From contig JAOUOR010000002.1 in the NCBI GenBank assembly GCA_029880245.1, positions 1-64,000 on the forward strand: a DNA stretch of 64,000 bases, in the 5' to 3' direction. The translations under genes were made by a program, and so were the position numbers. Shown piece after piece: positions 1 to 64,000 of the stretch. This DNA comes from Alphaproteobacteria bacterium (GTDB taxonomy: Bacteria; Pseudomonadota; Alphaproteobacteria; Micavibrionales; Micavibrionaceae). The notes under the pieces were generated by a model, which was not told the DNA's origin, ran no database searches, and was given only the letters and a program-made list of their open reading frames with translations. Every line of letters starts with the position of its first letter. Position 1 is the first letter of the stretch.

Positions 1-80
1 AGTTCGTTTGCTGTTTTCAAAAAATAAAAAGTTAAGTTATTGTTTTTCAATGATATTCCTTTAGTTTGTTTGTGAGTAGC

Positions 81-335
81 TTATCGGGTTTGTATAGTTT
101 GAATTGCAGATTTTTTTTGCACACGTTCGATTTTGTATAGTTTGTTTTCGCGTTTTAAAAAATTCTCTCCCATGTCTTTAATAGTTTGTTCCGGCGTTTT
201 CATTTTTGCTTTTTTGCGTTTATCATGTATTTTCAACAACTTAAGAAAAAACACCTTTAGAATATTATCGTCATTACACGGCGTGTCATGACGTTTGGGT
301 TCGGATGGGGTTTTCTGTGCGGATGACATAAACAT
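81..335 (-). CDS. small Lys-rich hypothetical protein (84 aa)
   Basis: ORF track only; biased composition, no recognised family, AT-rich region. Confidence 0.25.
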   Translation of the reverse strand: MFMSSAQKTPSEPKRHDTPCNDDNILKVFFLKLLKIHDKRKKAKMKTPEQTIKDMGENFLKRENKLYKIERVQKKSAIQTIQTR

Positions 336-380
336 GCGGGCATAATAGGATAATATTCCTGCTTTGTCAAGGCTCTGATG

Positions 381-447
381 TCATCCCCGCGAAAGCGGGG
401 ATCTCTTTCCTTTACCCACCAGATCCCTGCTTACGCAGGGATGACAG
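381..447. repeat. intergenic palindromic repeats (tcatccccgcgaaagcggggat and gatccctgcttacgcagggatgacag)
   Basis: two perfect or near-perfect hairpins in tandem, ending ggatgacag; related hairpins near 11.3, 25.27 and 30.4 kb. Confidence 0.75.
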
Positions 448-505
448 TCTTTTTTTTACCACGAAGACACAAAGATCACTAAGTTTCACGAAAGGGTTTT
501 TATCC

Positions 506-535
506 CTGTCATTCCGACTTCGCTCGGAATGACAG
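506..535. repeat. palindrome ctgtcattccgacttcgctcggaatgacag just beyond the rne stop
   Basis: perfect inverted arms ctgtcattccga / tcggaatgacag. Confidence 0.75.
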
Positions 536-588
536 AGGAGAGAGCAGTAGACCGGAATGACAATATTAAAGCTCAAAAGTTTAACCGC

Positions 589-3024
589 TTACGAAAACTT
601 ATTCCACCAACCCTTTTTCTTGGAATCAGGAACTTCGTTGATTATCTCGTAATCCTTATTAACAGGCACATCAGATTTTTTGTCAGTCTCGGGCTTCAAT
701 TTGGATTCCTTGTCCGCCTTGTCTTCGACGTCCAGATCATCATTTGAAGGCTTGCGCGGTTTGGCTGTTTTTCTTTTTGCAGATGCCTTTGGCTTTTTAT
801 CCTTGGTTTCTTCACCTTCACCTTTTTTATCGGCCTTGGCAGCTACCGAAGCATCATCGGCAGACTTGGGTGATTTACGCTGGTCTGTCTTTCTGGATTT
901 GTCTTCTGCATCAGTATCAGGACCCGGTTTTTCGGCATTCTTCTCTGTATCTTCTGAACGATCCTGACTGATATTCTCCTGATTATTTCTGTCATTAGAA
1001 TATCTTTTATTGCGTCCTCCGCGCCCTGATCTGCGTCGATTGCGGCCTCCTTCATTCTTGCCGTCCTCGCTATCGGAGTTTTGTTCTTTAGCTTCTGTAG
1101 AGTCTTCTGCTTCGACTTTATCAGCCGGCATAGAAACCTCAATTCTGTAATCCGAACATGCAATATCGTCATCAATGCGAATTAAAGCCTGAAAGCCGTA
1201 GCGTTTTTCGATTTCCGCCAAATTAGCGCGCTTATGATTCAAGATATAAAGCGCCACGCCTTTTGTCACATGGGCAATAATTTGGGAAGCGCGGCCTCTG
1301 ATGCCCTCTTCTTCGATTGCACGCAGGACAATAATGGACATCGCATCAGACGTGCGGGTCAGCCCTATACCGTTACAGGATTTACACACTTCATATTGTG
1401 CTTCTGTCAAGCTTGGGCTGAGGCGCTGACGGGATAATTCCATCAAGCCGAAAGACGATATCCGCCCGACCTGAACACGCGCGCGATCCGGAGCCAGAGC
1501 TTCCTTCATTTTGCGCTCGACTTTTCCGTTATTACGGCGGTCTTCCATATCAATAAAATCAATAACGACCAAGCCGCCCAAATCACGCAATTTAAGCTGG
1601 CGTGCGACTTCCTGCGCGGCCTCCAAATTGGTTTTCAAGGCTGTTTCTTCAATATGGCGCCCTTTGGTTGCTTTACCGGAATTCACATCAATGGATATAA
1701 GAGCCTCGGTTGGATTAATAACCAGATATCCTCCCGATCTCAAATTCACAACAGGTTGACCTATTTCCTCGACCTGCGCTTCAACCTGATAACGGTTGAA
1801 AAGCGGTAATTGCTTATCTTCGTATTGAGTGACTTTTTTGACATGGGACGGGATCATCATTTTCATGAATTCCTTGGCCGCCTTAAAACCCTCATCACCG
1901 GAAACAATGACCTCATCAATATCCCGCGTATATAAATCCCGTACAGCGCGTTTAATTAAATCAGCCTCCTCGTATATTAAGGCCGGTGCCGAGGATTGAA
2001 GGGTTTGCTCGCGAATATTATTCCATAAGCGCATAAGATAACTAAGGTCGCGCTTAATCTCTGTCTTTGTGCGCGTTACACCTGCGGTGCGAACAATCAC
2101 GGACATGCCTTTTGGAACTTCCAGACTTTTGACAATTTCGCGCATACGAGCGCGGTCTTTATGATTGGCAATTTTACGGCTAACGCCGCCTGCGCGCGGA
2201 GAATTAGGCATCAAAACACAGTAACGTCCCGGCAGCGATAAATAGCTTCCCACGGCCGCGCCTTTGTTCCCGCGTTCTTCTTTATTAACCTGAATAAGGA
2301 CAATCTGACCGCGCTTAACAACTTCCTGAATTTTATATTTCCGACGCAGATTAAAACGGAAGCGCTGTTCCTCGTCTATTTCATCGCCACCGACAACTTC
2401 GACATTTGGATTGCTATTATTGCGACGACGACCGCCCCGACGACCGCCACGGCGGCCTCTATATCTCTTATAGTTATCCTCGGAAACTTCGTCGCCTGAG
2501 TTATCCTGTGACTGGGTTTCTTTATTATTTTCATCAGATTCACTGTCTTCAGAATCCTTTTCTAGGACTTCATCTTTGCTCTCTTCTTCGGAGTCTGTTA
2601 CGTCTTCATTCTCCAGTGCTTCAATTTGTCCGCCGACTTCTTCAACGATATCTTCCTCAAATTCTTTCTCTGAAGATTCGTCATCGGAAACGGCTTCCTC
2701 CAATTGTTGCTCTTCTTCCTCGTCATGCTCTTTCAAAAGAGCTTCCTGCTCGGCCATTAAAGCTTCACGATCAGCGACAGGAATTTTGAAGTAATCGGGA
2801 TGAATTTCCGAAAAGGGCAAAAAGCCGTGACGATTACCCCCAAAATTCACAAAGGCGGCCTGTAAAGACGGCTCAACTCTGGTCACTTTTGCCAGAAATA
2901 TACTGCCCTTGAGAGGTTTACGGCTTTGGCTTTCATAATCATATTCAACAAGTTTATTACCATCGGTAACAGCAACCCGAACTTCTTCTTCATGGGTTGC
3001 ATCAATCAACATTTTCTTAGACAT
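589..3024 (-). CDS. rne: ribonuclease E/G with acidic plus RG-rich S1-domain insertion and C-terminal GWW
   Basis: MSKKMLIDATHEEEVRVAV start, S1 region, RNase E/G catalytic region (LISIDVNSGKATKG, GGLVVIDFIDME, CKSCNGIG), disordered C-terminus ending KKKGWWNKFS. Confidence 0.95.
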   Translation of the reverse strand: MSKKMLIDATHEEEVRVAVTDGNKLVEYDYESQSRKPLKGSIFLAKVTRVEPSLQAAFVNFGGNRHGFLPFSEIHPDYFKIPVADREALMAEQEALLKEHDEEEEQQLEEAVSDDESSEKEFEEDIVEEVGGQIEALENEDVTDSEEESKDEVLEKDSEDSESDENNKETQSQDNSGDEVSEDNYKRYRGRRGGRRGGRRRNNSNPNVEVVGGDEIDEEQRFRFNLRRKYKIQEVVKRGQIVLIQVNKEERGNKGAAVGSYLSLPGRYCVLMPNSPRAGGVSRKIANHKDRARMREIVKSLEVPKGMSVIVRTAGVTRTKTEIKRDLSYLMRLWNNIREQTLQSSAPALIYEEADLIKRAVRDLYTRDIDEVIVSGDEGFKAAKEFMKMMIPSHVKKVTQYEDKQLPLFNRYQVEAQVEEIGQPVVNLRSGGYLVINPTEALISIDVNSGKATKGRHIEETALKTNLEAAQEVARQLKLRDLGGLVVIDFIDMEDRRNNGKVERKMKEALAPDRARVQVGRISSFGLMELSRQRLSPSLTEAQYEVCKSCNGIGLTRTSDAMSIIVLRAIEEEGIRGRASQIIAHVTKGVALYILNHKRANLAEIEKRYGFQALIRIDDDIACSDYRIEVSMPADKVEAEDSTEAKEQNSDSEDGKNEGGRNRRRSGRGGRNKRYSNDRNNQENISQDRSEDTEKNAEKPGPDTDAEDKSRKTDQRKSPKSADDASVAAKADKKGEGEETKDKKPKASAKRKTAKPRKPSNDDLDVEDKADKESKLKPETDKKSDVPVNKDYEIINEVPDSKKKGWWNKFS

Positions 3025-3305
3025 TTAGTATTTCTCCACTCGAGCGAACAGCACAAAGCGCTACAATAAGCAGCGCAAGCGCCATAAACGCTTGTAATAA
3101 TTTTCCAATCATTTAATGCTTACAGCTCGGCGGAACCTAATATAAAAACCCTTTTATTAAACGCAAAGCCGCATGCATAAAAAACCTTTTTTAACTCTAC
3201 ACTCTTGGCTTTATTTACACAATGTAAAAAGCATTCGTCATACAGTTTTTTGATTTTTTTGAGATTAAGAGAAAACCCCATCAGAACCAGAGGCTTTTTT
3301 TTGGC

Positions 3306-4877
3306 TTATTCGTTAGACGCGAATTTCATACCATCCGCTAGCTCAGCATATTGCTGCTTAATCGAAGCCACAACGCTTTTGAATTTCTGCAACTCTCCAG
3401 CCGCCAGCTTTTCACCCGTAGGCAAATCGAGACGGTTAGGATTAACCTGCCTTCCATCTTTCAAGACCTCATAATGCAAATGCGGGCCCGTAGAGCGTCC
3501 TGTTGTTCCGACATAACCGATGATTTCACCTTGTGTCACACGTGAGCCTTTGGATAGATTTTTCTTAAAGCCTTTCATATGGGCATAGGCTGTTTTCATA
3601 GAACCGTTATGGCGAATGCGGATATAATTTCCATACCCTCCGTTGCGTCCGATATATTCGATTACACCATCACCTGCTGCATAGATAGGTGTTCCACTAG
3701 AAGCCGCAAAATCCATACCTTTATGCATTTTGTTATAGCCCAGAACAGGATGGCGGCGCATACCGAAACCTGAAGACACACGCGCTCCGTCAATCGGTGT
3801 TCTCATAAGAAATTGTTTGATGCTCGTGCCGTCTTCCGTATAGTAGTCATAATGTCCGTTATCCTTTTTGAAACGATATACGGGATTGCTTTTACCGCCG
3901 ACAATCAAATTAGCATAAAGAATATCACCATATTTAGCAAAATCGCCATCCTGCGTTTCATATGTCTGATAAAAGACTTCTATTTTATCACCTGTACGGA
4001 TATCGCGCTGGAAATCGACTTCGTAAGAATAGATACGGATCATATTAGCAACCACAGAAGCCGGGACACCCGCCTTAGCAGCAGAGCCATAAAGTGAATT
4101 TTGAATAGAAGCTTTAGCAATCTGATTTTTTAAAATGATCTCTTTTTCCTCAATAAAAGACCTAAAATTGCCTTCTCCAAGTTTCTCGACGATAACCTCG
4201 CGTACGGAATCAGTCTTAAGTTTGAGTTCTGATAAAGACCATCCCTCATCAACAGGCTCAAGATCCAAAGAAATAGCTTGTCCGGCCTTTATTGAGCGCG
4301 GATTATAGTTTTTTGACAAGGCTTTCACAATATTATAGGCCTCGGCACCACTAATTCCATTATCCTGTAAAACCCCTCCTATAGTCTCCCCTGTGCCTAT
4401 TTTTACGATTTCCGTTTTTGGTTCCGGCGGGGTAGAAATCCTTTGTACAGTGTAACTTCCATGCGCTCTCATATTCTGATCGCTTTTCAGAATATAATCG
4501 ACTTTTGCAGTGGTCAGGTTCTCGTTTTCATCCGGTATATTAACCAAAGGCTCAACAATATCCTGTTTTTGCTTGGGAATGTCTCTCGTTAATTCTTCTT
4601 CGTAAACGCGCTCAGATTTAGACATGGACGCCAGCTTTATTTCAAGCTGCCTTAAGTTCTCCTTCGCAGCATAAGCCACTGCATCATTTGAAAACGCTAC
4701 GGATGTGTTGCTAGAGCCAACAAAGCCAGTCGCCGCGAATAAGACAATCGCTGCTGAACTTGCTACGTAACGAACGCGAAGCTTGTTATTTTTTGTCAGA
4801 AAATAACGGTGACGCAGGCGGAAAACCCTGTGTAATGCCGTATAATTTTTAATATGTTCTAATGTATCCAAAACCAA
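3306..4877 (-). CDS. M23 family metallopeptidase (peptidoglycan endopeptidase)
   Basis: HxxxxD (HKGMDFAA) and HLHYEV LytM motifs, N-terminal TM, LysM/OapA-like middle region. Confidence 0.9.
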   Translation of the reverse strand: MVLDTLEHIKNYTALHRVFRLRHRYFLTKNNKLRVRYVASSAAIVLFAATGFVGSSNTSVAFSNDAVAYAAKENLRQLEIKLASMSKSERVYEEELTRDIPKQKQDIVEPLVNIPDENENLTTAKVDYILKSDQNMRAHGSYTVQRISTPPEPKTEIVKIGTGETIGGVLQDNGISGAEAYNIVKALSKNYNPRSIKAGQAISLDLEPVDEGWSLSELKLKTDSVREVIVEKLGEGNFRSFIEEKEIILKNQIAKASIQNSLYGSAAKAGVPASVVANMIRIYSYEVDFQRDIRTGDKIEVFYQTYETQDGDFAKYGDILYANLIVGGKSNPVYRFKKDNGHYDYYTEDGTSIKQFLMRTPIDGARVSSGFGMRRHPVLGYNKMHKGMDFAASSGTPIYAAGDGVIEYIGRNGGYGNYIRIRHNGSMKTAYAHMKGFKKNLSKGSRVTQGEIIGYVGTTGRSTGPHLHYEVLKDGRQVNPNRLDLPTGEKLAAGELQKFKSVVASIKQQYAELADGMKFASNE

Positions 4878-5060
4878 TTTCCAGTTTTTACGACCCTAAA
4901 TGGCCTAAGCACTATATGTACGCAATATACTAAAGATACCCTGTTCCGGTTTATAAAAAGTTACTAAAACCAAATAAAACCGAATTTTTTGAAACTCTTA
5001 CTGCAAATATTCATAAAGTACTGGAAAGATATTTTCCATATAAAAATTAATAAACTCGAT

Positions 5061-5579
5061 TTAATAACCACATTCCTTTGTAATGGCCTGATATGCACCA
5101 CCTGAACCCTTTAAACTAAAAGTATCAGTTGTCAAGGTCCCACGCTTAGATGTTCCCTTAACTACCATATCTGATCCCTTCTGAATAGCCGTTGCCAAAG
5201 CAGCGTCAGACTCGGCATCCGGCGTCCAAGCCGTATCACCTTGCGTAAAAAGCGGATATTTTTTACCACTAATTGTCACACTTGCATCACTGCCCGGCTT
5301 ATAGGTGTAGCCTGTTATATAGCTGAAGACATCCTTGGTATTTTGTGACGGCCGATGCGTAATCAGAGCAAAAACTTCATCGCGCTTTGTGTATTTTCCT
5401 TGCGCTTTTTTAGGAACACTAACCATGTAACAGACTTTCTGACCGCGCTCGGTCAGGACGTATGCTGTCCAGTCACCAAAGACACCAACCTCCCTTGGCT
5501 CCGCCGCATAAGCATTCGATGAGAAGATCAAAGCCATGACAGCTATCAAAACCGGAAATATAATCTTTTTAATGCCCAT
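5061..5579 (-). CDS. invasion associated locus B (IalB) family protein
   Basis: signal peptide; FGDWTAYVLTERGQKVCYMVSVPKK and TKECGY typical of IalB. Confidence 0.8.
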   Translation of the reverse strand: MGIKKIIFPVLIAVMALIFSSNAYAAEPREVGVFGDWTAYVLTERGQKVCYMVSVPKKAQGKYTKRDEVFALITHRPSQNTKDVFSYITGYTYKPGSDASVTISGKKYPLFTQGDTAWTPDAESDAALATAIQKGSDMVVKGTSKRGTLTTDTFSLKGSGGAYQAITKECGY

Positions 5580-5676
5580 TTTATCTCACAAATTTTTATC
5601 AATTAATCGCACGTTTCCAATAGAATTGTAGTGAATATATATTCGACAACAAAACAAAAATAGCAAAAATTATGAT

Positions 5677-6408
5677 TCATCCACATGAGCGCCATGTGCT
5701 TTTACGAAGTCCGGCAAATCGAATACTGTAAACAACCGCCAGAACCAAGGCCATTATAAACCAAAATGAGGCATAATGCATGTGATTATTGTTAGGTCGG
5801 ACAAAAATATTTGTCGAGATCGGATATTTTTCTAATTGTTTGCCGTTCTTTTCCTCGTATAGCACCAGATCAATAAGGTTCTCTATATTCCGGCTTGCCC
5901 TAATATTCTTATAATCAAGGCGAAACCATTCTTCTTTTTCCGGATTATTATCGGGGACAAACATATTATCTTTATACGGTGCCATCATAATACCGGTTAT
6001 TTTTTGTCTTTCCGCGCCGGATATTTCTTTGTCTATATCATAATCTGCGGGTACCCAGCCGCGATTAACCAGTATGACGACATGACTGTTTTCTTCTATT
6101 TTAAACGGCGTAATCAAATGATAGCCGGGCATCTTGTCATAAACACGCGGCCCTAAAAGCAAAGACTTATCAGGCTCGAAACGCCCCATCAGATAGCCGC
6201 GCCTTACCCCGTAATCACTTTTAAAATAATTTTGATCCTTTAGAAACTCAGCTAAATTCCTTTCTTCAGCATCAATTTCGTATTCCTTGTTGATTGCCTC
6301 CAATATTCCTGATTTCCAGTGCATACGGTTAATTTGCCATACTCCGAGATAACTCAGAAATACAAAGCCCAGAACGCTAAAAATTGTAGCCCAAAACGGC
6401 AATTTCAT
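5677..6408 (-). CDS. SURF1 family cytochrome oxidase assembly protein
   Basis: LGVWQINRMHWK, GYHLITPF, VNRGWVP, HMHYASFWF motifs; in cta cluster. Confidence 0.9.
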   Translation of the reverse strand: MKLPFWATIFSVLGFVFLSYLGVWQINRMHWKSGILEAINKEYEIDAEERNLAEFLKDQNYFKSDYGVRRGYLMGRFEPDKSLLLGPRVYDKMPGYHLITPFKIEENSHVVILVNRGWVPADYDIDKEISGAERQKITGIMMAPYKDNMFVPDNNPEKEEWFRLDYKNIRASRNIENLIDLVLYEEKNGKQLEKYPISTNIFVRPNNNHMHYASFWFIMALVLAVVYSIRFAGLRKSTWRSCG

Positions 6409-6770
6409 TTCCAGTCTCCGGGCCTGTATTTATATTGTAGGGCAATGACATAGGACTTCAGGGGTTTAAGCAGAACCAGCGTAATGACAAGTGCGCAGAC
6501 ACTCCAGATTACAACATGGACCCATAGCGGCGGAGCAAAGGCAACTTCGAAGATCAATGCCAAGGGCACAAGCAAAAATCCGAGCAGAAAAATCAGGAAT
6601 ACAGCAGGACCATCGGCGCTATCGTTTTTGCTGAAATTTAAACCGCACCCCTCGCATTTCTCACAAAGATCAAGGCTCAGACCACCTTTATAGAGGCTGC
6701 CCATGCCGCATTTCGGACATTTACAGGACAAAGCTGATTTAAGTGGAGAAAGGCCTTCGGGAGTATCCAA
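6405..6770 (-). CDS. DUF983 family protein
   Basis: CxxC..CxxC zinc-ribbon-like N-terminus plus 2 TM; located between surf1 and ctaE as usual in alphaproteobacteria. Confidence 0.85.
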   Translation of the reverse strand: MDTPEGLSPLKSALSCKCPKCGMGSLYKGGLSLDLCEKCEGCGLNFSKNDSADGPAVFLIFLLGFLLVPLALIFEVAFAPPLWVHVVIWSVCALVITLVLLKPLKSYVIALQYKYRPGDWK

Positions 6771-6790
6771 AACTTTCTCCTTTACCTGTT

Positions 6791-7675
6791 TTATTCAGGA
6801 CGCAGATCCATCGCCAATTCTTGACCACCCCACCAGTAGACTGCGGCAAAAAGGAACAGCCATACCACATCGACAAAATGCCAGTACCAAGCGGCAGCCT
6901 CGAAGCCGAAATGTTGTTCCGGTGTAAAATGACCTTTAATGGTGCGCAACCAACACACAAAAAGAAAGATCGTCCCGACAAGAACATGAAAACCGTGAAA
7001 GCCTGTCGCCATATAGAAGGTTGAGGCATAAACACCATCTGTGAACGCAAAATGCGCATGCATATATTCATAAGCCTGGAAGCTTAAGAACATAGCGCCG
7101 AGAAGAACCGTAATTCCCAAAGCCTTAATAGCCTGATCATTTTTTCCATCAAGAATGGCATGATGCGCCCATGTCACCGTACAACCGGAAAGTAAAAGGA
7201 TCATGGTCATCAGGAAAGGCAAATCAAAGGCCTCAATCGTATGAATATTGGCAGGCGGCCAGATAAATCCTATGGCATCGGTCGGGAAAAATGCCGCATT
7301 AAAATAGGCCCAGAAAAATGCCACGAAGAACATAACCTCGGAAGCGATAAACAACGCCATTCCATAACGCATACCGATCATGGCTATGGGGGTGTGCGCT
7401 TTTTCGGTCACGGCTTCGAACAAGACGTCTTTCCACCAGAAAAACATCACCAGAAGCACGGCTACCAACCCTGCAAAAACGCCATTCAGGCCCACTTTAA
7501 CACCATCTACGCCTTTTTCGGTATCGGCAAATAAAGTAACATCATGCATATACATAATTGCGCCCGTTGCCAGAATCCCCCCGGCTATTGAGCCGATAAG
7601 CGGCCAGATGCTAGGGCGTACAAGGTGATAAGGGTGGGGTTTTCCGGTTGTCGTATATTCGATGTTTTCAGCCAT
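6791..7675 (-). CDS. ctaE: cytochrome c oxidase subunit III
   Basis: HPYHLVRPSIWP start and full COX3 pattern (SEVMFFVAFFWAYF, HGFHVLVGT, WHFVDVVWLFLF); start taken at MAENIEY. Confidence 0.95.
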   Translation of the reverse strand: MAENIEYTTTGKPHPYHLVRPSIWPLIGSIAGGILATGAIMYMHDVTLFADTEKGVDGVKVGLNGVFAGLVAVLLVMFFWWKDVLFEAVTEKAHTPIAMIGMRYGMALFIASEVMFFVAFFWAYFNAAFFPTDAIGFIWPPANIHTIEAFDLPFLMTMILLLSGCTVTWAHHAILDGKNDQAIKALGITVLLGAMFLSFQAYEYMHAHFAFTDGVYASTFYMATGFHGFHVLVGTIFLFVCWLRTIKGHFTPEQHFGFEAAAWYWHFVDVVWLFLFAAVYWWGGQELAMDLRPE

Positions 7676-7819
7676 AATTATAACTTCTTGTTTAAAAATT
7701 GTTGCTTTAGCCATTTCTATAAAGAAATTGGATAGGAAGGTACAGGAGAATTTTAGGCAAAAGGTCTGTTTTTTTCAAGGGGTCAAGCCAAACGAGCAAA
7801 GTATTCCCCTGTTATCATT

Positions 7820-8434
7820 TCACTTACTCTCATAAATTTCTTCCATAGCTTTATCCAGCCCCTCGGATTCACTGTGAAAGAAGCTGTAAGACAGAGTTAT
7901 AGTTGTTACATCATCCATTAACTCGTTCTCATCGATTTTAGGATCAACAAAGAATAATACAGGCATATTCACTTTTTGTCCGGGCTGCAGGACTTGCGAA
8001 TCAAAGCAAAAACACTGGATTTTGGTGAAATATTTTCCGGCCTTAAGAGGGGTAACGTTATAAACAGCCATGCCTGTTATGGGTTCATCCCCATTATTTT
8101 TGGCAATAAAATTGATAAAACCGCGAGCCCCAACCTTAAGCTTTATAGATTTTTTCTCAGGCTTAAAATCCCAAGGCAAATTTCTGGCTGTATTAGAGTC
8201 AAAGCGGATTGTAACCTCGCGCTCAAGTATAGTCTCCGGCAGAATCTCGGCTTCTTGCGTTGTCCCTGCAAGACCCGTCACGCGGCAAAACATATTGTAA
8301 AGCGGCACTGAGACAAAAGACAGCCCGATCATAGCAATTACTACACCCAAGACAATCAATCCTGCTCGCCTGTTTTTGGCGATCAGTACTTCGTCATATG
8401 TATTGTTATCCGGCTTTGAATTGTTACTTGTCAT
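7820..8434 (-). CDS. ctaG: cytochrome c oxidase assembly protein CtaG/Cox11
   Basis: VPLYNMFCRVTGLAGTTQ, KIQCFCFDSQ copper motif, DP..TTITLSYSFF. Confidence 0.95.
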   Translation of the reverse strand: MTSNNSKPDNNTYDEVLIAKNRRAGLIVLGVVIAMIGLSFVSVPLYNMFCRVTGLAGTTQEAEILPETILEREVTIRFDSNTARNLPWDFKPEKKSIKLKVGARGFINFIAKNNGDEPITGMAVYNVTPLKAGKYFTKIQCFCFDSQVLQPGQKVNMPVLFFVDPKIDENELMDDVTTITLSYSFFHSESEGLDKAMEEIYESK

Positions 8435-8626
8435 ATAGTCATTTCCATTTATTTTTGCACAGCGTTATTCGTCACTCACGTATGTTTTATACGCTTCGCT
8501 CCTCATGCCTTGTGCACAAACAAAGCGAAACGACTATAGTTTAAGGACCTTTATATCATAAAAGACATATAAGCCCTAAACTTGGTAAAACCAAGCAGAA
8601 GTCAAAAAATTTATATGATTATGGTG

Positions 8627-9391
8627 TTATTCGAAAGGATTGCTGTCAAATTCAGGCGCATCTTCGGGCATAATAACCTTACGGTTCTTTTCTTCGCCAG
8701 AATCGTCAACAGAAGCAGGTATTTCTTTTTCCTGAACACCCATTGCATCTGCCGCATCAGCCATTTTTTCTTCAGTTTCCTCTTCCTCGCCGGCAGGTTC
8801 TATAGTCGTGGCATTGCCTTTAGATGAAGCAGTTTTTTCTTCTGATGCTTCTTTCAAAGATGCGGATTCATCCTCATCTTCAGGCATTGTCTCTTTGTCT
8901 TCTTTATTATTATTTTTACGCTTTTCAGCCTCTGCTTCACGCTCTTTCCGTCTGGCTTCACGCTCTGCCTCGCGCTCTTTCATTCTGGCTTCGCGGTCAG
9001 CCTCACGCTTCTTTTTCATTTCTTCGCGGCGGGTTTCGCGTTCCATATCCCGTTTTTTCTGAGCTTTTTCTTTATCTTCCTTGTTAGCTATTTCTTCATA
9101 GCTCTTCGCAAGATTGACACGATAACGCTCAATAGCTTCCCATTGCGGCTTAGAATAAGCCTCTCTGCGAGCCTCCATACTTTTTGTAAATCTCATAGAA
9201 TTAAGCATATAATCTATCTGCCTTTGATAGATATCACAATATCCCCCGACAAGTGGAACCTCCCCTTCAGTGGCTTTTCCGCAAGGGCTTACAATATTAC
9301 TATTAACGCTATTCCCTGCCAAACCCTGCTCAGGAAAGGCAAAAACAACCATAAGAAAACTGAAAACAAGAGCGCGAATGCGGCTATTCAT
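8627..9391 (-). CDS. secreted hypothetical protein with charged repetitive helix
   Basis: signal-like N-terminus, then EREARRKEREAEAEKRK repeats; start chosen at second Met (MNSRIRALVFS). Confidence 0.7.
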   Translation of the reverse strand: MNSRIRALVFSFLMVVFAFPEQGLAGNSVNSNIVSPCGKATEGEVPLVGGYCDIYQRQIDYMLNSMRFTKSMEARREAYSKPQWEAIERYRVNLAKSYEEIANKEDKEKAQKKRDMERETRREEMKKKREADREARMKEREAEREARRKEREAEAEKRKNNNKEDKETMPEDEDESASLKEASEEKTASSKGNATTIEPAGEEEETEEKMADAADAMGVQEKEIPASVDDSGEEKNRKVIMPEDAPEFDSNPFE

Positions 9392-9465
9392 AGTTAAAAC
9401 TCCAATATTCATACTATCACATCAATCACTTTACACTATATTTTTACAATAATCAAAACTTCTGT

Positions 9466-10251
9466 TTATAGCTCTTGCCCCTCATCAAAGCGTTCCATTG
9501 TTAAGGGACCAAATGATTGTACCGTAGCCATTATTTCCATTCGGTTAACATTGAAGTGAGGCGGCAGGCACGCACTCCATGTTACAGCTTCGGCCACATC
9601 CTCGGCTGTCATGTTATTAGTATTGTCATAAACCGCATCTGCCCTTGCTTTATCGCCTTTAAAACGCACTTCGGAAAATTGGGTTTTGATAGCGCCCGGC
9701 TCGATATTAGTAACCCTGACTTTTGTCCCTGTCAGATCGGCGCGCAGACACATGGAAAATTGTTTTACAAATGCTTTGCTCGCACAGTAGACATTTCCGC
9801 CCGGATAATAGTAATTACCGGCTATAGAGCCTATATTGATAATATGGCCCTTTTGATTAGCCACCATGACAGGGAGAATAAGCCTTGTCATCTGTACCAG
9901 CGCCGTATTATTCACGGCAATCATGGTTTCCCAGTCCTCAATTTCGCATTTATACGCCGGATCAAGACCAAGTGCCAATCCAGCGTTATTGATAAGCAGA
10001 TCAATATTTTTAAACTCTTCGGGAAGATTTGAGATTGCCTCGGACATGCCCTCTTTATCCTTCATGTCAAAAGCGGCAATATGGGTTGTAGCCTCTAGCT
10101 CGTTTTGAAGGGATTCCAGTTTTTCGCGGTTGCGTCCGATCAGGATCACCTTCGAGCCAAGCGCTGCAAAACGCTGAGCGAAGGCCTTACCAAAATCTCC
10201 TGTAGCACCTGTAATCAGGACAGTTTGCGGGATATATTTTTCAAGCGGCAT
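9466..10251 (-). CDS. SDR family NAD(P)-dependent oxidoreductase (YdfG-like)
   Basis: TGATGDFG cofactor motif, NNAGLA, YCASK active site. Confidence 0.92.
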   Translation of the reverse strand: MPLEKYIPQTVLITGATGDFGKAFAQRFAALGSKVILIGRNREKLESLQNELEATTHIAAFDMKDKEGMSEAISNLPEEFKNIDLLINNAGLALGLDPAYKCEIEDWETMIAVNNTALVQMTRLILPVMVANQKGHIINIGSIAGNYYYPGGNVYCASKAFVKQFSMCLRADLTGTKVRVTNIEPGAIKTQFSEVRFKGDKARADAVYDNTNNMTAEDVAEAVTWSACLPPHFNVNRMEIMATVQSFGPLTMERFDEGQEL

Positions 10252-10373
10252 CAGCCTTGCCCGCTCATCTTTATGATGCTAACGGCAAATACTAAGGCAA
10301 CAAAAGCAAAAATAAGCGCTAAAACAGCCCAGTTCTTTTTGGCTTTTTTCTTATGAAGTTCACTATGCGGCAT
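10251..10373 (-). CDS. small CoxF-like single-TM protein (40 aa), absent from supplied ORF track
   Basis: hand translation MPHSELHKKKAKKNWAVLALIFAFVALVFAVSIIKMSGQG*; overlaps ctaB 3' end and shares TGATG with the SDR gene; position downstream of ctaB matches the small CoxF-type protein of alphaproteobacterial cta operons. Confidence 0.8.
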   Translation of the reverse strand: MPHSELHKKKAKKNWAVLALIFAFVALVFAVSIIKMSGQG

Positions 10374-11262
10374 CAATCATCACCATTAAAAAAAGTGCAA
10401 ATAAATAAAAGATCGAATATTTAAACATAATTCTCGCAGGTTTTAAATCCTCACTTTTCAGGACTTTGACAGCAGCTCCGATAAAGACAAGGCTCAACAG
10501 CGTTGCAATCAAGCCATAAAATAATCCGGCTGTTCCAAGAAAGTAAGGGGAGAGGGCTATAGGCATCAAGACCAAAGTGTAACATAGCATTTGTGTTTTT
10601 GTATGATGCGCGCCGTGTGTAACAGTCATCATCGGAACGTTAGCACGTTTGTAGTCTTCATTAGCAAACAGGGAAAGCGCCCAGAAATGAGGCGGTGTCC
10701 AGAAAAATATAATCGCAAACAAGGCTATGGACGCAAGTGTAACATCCCCTGTTACAGCGGCCCATCCCACCATTGGAGGGAAAGCTCCTGCCGCACCACC
10801 AATGACTATATTTTGCGGCGTTGAACGCTTAAGCCACATTGTATAAATCACGACATAAAAAAAGTTGGCAAAGGCCAGTATGCCTGCCGCCATCCAGTTC
10901 AAAGCCAGCCCCATCAGCATCACAGAAAAGAAGGAAAGAACAAGACCAAAGGTCAATGCTTCGTCGGAATCAATGCGGCCCATTGGAATCGGGCGGCCTC
11001 TTGTCCTCTTCATAATGGCGTCAATATCGCGATCATACCACATATTGATGGCTCCGGCAGCGCCTGCATTAATCGCCAGACACAGCATCGCAATAAGGGC
11101 CAGAACAGGATGCATAGACTCAAAGCCCGGCGCGACAACCATACCTGCAAATCCGGTAAAAACCACAAGGCTCATCACACGGGGTTTTAAAAGATCAAAG
11201 AAATCCGAAACACGGGATTCCCTATCTAAACCCTTTGTATTTTGTATAATTATTTCGCTCAT
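10363..11262 (-). CDS. ctaB: protoheme IX farnesyltransferase (heme O synthase)
   Basis: LLKPRVMSLVVFTGFAGM, NMWYDRDIDAIMKRTRGRPIP, FWTPPHFWALSL, Y..ANVPMM motifs. Confidence 0.95.
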   Translation of the reverse strand: MSEIIIQNTKGLDRESRVSDFFDLLKPRVMSLVVFTGFAGMVVAPGFESMHPVLALIAMLCLAINAGAAGAINMWYDRDIDAIMKRTRGRPIPMGRIDSDEALTFGLVLSFFSVMLMGLALNWMAAGILAFANFFYVVIYTMWLKRSTPQNIVIGGAAGAFPPMVGWAAVTGDVTLASIALFAIIFFWTPPHFWALSLFANEDYKRANVPMMTVTHGAHHTKTQMLCYTLVLMPIALSPYFLGTAGLFYGLIATLLSLVFIGAAVKVLKSEDLKPARIMFKYSIFYLFALFLMVMIDAA

Positions 11263-11330
11263 AAGGTCTATGTATCATATCTGTCGAAAAGGTCACGTAA
11301 AAATTTGTTACACGGCCTTCGTCATTCCCG

Positions 11331-11462
11331 ACAAATGAAGCGAAGCTGAATGCTGATCGGGAATCCAGAACAATATGCGTGCAGGCAAAGCCTGCACAGT
11401 TTTTCTGGATCCCCGCCGTTTTACCTGCCTTCGCTTAGGCTCAGGCAGAGCGCGGGGATGAC
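11331..11462. repeat. nested intergenic inverted repeats
   Basis: tcattcccga..tcgggaatccagaa..ttctggatccccg..cggggatgacg plus a perfect inner hairpin gtgcaggcaaagcctgcac (11379-11397). Confidence 0.7.
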
Positions 11463-11478
11463 GGGCTTTTAAGAAATT

Positions 11479-14400
11479 CTATGCTGCTTTTTTAACAAGC
11501 TGTTCTTCTACATAATTTTGCAAGGCTTTATAATCCGTCTTGCCGCTGCCCAGAACCAGCATTTTATCAATCGCTAGAATCGTTTTTGGCACAGATAATT
11601 CCGAAATGCCGTTTTCACCGGCATATTTGGAAATATCAGGGCGCTTGGCCTTTTTGCATGTGGTCACGAGAATAATCTGCTCTCCTTTTCTGGCATCGGG
11701 GATAGCCACAACGGCATGGTCTTGATCAGGATATATTTTAGTGAGCATCGCTTCGACACTGGTGAGTGAAACCATCTCACCTGCAATTTTAGCAAAGCGC
11801 TTTGCGCGGCCCAGAATTTTGATATAGCCTTCCTCGTCAAAACTGACGATATCGCCTGTATCATACCAACCATCTTCCGGCGGCTGGAGCACGCCTGGAT
11901 TATCTTCCTTGTAATAGCCGAGCATAACATTAGGACCTTTTACATACAGGCGGCCGCCCTCCTCAACGCCTGGAACATCTTCAAGGCGATATTCAATACC
12001 TGATAAAAGTCTGCCGACAGACCCGTCCTTCATATGCATGGGTGAGTTCAGCGCCAAGGCAGGGGCGGTTTCTGTTGCGCCGTACCCTTCTAAGATTCGT
12101 ACACCAAATCTGTTGGCGTATAGTTCTTTGGTTTCTTCTTTCACGCGTTCAGCTCCGGCAAAAATATAACGCATTTTGTAAAAATCGTACGGGTCGGCTT
12201 TACGCGCATAACCATTGAGAAAAGTATCCGTACCGAACATGATGGTTGCATTGGAAGAGTACACAAGCTCCGGCACAATGCGGTAATGTAGCGGGCTGGG
12301 GTATAAAAACGTACGTACGCCAGACAGTACAGGGAGAAGCGTACCTCCGGTCAGACCAAAGGAATGGAACATAGGCAGGCAGTTAAAAACGATGTCCTGA
12401 CGATTGAAATCTACGCGGCTGGAAAGCTGTACGATATTGCTCATCAAATTCGCATGAGAGAGTACGACTCCTTTGGGCGCCCCTTCAGAGCCAGAGGTGA
12501 ATAATATGACAGCCGGATCATGGGGATCGGCTTTTTGGCGATTATGTATGTGGCGCGCGAAACGCGTACATAGAAATCCGTATAGTTTGTCCATTGGCTC
12601 CAGATTATCGAGAATATCTTCCAGATAAATAATTTTGACTTTTTCCTCCATCCCTTCGATCAAATCTTCGAGCCTGCCCATTTTTACAAAATTGCGGGAG
12701 GTTATGACGGTTTTTATCCGGGCGGACTCACAGGCCGATAAAATCGGTTTTGCCCCGACCGAGAAGTTCAGCATAGCAGGAACCCGTGCATAGGCCTGCA
12801 AAGCAAAAAACGTGACCAGACCGCCGCAAGATGTCGGCATAAGCAGACCCACAGCCTCGCCCTTTTGGGTTTGGGCAGCAAGCTTTTTACCCAAGACAAG
12901 CGAACCTCTGACCAGTTTTTTGAACTTCATAGGCTTGCGCGCGACGTCCTCGGCAATGATCGCACGATTGCCATTCACATGACGCGCTTTCATCAAAGCC
13001 TGATAAAGGGTTTGCTCGCGGTCTTTGGTAATAAACATCATTTCTTCCATGATGTCATATAGTTTGCGGCCTGCAGCGGCACGTCTTTTCCGGCCTTTAA
13101 TGTCCTTGGGAAGATCAAGTTTTTGCGGCTCAAGAATTGTAATTGTAATTTTTGGGAAGGTCCGCAAAGGCACGCGTCCCTTTAACCTTGAAAATGGTGT
13201 ATGCTGCACGCCATCGAGCCTTATGGGTAAAATCATAGACTCTGTTTTATCGGCGATCATACCCGGCCCGTCATAAACTTTCATCAATGAACCTGTTTCT
13301 GTCAGGCGGCCTTCGGGGAATATGACGCAATGCTTGTCCTTGGCGACTTCACGCATCAGGGATTTGATCGAAAACGGATCGGCCGGATTAAGAGGGAAAG
13401 CCTGTACGAGTTTCAAAAAAGGGCTTACCCAGAACCATTCGGCGACGAAGCTGTTCACGGCGAACATGGGCTTACCCGGAAGGAAGGCCGCAAGCAGGGC
13501 TGCGTCCAGATAGGAAACATGGTTACTGACGATGATCGCCCGTTTTCCCGCTTTTTTGAGATTTTCTGTGCCTTTGATTTCGACCTTATAGAGAAACTTT
13601 AGTGTAACTTGCATAAAAGTTTTGAGCAGGTATTCCGGCAAAAGCTGGCAGATATAAAGTGCCACTACAAGATTGGCCAGACCAAAAAGTCCGAAAATAG
13701 CAGAGATGGAAAAGCCCAGCTTAAGAAGTATAGCGCATACCACAGAAGCACTTACGACAAAGGCTGAATTTAAAATTGCACTGGCCGCCAGGATTCGGGA
13801 TCGGGATTTTTCCTGCGTTTCGTGTTGTATGATGGCATTGAGCGGCACGACAAATAAACCTGCGCAAATGGAAATCAGGAAAAGATCGATAATGATTCGC
13901 CAATTGCCAAAAGACGATATAAACGCCATTAAGCCAATCAGATTTGCATCACCTCTATTGCCGGAGTGAAACGCCCCTGCAAAAAACAGGTCGATTGCGA
14001 AAACCGAAATTCCAAGTACAGCCGCAGGAACGTACAAAGCTTCGGTGCGCCCTTTGAGAAGTTTATCATTCAACAGCCCGCCAATGGCTATCCCTATCGA
14101 AAACAGGACAATAAAAAATGCAAATACCTCGTTCGAAGCCCCAACCACGTATTTTGTGTAATTGGGAAGCTGGGAGAGGAAAAGTGCCCCCATAAACCAG
14201 AACCACGCCACGCCTAAGGCTGATTCAATGACACTGCGGCGTCCTTTAAGTAGTTGATCAAGGATATTCCATGTCTGGGTGAAGATATTATAGCTGATTT
14301 TGAGCTTCGGGTCTCCGGCCTTGGCTTCCGGAATTTTAAGGCTCATGTAATAGCCGCCTATGGCGACAGCGACCATCATAACCGCAACAATATAGATCCC

Positions 14401-14928
14401 TGCTGTCCATAAGACACAAACAGATCCTATAATTGTGCCCACCAAAATTGCCAGAAATGTGCCTGTACTCAAAAGCGCGTTCCCGCCTATCAGTTCATCG
14501 TCTTTCAAGTGTTGCGGCAAGATGGAATATTTGCTTGGTCCGAAAAAAGCTGATTGCGCGCCCAGTAAAAACAGAGCGAGAAAAGACAGGTTTATTGAAG
14601 ACGTGATCAAAGCCAAAGCTCCGACCACGGCAATGCCTATTTCGACCAGCTTAACTTTTTGAATGACCTTTTCTTTGGGGTATTTATCGGCATATTGTCC
14701 GGCCAGAGCGGAAAACAGGACAAAGGGCAGGATAAATATGCCTGCGGCCAATGTGGTTAGAACAGTTACATCCTGCTCTGGCATCTTGAGCTTTATTGCG
14801 ATGATGTAGAGTAAAAGAGCCAGAAAGGCGTTCTTGAACAGATTATCGTGAAAGGCGCCCAGAAATTGGGTTATAAAAAGCGGCCAAAAACGGCGATCTT
14901 TGAGCAAAACAAATTGACTTTGATGCAT
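11479..14928 (-). CDS. aas: MFS (LplT-like) - PlsC acyltransferase - acyl-ACP synthetase fusion (Aas type)
   Basis: N-terminal 12-TM MFS, NHVSYLDA / FPEGRLTETGS acyltransferase motifs, LFTSGSEGAPKGVVLSH AMP-binding motif. Confidence 0.9.
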   Translation of the reverse strand: MHQSQFVLLKDRRFWPLFITQFLGAFHDNLFKNAFLALLLYIIAIKLKMPEQDVTVLTTLAAGIFILPFVLFSALAGQYADKYPKEKVIQKVKLVEIGIAVVGALALITSSINLSFLALFLLGAQSAFFGPSKYSILPQHLKDDELIGGNALLSTGTFLAILVGTIIGSVCVLWTAGIYIVAVMMVAVAIGGYYMSLKIPEAKAGDPKLKISYNIFTQTWNILDQLLKGRRSVIESALGVAWFWFMGALFLSQLPNYTKYVVGASNEVFAFFIVLFSIGIAIGGLLNDKLLKGRTEALYVPAAVLGISVFAIDLFFAGAFHSGNRGDANLIGLMAFISSFGNWRIIIDLFLISICAGLFVVPLNAIIQHETQEKSRSRILAASAILNSAFVVSASVVCAILLKLGFSISAIFGLFGLANLVVALYICQLLPEYLLKTFMQVTLKFLYKVEIKGTENLKKAGKRAIIVSNHVSYLDAALLAAFLPGKPMFAVNSFVAEWFWVSPFLKLVQAFPLNPADPFSIKSLMREVAKDKHCVIFPEGRLTETGSLMKVYDGPGMIADKTESMILPIRLDGVQHTPFSRLKGRVPLRTFPKITITILEPQKLDLPKDIKGRKRRAAAGRKLYDIMEEMMFITKDREQTLYQALMKARHVNGNRAIIAEDVARKPMKFKKLVRGSLVLGKKLAAQTQKGEAVGLLMPTSCGGLVTFFALQAYARVPAMLNFSVGAKPILSACESARIKTVITSRNFVKMGRLEDLIEGMEEKVKIIYLEDILDNLEPMDKLYGFLCTRFARHIHNRQKADPHDPAVILFTSGSEGAPKGVVLSHANLMSNIVQLSSRVDFNRQDIVFNCLPMFHSFGLTGGTLLPVLSGVRTFLYPSPLHYRIVPELVYSSNATIMFGTDTFLNGYARKADPYDFYKMRYIFAGAERVKEETKELYANRFGVRILEGYGATETAPALALNSPMHMKDGSVGRLLSGIEYRLEDVPGVEEGGRLYVKGPNVMLGYYKEDNPGVLQPPEDGWYDTGDIVSFDEEGYIKILGRAKRFAKIAGEMVSLTSVEAMLTKIYPDQDHAVVAIPDARKGEQIILVTTCKKAKRPDISKYAGENGISELSVPKTILAIDKMLVLGSGKTDYKALQNYVEEQLVKKAA

Positions 14929-14982
14929 AGTGCAAACCCTTATTTGCTATTTCCTAATGTCCAGCGGTGCAAAACCTCATAA

Positions 14983-16404
14983 TTAGTGGCCTCCACTAAG
15001 GGTACCCATCAGATGCGAGTTGATCATGAAATGCACAGCTATCCCCGCAGCATATCCCAGAGCAATCACAGGTGTCCATTTCAAATGACCAAAAAATGTA
15101 TATTTGCCTCTTGCTGTTCCCATCAGGGCCACACCGGCGGCAGAACCAATCGAGAGAAGTGATCCTCCTACACCGGCGGTCAATGTTATGAGCAACCATT
15201 GGAAATGATCCATCTGCGGATCCATCGTCAAAACAGCAAACATAATCGGAATATTATCGATAAGAGCCGATATAACACCAAGGATTATATTGGTGACACT
15301 ATCGCCCATATGGCCATAGAGCGCATTGGACATTAACTCCAGATAGCCAAGAAAGGCCAGCCCGCTTACGGAAAAAATCACACCAAAGAAAAACAGCAAT
15401 GTATCCCACTCGGCAGCCGCAACATTATCAATAATATTGTAATTATTATCCCGATATTTGCTGTGATGACGGACGAACCATGCATGTATCATCAACAAGG
15501 ACATTCCTGTCATCATACCAAGAAAAGGTGGCAGCCCAAAAAATTGTTCCAGACTAATAGCCATGGCTATTGTAAAAATTCCAAGGGCTATGATTGTTTT
15601 GGCCCCATAACGTAATCTTGTGTTTTTCTCAAGCGGGGCGGGCTTATCCGTGCTTACAAAGAAACTCATTATTGTTGCGGGAACAATAAAACATGCGACT
15701 GATGGTAAAAACAAGGCAAAGAACTCGAAGAATTCGACATTTCCGGCCTGCCAGACCATAAGCGTTGTGATGTCTCCAAAGGGGCTGAAAGCGCCGCCTG
15801 CATTTGCAGCACATACGATGTTTACACAGGCCAATGTAATGAATTTTTTATCGTTGCCGGCAACCGCCATAACAACCGCACCCATAACAAGGGATGTCGT
15901 CATATTATCGGCTATGGGCGAGAGAAAAAAGGCGATAATACCTGTGGCCCAGAAAAGCTGGCGCAGGGACAAACCCGCCTGCACGAGTTTATCTTTTAAG
16001 ACCTCGAAAACTTTTCTGTCCTCAAGCGAACTGATATAGGTCATAGCCGCTAAGAGAAACAGCATCAAAGCGGCAAATTCCTCAAGGCCATGCATAATAG
16101 CTGCATGCATATCATCATGCGTTACACCGTAAGAAGGCGCAATAATCCCGATACATATCCAGATAAGACCCGCACCAAGCATTACAGGCTTGGATTTGCG
16201 CATATGGCTATATTCCTCGGCCAAAACCAAACCGTATGAGAGGACAAAGATAATAATTGCCACTATGCCCATAGGCGCCCATCCGGCATAAATGCTGTGC
16301 ACAGCTTCATGCGACACATCGGAAGAATTTTCAGAGGAAAATGCAAGTACAGGAAATACTGTGCATGATAAAAATATTATGAAAGCTGATAATGTTCTTT
16401 TCAT
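14983..16404 (-). CDS. nhaD: sodium:proton antiporter NhaD family
   Basis: multi-TM; SPIADNMTTSLVMGA, NAGGAFSPFGDITTLMVW, SALIDNIPIMFAV, GVGGSLLSIGSAAGVALMG. Confidence 0.9.
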   Translation of the reverse strand: MKRTLSAFIIFLSCTVFPVLAFSSENSSDVSHEAVHSIYAGWAPMGIVAIIIFVLSYGLVLAEEYSHMRKSKPVMLGAGLIWICIGIIAPSYGVTHDDMHAAIMHGLEEFAALMLFLLAAMTYISSLEDRKVFEVLKDKLVQAGLSLRQLFWATGIIAFFLSPIADNMTTSLVMGAVVMAVAGNDKKFITLACVNIVCAANAGGAFSPFGDITTLMVWQAGNVEFFEFFALFLPSVACFIVPATIMSFFVSTDKPAPLEKNTRLRYGAKTIIALGIFTIAMAISLEQFFGLPPFLGMMTGMSLLMIHAWFVRHHSKYRDNNYNIIDNVAAAEWDTLLFFFGVIFSVSGLAFLGYLELMSNALYGHMGDSVTNIILGVISALIDNIPIMFAVLTMDPQMDHFQWLLITLTAGVGGSLLSIGSAAGVALMGTARGKYTFFGHLKWTPVIALGYAAGIAVHFMINSHLMGTLSGGH

Positions 16405-16591
16405 TTTTTATGACTATGTCTCTTTAATCTAATTAAGTTCTTTAATGATTTGCCGTTTTTCGGCAAAAATCATTTGCCCAGTCTTTAACTACAGTATCTA
16501 TGGTATGAAATAAAGAGTCTAAGTAGACTGACAACAGATTTACCCTTATTTGCGTATAAGAAAATATTTCCTGATCTACAGGAACACGTTT

Positions 16592-18793
16592 TTAACTGTC
16601 TCGTCTGATTTTTTCCAAGAAACTCTGCACCGCCTCATTAACCGAGGATGATAAAGTCTTAACCTCATCCGCAGAGCTACTAACTGTCGTCGCAGCAACT
16701 TTAGTATCTTTTGACGCAGACTGAACATTATGGATTGCGCTTGTAACTTGCTGTGCAGCTTGCGATACCTCAGAGATAGAGCGGGTAATTTCGGCGATAA
16801 CGGCATTTTGTTCTTCTACCGCACTTGCCGCATTGGCGGACAAACCATCAATATCAGATACACCTTCAATAATTTCCTGCATGGCCTTAACAGACGCTTG
16901 TGTTGCTTCTTGTATTTGACTGATGCGCTGCTCTATTTCCTCGGTCTTATGGCTGGTTTCATTGGCCAGTTTTTTGACCTCGTCTGCCACAACAGCAAAC
17001 CCCTTACCAGCTTCGCCCGCGCGCGCTGCCTCGATGGTAGCGTTTAGAGCCAGCAAGTTGGTCTGCTTGGCGATGCCTTTAATCGCGAAGACAACTTCAC
17101 CAATATTTTCGACAAGTCCGTTAAGCTCATTGACTTGCTTGCTTGTATGGTTGGCGCTGCCTGCCGCCTCGCTGGCTTTGGATGCCACATCTTCAACCTG
17201 ACGGGATATTTCCTGCGCACTGGCCGTCATTTTCTCGGTTGCAGATGCGACTGTGTTCACATTCACACTTGTTTCTTCGGAAGCCATCGCAACGGACTCG
17301 CTTGATTCTGTTGCATTCTGCGCTGTAGTCTGAAGCGTAGCAGAAGCTCCCTGCAGACTTTCAGAGGCAACAGCAAGACTACGAATCGTGCCGCCAATTT
17401 GTTCATCGAATTGCTTGGCAATATCCCTCATGGTCTGCTTACGCTCTTCCTGCACGCGTTTTTCCGAAGCTTCTTGCTCGGCTTTCAGGCGCTCTGTTTC
17501 CTTACCATTTTGTTTAAATATCTCGACGGCGGACGCCATCTCTCCGATTTCATCACCTCGACCAATACCCGGAACAACAGCATCGTAATCGCCATTTGCA
17601 ATTTTAGCCATAACATTGGTCATTTCCAAAATTGGGCTTGAGATACTTCGCGAGATAAATACTCCAATCAAGGCAATTATGATTGATCCCAAAAAAACAG
17701 ATATTAAAGCCATCATTTTCATATTTTTAATGGGCGCCATAATTTCAGAATAATCTTTTTCGGCAAGGATGACCCAGTGCGTTCCCATAAAATCAAAAGG
17801 TACATAGGCAGAAAGAACTTGGATACCCTCGTAATCAGCACCATCAATCGTGCCCCTTTTTCCAGACAAGCCAATCTTTACTGCTTCGTTATCAGTTTTA
17901 AATTTTTCAGCCAGAATAGTCTCTTCATCTTTGCCAAGACCGTTTCTCTCAGCACTTAGATTGTTCCGCATTAGCCCGTCTTCACCGACAATATAAGTTT
18001 TGCCGGTATTGCCCATGCCATGATGAGCTTTACCGGACTCGTTTTTAATCTCCATAATACCGTCAATCCGGCCAATGGGCATCTGGAATATGAGAGCTCC
18101 GGCAAAGTCTCCTGCCTCATTAAGTATTGGCTGGGAGATAAACGCTGCAGGAGCACCGTTAGATGGTGAATAAGGTCTAAAATCAAAAAATGTCTGTTTA
18201 TCTTTTGATTGCGCTTTTGTCCGGGCTGCTTTGAATGCTTTGGCCAGATCTGTATTGTCATATTCCCCATCAAGCATGTTTGCGGCGTAATCCAACTCCT
18301 TGAACACTGTGTAAACTACGTTTCCGTCCCTATCGATCAGAAAGACATCATAGTAATCATGCGCCATCATCAGGTGACGGAACCATGGGTGGTGTTCTGC
18401 GTGGACTTGGCTGTATAGGGATCCGTCAGGCGCGTAATCAAGCTTTTCTTTACTACCTATGGAATGCGGATTGTTTTCGATATATAGTTCCTTAAGTCTG
18501 GCCTCTTGCCTAACAGCCAAATCATCCCAACCTTCTTTGAAATCGTATAAGGCCTGGCGTACATAATGATTTTCAGCCATTACTGACAAATCTTCCTCAA
18601 TCGACCTTAGATATACGTGGAGTTGCCTAGACCGCGCCTCTGCTATTGCCTCAAGTTTTTCTGCCTCTCGCACCAAAGAATTATTCGAAGCCTTTTGTAT
18701 CGTTATAAATCCTATGACTGCTGCTGATAACACTGATAGCCCTATGAATAATATCGGTAATTTTTTTGAGAGCTTTATATTTTTAAAGTTCAT
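16592..18793 (-). CDS. methyl-accepting chemotaxis protein (periplasmic sensor, HAMP, MA domain)
   Basis: HAMP region and signalling hairpin [41 protein letters not shown]. Confidence 0.95.
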
Positions 18794-19021
18794 AGTTCTA
18801 AAACCTGTTTTTCATAGTTAGCACGGACAAAAAACACTGATAGGCACATACAGAGTCGATAAAGCCGGAAGAACTATATCGATCTGAAATTACACAAGAA
18901 ACTCTATTGGAAGGTATTATTCTATATTTAATATACAAAACAGAAGCTTAAAGCAACAAGTTCTTATATAACTGTCTCATATTTTTTCAGATATGTATGA
19001 TTTATAAAGAGACTTTTTGTT

Positions 19022-19543
19022 TTATCTTTTCATACCCATAAGAGCATTTGGATTAATGCTTGGTTTTTTCTTGCCCACTTTGCCTTTTTTGCCGCCGCCA
19101 CGTCTGTCATCTTGTAATTCCGTGTCGATCAAATCCTCAATATCCGGAAGTACACTCATCTGTATATCCTCAATGCAGGCACGAAAAAACTCACAGCCCT
19201 TGCCTTCCCAATCATAGATTTCATTAACGTAGCTCTCCCCCTTAACAGTAAGGTAACACGGTGACCATACGCCGTCTTTGGATGGTTTTGCACGTAATAG
19301 AAATATTTGCTGTGACCCTCCACCGATTGAGCCTGAGTCTTCATCCTCACTTTCATCCGAATCTTCATCATAAAGAAACTGGATTTCCGCCTCGACATCT
19401 TCAAGCCCGGGACCGGCACGCACCTCTGCACTACAGGAAATGCCTTTTTCATCATCATACAAAAACCAGGGACGGGTTTCATAAGCAGATAAATCATATC
19501 CTACCCCCAATCTTTCCATCAATTCTTTGTAATCAACGCGCAT
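19022..19543 (-). CDS. acidic hypothetical protein with basic C-terminus
   Basis: intact ORF, coding-like composition, unoverlapped; no recognised family. Confidence 0.7.
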   Translation of the reverse strand: MRVDYKELMERLGVGYDLSAYETRPWFLYDDEKGISCSAEVRAGPGLEDVEAEIQFLYDEDSDESEDEDSGSIGGGSQQIFLLRAKPSKDGVWSPCYLTVKGESYVNEIYDWEGKGCEFFRACIEDIQMSVLPDIEDLIDTELQDDRRGGGKKGKVGKKKPSINPNALMGMKR

Positions 19544-19745
19544 ATTGCTATCATATTATGATTATTTTATTGTATATAGAAAAAAATATGTTTTTTTGTC
19601 TTTTTATGATTTTCATTAACATTTCTTTTTGAAAAAAACTGTATTATACCAGATTATGGGGTAAAGCACGGGAGCTTCCGTTAATTTTTTGCGTAAAAAA
19701 TAGTTTTCAAAACATTTCTGTGACCTGAACGAGACATCATTATCT

Positions 19746-20522
19746 ATGAAAACAGTATTGACACAACTTATTCTTTGTCTATCGATTATGCTTTTTTCAG
19801 TAAGCCTTGTATCTGCCCAAATAGAGGGTGGATCTAGCGAAATAAAGAGCGCTTATGAAGTAGAGCTTGAGCAACTCAAGGAGATCGAGCCTGTTACATC
19901 ACCTAATATCGATTCTCAGGCTCAAAAACATTACCAAAGTAAAAATTTTGTGCTCGGGACTTTTCTTTTACTTTGTACAGCTATCACGGCTCTTGTTTTT
20001 ATCAGCTTCGTTCTGATGCGCGGTTTAAGCAAAATTGTCGATCTACAGCATAAAAGCTTTGATCTGGCCGCCAAAGAAAGAAAGCTTAAAGAACAAGAAA
20101 AAATTATTATCGCGACAATTCTGGATGCAGAAATTCGTGAAAATAAGGAAAAAATTGAAGCCTATCTTATGGTTTATGAAGAAACTTTCAAAGACTTTAC
20201 TAATTCCGGTCAAAAACCCAAATACCAAGAATCCGGTGATATCATACAAAAACAACCCTCCTTGTCCCGCTCTGTTTTTGACGGCAACACACATCGCCTC
20301 GAAATTGTTGGAGAACAACTAGCCAGTGATCTGGTCCATTATTATGCCCGCATCAAGACTATTCCTGAATATGTAGATCTGGAGCCTGATACACCGCTTT
20401 TAGAAGCCAGAAAATTGATTGAAACATGCGTAGAAAATGCCCGTAAACTCGGTGAGCTATCGGATAATATTTCTGAAAAATTCGTCTCTTATGCTCTTAT
20501 AAAGCAAAAAAACTACGAATAA
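19746..20522 (+). CDS. hypothetical membrane-anchored coiled-coil protein
   Basis: signal peptide, one internal TM, long charged helix. Confidence 0.7.
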   Translation: MKTVLTQLILCLSIMLFSVSLVSAQIEGGSSEIKSAYEVELEQLKEIEPVTSPNIDSQAQKHYQSKNFVLGTFLLLCTAITALVFISFVLMRGLSKIVDLQHKSFDLAAKERKLKEQEKIIIATILDAEIRENKEKIEAYLMVYEETFKDFTNSGQKPKYQESGDIIQKQPSLSRSVFDGNTHRLEIVGEQLASDLVHYYARIKTIPEYVDLEPDTPLLEARKLIETCVENARKLGELSDNISEKFVSYALIKQKNYE

Positions 20523-20663
20523 GCCAAAAGCCATACTTCCACAAGTTTTCAAAGTTTATGCCTAACATCGTTATGCTTATTGCAGCCCCCACTGTCATAT
20601 GCTATTCGTCTTCTGGACCGCACAGGCCAGAAAATGAAACACAATAATTAAAGACATAAAATT

Positions 20664-22175
20664 ATGACAGAAATTGCAGAAATATATAAATCGCGTCTTG
20701 CCAATCTGGACGGCTGGAGAGATATAGGTGTTGAACCTTATGCCAATAAGGTCGAAGTCACGCATCACGCAGGTGATTTACAGAAAAAATACGCCGATAT
20801 TGAAGCCGGTGTAGAGACAGGGGACGAAGTCACGGTGGCGGGACGCATTATGTCTGTGCGCAATAGCGGCATGTTCATCGATTTACAAGATCACACGGGC
20901 AAAATCCAGATTTTCAGTCACAAACAAAGCCTTGCCCCTAAATATATGGACACTTTAAAATTGTATGATCTGGGTGATATTATTACAGTTACCGGAAAAG
21001 TGCGTCGCACACCGCGAAACGAACTTACGATCAATTCCGAGCATATACAGCTTTTGAGCAAATCCCTCCAGCCTTTGCCGGAGAAGCATCACGGCATGAC
21101 CGATATCGAGCTTCGCTACCGCAAGCGCCATATTGATTTAACAGATAATGAAATTAGCAAGGATGTTTTCATCAAGCGCAGTAAAATTATCACGGCGATC
21201 CGTCAAACTATGCTGAATGAAGGATTTCTGGAAGTTGAGACCCCGATGATGCATCCCATTCCAGGCGGCGCCGTTGCCAAGCCTTTTGTCACTCATCATC
21301 TTGCACTGGACCAACAGCTTTATTTGCGCATTGCGCCCGAGCTTTACCTGAAGCGCCTCATTGTTGGCGGCATTTCGGATAAAATCTTTGAAATAGGACG
21401 CTGCTTTCGTAATGAAGGGCTATCGCCCAAACATAATCCTGAATTCACCTCGATCGAGGCATATCAAGCCCATGCGAATTACGAGGATATGATGGATCTG
21501 GTTGAAAAAACCGTACAGGAAGCCGTACGGGCCGTGCATGATGGCTCAACCAAAGTCACCTATAAAGAAAAAGAAATTGATTTTGGTGGAAACTGGCCGC
21601 GTAAATCCATGACCGAGCTTGTGAAAGAGAAAACAGGCATTGATTTCCTTAAGGTCACTGATCCGGAAGACGCCATCAAAAAGGGGCGCGAGATTGGTCT
21701 TGATGTGCCCGATGGTTCGAATTGGGGACAAGTGGTGGAAATAGCCTTTGATGAGAAAGTCGAAGATACGCTGGTACAGCCTATACATGTTACGGATTTA
21801 CCGATGGATATATCTCCTTTGGCTAAAGCCAAGAAGGACAACCCCTTACTGACCGAGCGATTCGAGAGCTTCGTCAATGGCTGGGAAATCGCCAATGCCT
21901 TTAGCGAGCTTAATGACCCGTTCGATCAATACAGACGCTTTAAGGCACAGGCCGAGCAAAAAGATGCCGGCGATGATGAGGCCCATCATTTTGATGAGGA
22001 CTTTATCGAGACCCTTGAATTCGGGATGCCGCCAACAGGCGGCCTTGGGATCGGACTTGATCGCCTCGTGATGCTGCTGACCGATTCCCACAATATCCGT
22101 GATGTGATTGCTTTCCCGACTATGCGCCCTGCTGCGGCAGCAAGTCTTGTGACCAGGATGGATAGTGAATCCTAA
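20664..22175 (+). CDS. lysS: lysyl-tRNA synthetase, class II
   Basis: OB-fold then FLEVETPMMHPIPGGA, CFRNEGLSPKHNPEFTSIEAY, GMPPTGGLGIGLDRLVML. Confidence 0.97.
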   Translation: MTEIAEIYKSRLANLDGWRDIGVEPYANKVEVTHHAGDLQKKYADIEAGVETGDEVTVAGRIMSVRNSGMFIDLQDHTGKIQIFSHKQSLAPKYMDTLKLYDLGDIITVTGKVRRTPRNELTINSEHIQLLSKSLQPLPEKHHGMTDIELRYRKRHIDLTDNEISKDVFIKRSKIITAIRQTMLNEGFLEVETPMMHPIPGGAVAKPFVTHHLALDQQLYLRIAPELYLKRLIVGGISDKIFEIGRCFRNEGLSPKHNPEFTSIEAYQAHANYEDMMDLVEKTVQEAVRAVHDGSTKVTYKEKEIDFGGNWPRKSMTELVKEKTGIDFLKVTDPEDAIKKGREIGLDVPDGSNWGQVVEIAFDEKVEDTLVQPIHVTDLPMDISPLAKAKKDNPLLTERFESFVNGWEIANAFSELNDPFDQYRRFKAQAEQKDAGDDEAHHFDEDFIETLEFGMPPTGGLGIGLDRLVMLLTDSHNIRDVIAFPTMRPAAAASLVTRMDSES

Positions 22176-24430
22176 TGAGTCAAGCTTTGAAAATTAAAAT
22201 CCTTGTTCTCGTTTCGGGATTGGCCGCACTTTCTTGGGAAACCATATGGCAAATTAAGTCTTCTCTGTCATTGGGCGTTTCTGCATGGGGTACCGCCGTC
22301 ACATTGGCCGCAACAATGGGTGGCCTGTGTCTTGGATCGCTTTTAATGGGAGCAATACTCAAGAACAAGAATCCGATGCACCCTTTACGAATCTATGCAG
22401 GGTTAGAAATTATTATCGGGCTATCCGGTCTGAGTATAAGCTTTATTTTCAAGTCTATCGAGCATCTCGATAGCTGGGCTTATTCCTTAGCCCCTGACAA
22501 CGCGTTTTTCGTCCATGTCTTTGGTATTGTTGCCGCTTTGAGTGTGCCGACATTCTGTATGGGAGCAACTCTTCCCGTTCTAGGCTTGATAGCCAAACAA
22601 TTCCGAACCTCTATTGCTACATTATACGGGCTCAACACTCTGGGCGCAGCAGCAGGCGTCCTTCTTGCGGCCTTTTTCTTTATTCCGGCCCTGACGATTA
22701 AAGGTGCTATTGGGACAATTGCTGTAATAAACTTTATCGTGGGGATACTCGCATGGTATAGTAGTTCCCCAGAAACCGTACAAACACCTACCGCTTTAAA
22801 CGAAAAGCCGACAAAAACCAGCACAGATACACCGCACTTATCCTTAGAAGCCGCATTTTTTCTGGTCTTTATCACAGGCTTTACCATATTTTTGCTTGAA
22901 GTTTCATGGTTTCGTTCCTTCACTGCCGCGTTTAAAAGCACAACAGAGGCTTTCGCTATTATGCTTTCCTGTGTGCTTCTGGCCTTAGGATTAGGTGCAC
23001 AACTTGCCCCGGATTTAAAAAAAATCGGTATAAAGCTTGGACATCTAGTTTGCATTTCCGGTATCGTTATTTTGCTTGCCACTCCGATTATAGAGCGTTT
23101 TGATTTGTTCATGTATTCTTACACACAAACTCCCTTTATTCTCTTTATACAGTGGTTTGGCAAGACTCTCCTTGTCATTGGTATACCTGTCACTCTCCTC
23201 GGTGCTGCTCTACCGTGGATTCTGGATGATCAGAATGACACTTCAAAATGGGGTAAGCTATATAGCATGAATGCTTTTGCCTCGATTTTAGGTGCGCTTA
23301 TTGCCGGATGGATTCTCTTACCCAATATCGGCTTTGCTCGGACTTCATGGTTGGCAGGAATTATCATCGTTCTAGGTGGCATTTTTCTGGTTTCTGCCAA
23401 AAAGAGAGCTGTTTTTGCTCTTGCCGCTTTAGCATCTTTAGTTTTGGCTGTGATCTTCGAATCTGGTGTTGGACGTACACGCGTACAAGGTACAGCGTCT
23501 TATACAGATATCAAACCTTCCGATATTGTCGAGGTTTTTGAAGGCCCCGAAGCCACATTATCTGTTGTCCAATACGGGCATAACCAGCGCTTTTTGTTTA
23601 TTGACGGCTTTATCGCCACAGGTCAGGCAGAAAAAGGTAAGGACTTGGTCGGAGAACATTACCTTTCATGGATGGGGCATTTGCCCATGATTATACACCC
23701 GAACCCAAAAAATGCACTGGTAATTTGCTTCGGTACAGGCCAGACAGCCAATGGTGTCCGCAAAGAGAATCCGGCTCATCTAGATATTGTTGATATCAAT
23801 AAAAATGTTTTCCGTTTGGCCCATCACTTTTCAGCCAATGAGAATGTGCTCGAAGATCCAAAAGTCAACACTATTGTCATGGATGGGCGTGCCTATATGA
23901 GACGTACGGACAAGACTTATGACGTAATTACACTAGAACCCATGCCACCTACTTTCGCAGGTGTAAACTCACTATATTCAAGAGAGTTTTACGAGCTAGC
24001 ACATAATAAACTTGATGCTGACGGCGTAATTGCCCAGTGGATGCCTTTCCATCTGGTTACATCACATTACAGCGCTTCAATTACCAGAACATTTATGGAT
24101 ATCTTTCCCAATACTATGCTTTGGATAGATCCACCCTCGACAACCGGGATATTGATCGGATCAAAAAACAAAAAGACAGATTTAACAAAAAGATTCCCAG
24201 GATTTAAGCGCAACATCACACGCGATATGAGTGAGAGTGAAGTACAAAACGCCGTTCTTATGGGACCAGAAAACCTTGCAAAATACGCAGCATATGGAGA
24301 GATGATTACAGACAACAACCAACTTTTATCTTATGGAAAAGCGTCCTATCTCTACAGGACGATTTCAAAAAAAACCAGTGACGAGAATTTTGATTTGCTG
24401 TATGCGGTTCTTGGAAAGGAAAAAGAGTAA
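22175..24430 (+). CDS. fused MFS-like / spermidine-synthase-like membrane protein
   Basis: N-terminal multi-TM (SGLAALSWETIWQ), C-terminal methyltransferase-like fold (FGTGQTANGV, DIVDINKNVF); start overlaps lysS stop (TAATG). Confidence 0.85.
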   Translation: MSQALKIKILVLVSGLAALSWETIWQIKSSLSLGVSAWGTAVTLAATMGGLCLGSLLMGAILKNKNPMHPLRIYAGLEIIIGLSGLSISFIFKSIEHLDSWAYSLAPDNAFFVHVFGIVAALSVPTFCMGATLPVLGLIAKQFRTSIATLYGLNTLGAAAGVLLAAFFFIPALTIKGAIGTIAVINFIVGILAWYSSSPETVQTPTALNEKPTKTSTDTPHLSLEAAFFLVFITGFTIFLLEVSWFRSFTAAFKSTTEAFAIMLSCVLLALGLGAQLAPDLKKIGIKLGHLVCISGIVILLATPIIERFDLFMYSYTQTPFILFIQWFGKTLLVIGIPVTLLGAALPWILDDQNDTSKWGKLYSMNAFASILGALIAGWILLPNIGFARTSWLAGIIIVLGGIFLVSAKKRAVFALAALASLVLAVIFESGVGRTRVQGTASYTDIKPSDIVEVFEGPEATLSVVQYGHNQRFLFIDGFIATGQAEKGKDLVGEHYLSWMGHLPMIIHPNPKNALVICFGTGQTANGVRKENPAHLDIVDINKNVFRLAHHFSANENVLEDPKVNTIVMDGRAYMRRTDKTYDVITLEPMPPTFAGVNSLYSREFYELAHNKLDADGVIAQWMPFHLVTSHYSASITRTFMDIFPNTMLWIDPPSTTGILIGSKNKKTDLTKRFPGFKRNITRDMSESEVQNAVLMGPENLAKYAAYGEMITDNNQLLSYGKASYLYRTISKKTSDENFDLLYAVLGKEKE

Positions 24431-24481
24431 ATGATTAATATTGTTGAAAATCCAAATCAACGCTAAAATAGAACGTTATAA

Positions 24482-25225
24482 ATGCTCCCAACTCTCTCCC
24501 GCAATGATGTCCCGCATATTGATACGGATCAGATGATCGAAATTGACCGGATGATGGCAGAGGAGTTCAACATCCTGCCAATGCAGATGATGGAAAATGC
24601 GGGGCGGGCAATCGCGCAGCTTGCACGGCTGCGGTTTTTAAACGGTGATCCCCGAGGCAAGAAAATTCTGGCACTTTCCGGAAATGGCGGTAATGGAGGG
24701 GATGCACTGGTGGCGGCAAGAATGCTTTTGAATTGGGGCGCGGATATGTGCATAGCTCTGAGTAAATCACCGGAAGAGCTTTCAGGTCTTGCCGAGCACC
24801 AACTCAAATCCATGCAGGCTATGAACATTAACGGCACGGACTCATCTGCCGATATCGGGGATTTAAAAAAACAGAATTTTGATCTGATTATAGACGGCCT
24901 GATCGGGTTTAGTCTTAAAGGTGCGCCTTATGGCTTAACCGGAGAATTGATCTCTTACGCCAATGAAACAAACACACCTATTTTGGCCGTTGATAACCCA
25001 TCGGGCATAAATTCTGGTGATGGCAGGGTTTTTGATCCGGCCATTAAAGCCGCCGCAACCCTAACTCTGGCCTTACCGAAAACAGGATTATATGAGGGAA
25101 AATGCGCGGCCTATATCGGGGAGCTTTACCTTGCCGATATCAGTGTTCCTCAAGAACTGTATGATAAATTGTCTCTATCCATCGGCCCGATATTCAGCGA
25201 AAGCGAAATTATAAAAATTGTCTAG
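24482..25225 (+). CDS. nnrE: NAD(P)H-hydrate epimerase (YjeF N-terminal domain only)
   Basis: LPMQMMENAGRAIAQLA, SGNGGNGGDALVAARML, DNPSGINSGDG; no C-terminal dehydratase domain. Confidence 0.88.
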   Translation: MLPTLSRNDVPHIDTDQMIEIDRMMAEEFNILPMQMMENAGRAIAQLARLRFLNGDPRGKKILALSGNGGNGGDALVAARMLLNWGADMCIALSKSPEELSGLAEHQLKSMQAMNINGTDSSADIGDLKKQNFDLIIDGLIGFSLKGAPYGLTGELISYANETNTPILAVDNPSGINSGDGRVFDPAIKAAATLTLALPKTGLYEGKCAAYIGELYLADISVPQELYDKLSLSIGPIFSESEIIKIV

Positions 25226-25268
25226 AAAATTGCGGATCTGGATTTGATCCGGAGCTTACGAGAACAAG

Positions 25269-25291
25269 ATTCCTGCTTTCGCAGGAATGAC
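25269..25291. repeat. intergenic palindrome gattcctgctttcgcaggaatgac
   Basis: perfect hairpin arms, same family as other attcc..ggaatgac elements in the window. Confidence 0.7.
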
Positions 25292-25301
25292 GTCAGCCAA
25301 G

Positions 25302-25376
25302 TGGTGCCGTTGAGAGGATTTGAACCTCCGACCCACGCATTACGAATGCGTTGCTCTACCCCTGAGCTACAACGGC
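25302..25376 (-). tRNA. tRNA-Thr (anticodon CGT)
   Basis: minus strand GCCGTTGTAGCTCAGGGGTAGAGCAACGCATTCGTAATGCGTGGGTCGGAGGTTCAAATCCTCTCAACGGCACCA; full cloverleaf, encoded CCA. Confidence 0.95.
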
Positions 25377-25572
25377 ACATATAGTCATTTGAGATAGTTT
25401 CCGGACAAGGCGCGCGCGCCGCAGTGTATAAAAATTCGTAAGAAGCGAAGCAACGAAGTCCGAAACTAAAATCAAATTACTACGGATATGCAATTACATC
25501 AAAACTTATCCGTGTTTCAATCAAAAATTAGATCATTTTTCAGCATGAAATATATTTATAGGAAAAAATTCC

Positions 25573-25601
25573 TTGACATTTTAAAAAATCTTGGATAGGG
25601 T
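25573..25601 (+). promoter_or_regulatory. candidate sigma-70 promoter TTGACA-N17-TAGGGT
   Basis: consensus -35, 17 bp spacer, weaker -10. Confidence 0.6.
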
Positions 25602-25633
25602 TTTTACCACAAACACCGGAATTCCGTCTAACA

Positions 25634-25673
25634 GCCACTCTCTGCCCCCCATGAGAGTGGCTTTTTTATTTTT
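25634..25673 (+). terminator. intrinsic terminator immediately upstream of the LamG/esterase gene
   Basis: 9-bp perfect stem GCCACTCTC..GAGAGTGGC followed by TTTTTTATTTTTT. Confidence 0.85.
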
Positions 25674-25687
25674 TCAGGAGATATATC

Positions 25688-27883
25688 ATGCTTATACGTC
25701 TTGGCCGTGGAATGAACTCTGTGAGTTCAGCCCCGTCACCTTTTTCATTTGCCTCACTGGCCGATCTTGTTTTCTGGATCAATCCGGCCGATGGCAGCAC
25801 AATCACCCAGAGCAGTAATCTTGTTTCGCAGATTAATGACTTGTCCTCTAACGGGTTTCATGCAACCTCCATTAGTGCTGATCGACCGCTTACGAATGCC
25901 GCCACTATGAACGGTCAAAATGCCCTGAGCTTTGACGGCACAACATTTTTAACAAGTGATTCTCTGTCGACTTATCCAAATGGTAATGACAAGCCTTTTT
26001 CCATGCATTTAACGTTTAAGGCAAACTCTACGGCCGGAACACAGGTCATAGCAGGCTTTGGTGTTAGCTCAGGTGCGAATCCACTTTTCTGGTTCGGGAT
26101 ATCTGGTGGCAATTTCACCTTTACCAAGCGCGATGATAGCGGCTTACAGAGTATTACGACAATTGCAGCGGCTGATCTGGAAAATCATACAGTTTCTATT
26201 TTACACACCGGACTGGCCGTAACTATATGGCTGGACGGGCTGAAGGTTATTGATAGTGCGGCCAGTGATGTCGGTCTGGTTTCTTTGAATCAGTTTACAA
26301 TCGGGGCCTTGCGTAGAAATATCGGAGAGGAACAAAACTTTACCGGACTGATCGGTGAAATTCTTGTCTTTAACCGTTTTAACAGTTTAAGTGAAACCAA
26401 GACCATTCAAAATATTTTGATGGATAAATGGACCGGTTTGCCTAAAGCTTACGATTTCTTCCTGATTGCCGGACAGTCTAACGCGGAAGGCCGCGGGGCT
26501 AGCGCTTCTGCGCCTGCTGTGACAAAAGGTGCGGGATATTTGGCTGACGGTGCAGGAAATATTACAGCTTTGGCTGATCCGGTAGGCGGGGCGATCACAG
26601 GCAGTGCATGGCCCGCCTTTGCCAATGAATGGTTCGCGCGAACAGGCCGTAGCGCCGTATTTATCGAACAGGCCACTGGTGGGGCAGGACTTCTGGCGGC
26701 AACAGGATCGCCGAACTGGTCAACCACAGGAACATTATATGGGGCCAGTGTTACGGCTGCTAATAATGCATTATCTGATTTAGCGAATATTTTCACTCCC
26801 GACATAAGCTCAATCAATGTTCTTTGGGCGCAAGGCGAGACTGATGCAGTCAATATAAATGGCACAACAATCACGGCAGCACTCTATCAGACCGAGTTGG
26901 AAACGCTGATAGCAAATTATAAGACAGATCTTGGCATCAATTATTTCTTTATCTCGGAAATTGGACGGCAAAATGATGGCCTACTAGATACCGAACATAG
27001 TGATATAGGCAATGCCCAGCTTTCAGCAGCCGCAAATATATCCTACGCTTATGTGGTTTTTGCAGATGCAAAATACTTCCCTGAAGAAAGTAAGATGACC
27101 GATAATCTTCACTATAATCAGGCAGGATTAAACGAGATGGGTACGATTATGGCCAGAGCTGCCAGTAATCCGTTAGCTCTGTTTACGCCCGAATTTGTTT
27201 ACACCCTTGCAACATGGCATAGCGACGAGACTATTGTCGATAATAGCGGCATTGTTAATACATGGAGTGATAAATCCGGTAATGCTATAAATGTCACGGA
27301 ATTTACAAATCCTCCTGCCTTTGTGTCCGGCATGCCCGATGCTGTGCGCTTTGACGGCAGTAATGACGGCCTTCAATATTCCGGTGCCCTCTATAGCCTG
27401 TCTCCAATGTGGATGGTTGCCTTTCATAACCCCGATACCACCAATCAGGCTACGCAAATTATTGCTGGAAACCAAGGATCGGGCGTATCAAAAAACCGTG
27501 CCTATATGTTTAATCAGGGTGTGGATTTTGGAGATACGAATTTATTGCACCCGTCTCCTGTTTCCGGCTCCTATATTATTCAGGCCGCGCGCGTGGAAGG
27601 CACAGGGATAACAACGCAATATATTTCGCTGAATGGAGGCGCAGAAACATCCGGATCGGTAACCCGCAACGGGATTGCCTCCAATTTTTCTATAGGACAA
27701 TATGCCGTTTTAGGCGGCTTTCACTATGATGGTGATCTTTCTGAAGTTCTCACGGGGCTCGGCGCATTTTACGGCAAGCGCCGGGAGAAAATAGAAGGGT
27801 ACCTTGCCCATAAATATGGCATGACCAGCATTTTACCAAGCGGGCATCCTTATAAATCATCTCCGCCTTTAGTACAGGGGTAA
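25688..27883 (+). CDS. LamG-like / SGNH (sialate O-acetylesterase-like) / LamG-like protein, phage-structural flavour
   Basis: AGQSNAEGRG catalytic Ser block, WAQGETD, DNLHYNQAG His block; flanking concanavalin-like domains; C-terminal REKIEGYLAHKYG..LPSGHPYKSSPP; no signal peptide. Confidence 0.75.
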   Translation: MLIRLGRGMNSVSSAPSPFSFASLADLVFWINPADGSTITQSSNLVSQINDLSSNGFHATSISADRPLTNAATMNGQNALSFDGTTFLTSDSLSTYPNGNDKPFSMHLTFKANSTAGTQVIAGFGVSSGANPLFWFGISGGNFTFTKRDDSGLQSITTIAAADLENHTVSILHTGLAVTIWLDGLKVIDSAASDVGLVSLNQFTIGALRRNIGEEQNFTGLIGEILVFNRFNSLSETKTIQNILMDKWTGLPKAYDFFLIAGQSNAEGRGASASAPAVTKGAGYLADGAGNITALADPVGGAITGSAWPAFANEWFARTGRSAVFIEQATGGAGLLAATGSPNWSTTGTLYGASVTAANNALSDLANIFTPDISSINVLWAQGETDAVNINGTTITAALYQTELETLIANYKTDLGINYFFISEIGRQNDGLLDTEHSDIGNAQLSAAANISYAYVVFADAKYFPEESKMTDNLHYNQAGLNEMGTIMARAASNPLALFTPEFVYTLATWHSDETIVDNSGIVNTWSDKSGNAINVTEFTNPPAFVSGMPDAVRFDGSNDGLQYSGALYSLSPMWMVAFHNPDTTNQATQIIAGNQGSGVSKNRAYMFNQGVDFGDTNLLHPSPVSGSYIIQAARVEGTGITTQYISLNGGAETSGSVTRNGIASNFSIGQYAVLGGFHYDGDLSEVLTGLGAFYGKRREKIEGYLAHKYGMTSILPSGHPYKSSPPLVQG

Positions 27884-28019
27884 CCTCATACGAATTCTCC
27901 ACGAATATTAGGGTAATCTTAATCGTTAGAGCGTCATAGTAAGCTATAGAAAATTGTGTTACAATTATACTATATGACGTAATATTGATATTCGATAATA
28001 AAGGAAGAGAGAATATCCC

Positions 28020-30356
28020 ATGCTTTCACGGAATCTGGAACAAACATTACACCGTGCTTTGGCGATTGCCAATGAAAAGCACCATGAGTTTGCCACGCTT
28101 GAGCATCTTTTGCTGGCTTTGCTTAGTGATCAGGATGCAATGGCGGTTTTGCGTGCTTGCGGAATTGACCTTGATGAACTGAGCACGGTTTTGCTTGGAT
28201 ATATCGATAATGAACTTGGTGATATCACCAATAATAATATTGGAGATTCCAAGCCAACCAATGCTTTCCAACGCGTACTCCAACGTGCGGCCATACACGT
28301 ACAGTCCTCGGGACGAGAAGAAGTCACTGGTGCAAATGTTCTTGTGGCATTATTTTCAGAGCGAGAAAGCACAGCGGTATTTTATTTGCAAGAACGTGAT
28401 ATGACACGGTTTGATGCTGTGAATTATATTTCTCACGGCATCGCCAAAGTCGCCGATAAATCAGCGCCGGATAAAACACCAAGCGGTGTAGAAGAAACGC
28501 AAGACGTACGCGTCGGCAAAGAAGCTCTGGATGCTTATTGCATTAACCTTAATGAAAAAGCGGATAAGGGAAAAATCGATCCGCTCATAGGGCGCGAAAA
28601 AGAGGTTGAACGTACAATCCAGATTTTATGCCGAAGATCAAAGAATAATCCGCTTTATGTTGGTGATCCGGGTGTTGGTAAAACTGCGATTGCGGAAGGA
28701 CTGGCCAAGCGCATAATTGAAAAAGATGTGCCCGAAGTTTTGCATGATGCCACTATCTATTCCCTTGATATGGGTGCTTTGCTGGCAGGTACGCGTTATC
28801 GAGGCGATTTTGAGGAGCGTCTGAAAAACGTCCTGCAAGAATTGGAAAACATTAACGGTGCAGTTTTGTTCATTGATGAAATTCATACAATTATAGGTGC
28901 CGGCGCGACAAGCGGCGGGGCTATGGATGCCTCTAACCTGCTCAAACCTGCTTTATCAAGCGGTGATCTGAAATGTATTGGTTCGACCACATATAAGGAA
29001 TACCGCAATCATTTTGAAAAAGACCGTGCCCTTGTACGTCGTTTTCAGAAAATAGATGTGTATGAGCCAAGCGTTGAAGATACGGTAAAGATTTTAGAAG
29101 GTCTCCGGCCCTATTACGAGGAGCACCACAAGGTAAAATATACCAGGGCTGCTCTGAAAACCGCTGTTGAGCTTTCGGCAAAGTACATTGGCGAGCGTAA
29201 ATTACCGGATAAAGCCATCGACATTATTGACGAAGTCGGCGCGGCTCAAATGCTGGTGCCTGAGGATAAACGCCGCAAAACAATTGGACAAAAAGACATT
29301 GAAGATGTCATCGCTGCAATCGCACGCATTCCTTCTGCTACGATTAGCAAAAATGACCGCGAAGCCCTTAAAAACCTTGAGCGTGATCTCAAAACTCTTG
29401 TTTATGATCAGGATAAAGCTATTGATGTGCTATGCGATTCTATCAAAATGGCACGGGCAGGGCTTCGTGAAGAAGAAAAGCCGATTGGCTGTTATTTATT
29501 CTCCGGACCCACAGGTGTCGGGAAAACCGAAGTTGCCCGCCAGCTCTCGAAATCTATGGGCACGGAGCTGATCCGTTTTGATATGTCCGAATATATGGAG
29601 CGCCACAGCGTTTCGCGCCTGATCGGTACACCGCCGGGCTATGTAGGCTTTGAGCAGGGCGGCCTGATGACCGATAAAGTCGACCAGCATCCGCATTGTG
29701 TCCTTCTCTTGGACGAGATCGAAAAAGCTCATCCTGATTTGTTTAATATCCTCTTGCAGGTTATGGATTACGGGAAGCTAACCGATAATAACGGCAAAAC
29801 CATTGATTTTCGCAATGTTATATTGATTATGACGACCAATGCCGGGGCTTCGGATATGGCTAAAACGCCGATTGGCTTTGGCCGCGAGGTCGGTTTTATG
29901 GATTATGCCGATAATGAGGCGATCACAAAGACCTTCACGCCGGAATTCAGAAACCGTCTGGATGCCGTAGTTCCATTTAAAAACCTGACTCCCAAGACAG
30001 TCGAGCGCGTCGTTGATAAATTTATCATGCAATTGGAAGCGCAGCTTTCGGATAAAAATGTTACGATTGATCTTAGCAATAAAGCCCGTAAAGAGCTTGC
30101 CGTTAAAGGGTATGATATAACGATGGGGGCGCGGCCCTTGGCTCGCATTATTCAGGAAAAAATCAAGCGTCCTTTAGCCGAGGAAATCCTGTTCGGAAGC
30201 CTAGAAAAAGGTGGTCTGGCTGTGGTTGATTATGACGAGGAGTTGGATGAATTTACCTTTTCTTTCAAGGACGAGAAAAAGGCACGTACAGCCGCAAAAG
30301 CCAAGAAAGACAAGGAGTCCGGCAAGGGTAAGAAGAGACCAAAAGAACCGGTTTAG
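28020..30356 (+). CDS. clpA: ATP-dependent Clp protease ATP-binding subunit ClpA
   Basis: two AAA+ modules (GDPGVGKTAIAEGLA, GPTGVGKTEVARQL), Clp N domain. Confidence 0.97.
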   Translation: MLSRNLEQTLHRALAIANEKHHEFATLEHLLLALLSDQDAMAVLRACGIDLDELSTVLLGYIDNELGDITNNNIGDSKPTNAFQRVLQRAAIHVQSSGREEVTGANVLVALFSERESTAVFYLQERDMTRFDAVNYISHGIAKVADKSAPDKTPSGVEETQDVRVGKEALDAYCINLNEKADKGKIDPLIGREKEVERTIQILCRRSKNNPLYVGDPGVGKTAIAEGLAKRIIEKDVPEVLHDATIYSLDMGALLAGTRYRGDFEERLKNVLQELENINGAVLFIDEIHTIIGAGATSGGAMDASNLLKPALSSGDLKCIGSTTYKEYRNHFEKDRALVRRFQKIDVYEPSVEDTVKILEGLRPYYEEHHKVKYTRAALKTAVELSAKYIGERKLPDKAIDIIDEVGAAQMLVPEDKRRKTIGQKDIEDVIAAIARIPSATISKNDREALKNLERDLKTLVYDQDKAIDVLCDSIKMARAGLREEEKPIGCYLFSGPTGVGKTEVARQLSKSMGTELIRFDMSEYMERHSVSRLIGTPPGYVGFEQGGLMTDKVDQHPHCVLLLDEIEKAHPDLFNILLQVMDYGKLTDNNGKTIDFRNVILIMTTNAGASDMAKTPIGFGREVGFMDYADNEAITKTFTPEFRNRLDAVVPFKNLTPKTVERVVDKFIMQLEAQLSDKNVTIDLSNKARKELAVKGYDITMGARPLARIIQEKIKRPLAEEILFGSLEKGGLAVVDYDEELDEFTFSFKDEKKARTAAKAKKDKESGKGKKRPKEPV

Positions 30357-30409
30357 TTTTTTCTTTTATGTCATTCCGACCGACCAAAGGGAGTGGAGGA
30401 ATCTTACAA

Positions 30410-30480
30410 GATCCCTCGACTTTGCTCGGGATGACATCTTTACTTTTTTTCACCACGAAGACACGAAGAACACCAAGGTT
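30410..30480. repeat. composite intergenic repeat (gggatgacatcttta-T-run-caccacgaagacacgaag)
   Basis: same layout as 422-480: ggatgaca + T-run + accacgaagacac[a/g]aag. Confidence 0.7.
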
Positions 30481-30547
30481 TCTTTTTTAGTGGCAAGTTG
30501 ATAAAACTATCCAAATATTTTTTTGGTGTCTTTGTGACTTGGTGGTT
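30452..30547. repeat. imperfect inverted repeat between convergent clpA and purD
   Basis: accacgaagacacgaagaacaccaagg versus the reverse complement of ttggtgtctttgtgacttggtggttt. Confidence 0.65.
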
Positions 30548-30553
30548 TTTAAA

Positions 30554-31849
30554 TCAAGCTGCTTCGTCCTTGGCTTTGAGGGCGCGCCATGCTATATCGC
30601 GGCGGCAGAAACCCTCTGGCCAGTTGATGAGATCCACGGCCTTGTACGCACGTTCTTGTGCCTGAGCGATACTCTCACCCATAGCTGTGACGCCGAGTAC
30701 GCGCCCGCCATTACTCAAGATTTTGCCGTCTTCTCCCGCTTTCGTGCCTGCATGAAACACGTACACTCCTTCAATTTCATTCGCTTTATCAATATCTTGT
30801 ATAAGCGTATTCTTCTCATAATCCCCCGGATAGCCCTTCGCGGCCATCACCACACAAAGCGCCGGATCATCACTCCAATTCACATGACCCTGTACGTCTT
30901 TGAGTTTCCCTTGCGCAGCCATCATCAAGATATGGGCCAAATCACAATCCATACGCATCATCAGGGTCTGGCATTCGGGATCACCGAAACGTACATTATG
31001 CTCCAGTAATATCGGTTTACCCTTGCACACCATGATTCCGGCAAACAGGACTCCTGTGAAGGGGCAGCCTTCTGCCTTCATACCGTCTATGGTTGGCTGG
31101 ATGATTTTATCCAGAATTTCCTGTTCCAGCTCTTCTGTCATGATATGGGCCGGCGAGTACGCGCCCATCCCCCCCGTATTAGGTCCTGTATCGCCATCAC
31201 CTACGCGTTTGTGGTCCTGCGCGCTGGTCAGCGGCAATATGGTTTTCCCGTCAGCCAGCGCAAAATAGCTAAGCTCTTCCCCCTCGAGAAACTCTTCGAT
31301 CACTATTTCTGTTCCTGCATCACCAAAGGCCGCTCCGCTCAACATTTCTTCGGCGGCGGCTTCGGCTTGCTGTTTGGTGTTACAGATAATTACGCCTTTT
31401 CCAGCGGCTAGCCCATCTGTTTTCACAACAATCGGCGCGCCGGTGACATGAATAAAGGCTTTGGCTTCTTCCAGATCGGTAAAGCGCCCATAAGCAGCGG
31501 TCGGAATGTTGTACTTCTTAACTAAGTCCTTCATAAAGCCCTTGGATCCTTCAAGCTGTGCGGCGGCTTTGCTTGGCCCGAAAACCGGAATGTTTTCAGC
31601 CCTGAGCTTATCGGCAAGCCCATCGACTAGCGGATTTTCAGGACCAACCACAACGAGATCAATGATCTTGTCTCTGGCAAATTCCACGATTTTGTCAATT
31701 TCACTGACTTGAATATCAACACATTCCGCCTGCTCGGCTATGCCTGCATTACCCGGGGCACAGTAAAGCTTCTGGCAACTTTGAGATTTTTTCAGGCGCC
31801 AAGCCAGCGCATGCTCACGACCACCTGATCCAACCAGTAGAATTTTCAT
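30554..31849 (-). CDS. purD: phosphoribosylamine-glycine ligase
   Basis: [17 protein letters not shown] start, [33 protein letters not shown]. Confidence 0.97.
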
Positions 31850-31917
31850 CGGTTTTAGCTCCCTAAATTTTGTCCGTACGTGCGTACTAAACCCTATAAA
31901 CACCTAAAAATCAACGC

Positions 31918-34908
31918 CTAATCATCCCTTAGCATAATCAATGATGTATTTCCGCCCATAGCCGTAGTATTGATGCTGATATTTTTTTCCACACCAAAGG
32001 CCTTAATATAATCCGGCCCCCCTGCTTTTGGACCTGTACCGGATAGCCCCATCCCGCCAAAGGGCTGCACTCCGACAACAGCCCCAATCATAGAACGATT
32101 CACATAGATATTCCCGGCACGTACTCCCTTTGCAACCCTATCTTGAGTCGTTTGAATCCGGCTATGGATGCCGCAAGTCAGGCCATATTCAGAATTATTG
32201 ATTTCTTCGATAATATTTTCCAGATCTTCGCCCTTATATCTAATGATATGAAGAACGGGTCCAAAGATTTCCTCTTTCAATACCGAGAGTGAGGGAATTT
32301 CATAAGCTATGGGTGCAAAATACAGGGATTTATCCCTCACGTCTTCATTGATTTTGGCTTTGGCTATAAATTTATAATTCTTTTCCAGATGCTCTTCGTG
32401 GGCTTCGAGTACTGATTTTGCGTTTTGGTCAATAATATGACCAATATCAGCGCTTAACCTCCAAGGCTCTGTGATATTCAGCTCCGCCATCGCATTTTTG
32501 ATCAAATCCATAAGATTATCGGCAATTTCATCTTGTACGTACAGCACGCGAAGCGCCGAGCAACGCTGGCCTGCCGAGCCAAATGCGCTGAGGAGTACAT
32601 CATCGAGCACTTGCTCCGGCAGGGCCGAAGAATCAACGATCATGGCATTTTGTCCGCCCGTTTCGGCAATCAGGGGGATTATGGCCTCATTATGATCAGC
32701 CAAAGTTTTCTGGATATGCTTTGCCGTTGCAGTTGAACCTGTAAAGGCTACGCCTGCCACTTGTGGATGAGATACAATTTCGTTGCCGATTGTCCCTCCT
32801 ACATTAAAAAGGTGCAAAACATCCTTTGGAATACCGCTTTGATGCATAAGTTCGACTGTACGTCTGGCTATTTTTCGGGTTTGAGAAGCCGGCTTGGCCA
32901 TCACGGCATTGCCCGCCACCAAAGCCGCCGCAATCTGCCCTGTGAAAATGGCAAGCGGGAAGTTCCACGGGCTAATGCACACGAAGACCCCGCGCCCTTC
33001 ATGGAGCAAATGGTTACTCTCCCCTGTATAGCCCTGCATTTTATGGCCCTGCGAATTATAAACTTCCAGCCCTTGCGCCGCATAGTAACGGCAAAAATCA
33101 ACAGCTTCCCTGACTTCATCGCGTGCATCGGGTAAAGTCTTTCCGCCCTCATAAGCCAGTATTGCCATAAATTCATCGCGACTATCCTCTAGGGTCTGTG
33201 CAAATTTCAAAAGGGCTTGCGCCCTATCCTGTACGTCTGTCTTATTCCACGACTTAAAGCCCTCTGAGGCACTTTTGAAAGCCTTTTCTATCTCTGCGTC
33301 ACCCTCCTCGATCTTGGGCACGCTACGGCCGTTTATAAGCGACTCTGATGACGCCGAGATCTGATAATTAGCGATAAAATCAATCGTTTTTTGTGATTCA
33401 CTGGGTGCATTCAAATCCAGCCCCTTTGAATTTTGCCTCTGACTGCCGAAAATATCTCTCGGCAAAGGGATAAGATTATTATGCTTCGGACTGATTCCGC
33501 GGGCTTCCTCAACGGGGTCTGTTATGAGAGACTCAGGGGGCACGGAAGAGTCCAACATTTTATTAACAAAAGAGGAGTTTGCACCATTTTCCAATAATCT
33601 TCGCACCAGATAGGGCAGCAAATCCTTGTGTGGGCCTACGGGTGCATAGATACTGACCTTGTAATCCTGCACTATAGACGCGTACACCCCCTCGCCCATC
33701 CCGTGCAGACGTTGGAATTCAAAGTTATTGGCTGTCTTATTGGCCATTTTAAGAATAGCAGCGATTGTGTGCGCATTATGGGTTGCAAACATCGGATAGA
33801 AAGCGTCCTTATGGCCCAAAATTTTTTGCGTACACGCCAAATAGGATAAATCCGTATTAGATTTGCGCGTGTAAACAGGGTAATCCGGCGCGGCATTCAT
33901 TTGCGCTACTTTGATCTCGCTATCCCAATAGGCCCCCTTCACCAATCGCAGCGGAATCTTCTTTTTGTGAGCCAGAGAAAGTCCGGCAAGATAATCAAGC
34001 ACGGCAAGTCCTCGTTTTTGATAGGCCTGCACGGCTAATCCAAGTCCTTCGTAGTTTTTGAGTTTTTTGGACGCGAAAACCCTTTTAAATATCTCGATAG
34101 ACAGATCAAGACGCGCCACTTCCTCGGCATCAATAGTCATTGGAATATTATGATGAGCAGCCATTACCGCCAATTCGGTTAATTTTTCAACCAATACTGG
34201 AGCGCAATTATCTTTCTGGGTGTACGTGTATCGTGGATGCAGAGCAGAGAGCTTAACCGAGACACCTGTGCCTTCTTTTGTACGTTCTGCCACAGTGCGA
34301 ATTGCATGGGCATAGCTCTCGAAATAACCTTGCGCTGTTTTGGCATCGCGCGCGCCCTCGCCAAGCATATCATAAGATAATCTATACCCCTGTTTCTCAT
34401 AAGAGTTTGCGTTTTTAATGGCGCCTTCAATATTGGCACCCAAAACGAATTGCCGCCCCATAATCTGCATAGCCTGAACCATAGCCTCGCGAATAATCGG
34501 CTCGCCAAGTCTGGCAAAAGCACTATCAAGCGTTTTATGGGTCAATGCCAGACCTAAGCCGACCGCACGGGTGAGTAAGTCTTTGGGTTTTTCGCCATGT
34601 TTATGCAGCCATTCAGCGGCCTTGATCTTATCGCGAATCAGGAGATTAGCTGTTTTAGAATCAGGTATCCTCAGAAGCGCTTCCGCCAGACACATCATGG
34701 CCAGCCCTTCTTCTGTATCAAGGGAAAATTCCTGTAAGAACGACTCAAGCTGGCTTTTTCCGCCTTTTCTGTCTCTTGCCTTGTTGACCAGATCTATGGC
34801 GGAGACACGTACATCATGCGCTAAGTCCTTGTCCCAGCTTAAAGAATCCAGCAACTCTCCGATGCAGGATTCCTCGTCCTTATATAAATACGTCGCAAAT
34901 GGCATTAT
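31918..34908 (-). CDS. putA: bifunctional proline dehydrogenase / P5C dehydrogenase
   Basis: PRODH motifs (LVKGAYWDSEIK) and ALDH motifs (VCISPWNFPLAIFTGQ, GSAGQRCSALRVL, EEIFGPVLH). Confidence 0.95.
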   Translation of the reverse strand: MMPFATYLYKDEESCIGELLDSLSWDKDLAHDVRVSAIDLVNKARDRKGGKSQLESFLQEFSLDTEEGLAMMCLAEALLRIPDSKTANLLIRDKIKAAEWLHKHGEKPKDLLTRAVGLGLALTHKTLDSAFARLGEPIIREAMVQAMQIMGRQFVLGANIEGAIKNANSYEKQGYRLSYDMLGEGARDAKTAQGYFESYAHAIRTVAERTKEGTGVSVKLSALHPRYTYTQKDNCAPVLVEKLTELAVMAAHHNIPMTIDAEEVARLDLSIEIFKRVFASKKLKNYEGLGLAVQAYQKRGLAVLDYLAGLSLAHKKKIPLRLVKGAYWDSEIKVAQMNAAPDYPVYTRKSNTDLSYLACTQKILGHKDAFYPMFATHNAHTIAAILKMANKTANNFEFQRLHGMGEGVYASIVQDYKVSIYAPVGPHKDLLPYLVRRLLENGANSSFVNKMLDSSVPPESLITDPVEEARGISPKHNNLIPLPRDIFGSQRQNSKGLDLNAPSESQKTIDFIANYQISASSESLINGRSVPKIEEGDAEIEKAFKSASEGFKSWNKTDVQDRAQALLKFAQTLEDSRDEFMAILAYEGGKTLPDARDEVREAVDFCRYYAAQGLEVYNSQGHKMQGYTGESNHLLHEGRGVFVCISPWNFPLAIFTGQIAAALVAGNAVMAKPASQTRKIARRTVELMHQSGIPKDVLHLFNVGGTIGNEIVSHPQVAGVAFTGSTATAKHIQKTLADHNEAIIPLIAETGGQNAMIVDSSALPEQVLDDVLLSAFGSAGQRCSALRVLYVQDEIADNLMDLIKNAMAELNITEPWRLSADIGHIIDQNAKSVLEAHEEHLEKNYKFIAKAKINEDVRDKSLYFAPIAYEIPSLSVLKEEIFGPVLHIIRYKGEDLENIIEEINNSEYGLTCGIHSRIQTTQDRVAKGVRAGNIYVNRSMIGAVVGVQPFGGMGLSGTGPKAGGPDYIKAFGVEKNISINTTAMGGNTSLIMLRDD

Positions 34909-34970
34909 CATGGTAAAACCCTATCATATCAGGAGTAGAATTTCGCGTTTGCCTTCTATATTATCCCCTT

Positions 34971-36386
34971 ATGAATCAGGAAAATCTGCAATTTGATAAT
35001 ATCCCGGAATTTTCTGTGACCGAGCTTGCAAACTCGGTCAAGCGCACATTGGAAAATGCTTATGGGCGCGTACGCGTACGCGGTGAAATCGGGCGCATTT
35101 CCTTGCCTGCGTCGGGGCATCTTTATACGAACCTCAAAGAAGACAAGGCCACGATTGATGCGGTGTGCTGGAAGGGAAATTTATCAAAATTATCCGTAAG
35201 GCCCGAAGAAGGTATGGAAGTAATCTGCATTGGTCGCATTACAACGTTTGGATCAAAATATCAGCTTGTCATCGAATCTCTGGAACTTGCCGGAGAGGGT
35301 GCCTTGCTCAAAATGCTGGAAGATCGGCGCAAAAAACTGGCGGCTGAGGGTTTATTTGCTCAAAAGAAAAAACAGTCTATTCCGTTCTTGCCTAATAAAA
35401 TCGGGATTGTAACTTCTCCTTCCGGGGCTGTGATTCGGGATATTATACATCGCCTGAGAGACCGCTTTCCCCGTCATGCGATGGTCTGGCCTGTTAAGGT
35501 GCAAGGTCAGGGCGCCGCAGAAGAAATTGCCGCAGCCATAGCAGGATTTGACGCCTTGCCGGACACATACAGGCCAGATGTCCTGATTGTTGCGCGCGGC
35601 GGTGGTTCGCTCGAGGATCTGATGGCATTTAACGAGGAAATCGTTGTACGCGCCGCAACGTCTTGTTCTATTCCGCTTATTTCAGCCGTCGGACATGAAA
35701 CGGACACGACTTTAATTGACTATGCTGCCGATTTACGCGCCCCTACGCCTACAGGGGCTGCAGAAATGGCTGTTCCCGTACGTATGAATTTAATGGCTCA
35801 GGTGGCGGAAGATGAACAGCGCCTTATTTCGGGCTTATCGCGTATGCTTTCGGAAAAGAGGCATAAATTAGAGGCACAAACAGCAAAGCTTGGCCAGCCT
35901 GAACGCCTGCTCGAGATGCGGATGCAAAATATTGATCATATCGCCCATAAACTGGATAGTCTTTTTAAAGGATTGATTACGCATAATGAGAAAAAAGTTG
36001 CCCGCCTTTACGTGCCAACGCCCCATAGTCTGGTCCGTGAAAAGCGTATGTCTTTTGATCGATGGGCCAAAGAGTTGAAGCCTATGGCAACACGTACACT
36101 TAATCAAAAGCTTGAAATAACTGAAAAATTTGGTCATATGCTTGAACTTCTCTCTTTTGAAAACATTCTTGAGCGCGGTTATGTTGTGGTGCGTGATTCT
36201 AATTATAAACCTGTGACAAAGGCCAAGAGTTTAGAGGCCAATCAATCTGTTAGCCTTCAGTTTCACGGGCAAAAAATTATTGGCGCGACTATAACAGGCT
36301 CGAAAGAAAGTAATCTGCAACAAAAGTCTTCTACAAAGAAACAGGTACAGGCCAATGATCCTGAGGAACAGGGCAGCCTTTTTTAG
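34971..36386 (+). CDS. xseA: exodeoxyribonuclease VII large subunit
   Basis: OB-fold N-term GRVRVRGEIGRISLPASGHLY; TSPSGAVIRDI; ARGGGSLEDLMAFN; SAVGHETDTTLID; C-term QGSLF. Confidence 0.95.
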   Translation: MNQENLQFDNIPEFSVTELANSVKRTLENAYGRVRVRGEIGRISLPASGHLYTNLKEDKATIDAVCWKGNLSKLSVRPEEGMEVICIGRITTFGSKYQLVIESLELAGEGALLKMLEDRRKKLAAEGLFAQKKKQSIPFLPNKIGIVTSPSGAVIRDIIHRLRDRFPRHAMVWPVKVQGQGAAEEIAAAIAGFDALPDTYRPDVLIVARGGGSLEDLMAFNEEIVVRAATSCSIPLISAVGHETDTTLIDYAADLRAPTPTGAAEMAVPVRMNLMAQVAEDEQRLISGLSRMLSEKRHKLEAQTAKLGQPERLLEMRMQNIDHIAHKLDSLFKGLITHNEKKVARLYVPTPHSLVREKRMSFDRWAKELKPMATRTLNQKLEITEKFGHMLELLSFENILERGYVVVRDSNYKPVTKAKSLEANQSVSLQFHGQKIIGATITGSKESNLQQKSSTKKQVQANDPEEQGSLF

Positions 36387-36486
36387 CAAAGCTCTATTTC
36401 AATTTTAATCCCCGAGAAGTCTTTTAAATCCCGTGAAATACAGGTAATATGGCATTTGCTAATCTTTATCAGGAATAGATAATCTT

Positions 36487-37521
36487 ATGTCAGACGATGC
36501 AAAAGTTCAAAACATGGAAGATGAAAGCCCTGACTTTCACAACACGAGCAAAGTTGCATTTAGTCAAAATATGGACTTGTTGCAAAAAGATTTAAGTCTG
36601 CTCTATCTCAAAGGCAATGCCAGCGCACGTAACAAATTCGGTGATATCTATCCAGAGATCGCGCAGTATCTTTTTGGTGAGGATTTGATCCGGTATGATT
36701 ATGAGGGGTGTGATGATATAGAACATCGCGATCAACTCGAAGAAGAAGCCTTGCAGCGCCGGTTTGATATTTTGAACATCATGGAAGACCTTAGAGAAAA
36801 AAGTGTCAAAGCCGGTTCTCTGGAAATGGAGTATGTCAGTAAAGTCATTGATCATTTCGGCGTTGAGGTGAGCCGCTATATGTACGCGGAAAACATTATA
36901 GAACGCGTTCGACCAGGGGCGTTAAAGACAGTGGAAACAAAGAAAAAAGAAAGTGATGATGGAAAAAAGCATTATCATACGCAGGAAACTCTGGATGATG
37001 ACACTATCCTTAGGGCCGCAGAACAGGAAATTCTTGCGTCCAAGCCAAAAGACACGGCTGTACCTCTTCCTACTATGGAAGCGGAAGGAGAAAGCAAACC
37101 TTCAAATCCGGTCCCTGTTAATATAGAGGATGAATTAGCAAATATTAAACCGATTGATATGCGTGATGCTAATGACGGAATGCAAAGCCCTGATACTGAT
37201 AGTGAAGGGCAAACACAGAGCGAGTTCCCTCCTGCCGAGGAAATACCTGCTGCGTCCCCTGTTGAAGAAATGCCAGCTTCTGAAGTAGTAGCGCCTCAAG
37301 CGCCGCCCGTTCCACCTGAACCGGAAAGAGCAGAAGATAACAGGAAGTCAAGTCTTGGGCCGCCTTTATTAAGAGACGAAGAAAAGAAAGAGGCGCCTCC
37401 TATATTTGCTCATAAGCCTGATTTTATGAATATAAAAGTTGCTGATGAACCTAAACCGGAAGAAAAGCCGCAAATATCTTACAAAGAAATATTCAACACT
37501 TTGGCTGCGAAAGTCGCTTAA
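36487..37521 (+). CDS. hypothetical cytosolic protein with acidic, Pro-rich C-terminal half
   Basis: intact ORF, no overlapping alternative; no recognised family. Confidence 0.75.
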   Translation: MSDDAKVQNMEDESPDFHNTSKVAFSQNMDLLQKDLSLLYLKGNASARNKFGDIYPEIAQYLFGEDLIRYDYEGCDDIEHRDQLEEEALQRRFDILNIMEDLREKSVKAGSLEMEYVSKVIDHFGVEVSRYMYAENIIERVRPGALKTVETKKKESDDGKKHYHTQETLDDDTILRAAEQEILASKPKDTAVPLPTMEAEGESKPSNPVPVNIEDELANIKPIDMRDANDGMQSPDTDSEGQTQSEFPPAEEIPAASPVEEMPASEVVAPQAPPVPPEPERAEDNRKSSLGPPLLRDEEKKEAPPIFAHKPDFMNIKVADEPKPEEKPQISYKEIFNTLAAKVA

Positions 37522-37641
37522 TGCTGGAATAGCCTCGGAGTAATTCGCTATTCCTTATGCTACACTTTAAAGCCTGACTTATTTTATAGTCGTTCGCAGC
37601 ACCCCGAAGCCGCATTAAGTCTTTTCAAAGCCGCTTGAGGT

Positions 37642-39333
<1,692 letters not shown>

Positions 39334-39352
39334 TCAATCTAATAACTTAAAC

Positions 39353-40204
39353 TTACTTGTTACCTAATTGTGCATATTCAAGTGTCTTATCTTCACTTGA
39401 ATCATGAGATGCAAATTCTACCTTGGCGCGCGCAACCCAAGCTCTAAATTCTTCCTTGGTCACAGCATGCACTTCAATGGGCATATAGGTATGGTCCTTC
39501 CCGCAAATCTCTGAACATTGCCCGTAATAAACACCGGGTTTATTGATTCGAAACCATGTCTCATTAGTCCGGAACGGAACGGCATCAATTTTTACGCCGA
39601 ATGCCGGTATTGTCCACGCATGGATCACATCGGCAGCTGTAACCAATAGAGCAATATTGGTTTCGATCGGCAGAACCACAACATTATCAGTGGAAAGTAA
39701 TCTTTTCTGACCGTCTTTGATTTCTTCATCTTTTACCATATAAGACAAGAAGTTAATCCCGCCTTGATCCGGATATTCATAGCCCCAATACCACTGATAT
39801 CCTGTGACTTTCAGAGTCATTTCCGGTTCGGCAATCTTATCGTTTTGATACAAAATTTTGAAAGACGGCACTGCAATAATGATCAGGATTACGATTGGAA
39901 TAACTGTCCAGACAATTTCCAGCAAAACATTATGAGTAACATTTGACGGAGTCTTATTTGCCTTTTTATTAAAACGTAAAATAACAATAGAAAGCAGTAA
40001 CAAAACAAAACCGACAATAGCGCTGATTATATAAAGTAGCATATTGTGAAATTCGTGAATGCGCTCGGCTGAGGAACTGGCTGAAGGCTGGAACGTCAAC
40101 CCCCAATTCACAGGCTCGTTTGCCAATGCCGGGATAAGAGAAAACATAATCAGGGAGCCAAAGCACGTAAAGATTATGGCCAAAATTCTGTTCTGTATTT
40201 TCAT
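39353..40204 (-). CDS. ctaC: cytochrome c oxidase subunit II
   Basis: CuA motif YYGQCSEICGKDHTYMPI; GYQWYWGYEYPD; start at MKIQNRI. Confidence 0.97.
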   Translation of the reverse strand: MKIQNRILAIIFTCFGSLIMFSLIPALANEPVNWGLTFQPSASSSAERIHEFHNMLLYIISAIVGFVLLLLSIVILRFNKKANKTPSNVTHNVLLEIVWTVIPIVILIIIAVPSFKILYQNDKIAEPEMTLKVTGYQWYWGYEYPDQGGINFLSYMVKDEEIKDGQKRLLSTDNVVVLPIETNIALLVTAADVIHAWTIPAFGVKIDAVPFRTNETWFRINKPGVYYGQCSEICGKDHTYMPIEVHAVTKEEFRAWVARAKVEFASHDSSEDKTLEYAQLGNK

Positions 40205-40328
40205 TTTCGATTGCTCTTTATAATGTATCATATAATTGCACGGCGCTAGAAATAGAAATATATCACTGAAAAAGCAAGTCTGAACAGTGCTGTTTTATGA
40301 TTTTTTTTTAGTTTTTTACCTTTTTTTT

Positions 40329-41045
40329 TCAAAATGAAAGTCTGGCCCATGCCAAACAGGCTACAGAAGCTGTTTCCGAGCGCAAGATATTTTCGCCCAA
40401 GCTCATCGGCACCATATAATTATTTTTTTCCATTGTATGAATTTCTTCATCCGTGAAACCTCCTTCGGGACCGATTAAAAAAGACAGATCTCCTTTTCCT
40501 GCGCTGATATCCTTTAAAGGCGGCGCATTTTTGCGCTCCAGAGCGACAAGAACCAGCCTATCCAACGTTTTAACAAATTCGTTAAATTTCTGTGATTCGT
40601 GAAAAACCGGAATATCGAGTCGCTCACATTGCTCGGCTGCTTCGATAATCTGGCTTTTGGTGCGATCAATATTCAAATACCGCTTTTCCGTATGTTGTGT
40701 CAGAACAGGGTATAAGTCACTTACACCAAGCTCAACGGCTTTTTCAATCATGGTTGATAATCGCGGCGTCTTGATTGGCGAGAAATAAAGAGAAAGCCGC
40801 TGAACTTTCTTGGGTTGCTCTCTTATTTGTTCCTTTAATTCTATCTCGATAGATTTTTTGTCCAGCGCCTTTATCACAGCAAGATATTCCCCGTCCTTCC
40901 CGTTAAAGACGCGCAAATTATCACCTTCCTTACGACGCAAAACAGTCCTGAAATAATGTGTCTGGTTTTTATCAAGGGAAATAACCGCATTTTTTTCCAA
41001 TGCGGCATTGAGGAAAACTCTGGGATGTTTATAGTCTTGCTTCAT
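40329..41045 (-). CDS. rsmE: 16S rRNA (uracil(1498)-N(3))-methyltransferase
   Basis: IGPEGGFTDEEI, LGENILRSETASVACLAW; start at MKQDYKHPRVF rather than the longer ORF. Confidence 0.93.
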   Translation of the reverse strand: MKQDYKHPRVFLNAALEKNAVISLDKNQTHYFRTVLRRKEGDNLRVFNGKDGEYLAVIKALDKKSIEIELKEQIREQPKKVQRLSLYFSPIKTPRLSTMIEKAVELGVSDLYPVLTQHTEKRYLNIDRTKSQIIEAAEQCERLDIPVFHESQKFNEFVKTLDRLVLVALERKNAPPLKDISAGKGDLSFLIGPEGGFTDEEIHTMEKNNYMVPMSLGENILRSETASVACLAWARLSF

Positions 41046-41967
41046 GACACAAGAAGTGAATACTGAAAATTTCACAGATATCAAGCATCTTGTTTGGATC
41101 GAGCGCATTTTACCGGCCAAATTCCACCCTTATGCCTATTTAATGCGACTCGACAGGCCCGTTGGAATATGGCTTTTGCTTTTGCCCGGACTGTGGGGGA
41201 TTAGCTTTGCTACAGGTGGCCTGATGCATTTTTCAGGGGAAACTCTGCGCATTATGATGCTCTTTACCCTTGGCGCAGTGACTATGCGCGGAGCGGGCTG
41301 CGTGATAAATGATCTATGGGATCGTGATATAGACAGGCTGGTTGAGCGCACCCAAAACAGGCCCCTGGCCAGCGGAGCATTATCAGCCAAACAAGGTTTT
41401 TTGTTTTTAGCTACATTGTTGCTGATTGGTCTTATTATTTTATTGCGGCTAAATATAACAACTATTCTTCTTGGGGTTATAAGCCTGCCGCTGATTATTC
41501 TTTACCCTTTCATGAAACGCATCACCTATTGGCCGCAGATATTTCTTGGCCTGGTTTTTAATTTCGGGGTTCTGATGGGTTGGAGCGCGGTTACCGGTTC
41601 AATTGGTCTTCCTGCTATTTTGCTTTATATTGGTGCTATTTTCTGGACCATTGCCTATGATACTATATACGCGCATCAGGATAAGGACGATGATCTCATA
41701 GCCGGTGTAAAATCTACCGCCTTGTTTTTTGGAGAAAATTCAAAGCTGTACGTATCCGGATTTTTCCTTGCGAGCCTTATTTTTATTGCCGTAGCCATAA
41801 TATTTTCGAAGGGCGTTGGTCTTTCGATCCTGCTCTTGAGCCTGCCCGCTTTTCATTTTATATGGCAGGTAGGTAGATGGGATCCGTTGGACCAGAAGAG
41901 TTCCCTGAAAACTTTCAAGGCCAATCGCGATGCGGGGGTTTTGATATGGCTGACCCTAATGGTTTAA
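41044..41967 (+). CDS. ubiA: 4-hydroxybenzoate polyprenyltransferase
   Basis: YLMRLDRPVGIWLLLLPGLWG, NDLWDRDIDRLVERTQNRPLASG, YAHQDKDDDLIAGVKSTA. Confidence 0.95.
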   Translation: MTQEVNTENFTDIKHLVWIERILPAKFHPYAYLMRLDRPVGIWLLLLPGLWGISFATGGLMHFSGETLRIMMLFTLGAVTMRGAGCVINDLWDRDIDRLVERTQNRPLASGALSAKQGFLFLATLLLIGLIILLRLNITTILLGVISLPLIILYPFMKRITYWPQIFLGLVFNFGVLMGWSAVTGSIGLPAILLYIGAIFWTIAYDTIYAHQDKDDDLIAGVKSTALFFGENSKLYVSGFFLASLIFIAVAIIFSKGVGLSILLLSLPAFHFIWQVGRWDPLDQKSSLKTFKANRDAGVLIWLTLMV

Positions 41968-44900
41968 CCACCGTAAAGGCTACGTAAACGTTGCTCGGCA
42001 ACGGTTAGCATCGTTAAATCCGAAGCGCCGGAAACCCGCATTTTCGAAAACAGTGAATCCAGTTGGGCGATATTATGCCCATGCATAGATATCCATTTTT
42101 CAAACATCGATGTATTTCGACCGCTATCATTACCATTCATATCTCTTAGTATCCGCACGGTCAGTCCGGCTTGAGAACTAAAGAACTGATCAATTAACCC
42201 GTTCACAGCCTCGGCCTGCCAACGCCCTTCATGGGGTAAAAATCGTGCTTGCTGGCGCAGCCAGTCAAAGTGCAGACGTTCACCCAGTTCGAAATATGTA
42301 CGTGCCGTACTTCTGAGATCAGTATTTTGCTCTCCGGAAATACGTATAATATCACAGGCTGATGACAAAATAGGCATAAGCGCAATAGTATAAGCTATAT
42401 CATGAGGAAGGCCGTCTTTAATGCCAAGCTCTGTACGTCTCCTGATAGAGGCACGTACACTTTCTGTTGTAAGCCTATCAATTGCTTTACTTAAATCCTT
42501 AACGCCCCCACTAAATTCCTGTACGTCTTTTTTAAGATCCATGTCACGTCCAAGACGCGTTAAAAACCATGTAATGGAATGCTCTGCCAATAAAGCAATC
42601 TCGCGCATGGCTTTGAGCTGTACGCCGGCCACTACATTCCCTTCCAGAGCCTCTATTTTGTCCCATAAATCCCGTAAATCAAAAACGTCACGAACGATCA
42701 AATAAGCCTGGGTAATGTCGTTTATGCTTTTCCCTGTTTTCTTCATTCGGGATTTCAGAAAAGTCGGTCCCATACGGTTGATCAAGGAATTGGACATCAT
42801 GGTTGCGATAATTTCTCGGCGCAGACGGTGCCTGAGAATTTCTTTCGTGTATTTTTTCCCTAAAATTTCAGGGAAATAATCAATCAGCCAATATTCCATT
42901 TCCGGATTATCGGGTATGTCGGAATCAAGCAATTCCTGCGTTAAATTGATTTTAGCGTACGCTTGAAGAACGCATAGCTCCGGTCGCGTCAACCCCTTAC
43001 CTGTACGCGTACGAAGCTCGACGGCTTCCTGATCGGGCAATCCTTCAATCTCACGGTTAAGACCCTGATCGCGCTCCATATCCTGAATAAATTCTTCCTG
43101 TATCTGGAGGTTTTCATGGGCCTGAAAATCAGCTAATGATATGGCCTGAGTCTGTTGATAGTTATGCCGTAAGACATGATCTGCGACCTCTTCCGTCATT
43201 TTTTCAAGCAGCGCATTGCGAACCTTAATATCCATTTTATTTTCTTTTTGAGCCATGACATCGGAAAGCAGAATTTTGATATTAACCTCATGGTCCGAAG
43301 AATCCACTCCGGCAGAATTATCAAGAAAATCAGTATTAAGACGTACGTCTCTCTCCGCCAGTTCTATCCGGCCAAGTTGGGTGATCGCAAGATTGGCCCC
43401 TTCGCCCACCACTTTGGCACGTACATCCGAAGCATTGACACGTAAGGAATCATTGGTTTTATCACCAACATCGGCGTGCGTTTCCTTACCTGATTTAATA
43501 TACGTCCCAATTCCGCCAAACCATAGAAGATCCGTACGGGACTTCAAAATAGCCTTGATCAGTTCTGTGGGTGTAACTTTTTGTTTTTGAATATCAAAAC
43601 GTTTCTGAATTTCAGGCGTTAACTCCAGTGTTTTATCACTGCGTTTATAGATACGCCCGCCTTTGGATAAGAGTTTCTCGTTATATTGGTCCCAGCCACC
43701 GCATGTCTCGAACAAACGTTTACGCTCTTTGAATGTTGCTGCCGCATCAGGAGAAGGATCGCAGAAAATGTGCACATGGTTAAAGGCCGCAATTAATTGT
43801 ATATGCTTGGATAAGAGCATGCCATTCCCAAAAACATCTCCTCCCATATCGCCAATACCGACCACATCAAAGGGCTGGTTTTGTATATCATGATTGAGAA
43901 GACGAAAATGGAATTTCACTGATTCCCATGCTCCACGGGCCGTTATGCCCATTTTCTTGTGATCATATCCGGCAGAACCGCCAGAGGCAAAAGCATCATC
44001 CAGCCAAAAACCGTATTCCTGTGACAAACCATTCGCGATATCTGAGAATGTAGCCGTTCCCTTATCAGCAGCTACAACCAGGTAAGGATCATCTCCATCT
44101 CTTCGTACAACATTTTCAGGCGGGATAATTTTACTACCCTTCTGGTTATCGGTGATATCCAGCATCGCCCGAATAAAAGTTTTGTAGCATTCTACGCCTT
44201 CTTTGAAAAACTCCTCTCGGCTATCGGTCGGTGTTTTGACAATAAAGCCGCCTTTGGCTCCCATTGGCACAATCACGGCATTTTTCACCATTTGCGCTTT
44301 CATAAGGCCCAGAACTTCTGTCCGGAAGTCTTCATGCCTGTCAGACCAGCGCAAGCCGCCTCTGGCAATCATATCGCCACGTAAATGAACAGCTTCAACG
44401 CGGGTAGAATAAACAAATATTTCACGGAAAGGACGGGGATCCGGCATATCCGGCACCATGGAGGAATCAAATTTTAGCGACAAATAAGGCTGGTCGCTAC
44501 CATCCCACGTACACTGATAATAATTTGTTCGCAAAGTTGCCTGCACAAGACCAACCATCATGCGCAAGATACGATCCTGATCACTAGATACAACATTTTC
44601 CAGTTCTTCCAAAACCGGAGCAGCCAGTTTTTCAAATGTCTGGAGTTTATTTTCCGTGTTTTTCTTTGGATCCAGCAACCCCTTAAACAGATCAATGATC
44701 ATATGGCTTATTTCAGGGTGATCGGTCAGGGCTTTTTCTATATAGCTGCTACTAAAGGGGAAACGAAGTTGACGCATATAACGTACATAGCTGCGTAACA
44801 CCATAATTTCATGCCAATTGATTTTAGCACTAAGTGTCAGGCGGTTGAGCGTATCATTTTCAACCATATTGTTCCATATCTGGATAAAGGCGCTCTCGAA

Positions 44901-46805
44901 ATCCTTTTTAACCTCATCAATATCAACGCCCCCTTCTACTTCAGAGGTTTCCAGCAAAAAGTCGTGAATCCAAACAGCTCTCTCACCGCCATTAGGTCTG
45001 ATTTCAAAAGGAAGCTCTGCGATCACACGAAGCCCCATATTCTCAAGAATTGGCAAGACGTCTGATAAGATAATCGGCGAGCCCACATGATAGACCTTCA
45101 GACGAACACAATTTTCCGAAATGTCATTGGGACGATATAGATCCAGAACAATATTATCGCACTCCAGCGCTTCTTCGACCTTTTCAATATCGAAAACGGC
45201 CTGTTTCGCCAAGTAATGAGATGCATATCCGACCGGAAAAGCTTCGGCATAACGAAAATTAACGGCGGCTATATATTTATCATCCGTATAAGCCTCGGTT
45301 AAAGCCTGAAAGAGTCTTTCAGACCAGGTCTGACCATTTTCACGTAAACGATGTTCAATTCTGGCAATATCAATTTTCTTTGTGTTGGTCTGGCTGGTCT
45401 TGATAATAAACATGATCCGCGCAAAAACAGAATCATCAAGCGTGGTGTAGAAATTCGCCACTTGTCCATTTGTTTCCTGCTCGAGTATAGCAGAAAAATC
45501 CTTCCTGAGATCAGTGCCGTAGCGGTCTCTGGGAATATATACCAGACAAGAAATATAACGCTTGAAAGGGTCTTTGCGCATAAACAAGGCAATGCGCTGG
45601 CGCTCTTGCAAGCGGATAATATTCTCACAGATTTTAAACAGCGCTTTTGGTTCAATCTGGAACAACTCGTCACGTGGATATTTCTCCAGAATATGACGCA
45701 AAGCTTTTCGGTTATGAGACCCTTGTACAAATCCTGATAACTCAACGACATCTTCGATAAGTTTTCTGATCAGCGGAACATCGCATACACTTCGGGAATA
45801 TGTCACAGAGGTAAACAGCCCCAAAAACAACTTTTCTCCAATAACGCTGCCTTTATCGTCGTAAATTTTGACTGCGATACAATCCATTGGAACGCGGCGG
45901 TGCACTGTTGCGAGTTTATTGGTTTTGGAAACCGATACAGGCGGCAGGCTTATTCTTAATTCCTGCATGTTGCGTGGCAAACCTTCTTTGTTGTCCGATA
46001 TATAAGCCGGTGTCACATCATCATTCAAAACACCAAGACCAGAGCCTTTAACAGTTTTACTGGTGGGCCCACCTTTTTTATCCTTGCCAAAAAGATATTC
46101 GCGATACCCTAAAAGCGTAAAGTTATTATCGTATAGATAATCCAAAAATGCGCAGTATTCCTGTATTTCAGTCGCTGGTCTACGGGTTTTGGCCGCGTTA
46201 AGTTCCTCGGAAGCATTTTTTAATTTTCCAAGCATCTTCTGCCAGTCACGATTTGCGTGATAGACATCCTCCAAAACCTTTGCGAAACCTTTTTTAAGCT
46301 CCTTTATCGAGGTGTTGGAGAGTGTTTCGTTAATCTGGACGTGAATATGAGCCTGCCTGACATATCCCTCTTTAGCCGTTGATGAAATATCAAGCAAATC
46401 AGATTTTTTATCATATTTTGTGTAGAGAACAGGGTAAATCAAAATGCCTATCAAGTGGTTGTGCTTGTTAATCTCCGCAGCAATAGAATCGACAAGAAAA
46501 GCCACATCATCACTTACAATATCAATAATTGTTTTCCGGGAATCTCCTTTACCCAGTTCCGGACAGTAAATCTGTAATTCCGGCTCTCCGGCCTTGCGAC
46601 ATTTAGCCATATCCCAATGATGGCACGCCATATGCTTCAAAATATTTGCATTGAAAAACTCCAGATCGCTCACAGATATCCGACTGCTTATAACTTCAAG
46701 CATCTGAATCAAACGAGGAGAAGCATTTTTGGGCAACAAATCTTTGGCTTGAGCGATTAGCGTTTTGAACGGGTCACTCGTTTTATCTTTTTTTTGTATA
46801 GACAT
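41964..46805 (-). CDS. NAD-dependent glutamate dehydrogenase, large (~180 kDa) type
   Basis: 1613 aa; GGLRWSDRHEDFRTEVLGLMKAQMVKNAVIVPMGAKGGF, GIGDMGGDVFGNGMLLS. Confidence 0.95.
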   Translation of the reverse strand: MSIQKKDKTSDPFKTLIAQAKDLLPKNASPRLIQMLEVISSRISVSDLEFFNANILKHMACHHWDMAKCRKAGEPELQIYCPELGKGDSRKTIIDIVSDDVAFLVDSIAAEINKHNHLIGILIYPVLYTKYDKKSDLLDISSTAKEGYVRQAHIHVQINETLSNTSIKELKKGFAKVLEDVYHANRDWQKMLGKLKNASEELNAAKTRRPATEIQEYCAFLDYLYDNNFTLLGYREYLFGKDKKGGPTSKTVKGSGLGVLNDDVTPAYISDNKEGLPRNMQELRISLPPVSVSKTNKLATVHRRVPMDCIAVKIYDDKGSVIGEKLFLGLFTSVTYSRSVCDVPLIRKLIEDVVELSGFVQGSHNRKALRHILEKYPRDELFQIEPKALFKICENIIRLQERQRIALFMRKDPFKRYISCLVYIPRDRYGTDLRKDFSAILEQETNGQVANFYTTLDDSVFARIMFIIKTSQTNTKKIDIARIEHRLRENGQTWSERLFQALTEAYTDDKYIAAVNFRYAEAFPVGYASHYLAKQAVFDIEKVEEALECDNIVLDLYRPNDISENCVRLKVYHVGSPIILSDVLPILENMGLRVIAELPFEIRPNGGERAVWIHDFLLETSEVEGGVDIDEVKKDFESAFIQIWNNMVENDTLNRLTLSAKINWHEIMVLRSYVRYMRQLRFPFSSSYIEKALTDHPEISHMIIDLFKGLLDPKKNTENKLQTFEKLAAPVLEELENVVSSDQDRILRMMVGLVQATLRTNYYQCTWDGSDQPYLSLKFDSSMVPDMPDPRPFREIFVYSTRVEAVHLRGDMIARGGLRWSDRHEDFRTEVLGLMKAQMVKNAVIVPMGAKGGFIVKTPTDSREEFFKEGVECYKTFIRAMLDITDNQKGSKIIPPENVVRRDGDDPYLVVAADKGTATFSDIANGLSQEYGFWLDDAFASGGSAGYDHKKMGITARGAWESVKFHFRLLNHDIQNQPFDVVGIGDMGGDVFGNGMLLSKHIQLIAAFNHVHIFCDPSPDAAATFKERKRLFETCGGWDQYNEKLLSKGGRIYKRSDKTLELTPEIQKRFDIQKQKVTPTELIKAILKSRTDLLWFGGIGTYIKSGKETHADVGDKTNDSLRVNASDVRAKVVGEGANLAITQLGRIELAERDVRLNTDFLDNSAGVDSSDHEVNIKILLSDVMAQKENKMDIKVRNALLEKMTEEVADHVLRHNYQQTQAISLADFQAHENLQIQEEFIQDMERDQGLNREIEGLPDQEAVELRTRTGKGLTRPELCVLQAYAKINLTQELLDSDIPDNPEMEYWLIDYFPEILGKKYTKEILRHRLRREIIATMMSNSLINRMGPTFLKSRMKKTGKSINDITQAYLIVRDVFDLRDLWDKIEALEGNVVAGVQLKAMREIALLAEHSITWFLTRLGRDMDLKKDVQEFSGGVKDLSKAIDRLTTESVRASIRRRTELGIKDGLPHDIAYTIALMPILSSACDIIRISGEQNTDLRSTARTYFELGERLHFDWLRQQARFLPHEGRWQAEAVNGLIDQFFSSQAGLTVRILRDMNGNDSGRNTSMFEKWISMHGHNIAQLDSLFSKMRVSGASDLTMLTVAEQRLRSLYGG

Positions 46806-46851
46806 AATTTTACTATCACCGATGAGATATTTACGGGCGCATCTTAGGATG

Positions 46852-46880
46852 AAAAACCCATAGGGTCCAGAGGGTTTTTT
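46852..46880. terminator. symmetric terminator-like hairpin in the gdh/bdhA divergent region
   Basis: aaaaaccc atagggtccaga gggtttttt; T-run in both orientations. Confidence 0.55.
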
Positions 46881-47010
46881 AATTGCGCAAACCTTTATTT
46901 ACCCTGCATTGCACAAAAGAAACTTGCACGATCTGATGAATTGGGTGTTTTCATTTTAACGCTGTCCTATATGATTATTTTTTATAGGGACCATAACAAA
47001 GAGGTTACAC

Positions 47011-47793
47011 ATGTCTTTAAAAGGGAAAACTGCTCTTATTACAGGCTCAACAAGTGGAATCGGGCTTGGCATTGCACAAGGTTTTGCCGATCAGGGAATC
47101 AATATCGTGATGAACGGATTTGGCGATAAGGACAAGATTGAAGCTGAGCGGAAAGCGCTTGAAGACAAGGGTGTGTCTGCAATTTATCATGGTGCGGATA
47201 TGACAAAGCCAGAAGAAATCCGTGATATGGTAGCCTTGGCAGAAAAAGAATTCGGCGCTGTTGATATTCTGGTTAATAATGCAGGGATTCAGCATGTCTG
47301 TCCGGTTGAAGATTTTCCGGAGGAAAAATGGGATGCTATTTTAGGGATTATACTCTCTTCAGCGTTCCACACAACCAAAGCCTCTATTGGCGGGATGCGG
47401 AAAGCCGGATGGGGCCGAATCATCAATATGTGCTCGGCGCATGGGCTGGTGGCGTCGCCCTATAAAACTGCGTACGTCTCGGCAAAGCACGGGCTTTTGG
47501 GCCTTACCAAAACAATCGGTCTTGAAGTCGCACAGGATAATATCACCTGTAATGCGATTTGTCCGGGCTATGTGTTTACACCCTTGGTTGAAAACCAGAT
47601 TGCCGATACTGCCAAGGCAAGGGGCATTAGCGAGGAAGAGGTTGTGAACAATGTCCTTCTGGCGGCGCAATGGACCAAAAAATTCGTGACCATAGAACAA
47701 GTCGCCGGTATTGCCCTGTTTTTATGTTCGGATACGGCGGCAAATATCACGGGCACAGATATTGTTGTCGATGGCGGATGGACGGCAGCCTAG
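47011..47793 (+). CDS. bdhA: 3-hydroxybutyrate dehydrogenase
   Basis: SDR: TGSTSGIGLGIAQ, NNAGIQHV, YVSAKHGLLGLTK, CPGYVFTPLVE, TGTDIVVDGGWTA. Confidence 0.93.
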   Translation: MSLKGKTALITGSTSGIGLGIAQGFADQGINIVMNGFGDKDKIEAERKALEDKGVSAIYHGADMTKPEEIRDMVALAEKEFGAVDILVNNAGIQHVCPVEDFPEEKWDAILGIILSSAFHTTKASIGGMRKAGWGRIINMCSAHGLVASPYKTAYVSAKHGLLGLTKTIGLEVAQDNITCNAICPGYVFTPLVENQIADTAKARGISEEEVVNNVLLAAQWTKKFVTIEQVAGIALFLCSDTAANITGTDIVVDGGWTAA

Positions 47794-47820
47794 ATTTTTA
47801 TATTACGAAAAAGACAAAAA

Positions 47821-49119
47821 ATGGATCAGAACTTTCAGGATAAGACCCATGTGGTGATTATTGGCGCTGGCTTTGGCGGCCTAGAAACGGCCAAAACTTT
47901 AGCCAATAAGGGTGTACGTGTCTCGGTCATCGATAAACATAACCATCATCTCTTTCAACCTTTGCTCTATCAGGTGGCCACAGCCGCTTTGACAGCCGCA
48001 GAGATTGCCTCGCCGATTCGCCACATCTTGCGCAAAGCCAAGAATGTAGCCGTCTATATGAATAAAATTGTAGCGGTTGATACGGATAAGAAAATCGTAC
48101 GTGCGCGCAGCGGTCGGGAATTTACTTATGATTATCTGGTTCTGGCTACGGGTGCCCGGCACAGCTATTTTGGACGGGATGAATGGGCAAAATATGCGCC
48201 CGGACTAAAATCTATTGAAGATGCACGTGAAATCCGCAAGCGCGTTTTGACTGCGTTTGAAAAAGCAGAAATGGAAGATGATCCGGAGCAACGCAGAGCT
48301 TGGCTAAATTTCGTTGTCGTAGGCGCAGGACCGACAGGCGTAGAGCTAGCCGGTGCAATATCAGAACTTGCACATTATACGCTTCGTGAAGATTTTGAGC
48401 ATATCCAGCCCAGTGATGCACGCATTATGCTGGTTGATGCAGGGCCGAAGGTTCTGGAAAGATTTAATGACAAACTAAGCGCAAAGGCTGTTGATCACCT
48501 TGAAACACTTGGCGTTGAAATCCTGACCAACTCAATGGTTAAGGATATGGATGATACGAGCGTTACGCTTAATGAAGAGAAAATTCCTACACGTACAATT
48601 ATCTGGGCTGCAGGCGTACAGGCCTCTCGCGCAGGTCAGTGGCTTGGGGTGGAAACTGACCGTATGGGCCGCATTCCCGTTGATGATAATCTTTGTGTAA
48701 AAGATCACGCAGAGATTTATGCGATTGGGGACACAGCATGTTATACACCCGGTGGCACGGAGCAATCTCTCCCCGGCATTGCGCCTGTCGCCAAGCAAAT
48801 GGGAGAATATGTCGGAAAGGATATCTTGAGACGTGTGGAAAATCGCAGAAGAACGTCTTTTAAATATAAAGATCTGGGCACTATGGCAACAATCGGACGT
48901 AACCGCGCTATTGCCGATTTACGCGGATTCAGACTTAGCGGTTTTCCGGGATGGATTTTATGGTGTGTGGCCCATGTCTATTTCTTAGTAGGCTTTAGAA
49001 ACCGTCTTTTGGTCTGTTTGCAGTGGTTTTTCTCTTATATGACCTATCACAGAGGTGTACGTCTGATTATAGGAGAAAGCGGCATTCCAGAAGAAGAGGA
49101 AGACGAGTCTAAGAAATAA
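47821..49119 (+). CDS. ndh: type II NADH:quinone oxidoreductase (NDH-2)
   Basis: GAGFGGLETAKTL, NHHLFQPLLYQVATAALTAAEIASPIR, VVGAGPTGVELAGAI, YAIGDTA. Confidence 0.93.
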   Translation: MDQNFQDKTHVVIIGAGFGGLETAKTLANKGVRVSVIDKHNHHLFQPLLYQVATAALTAAEIASPIRHILRKAKNVAVYMNKIVAVDTDKKIVRARSGREFTYDYLVLATGARHSYFGRDEWAKYAPGLKSIEDAREIRKRVLTAFEKAEMEDDPEQRRAWLNFVVVGAGPTGVELAGAISELAHYTLREDFEHIQPSDARIMLVDAGPKVLERFNDKLSAKAVDHLETLGVEILTNSMVKDMDDTSVTLNEEKIPTRTIIWAAGVQASRAGQWLGVETDRMGRIPVDDNLCVKDHAEIYAIGDTACYTPGGTEQSLPGIAPVAKQMGEYVGKDILRRVENRRRTSFKYKDLGTMATIGRNRAIADLRGFRLSGFPGWILWCVAHVYFLVGFRNRLLVCLQWFFSYMTYHRGVRLIIGESGIPEEEEDESKK

Positions 49120-49161
49120 GAGATATAAATATTATCTATTCATTATAGGCGTAGCATAAAA

Positions 49162-51000
49162 TCATCCCGATTTTAGTGGTAATTTTATCGTCACGGTTGT
49201 GCCTACATCCACAGTAGACTCGATATCCATCTTTCCACCATGGAGCATGACAAGCTCACGTGTAATGGAAAGCCCTAGTCCGGTGCCTTCGTGATTTCTC
49301 GTATATTCACCGGAAACCTGTTCAAACGGTTTAAGGACAGAGGCAAGCTTATTGGGCGGAATGCCAACCCCGTTATCATGAATTTTAATTATGACATGCT
49401 CGGATGATTCATGTACGTCCACCCAGATCATACCCTTTTCGCGGGTAAATTTGACCGCATTCGATAATATATTCAGGAATATCTGGAGCAAGGCACGGCG
49501 GTCCGCCTGTAAGATAATATTTCTGGCTCGTAAATCCGGCTTTTTTAAGGTAACATTACCATCGCTGGCACGCGCCTCAACCATCCGAAAGGCCCTATTT
49601 ATAACATCTTCCAGCCGTACGTCTGTAATTGAAAGCGCGTATTTGCCTTCTTCTATCTTCGACATATCCAGTATATCGGTTATAATATCAAGCAAATGCT
49701 GACCGCTATCATAGATGCTGGCAGAATATTCAAGATATTTTTCATTAAAAATCGGCCCGAGTATCTGGTTTTTCATCATTTCGGAAAAACCGATTATCGC
49801 ATTAAGAGGCGTACGCAACTCATGGCTCATATTTGCTAAAAATCTGGACTTGGCTGCATAGGCTTGCTCGGCTGCGTTCTTGGCAGCGCGCAGCTTTTTC
49901 TCGTGTAAGGCTCGCTCTGTCATGTCCTGCAAGATACCGTACAGGGCGACGACCTCTCCGCTTTCATCTTTTTCACAGCGGCCTTCACAGCGTACATAGC
50001 GCTCTTGCCCGTCCGGGCGGTGTATGCTGAATTCCATATCGTAGTTTTTTTCCTCGATCATGGCACGCTGAAAAATCTGCCCCACGCGGCCTACATCGAA
50101 TTTGTGTACGCGCTCCATGAACCAGTTCATCTCAATCTTGTCTGTCTCCTCGAGATAGCCAAAGATCCGCGCCATTTCCTCCGAACATGAAACATAGTCC
50201 TCTCCAATTGCCCAGCGCCAATGTCCCATATGGCCTATAGCTTCGGCCTCGGTGAGTTGTTGCCGGCGTTTGATCAGATCATCCCTATGTTCATGGATTT
50301 CGGTAATATCTCTTCCTGATGCATAAATATAGCCGTCATCATATTTCTGGCGCCACTCAACCCGGTGTACGTCTCCGTCTCTGGCTTTCATCCGTACTAC
50401 ATAGGTTGTAATCGAAGCATCGGGAATAAATTGATCATCATGATGGAAAAAATCCGTGAGAGTAAAATTTTCCTGTGTTTGCGGATCAGCAATAAAACGC
50501 TCTATAAAATTTCCGTTACAAGAAATGATCTTGCCCTTTTCATCCATCACCACCATCATCTCGTGACTGAGATCAGCAAATACGCCGTAATCCTGAGGTT
50601 TTCTAAGGGAAATAGAAGACTGTACGTCTTTTTTAGAATCTCGCCCGGCTACTTCCAGACTTTGATCTTCGGATAAGGAAACGATCAAATAACGTGCATT
50701 ATTTTGATTTTTCACCCAATCGAAATAAAAACTCCGGATGACCGGATTGCCATAGAGATGGACATCGTGCTCTCCGGACTCCAACGCGGTTAAAGGCTCG
50801 TCATCGTCTAATGCGTCTTCGGAGAAACTGAAAATATCGAGCAGATTATAGGTCTCAAATTCCGATAGGCCCAAAAGCTTTAAAAAAGCATCATTGGCAT
50901 GCTCAATCACACCATCTTCGCGCACAGCGCAGCGCGCTGTCTCGATTTTGGCTGGAACATAGCTATCCCGTGATATATCTAGTAGGCTTTCATCGATCAT
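49162..51000 (-). CDS. PAS-domain sensor histidine kinase
   Basis: multiple PAS modules, FLANMSHELRTPLNAIIGFSE H-box, N-box, GTGLGLSI G-box; no obvious TM. Confidence 0.92.
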   Translation of the reverse strand: MIDESLLDISRDSYVPAKIETARCAVREDGVIEHANDAFLKLLGLSEFETYNLLDIFSFSEDALDDDEPLTALESGEHDVHLYGNPVIRSFYFDWVKNQNNARYLIVSLSEDQSLEVAGRDSKKDVQSSISLRKPQDYGVFADLSHEMMVVMDEKGKIISCNGNFIERFIADPQTQENFTLTDFFHHDDQFIPDASITTYVVRMKARDGDVHRVEWRQKYDDGYIYASGRDITEIHEHRDDLIKRRQQLTEAEAIGHMGHWRWAIGEDYVSCSEEMARIFGYLEETDKIEMNWFMERVHKFDVGRVGQIFQRAMIEEKNYDMEFSIHRPDGQERYVRCEGRCEKDESGEVVALYGILQDMTERALHEKKLRAAKNAAEQAYAAKSRFLANMSHELRTPLNAIIGFSEMMKNQILGPIFNEKYLEYSASIYDSGQHLLDIITDILDMSKIEEGKYALSITDVRLEDVINRAFRMVEARASDGNVTLKKPDLRARNIILQADRRALLQIFLNILSNAVKFTREKGMIWVDVHESSEHVIIKIHDNGVGIPPNKLASVLKPFEQVSGEYTRNHEGTGLGLSITRELVMLHGGKMDIESTVDVGTTVTIKLPLKSG

Positions 51001-51095
51001 GATTAGGCAATTAAGATAATAATTTGCTAAAAGACGTGCGGATTGTTAAATCCATAATTATCTTACCCTAAACCACCTATCTCTTACAAGGGAGA

Positions 51096-51124
51096 AAAGC
51101 CGCAGACCCAAGGCATGCGGCTTT
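51096..51124 (-). terminator. intrinsic terminator downstream of the dsbD-redoxin genes
   Basis: AAAGCCGCA / TGCGGCTTT stem with pyrimidine/T-rich tail on the minus strand. Confidence 0.7.
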
Positions 51125-51146
51125 CGAGGTGTTTATGAGGGGAAAA

Positions 51147-51770
51147 CTAGTATTTTACAGCGCAGCCATAAGGCCATGTCGCCGCTGTTTGTACTTCTCG
51201 TCCGGCAGTAATATCCTCGATAGCCGCCAAGACATAGTTTGTCGCACCTTCTATTGTAGCAGGGTCGGGGCTGGAATCGCTGTCAATCGCGCCGGCATAG
51301 GCCACGCTTCCTTCCGGATTGATGACAAACATATGCGGCGTTGTTTTCGCCTCGTACAGCCTGCCAATTTCGCCTCGTTCATCAAGAATGCGGGTTGTTG
51401 CATGGGCGCCTGCTTCTTCTTCAATCTGGATGGCTTGCTGCGCGCTCACATGACCTTGCTTTTCCGGCGCGGAAGAAACGATCGAAACCCATATGACACC
51501 ATTATCTGTTGCTGTTTTCTGTGTGGCTTGCATATTGCCTGAATCATAGTGTTTTTTGACAAAAGGGCAAAGGTGGTTTGTCCACTCTAAAACCACAGTT
51601 TTTCCCTTATGATCGCTTAAGGCAAAGGCTTCACCGTGAATATCTGTAGCTGAAAAATCAGGAGCGGGCTTTCCGACCTCTATATTCGCGTGAGCCTTAT
51701 AGCCATAGATTGGCAAAAAGGCAGCCATGACTAATAAAGCAACTGTATAAAGTGCAAGTCTCTCGTACAT
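51147..51770 (-). CDS. redoxin/AhpC-TSA-like thioredoxin-fold exported protein
   Basis: N-terminal signal/TM, GKPAPDFSATDIHG, EWTNHLCPFVKKHY, TPHMFVINPEG. Confidence 0.85.
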   Translation of the reverse strand: MYERLALYTVALLVMAAFLPIYGYKAHANIEVGKPAPDFSATDIHGEAFALSDHKGKTVVLEWTNHLCPFVKKHYDSGNMQATQKTATDNGVIWVSIVSSAPEKQGHVSAQQAIQIEEEAGAHATTRILDERGEIGRLYEAKTTPHMFVINPEGSVAYAGAIDSDSSPDPATIEGATNYVLAAIEDITAGREVQTAATWPYGCAVKY

Positions 51771-51816
51771 TTCAAGTGTCCTTCCCGTTAATAGAATTAC
51801 GTTTTTATGAAATTAC

Positions 51817-53982
51817 TTAATCTCCAAGCGCTTCTTGTAATGTTTTAGGTGTTAGAAGCTGCGGTAATAACACGGCCCCGCTTCTTTGCCCTGTAACCTT
51901 ATCCTTGGGCGGATAATATACATAGATTGGCACTCCGTTACGCCCGAAGGACTCAAGATATTCGGTAATCTCACCGTCATAATTCGTCCAATCTCCTATA
52001 AAGTAACGAATTTTCTTCTCTTCAAATAATTTTTTTGTGGACGCTATATTGATTGCCACAGCATGGTTGAGTTTACACGTAATGCACCAGCTGGCCGTCA
52101 TTTCCACAAAGACAGGATGCTGCGCAGCAAGGGCTGTTTCTAAAGCCTGAGCAGAGAATTTCTCTCCAAATTCATAATTGCGCGCTGTATTTATACTTTG
52201 CACCGGAGCGTTATTCACCCCCATAAGAGATAAAAACGGCATTAAGAGTGCTATTACAAAAGCGCCATTGCGCACATGCTTTAGAGCAGGTTTTGATGCT
52301 GTTATTTTTGCAATCCGGATAGATAACACGATAAAAAGCATTCCACTTAGGATATAAAGAACGCCGACTGCCCCTTTTTGAGCGCTTAAAACCCAGATCA
52401 ACCAGAGGCTAGACGCAAACATCGGAAGGGCCAAAAATTTCCTGAAACCCTCCATCCATGGGCCGGGACGGGGCAGAATTTTACAGGCTGCGGGAACATA
52501 GCAAAGGAAAAGATAGGGGAAGGCCAATCCAAACCCCAGCGCTGCAAAGACTGATAGAGAGATAAGGGCTGGCTGGACAAGGGCAAAACCTATGGCCGCC
52601 GCCATAAAGGGCGCCGTGCAAGGCGTAGCGACAACAGCCGCTAAAACGCCGGTAAAAAACGTGCCGCTTAAGCCTGCCTTTTGACTTAAGGACTGACCAA
52701 GACCGCCAAACCGGCTAGAAATTTCTATAAAGCCCATGAGATTCAAGGTGATTAGAAAGAACAGATAAGCCAAAGCCCCTACGATCACAGGGTTTTGTAG
52801 CTGGAATCCCCACCCGACAAGAAGTCCTGCGCTTTTAAACATCAAAAGCACGCCTGCAATCACGATAAAGCTGCCCATTATACCGGCTGTGTAGGCGAGT
52901 CCATGCTTACGTGCCAATGACGCCTCTTTTTCCGCTATTTTAACAAGGCTAAGAGCCTTCATCGAGAGAACCGGAAAGACGCAGGGCATCAGGTTCAGGA
53001 TTAACCCGCCAATCAGAGCAAAAATAATAGCACTGATAAGGGTGATTTGATCGGGTTGGATATAATCATCCTGTATATTTTCCACCAAAATGGGCTGTTC
53101 CTTAGTCGGTAGAGTTATTTTATACTCCATGGCATCGTCCCTGTGAAGCTTTATTTCATAGGCGCCTTCAGTATATTTCTGTCCTTTTATAGCCAATAAT
53201 CCGATCAAATTATCCTTAAGTGGCAGCGCCTGATCTCCACGATCATGAACAATCCAGATTACCTCCTCTTCCTCATAAACCTTAGGCTCGGCAGCGTGGT
53301 TAATCATCCCCCGATCCAGCGGAAAAAATTCAAGGTTCTGCCCTTCCAGATTAATACGCTCACTATCTTCAAGAGCCAGTTTTACCAATAAAAACCCGTC
53401 TTTTTCACGATAAGAAAAATCGCCTTCCAGAGTCTCAGGCAAAAATTTGCCTGCTTCCTCGATGTACGCACCATTATCCTTCTTAAAAGCAAGCGGGTCA
53501 TTCAGAGTAACAACCACGCTTTGCGATTCCGGAATGCAAATCTCATTACATACAAGCATGTTTACCTTGGCCCTAAGCTCTATTTTTCCCTCTGCTATGT
53601 TTTCAGGGAAAGTGATGGGCTGCAATAAGGTTACTTGATCGTAATAGCCGTAATTTGAAAGAAAATCAGTGTTAATTTTGTCTGGTATTGGCCATTTTAT
53701 ATCTTTTACTTCAATATCTTGTCCTGATTCCCATTCAACACTAACGGGAAGGCCCGAGTCACCTGGATTTGCCCAATAAACATGCCAATGCTCGGCAAGA
53801 TCTATAGTGATTGCCATTATCAGGCTTTGCCCTGCCTCAACTTTATTGCTCTCCGGCGTAATAGTCACATGCGTAAACGGACCATGCTCATCCATCGCAT
53901 AGGATGGGACTGCAAAACACAAAACAGCAAGATAGATCAGCGTTATTAACTTGAATTTAAAGCCTATAGGAAACTCTTTCAT
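51817..53982 (-). CDS. thiol:disulfide interchange protein DsbD family
   Basis: N-terminal DsbD/ScsB-like domain, TM core GLILNLMPCVFPVLSMKALSL, C-terminal TASWCITCKLN. Confidence 0.92.
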   Translation of the reverse strand: MKEFPIGFKFKLITLIYLAVLCFAVPSYAMDEHGPFTHVTITPESNKVEAGQSLIMAITIDLAEHWHVYWANPGDSGLPVSVEWESGQDIEVKDIKWPIPDKINTDFLSNYGYYDQVTLLQPITFPENIAEGKIELRAKVNMLVCNEICIPESQSVVVTLNDPLAFKKDNGAYIEEAGKFLPETLEGDFSYREKDGFLLVKLALEDSERINLEGQNLEFFPLDRGMINHAAEPKVYEEEEVIWIVHDRGDQALPLKDNLIGLLAIKGQKYTEGAYEIKLHRDDAMEYKITLPTKEQPILVENIQDDYIQPDQITLISAIIFALIGGLILNLMPCVFPVLSMKALSLVKIAEKEASLARKHGLAYTAGIMGSFIVIAGVLLMFKSAGLLVGWGFQLQNPVIVGALAYLFFLITLNLMGFIEISSRFGGLGQSLSQKAGLSGTFFTGVLAAVVATPCTAPFMAAAIGFALVQPALISLSVFAALGFGLAFPYLFLCYVPAACKILPRPGPWMEGFRKFLALPMFASSLWLIWVLSAQKGAVGVLYILSGMLFIVLSIRIAKITASKPALKHVRNGAFVIALLMPFLSLMGVNNAPVQSINTARNYEFGEKFSAQALETALAAQHPVFVEMTASWCITCKLNHAVAINIASTKKLFEEKKIRYFIGDWTNYDGEITEYLESFGRNGVPIYVYYPPKDKVTGQRSGAVLLPQLLTPKTLQEALGD

Positions 53983-54125
53983 GCTTCTTTCCTTGATATC
54001 CTGACATACAGGGATAAAAAATACGTCTATACGTACAGTATCTTTCTTCGTTTAATCTTGCTTTTGGTTACAAAATCCTACAATATTCCTGATGTTTGTA
54101 CCAATAACCCAAATAGAGACATTCC

Positions 54126-56087
54126 ATGAACACCCCCCTTTGGAGCCCTTCTCAGGATTTTATAGAAAAAACTTTCCTTTACCAGTTCAAAGAGAGGGTA
54201 GAGAGCAAATACACTCAGAAATTAGATGACTATACTGCGTTATGGCAGTGGTCAGTGGCCAACGCGCCGGATTTTTGGGATGAAATATGGGATTTTTGCG
54301 GGGTCATTGGTGATAAGGGCAAAACCACATTTGATGCTGCAGGCGGCATCATGCAGAAGGCTCGATTTTTTACGGATAGCAAACTTAATTACGCAGAAAA
54401 CCTTCTAAAGCACAAAAATGATAATACGGCCATAATTTTCCGTGATGAACACGGGGCCGAGCGCTCTTTAAGCTTTAATGATTTACATGTACGTGTCTCA
54501 AAATGGCAGCAAGCCATGAAGCATATGGGCATCACCAAGGGGGATCGCGTTGCAGGCTATATGCCCAATACACCTGAGACTATAATTGCAGCTCTTGCCG
54601 CTATCTCATTGGGCGCTATTTGGTCATCTGCCTCGCCGGACTTTGGAGTTCAAGGGGTTGTTGATCGATTCGGACAAACCCAGCCTAAACTCTTAATTGC
54701 TGTAGACGGCTACTACTATAACGGAAAAACGGTTGATGTTTTAGCCAAATTAAAAGACGTACAGCCGCAAATCGGGTCATTGGAACGCATTGTGATCGTG
54801 CCTTTTGCCGGATCGAATATGAATATTAGTGATATTCCTTTGTCCGAGAGTGAAGAGAGCTTCATAAATAGCTTTGAACCTAAGGATGTTGAGTTTGCCC
54901 GTGTGGAGTTCAACCATCCGCTTTTCATTATGTTTTCCTCTGGTACAACAGGCATTCCGAAATGCATCGTACATGGGCATGGGGGAACGCTACTCCAGCA
55001 TTTAAAGGAACATATGCTCCAATGTGATGTGAAACCCGATGATAAGGTTTTTTATTTTACTACATGTGGCTGGATGATGTGGAACTGGCTGATCTCGGCG
55101 CTGGGTTGCGGCGCTACGCTTCTCCTGTTTGATGGATCACCCTTTTATCCTGACGGCTATGCCCTTTGGGATTATACGTCCAAGCATAAATGTACGCTTT
55201 TTGGTACGTCTGCCAAGTATATTGATGCGATGAAGGTTAATAATATCCATCCAATGGATAAATATGACCTCTCTAGCCTTAGAACAATAACCTCGACAGG
55301 CTCACCTTTGGTGCATGAGGGCTTTGATTTCGTCTATGAGCATATAAAGAAGGACGTACATCTTGCTTCCATTTATGGGGGAACAGACATTATCTCTGCC
55401 AGTTTTGGCATTGGAAATCCGATATCACCGGTTTATAGGGGGGAGATACAGGGACCAGCCCTTGCCACAGATGTTGATATTTTTGATGAAAACGGTCAGC
55501 CTAAACCTCCAGGAAGCGGCCCAGGCGAGCTTGTCTGCAAGCAGCCCATTCCATCTATGCCTGTATCTTTCTGGAATGACGCCGATGGATCCCGATATGA
55601 GAGCGCTTATTACAAATGTTACCCTGATGTTTGGCATCACGGAGATTGGGTCGAAAAGACGGTGCATAATGGGTTCATTATTCACGGACGCAGTGATGCT
55701 ACCCTTAATCCAGGTGGTGTACGTATCGGCACAGCAGAGATATATCGGCAAGTCGAGCAAGTTGAGGCTGTAAAGGAATCTATATGTGTGGGTCAAAATT
55801 GGGACGGAGACGTACGGGTCATTCTTTTTATCGTGCTGAAAGATGGCTGGGATCTTGATGACAATCTTATCAAGGAGATAAAGGCCGTTATTCGCAATGG
55901 CGCTTCTCCCCGTCATGTTCCGGCCAAAATTATAGCCGTTTCCGATATACCTCGCACAAGAAGCGGTAAAATAACGGAAATTGCCGTCCGTGATATTATT
56001 CATGGTCGCGCTATTAAGAATATAGAAGCTCTGGCTAACCCCGAAGCACTTGAAGAATATAAGGATCTGGAAGCTTTGAAGGCCTGA
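54126..56087 (+). CDS. acetoacetate-CoA ligase
   Basis: 653 aa acyl-CoA synthetase; MFSSGTTGIPKCIVHGHGGTLLQHLKEH, TTCGWMMWNW, YGGTDIISASFG, RSGKITEIAVRDI. Confidence 0.93.
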   Translation: MNTPLWSPSQDFIEKTFLYQFKERVESKYTQKLDDYTALWQWSVANAPDFWDEIWDFCGVIGDKGKTTFDAAGGIMQKARFFTDSKLNYAENLLKHKNDNTAIIFRDEHGAERSLSFNDLHVRVSKWQQAMKHMGITKGDRVAGYMPNTPETIIAALAAISLGAIWSSASPDFGVQGVVDRFGQTQPKLLIAVDGYYYNGKTVDVLAKLKDVQPQIGSLERIVIVPFAGSNMNISDIPLSESEESFINSFEPKDVEFARVEFNHPLFIMFSSGTTGIPKCIVHGHGGTLLQHLKEHMLQCDVKPDDKVFYFTTCGWMMWNWLISALGCGATLLLFDGSPFYPDGYALWDYTSKHKCTLFGTSAKYIDAMKVNNIHPMDKYDLSSLRTITSTGSPLVHEGFDFVYEHIKKDVHLASIYGGTDIISASFGIGNPISPVYRGEIQGPALATDVDIFDENGQPKPPGSGPGELVCKQPIPSMPVSFWNDADGSRYESAYYKCYPDVWHHGDWVEKTVHNGFIIHGRSDATLNPGGVRIGTAEIYRQVEQVEAVKESICVGQNWDGDVRVILFIVLKDGWDLDDNLIKEIKAVIRNGASPRHVPAKIIAVSDIPRTRSGKITEIAVRDIIHGRAIKNIEALANPEALEEYKDLEALKA

Positions 56088-56133
56088 AATAAAAATCTTG
56101 CCAAAATTTTCCAGTCATCATAAAGTCACTTTT

Positions 56134-56220
56134 ATGAATTTATTTAAAGTTACTTATACTCTGAACTTTTTAAACGCAGCAGCGGCAAGAGCCTTTGCGG
56201 CAGCCTTTGTGGCTGTATAA
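56134..56220 (+). CDS. candidate small ORF (28 aa), Ala-rich
   Basis: hand translation MNLFKVTYTLNFLNAAAARAFAAAFVAV*; no strong RBS. Confidence 0.3.
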   Translation: MNLFKVTYTLNFLNAAAARAFAAAFVAV

Positions 56221-56326
56221 TTTCATCCATAGTGCCAAGAGCACGTTTACCCAACACATTAAATAAGTACAGCGTAATAAAGCATTAAGACTTTATATGC
56301 TATAGAGTTGACAGAAAGCAAAAGCA

Positions 56327-57568
56327 ATGCAGACAGTAGAAACAAACAATATGAGCGAACAAAAAATAGAAAATAATAGTGAGCGCGTTGATGAGGGCGG
56401 TGAGAAGCTGAAATTCCGGCCTGTCCTTCATGCACTGACGGCTAATCCAGGCGCAGAAATGATAAACTATGCGCGGGGTAAGACGAATATCATCACTTTG
56501 GGTCAGGGAGAGGGCGATATCCCGACACCGGATTTTATCTGCGAAGCCACTATGAACGCTATGAAAGAGGGACGTACATTTTACGGGCCCGTTTTGGGAC
56601 AAGAGGTTTTACGGGACGCTCTCAGTGATTATTACAGGCGGATTTACAAACTCGATATTCCCTCTAAACGTGTATTTGTGACCTCTTCCGGCTCTACAGC
56701 CATGCATTTATCTTTGGCTGCACTGGTTGATAAAGGCGATGAGGTTATCACAATCACGCCGATCTGGAAAAATCTGGTTGGTGCGATTGAACTGACGCAA
56801 GCCACAGGGAAACAAGTGGCCCTTGATAATGTCAATAATGAATGGAAGCTTGATCTGGACAAGCTCTTTTCTGCGGTGACCGAGAAAACCAAGGTGATTT
56901 TGATAGTTACGCCCTCTAATCCAACAGGCTGGACAGCCACTAAGGAGGAAATGAAGGCAATTCTCGATTTTGCAAGAGAGCGGGATATATGGATTCTCTC
57001 CGATGAGGTCTATGGCCGCCTTGTTTATGAGGGTGTACGTGCGCCAAGCTTTCTTGATGTGGCGCAAGAGGACGATCTTCTGCTGGTTGTGAACAGCTTT
57101 TCTAAAAGCTGGGCCATGACGGGCTGGCGATTGGGCTGGATTGTCGGACCGGAAATTGCCGAAGCCAAAATTCGTGATGTCGCACTTTATAATAAACTTT
57201 GCCCGCCTAGTTTCACACAATATGGCGCTGTGGCTGCTCTGGAGGCAGGAGAAGAGTTCCTCAAAGGGCAAATCGATAAATGGAGGAAAAATCGCGACAT
57301 TGTCGTTAATAGACTAGGTAAGCTTGAGAATGTGCATATGTCCTACCCAAAATCTACTTTTTATGCTTTCTTTAAAGTTGATGGTGAGCCGGATTGTATT
57401 GAATTCACCAAGCGTCTCATTGATGAAGCTGGTGTATTACTATCTCCGGGCAAACCTTTTGGTGATGTTTGCAAAGGGTATATCCGGCTTTGCTTTGCCG
57501 TATCAGAAGCCAGACTCAATGAGGCACTGGATAGGTTAGAAGCTGCGATAAATAAAGGTAGATCATGA
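56327..57568 (+). CDS. PLP-dependent class I/II aminotransferase (AspC-like)
   Basis: SNPTGWTATKEEM, LSDEVYGRLVY, SFSKSWAMTGWRLGW lysine motif. Confidence 0.92.
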   Translation: MQTVETNNMSEQKIENNSERVDEGGEKLKFRPVLHALTANPGAEMINYARGKTNIITLGQGEGDIPTPDFICEATMNAMKEGRTFYGPVLGQEVLRDALSDYYRRIYKLDIPSKRVFVTSSGSTAMHLSLAALVDKGDEVITITPIWKNLVGAIELTQATGKQVALDNVNNEWKLDLDKLFSAVTEKTKVILIVTPSNPTGWTATKEEMKAILDFARERDIWILSDEVYGRLVYEGVRAPSFLDVAQEDDLLLVVNSFSKSWAMTGWRLGWIVGPEIAEAKIRDVALYNKLCPPSFTQYGAVAALEAGEEFLKGQIDKWRKNRDIVVNRLGKLENVHMSYPKSTFYAFFKVDGEPDCIEFTKRLIDEAGVLLSPGKPFGDVCKGYIRLCFAVSEARLNEALDRLEAAINKGRS

Positions 57569-58101
57569 GAGGCTATTTCGGCATAGGCGTTGAAGGGATC
57601 AGCAAGGAACAAAATGTCGGCACAATTGTACGCTCAACCCATTCTTTTGGCGGCAGTTTCTTCTTCACTATTCAACCTGATGTTGATATTAAGGCTCTGC
57701 GCTCCAGCGATACATCCGATGCGTTTAATCATATGCCCTATTACCAATATGCAAATCCTGATGAATTAGCTCTGCCTGAGGACTGTACGTTAGTTGGCAT
57801 AGAGCTTACTGATGAATCCATTGTAATGCCTAGCTTCCGGCATCCTTTGCGCGCAGCGTACGTGTTTGGCCCCGAAATGGGAAGCCTATCCAAAGAGACT
57901 CTCAAACATTGCGATCATGTGGTAAAAATACCGATGAAATTTTGTGTCAATGTTGGTGTTGCCGCTGCTATTACCATGTATGACCGGATGATCTGTCTGG
58001 GTCGTTTTGCCGAGCGGCCTGTACGCCCCGGCGGACCGATAAAAAGGGGCAAAAAGCCGAAACCCCATAATCACCGCAGAAAAACGCGGAAAAAGATCTA
58101 G
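57565..58101 (+). CDS. TrmH-family RNA 2'-O-methyltransferase
   Basis: NVGTIVRSTHSFG, YVFGPEMGSLS, IPM..CVNVGVAAAITMYD; ATGA overlap with preceding gene; basic C-terminal tail. Confidence 0.88.
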   Translation: MRGYFGIGVEGISKEQNVGTIVRSTHSFGGSFFFTIQPDVDIKALRSSDTSDAFNHMPYYQYANPDELALPEDCTLVGIELTDESIVMPSFRHPLRAAYVFGPEMGSLSKETLKHCDHVVKIPMKFCVNVGVAAAITMYDRMICLGRFAERPVRPGGPIKRGKKPKPHNHRRKTRKKI

Positions 58102-58182
58102 AATTTCTTTGCCATATTTAGATTTTAGCAAGGTTTTATGCTATACTATAAGGGTATAAGGGACTTATGGGAGGTATGCTCT

Positions 58183-58446
58183 ATGGCAGATCTGAGGAAA
58201 CAATTAGCAGATTTCAGGCTGACGACTGCTCAGATATACTATCATATGCCCGATCATCAAAGTCTCCTGCAGGAATATATTTGGCAGGATTACGATATTT
58301 CACCGCAATTTCCTGTCCTAAAGAAATTTTTGGATTTCTGGGTCGAGGAGATTGAAGGTACGCTCCACTCCGTATATGTAGCTAAAAGAAAATTAATCAC
58401 TGATAGCGACATGGGCTTTGCAGATTTTGAATGCACACTCAACTAA
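58183..58446 (+). CDS. usg: Usg family protein
   Basis: LTTAQIYYHMPDHQSLLQEYIWQDYDISPQFPVLKKFLDFW and LHSVYVA; start at MADLRKQ. Confidence 0.85.
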   Translation: MADLRKQLADFRLTTAQIYYHMPDHQSLLQEYIWQDYDISPQFPVLKKFLDFWVEEIEGTLHSVYVAKRKLITDSDMGFADFECTLN

Positions 58447-58451
58447 ATTTT

Positions 58452-58766
58452 TTAATCACTATTTTGGGCCAAAGTGACCTGAAGGCCGTCAAGTTCTTCA
58501 TCCATAATAATCTGACAAGACAATCTTGAATTATCCTGTAAATCGAAAGCTTCATCCAGCATATCTTCTTCTTCCTCGCGTTTAGGAGGAAGTTTATCCA
58601 GCCACCCCTTATCAACATAAACATGACACGTGGCACAAGCACAAGCCCCACCACATTCTGCCTTAATAGGAAGCCTATACTCACGGATAATTTCCATCAC
58701 CCGCCAGCCCGAAACAGCTTCTAATTCACGAGTTTCACCGTTTTTGTCCTTAACAATCAGTTTCAT
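58452..58766 (-). CDS. adrenodoxin-type 2Fe-2S ferredoxin
   Basis: AECGGACACATCHVYVD cluster motif, SRLSCQI. Confidence 0.93.
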   Translation of the reverse strand: MKLIVKDKNGETRELEAVSGWRVMEIIREYRLPIKAECGGACACATCHVYVDKGWLDKLPPKREEEEDMLDEAFDLQDNSRLSCQIIMDEELDGLQVTLAQNSD

Positions 58767-58783
58767 GGTCCGTCCTTCAGAAT

Positions 58784-59635
58784 TTATTTTCCCTTATCTT
58801 CTTTTGTCATTAATTCCTGAAACGCAAATGTCAAGCCCGCGATTGACAATGCGTAGGTCAAGAGGACTGTCGCATATAATAGAATTTTTTCAAAAATTAG
58901 AGCAAAGGCAGGGCTAAAAGAAAGAAGGCCTATGATGGCAGAATAAAATGGAAGTAAAATGGCAAATACAGGAAATGAACATAAAAAAATCAAGATTATC
59001 ATCTTTGCAGAGTTATTGATCCCGCCCATTTTCTTTAAATAATCAGAGACCCTGAACCCCATCGCAGCAGGTACGTTTACAACACAAAGCCGTGTGGTCC
59101 ACACAATAACTGTAAACACACATAGAGCAATGAACATTCTGACCGGCACAGGTAATAGATTTTCAATAGCTTGTTCCTGCATTTCCGGAGACATCGGTAA
59201 TACTTTAGAAGCTGGAAGCATCACCCCCCATGCCAAAACTGTGAAAAAGATAAAAACAAGAATATAGCAGGCTATACTGACCTGCAAAGCGTCTTTACGG
59301 GATAAATCGGCCCCTTTTATATGCTTTATAATTCTGTCACTTTCATTTATTTCCGGAGCATCAACCAGCGTACCCCAAATATGTATGGGTTCGTGATAGA
59401 CAACAAAACGGACAAACATGGCAAAAAACAACGCTTCAACAAAAATCGCAGGCATCATAATCAAATTGTGGCGTAACATCCCGAGTTCTTCTATTCCGCC
59501 TAGCGACGCTATGCTCAGGACGCAAAAAATTTCCACGAATAAGACCGGCACAGCAACACGCGCCAGATATCCTTTATAATACCAGACAAATTCATAAGCT
59601 TTGGAAGCACTGGTTATAAAATCAAAACTTGCCAT
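58784..59635 (-). CDS. hypothetical multi-TM membrane protein
   Basis: several hydrophobic segments; no recognised family. Confidence 0.75.
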   Translation of the reverse strand: MASFDFITSASKAYEFVWYYKGYLARVAVPVLFVEIFCVLSIASLGGIEELGMLRHNLIMMPAIFVEALFFAMFVRFVVYHEPIHIWGTLVDAPEINESDRIIKHIKGADLSRKDALQVSIACYILVFIFFTVLAWGVMLPASKVLPMSPEMQEQAIENLLPVPVRMFIALCVFTVIVWTTRLCVVNVPAAMGFRVSDYLKKMGGINNSAKMIILIFLCSFPVFAILLPFYSAIIGLLSFSPAFALIFEKILLYATVLLTYALSIAGLTFAFQELMTKEDKGK

Positions 59636-59710
59636 GAGGTGTTTCTTTGTTTATTGCACAATACACATCAACATTACACACTTGCCTAAACTATTAAAAC
59701 ATTAAAAGCC

Positions 59711-60742
59711 ATGAAAAAGAAAATGCATAGCACCAAAGAAAATAGCGCCGTTATTACCTGGTTATATGTGTGTTGCGGTCTGGTTTTCCTGATGATTATT
59801 GTAGGCGCGATTACCCGCCTTACAGAATCCGGCCTATCGATAGTTGAATGGCGCCCCCTGATCGGGGCATTGCCGCCCATGAATGAGGAAGAATGGCAGC
59901 GCGTATATGAGCTTTATAAACTCTCTCCGGAGTTTGAAAAAAAACATTTCTGGATGGACATCGAGGATTTCAAAAATATCTTTTTCTGGGAATGGTTTCA
60001 CAGATTTCTGGGGCGTTTAATCGGAATAGTGTACGCTTTGCCGTTTTTGTTTTTCCTTATAAGAGGCTGGATACCGCAAGGATATAAGCTCAAGTTTTTT
60101 GGCTTGCTCGTGCTTGGAGGCGCACAAGGCTTTATGGGGTGGTATATGGTTAAAAGCGGGCTTGTTGATATCCCGTCTGTGAGCCATTACCGCCTTACTG
60201 CACATTTGTCACTCGCCCTGTTAATATATGGGTTAATGTTCTGGATAGCTCAAAGCCTCAAGGATTTGGGGACAAGTACAAAGCGTACAGGTCATTTTTG
60301 CCTTTACCGCCAAGGATGGGTAACGCTTGGTTTGCTTATGATTACAATTTTCTGGGGCGCGTACACGGCGGGGCTGGATGCCGGCCTTGTCTATAATGAC
60401 ACTTTTCCTAAGATGGGCGAGACATGGATTCCTTCCGAAATCTGGTTTTATAAACCTGTCTGGGTGAATTTTTTTGAAAATCCCGCAGGCGTACAATTTG
60501 TTCATCGATGGCTGGCTATGCTAACGGGGCTAGCCCTCTTTGGTTTGAGCATACGGGCGATGCATACAGGGTATAAAGATTTGCGTTTTGCCATGCTGGG
60601 GTTTTTTGTATTTATCCAGATAGGGCTTGGTATTTTTACGCTGCTCTCGGGGGTAAATATTGTTCTGGCGGTTTCCCATCAGGCCGGCGCAGTGCTCTTG
60701 CTGACCCTTTTACTGGCCTGTATGCATAAATTACGTGTTTAA
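59711..60742 (+). CDS. ctaA: heme A synthase (COX15/CtaA)
   Basis: VGAITRLTESGLSIVEWRPLIGALPP, EWFHRFLGRLIG, GFMGWYMVKSGL, QFVHRWLAML, HQAGAVLLL. Confidence 0.96.
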   Translation: MKKKMHSTKENSAVITWLYVCCGLVFLMIIVGAITRLTESGLSIVEWRPLIGALPPMNEEEWQRVYELYKLSPEFEKKHFWMDIEDFKNIFFWEWFHRFLGRLIGIVYALPFLFFLIRGWIPQGYKLKFFGLLVLGGAQGFMGWYMVKSGLVDIPSVSHYRLTAHLSLALLIYGLMFWIAQSLKDLGTSTKRTGHFCLYRQGWVTLGLLMITIFWGAYTAGLDAGLVYNDTFPKMGETWIPSEIWFYKPVWVNFFENPAGVQFVHRWLAMLTGLALFGLSIRAMHTGYKDLRFAMLGFFVFIQIGLGIFTLLSGVNIVLAVSHQAGAVLLLTLLLACMHKLRV

Positions 60743-60796
60743 ATGGCTTGTAAGGGCACAGAAATTACAGTAGAAAACATCTGACCTTTATAATAA

Positions 60797-60873
60797 GGGC
60801 CTGTAGCTCAGCTGGTTAGAGCAGTCCGCTCATAACGGATTGGTCGGGGGTTCAAGTCCCTCCGGGCCCACCA
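60797..60873 (+). tRNA. tRNA with CAT anticodon, probably tRNA-Ile2 (lysidine-modified), alternatively Met
   Basis: GGGCCTGTAGCTCAGCTGGTTAGAGCAGTCCGCTCATAACGGATTGGTCGGGGGTTCAAGTCCCTCCGGGCCCACCA; anticodon loop CTCATAA; GGGCCTG acceptor resembles alphaproteobacterial Ile2. Confidence 0.9.
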
Positions 60874-60885
60874 CAAAATTGCAGA

Positions 60886-60914
60886 AAACCGCCATTTCGG
60901 GCGGTTTCGTTCTT
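60886..60914 (+). terminator. intrinsic terminator after the CAT tRNA
   Basis: AAACCGCC-atttc-GGCGGTTT followed by cgttcttt. Confidence 0.7.
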
Positions 60915-61143
60915 TCCGGAAATCGCTGTGCTTCCCTCGTGCTCTCCAACACGGGATGCACGGGAATGCAAAGAAAAGTGTTGTTACCTCTCGAAAATGC
61001 ACGAAATTACAATAGTTTGGATGTACAAATATTGTGTTTTATCTGCTTGTGTGATTTATTTATATGAAATCATAAAAGAAAGACTTGATTTAGATAGGGC
61101 TTATCTATTATAAAGCCTCAGTCTTGAAGGCAACTTCTCTTGC

Positions 61144-61219
61144 GTCCCGTTCGTCTAGAGGCCTAGGACACCGCCCTTTCACGGCGGCAACACGGGTTCG
61201 AATCCCGTACGGGATGCCA
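61144..61219 (+). tRNA. tRNA-Glu (anticodon TTC)
   Basis: GTCCCGTTCGTCTAGAGGCCTAGGACACCGCCCTTTCACGGCGGCAACACGGGTTCGAATCCCGTACGGGATGCCA; full cloverleaf. Confidence 0.96.
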
Positions 61220-61363
61220 ATTATTTCAATAACTTAGATGATTTTCAAAAACTCCGTACGTAACTTATACGTAATATACGGGTTCATTTTTCATGGGATT
61301 TTGCTGTACTAAATAGGACAAGTAATAGTTGGAAAATTATGTCAGAGTTTGTAAATTCGTTTA

Positions 61364-62140
61364 ATGTTCGATTACGATGACATTGAAAACTTTCATATTC
61401 CAGACTTCAAGCTTTTTCACCTAAGCTTATATGAAGCAGCGAGATTTGCGGCAAAAATTAGATTGCTCGAAGGCTATCTTGATATAGATCATCCTGACGA
61501 GCCTGAGTTTTACGATTTAAACAATCCAGTTTTGGACAAGTTGCTAAAAGAACAATATGAGATTTTTGAAAATGCACTGCTTAAGGCTGCTCAGAACGGA
61601 AGCTTGAAAGTCGCTCATTTAGAAAGAGATATACATGACGAAATAGATATTGCTCACACCTATATTGATATTCACGATCTAGCGGATTGGCTAGATAAAA
61701 GAGGAACATCAATTTACGGTGATTTCTTTGCTGGCTATCAAGATAAGCAATTTGATTTATACTGGATTGCAGAACGTGCTGTTAAAGCTGAGTTAGTTCG
61801 TAGGGAAAATCAGGCTAAGAGAAACATTTTTTCAGATCAGGACTTAATAGTTCACCTGCAAGAGCAAAATGAATCTTTAAAAAAGGCTTATGAAACAAAC
61901 AATCAAAATAAACCAAAACCATTACATACAAAAGAAAGAGAAACTCTTTTAAAGATTATAGCAGGCATGGCAACAGACGCGTATGGCTACGATCCAAATG
62001 CTGCCCGCTCACCCATCCCCAGAGAGATAGCTGATATACTCGCCGAAAAAGAAATACCCCTTGATCCCGACACTGTTCGTAAATGGCTAAAAGAAGCTGC
62101 CGAAATTCTGCCTCAAAGCCCTGAAAACCCTGACGACTAA
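61364..62140 (+). CDS. island-associated hypothetical protein with HTH-like C-terminus
   Basis: C-terminal KERETLLKIIAGMATDAYGYDPNAARSPIPREIADILAEKEIPLDPDTVRKWLKEAAEILP, a region type seen in proteobacterial islands. Confidence 0.75.
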   Translation: MFDYDDIENFHIPDFKLFHLSLYEAARFAAKIRLLEGYLDIDHPDEPEFYDLNNPVLDKLLKEQYEIFENALLKAAQNGSLKVAHLERDIHDEIDIAHTYIDIHDLADWLDKRGTSIYGDFFAGYQDKQFDLYWIAERAVKAELVRRENQAKRNIFSDQDLIVHLQEQNESLKKAYETNNQNKPKPLHTKERETLLKIIAGMATDAYGYDPNAARSPIPREIADILAEKEIPLDPDTVRKWLKEAAEILPQSPENPDD

Positions 62141-62170
62141 ACCGAATACGGTTTTGGTTTAACCGAATAC
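62140..62170. promoter_or_regulatory. direct repeat AACCGAATAC x2, 21 bp apart, upstream of the alpA-like gene
   Basis: AACCGAATAC at 62140-62149 and 62161-62170. Confidence 0.55.
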
Positions 62171-62233
62171 CACCACAAATATTTTAGCTTGTATAGATTT
62201 GCCTTGGTTGCAATTAAACTAAGGAGAATCTTA

Positions 62234-62425
62234 ATGCACAACTACACTCTTCCTGACACTGGATTTGTAAGACTTCCAGAAGTTTTAAAAGTCTTTCCTG
62301 TGAGTAAATCAACATGGTGGGCAGGCATTAAAGACGGACGTTTTCCCAAAGGCGTGAAATTAAGTGAAAAAATCACAGCGTGGCGCGTTGAAGACATTCG
62401 GGCGTTGATTGAATCATACAAGTAA
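62234..62425 (+). CDS. AlpA-like prophage/island transcriptional regulator (excisionase-like HTH)
   Basis: FVRLPEVLKVFPVSKSTWWAGIKDGRFPKGVKLSEKITAWRVEDIRALIES; RBS aaggaga upstream. Confidence 0.88.
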   Translation: MHNYTLPDTGFVRLPEVLKVFPVSKSTWWAGIKDGRFPKGVKLSEKITAWRVEDIRALIESYK

Positions 62426-62431
62426 AAGCCT

Positions 62432-62953
62432 ATGTCAAAGCGTTTATACCCTCATAACCGCGTGCGCTATTGGTCTGCGTATGATCTGGATGAAATATGC
62501 GCTCTGTTCTCAGATACAGGGCTGCATATTCAAACGGTGCGAAGATGGATAAATAAGGGTGGTTTGCAAACTATAGACCGGAACAAGCCCACCTTGATTT
62601 ACGGGCAAAACCTTATTGATTTTCTAAAGCGCCAGAACAGTAAAGGAAAGTGCAAAACAGCCTTTGACCAGATTTATTGCATGAAATGCAAAGACGGGCG
62701 GCCTGTTTATCAGAAAAAGATTGTAATTGAACAGCATAAAGGAGGGTTTTTAAAAGCATCCGGCCTTTGCCGTGAATGCAAAAATCGTATGTTCAAAAGC
62801 TACAAAATGGAAGATTACGGCGCGTTAAAGCGTACCTTTCATGTGGTTGATGTTTTGGAATTATACGATTGTGTAACCCCCACCGATAAGACTCACATTT
62901 CTGCACAAGAGCAAAAGCGCGCAAGTGAGTCTGGGCAAATGGAGCTTTTTTAA
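62432..62953 (+). CDS. HTH + zinc-ribbon-like protein with C-terminal QMELF
   Basis: N-terminal HTH-like IQTVRRWINKGGLQTID, CMKC...CREC pair, C-terminus GQMELF; stop overlaps int start (TAATG). Confidence 0.75.
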   Translation: MSKRLYPHNRVRYWSAYDLDEICALFSDTGLHIQTVRRWINKGGLQTIDRNKPTLIYGQNLIDFLKRQNSKGKCKTAFDQIYCMKCKDGRPVYQKKIVIEQHKGGFLKASGLCRECKNRMFKSYKMEDYGALKRTFHVVDVLELYDCVTPTDKTHISAQEQKRASESGQMELF

Positions 62954-63966
62954 TGAGCAAAGCTAATTACAAAGACAGATTCAACCCCATAAATGAGCGC
63001 ATGAAATATAAATACCGTATTTACATGCGATGCGTGCGGCAAAGAGATGAAAAAACCATTTTGGCTGCCTTAAAACATATTCGAGAATTTGAGATTTTTT
63101 GTGGTTTTGCGGGGTTTGAAAAATACGATGATGCTATAGCGGATAAATATATCCGAGCCATGTTTTCGCAAAAACTTTCTCTTAATCACATCACAGGCAA
63201 TTTGCGTGCTGTTAAAGATTTTTTGAACTGGCTTGAGCGGCAAAGAGGTTACAGGAGCAAAATCAATTTTAACCATATTGAATATTTAAACATTTCTACA
63301 AACCAAAAGAAGGAGGCGAAAGCCATGAACTACCAAAAAGCCTATAAATACGATCAAATTATTGATGTAATTCGTGCCATGCCGGATAAAACAGAAAAGG
63401 AAAAACGTGATAAAGCCATGATTTCCTTGCAAGCACTTTGTACTTTGCGCATTTCAGAATTGCGCACTGTTAAAATAAGGAGTTTGATTGAGGAAGACGG
63501 CATATTCTTTGTATATGTATGCCCCAAAAACATGAAAACAAAATTTGCAAAAACACGATATTCGGTTTTTGTGCCTTTGCCGGATGACATTAAAGGGAAT
63601 ATATTAAGCTGGCGTGATTATCTTGTGTCACTGGGTTTTAAAGACAATGATCCGCTTTTCCCTAAAATAGACAATAGCTTTAATGCTCAAAACCTTCTTG
63701 AACAAGGCATAAAGAAGATTGAAATAAAATCCGATACGACAATTCGGGATGTTTTCCGGCGGGCTTTTGAAAACGCAGGGCTGCCCTATATCAATCCGCA
63801 TTCTTTTAGAAAAACGCTTGCACGATATGCCCAGACCCAAACCCCAGAGTTTTTGAACGCTGTGAGGCAAAACTTAGGGCATAGCTCCATAGATACAACG
63901 CTTAATAGTTATGGACAATTATCCGTGGCAGATCAGAGGAGAATAATAAATCAAGTGAGTTTTTAA
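62953..63966 (+). CDS. tyrosine recombinase / site-specific integrase
   Basis: LCTLRISELRTV (Arg I), HSFRKTLARYA (HxxR), LGHSSIDTTLNSYG (H..Y). Confidence 0.93.
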   Translation: MSKANYKDRFNPINERMKYKYRIYMRCVRQRDEKTILAALKHIREFEIFCGFAGFEKYDDAIADKYIRAMFSQKLSLNHITGNLRAVKDFLNWLERQRGYRSKINFNHIEYLNISTNQKKEAKAMNYQKAYKYDQIIDVIRAMPDKTEKEKRDKAMISLQALCTLRISELRTVKIRSLIEEDGIFFVYVCPKNMKTKFAKTRYSVFVPLPDDIKGNILSWRDYLVSLGFKDNDPLFPKIDNSFNAQNLLEQGIKKIEIKSDTTIRDVFRRAFENAGLPYINPHSFRKTLARYAQTQTPEFLNAVRQNLGHSSIDTTLNSYGQLSVADQRRIINQVSF

Positions 63967-64000
63967 TATTTAACCCTTTTGAATAGCCTGTTTTAGTTAT

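Follow-up and report, generated by a model that had tools for sequence, protein, structure and literature searches.

What does a small protein do when its gene is packed between those of an AlpA-like regulator and a tyrosine recombinase? The question is raised by a locus in the window, the 64,000-nucleotide stretch of alphaproteobacterial DNA analysed here. The first-pass annotation named three open reading frames at this locus and took the middle one to encode a dedicated partner of the recombinase. All three exist: the AlpA-like protein passes its Pfam cutoff, the middle gene encodes a helix-turn-helix (HTH) and zinc-ribbon protein, called MID below, and the third gene encodes a clear tyrosine recombinase, INT2.

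A tight operon and its middle protein

The three genes form a tight operon.

62234-62425, + strand: alpA, a 63-aa AlpA-family regulator/excisionase (PF05930, 36.1 bits against a cutoff of 21)
62432-62953, + strand: MID, 173 aa from ATG to TAA, with a winged HTH, a zinc ribbon and a disordered tail
62953-63966, + strand: INT2, 337 aa with an ATG start, an XerC-like tyrosine recombinase (PF00589, 56 bits)

The TAATG overlap between MID and INT2 was described correctly, while the gap between alpA and MID measures 6 bp instead of the 7 given before. The module was also said to start at 62140, a position that belongs to the stop codon of ORF258 and an operator-like repeat; the best start for alpA is the ATG at 62234, from which Phage_AlpA scores above the Pfam curated cutoff. 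A longer form from the TTG at 62189 is unlikely, since AlpA homologues are 58-65 aa long in most loci.

MID consists of a winged HTH (residues 16-70), a zinc ribbon (C83, C86, C113, C116) and a tail ending in GQMELF. Its AlphaFold model (mean pLDDT 88.5) shows the winged HTH, a beta-rich zinc-ribbon domain and a disordered tail with pLDDT below 60, and the four cysteines are near-invariant across MID alignments. The N-terminal fold resembles excisionase-like HTH proteins in a viral library, where the HTH alone matched. The HTH match to PF12728 is below cutoff, the HTH_17/excisionase family scoring 18.4 bits against a Pfam cutoff of 27. Pfam returned nothing above cutoff, PHROGs and NCBIfam nothing significant, and searches for solved-structure or fold relatives of the whole protein found none. 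The earlier impression that MID falls in no characterised family is thus upheld by sequence and structure searches alike.

MID and INT2 travel together

The tight packing had been read as non-random, and counting how often MID lies directly before a tyrosine recombinase bears this out: INT2 is directly downstream in 44 of 45 MID loci, far above chance, and the one exception (L036) stops at a contig end. A further partial MID without INT2 (L059) falls outside these 45 loci. Five weak matches (L060-L062, L066, L118) were left out of the MID counts; they might have made MID an orphan HTH protein elsewhere, a notion rejected on finding that they match the HTH only and have no zinc ribbon. Viewed from the recombinase, the INT2 subfamily (E < 1e-40) occurs in 23 of 367 genomes of the class, with MID upstream in nearly all. 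The INT2 relatives without MID include a locus that runs into a contig end, a truncated one, a broken gene and one preceded by a different small HTH protein.

The two proteins also diverge together. Their distance matrices correlate with r = 0.90 (n = 43), and the remaining pairings among AlpA, MID, INT2 and INT1, the integrase found at the tRNA end of most related elements, give r = 0.15-0.32. Finally, the two genes are fused in two lineages, G665 and Ruegeria sp. TM1040.

L127:10421-12043, - strand: MID::INT2 fusion of G665, 540 aa
L128:6212-7834, + strand: MID::INT2 fusion at the second G665 locus, 540 aa
L158:6509-8116, + strand: MID::INT2 fusion of Ruegeria sp. TM1040 (TM1040_RS03150), 535 aa

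Near-obligate adjacency in both directions, correlated divergence and fusion in two lineages bear out the proposed partnership, and MID is very probably the dedicated partner of INT2. It most likely stands to INT2 as an accessory or directionality factor stands to its integrase.

INT2 itself has the full R-K-H-R-H-Y set of a catalytic tyrosine recombinase (PF00589). Residues R166, K197, H283, R286, H310 and Y320 are the same in all 32 aligned homologues, which argues for selection to keep INT2 functional as a recombinase; the second G665 copy appears decayed around these residues. These observations bear on another reading, in which MID does no more than regulate transcription or set the directionality of INT1, and INT2 is carried along passively. 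The excisionase/MerR-like HTH of MID would suit such a role. MID tracks INT2 and not INT1, however (r = 0.31 for the latter), the two proteins are found fused, the active site of INT2 is invariant, and in Legionella the pair lies beside a serine recombinase, all of which makes this reading highly unlikely.

The integrative element at tRNA-Glu

By the features listed here, the operon sits in an integrative element inserted at tRNA-Glu, whose right end lies on C34, a second contig of the same genome (G000).

61144-61219, + strand: tRNA-Glu (TTC), the integration target (ARAGORN)
61174-61212: attL core, the 3' part of tRNA-Glu, with an identical 39-bp copy elsewhere in the genome
61250-61282, + strand: arm-type repeat inside the left end, with a 93.9% copy at the right end
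61364-62140, + strand: ORF258 (C3), a variable regulator whose C-terminal ~60 aa are common to equivalent genes elsewhere
G000:C34:3519-4796: 425-aa tyrosine integrase adjoining attR
G000:C34:4801-4833: arm-type repeat inside the right end, the 93.9% copy of 61250-61282
G000:C34:4935-4973: attR, the identical 39 bp

Identical 39-bp end repeats, an integrase adjacent to one end and an empty site mark a tRNA-targeted integrative element. The empty site is found in a genome of the same genus (G070:C103), where tRNA-Glu immediately adjoins the sequence found beyond attR in G000, with 97.2% identity over 178 bp; a scaffold gap interrupts the tRNA-Glu of this site. An apparent intron in the same tRNA gene proved to be a run of N.

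Past the window the element encodes hsdM and hsdS, and C34 encodes the end of an Abi gene and hsdR ahead of the 425-aa integrase that adjoins the right end, so that the cargo consists of type I restriction-modification (RM) and Abi genes. Contigs C24 and C34 are presumed to join, since the related element L021 has the same order hsdM-hsdS-abi-hsdR-integrase, and with this join the element is ~11 kb long. A search of the window's own genome for a P4-type INT1 found none. A 36-bp copy of the 3' end of tRNA-Met (window 60797-60873) lies at L099:5183-5218, 210 bp past the right end, a hint that the neighbouring tRNA-Met was the target of nested or earlier insertions.

A family of small mobile elements

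With its control and recombination genes, the operon appears to form the core of a family of small mobile elements, hitherto unnamed and mainly alphaproteobacterial. MID was detected in 14 of 104 genomes of the same bacterial family (one a weak fragment), in 23 of 385 genomes from 22 genera of a class-wide sample (a few HTH-only), and in one genome outside the class in a phylum-wide sample. A search of phages and viral contigs found none, and no replication or packaging-interference genes of the kind carried by phage satellites and PICIs were recognised among the scanned cargo proteins.

The usual layout runs from the tRNA through INT1 (an Arm-DNA-bind_3 integrase), the variable C3, AlpA, MID and INT2 to the cargo. 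The att repeats, 12-20 bp or longer in the other elements, give a size of roughly 6-14 kb. In L020 a second INT1 fragment lies directly behind attR (oriented 6432-6635), a tandem arrangement of elements at one tRNA-Thr. The INT1 slot is filled by a P4-type integrase in most elements, by another tyrosine type in the window and by a serine recombinase in Legionella: on a Legionella adelaidensis plasmid (L123, 8582-12141), MID-INT2 lies beside a large serine recombinase and a SpoVG-family gene replaces AlpA. In most elements, then, a different, exchangeable integrase occupies the tRNA end, and INT2 is a second recombinase rather than the tRNA integrase.

A contrary reading makes MID-INT2 an integrase and accessory factor acting at the tRNA, and the tRNA-side integrase a later or parallel addition. 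It draws on L083, L127 and L128, where INT1 is missing within reach, and on the fused elements, where the module directly follows tRNA-Ser. No att repeats were found for the fused elements or L083, however, and arm-like repeats behind tRNA-Ser in L127 and L128 suggest a lost INT1. It is INT1-type integrases that have att and arm sites beside them, and the integrase type varies while MID-INT2 stays constant. An INT2 acting at the tRNA is decidedly improbable.

What else might a second recombinase do? INT2 is nearest to XerC, XerD and XerA, and Pfam finds no arm-binding domain in it, traits that would fit an Xer-like system for resolving or maintaining element dimers or tandem copies, as would the second element remnant behind attR in L020. 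It is not the cell-division recombinase itself, scoring 58 bits with the NCBIfam XerC model against an equivalog cutoff of 335. No replication gene was recognised in the elements, so multimers should be rare, no res- or dif-like site was found near the operon, and co-transcription with AlpA suggests a role in mobilisation. Resolution is improbable as the main function. The search for a DNA site of either INT2 or MID identified none.

Regulator C3 and candidate operators

Two operator-like sequences precede alpA in the window.

62139-62154: operator-like palindrome AAACCGAATACGGTTT, upstream of alpA
62161-62170: second copy of AACCGAATAC, 21 bp from the first

Across the elements, palindromes are located 60-150 bp upstream of alpA, and their types track the type of the C3 C-terminus. 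CCGAATnCGG-type sites occur at the equivalent position in L021, L024, L073 and L085; they are doubled, 21 bp apart, in L024, L073, L085 and L015 (where the second is imperfect), and L021 has one perfect copy. Other operator types are ACCGCAAnTGCGGT in L018 and L023, GGGTGTCACCC in L016 and L017, and AATAACTAGTTATT in L022, with a partial copy in L020.

Typing the regulators against the operators by regular expression gave p = 0.12, with several loci misclassified by the expression. Typed by eye from C-terminal sequences after the sites were known, and with the p value computed by hand, the CCGAATnCGG-type site occurs in 5 of 9 loci with a GMA..GY.Y-type C3 domain and in none of the 29 that lack this domain (hypergeometric p ~2.5e-4). 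This match covers few element types and is a lead, as the reclassification followed sight of the sites. It suggests that C3 is a repressor of the operon, swapped together with its operator, a prediction that stands on the operator-type match, as Pfam gives no indication of a repressor in ORF258/C3.

Cargo behind INT2

Cargo begins directly behind the INT2 stop codon. Of 28 elements examined, 24 have defence genes behind INT2 (the match in L080 is weak), and these comprise type I, II, IIG and III RM, DRT9 with an exonuclease, Abi genes and Hma. The exceptions are a polysaccharide gene (L030), a chemotaxis/histidine kinase cargo (L034), a Cas4-like nuclease domain alone (L077) and a cargo without assignment (L128). 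In L019:11654-14645 (- strand) the cargo pairs a DRT9 reverse transcriptase and an SbcB-like exonuclease. L128:8030-14317 holds two large genes (1226 and 865 aa) that drew no match in PADLOC and no significant one in Pfam; lying in the usual defence position, this pair is a candidate for an unknown defence system.

The boundary between core and cargo is sharp. The two G665 elements share 92.6% identity over the stretch that starts at tRNA-Ser and ends 7 bp past the int2 stop codon, and beyond it their cargo is wholly unrelated. In L020/L022, L018/L030 and L015/L016, pairs that differ in cargo, similarity ends 14-47 bp before the INT2 stop, and similar type III RM cargo lies behind the divergent backbones of L018, L023 and L067. 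This pattern would be expected of a cargo-exchange machine in which INT2 recombines at a site that coincides with its own stop codon or lies just past it, swapping defence modules in the manner of an integron platform. Selection on coding genes alone would also put breakpoints at gene ends, however. Repeats that the INT2 end has in common with the cargo end do not rise above shuffled controls, by which an integron-like cassette platform was rejected, and no sequence is conserved behind INT2 across elements. We consider cargo exchange unlikely as the main function of INT2.

The clamp-like tail and a model of the operon

Another possible role is suggested by the MID tail. QLxLF-type C-terminal beta-clamp motifs are known from transposases such as those of IS1634 (PMC4549789), and the MID tail motif fits the transposase consensus. 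The clamp-like tail noted at first sight is a recurrent C-terminal feature: a QxxLF or QLxLxL-like peptide occurs in the last 16 residues of 18 of 43 MID homologues, against a shuffled expectation of 0.17 on average and 3 at most (5000 shuffles), for a pattern picked after viewing the tails, among relatives that are not independent; in its favour, the tail around the peptide is variable. The same motif type appears in 4 of 445 internal windows. With QMELF in its flexible tail, MID is a putative beta-clamp-binding protein. Clamp docking cannot be essential everywhere, as the motif is absent in 25 of 43 MID proteins. Upstream of the fused genes, the AlpA-like protein has the sequence TPDLFE close to the N-terminus, which may be a clamp-type motif that has moved.

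These elements suggest a model, which we hold to be rather probable, where alpA-MID-INT2 is a conserved, regulated recombination operon of tRNA-inserting, defence-carrying elements and MID loads INT2, with a link to replication in one branch. ORF258/C3 would repress the operon through the palindromes upstream of alpA, and once repression is lifted AlpA would promote excision by the tRNA integrase. MID, binding DNA through its winged helix and zinc ribbon, would load the active recombinase INT2 onto the DNA of the element itself. For one branch the model has the MID tail dock on the sliding clamp of DNA polymerase, and the second recombination step would then act on element DNA that is being replicated or has just been copied. 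The replication-linked role taken by itself is tentative, and cargo exchange and resolution are its main rivals. Against the model as a whole, the tRNA integrase present in most elements leaves the need for a second recombinase unexplained. A combined version, in which MID-INT2 is a clamp-guided module that exchanges defence cargo behind int2 during replication, independently of the tRNA integrase, is distinctly unlikely; if true, it would be a dedicated engine reshuffling bacterial immunity.

Relation to known systems

A comparison with known elements shows shared parts in different arrangements. In the passages that describe them (PMC12595487), the IntY/AlpA islands I23, I44 and I55 likewise occupy a tmRNA or tRNA 3' end, with direct repeats and a tyrosine integrase there, and carry AlpA and anti-phage cargo without transfer genes. 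These passages mention no MID or second tyrosine recombinase, and they place AlpA at the far end, whereas here an alpA-MID-INT2 operon precedes the cargo. P4/CP4-57-type islands share an INT1 with Arm-DNA-bind_3, a tRNA target and AlpA; the present elements add a MID-INT2 pair, and their INT1 slot accepts unrelated integrases.

GInts (ginABCD; PMC5385486) resemble the present family in an operon of several recombination genes, a small accessory protein and cargo that begins at the last stop codon. They have three consecutive tyrosine recombinases and GinD, in contrast to the two different recombinases found here, usually separated, with AlpA and a zinc-ribbon HTH protein. The strand-biased circularizing integrative elements (SE; intA-tfp-intB-srap; PMC10214605) also combine two tyrosine recombinases with accessory proteins. 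Theirs is an adjacent core operon of Gammaproteobacteria, and gene order, accessory proteins (SE proteins compared by description only) and host range differ here. IS1634 transposases (PMC4549789) are likewise mobile-element proteins with a QLxLF-type peptide at the C-terminus, but here the putative clamp peptide is on an accessory protein instead of the recombinase and in part of the family. A literature search, incomplete in coverage and so no proof of novelty, returned no description of this architecture.

Defence genes travel on small islands. How such islands exchange their cargo and are controlled is poorly understood. The operon points to a widespread family with a fixed recombination core, in which the integrase, the defence cargo and apparently the repressor and operator are swappable. 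It also offers material for testing whether recombination, replication and defence turnover are linked, in the form of a module of two proteins or, in Ruegeria sp. TM1040, whose genome is complete, of a single fused protein.
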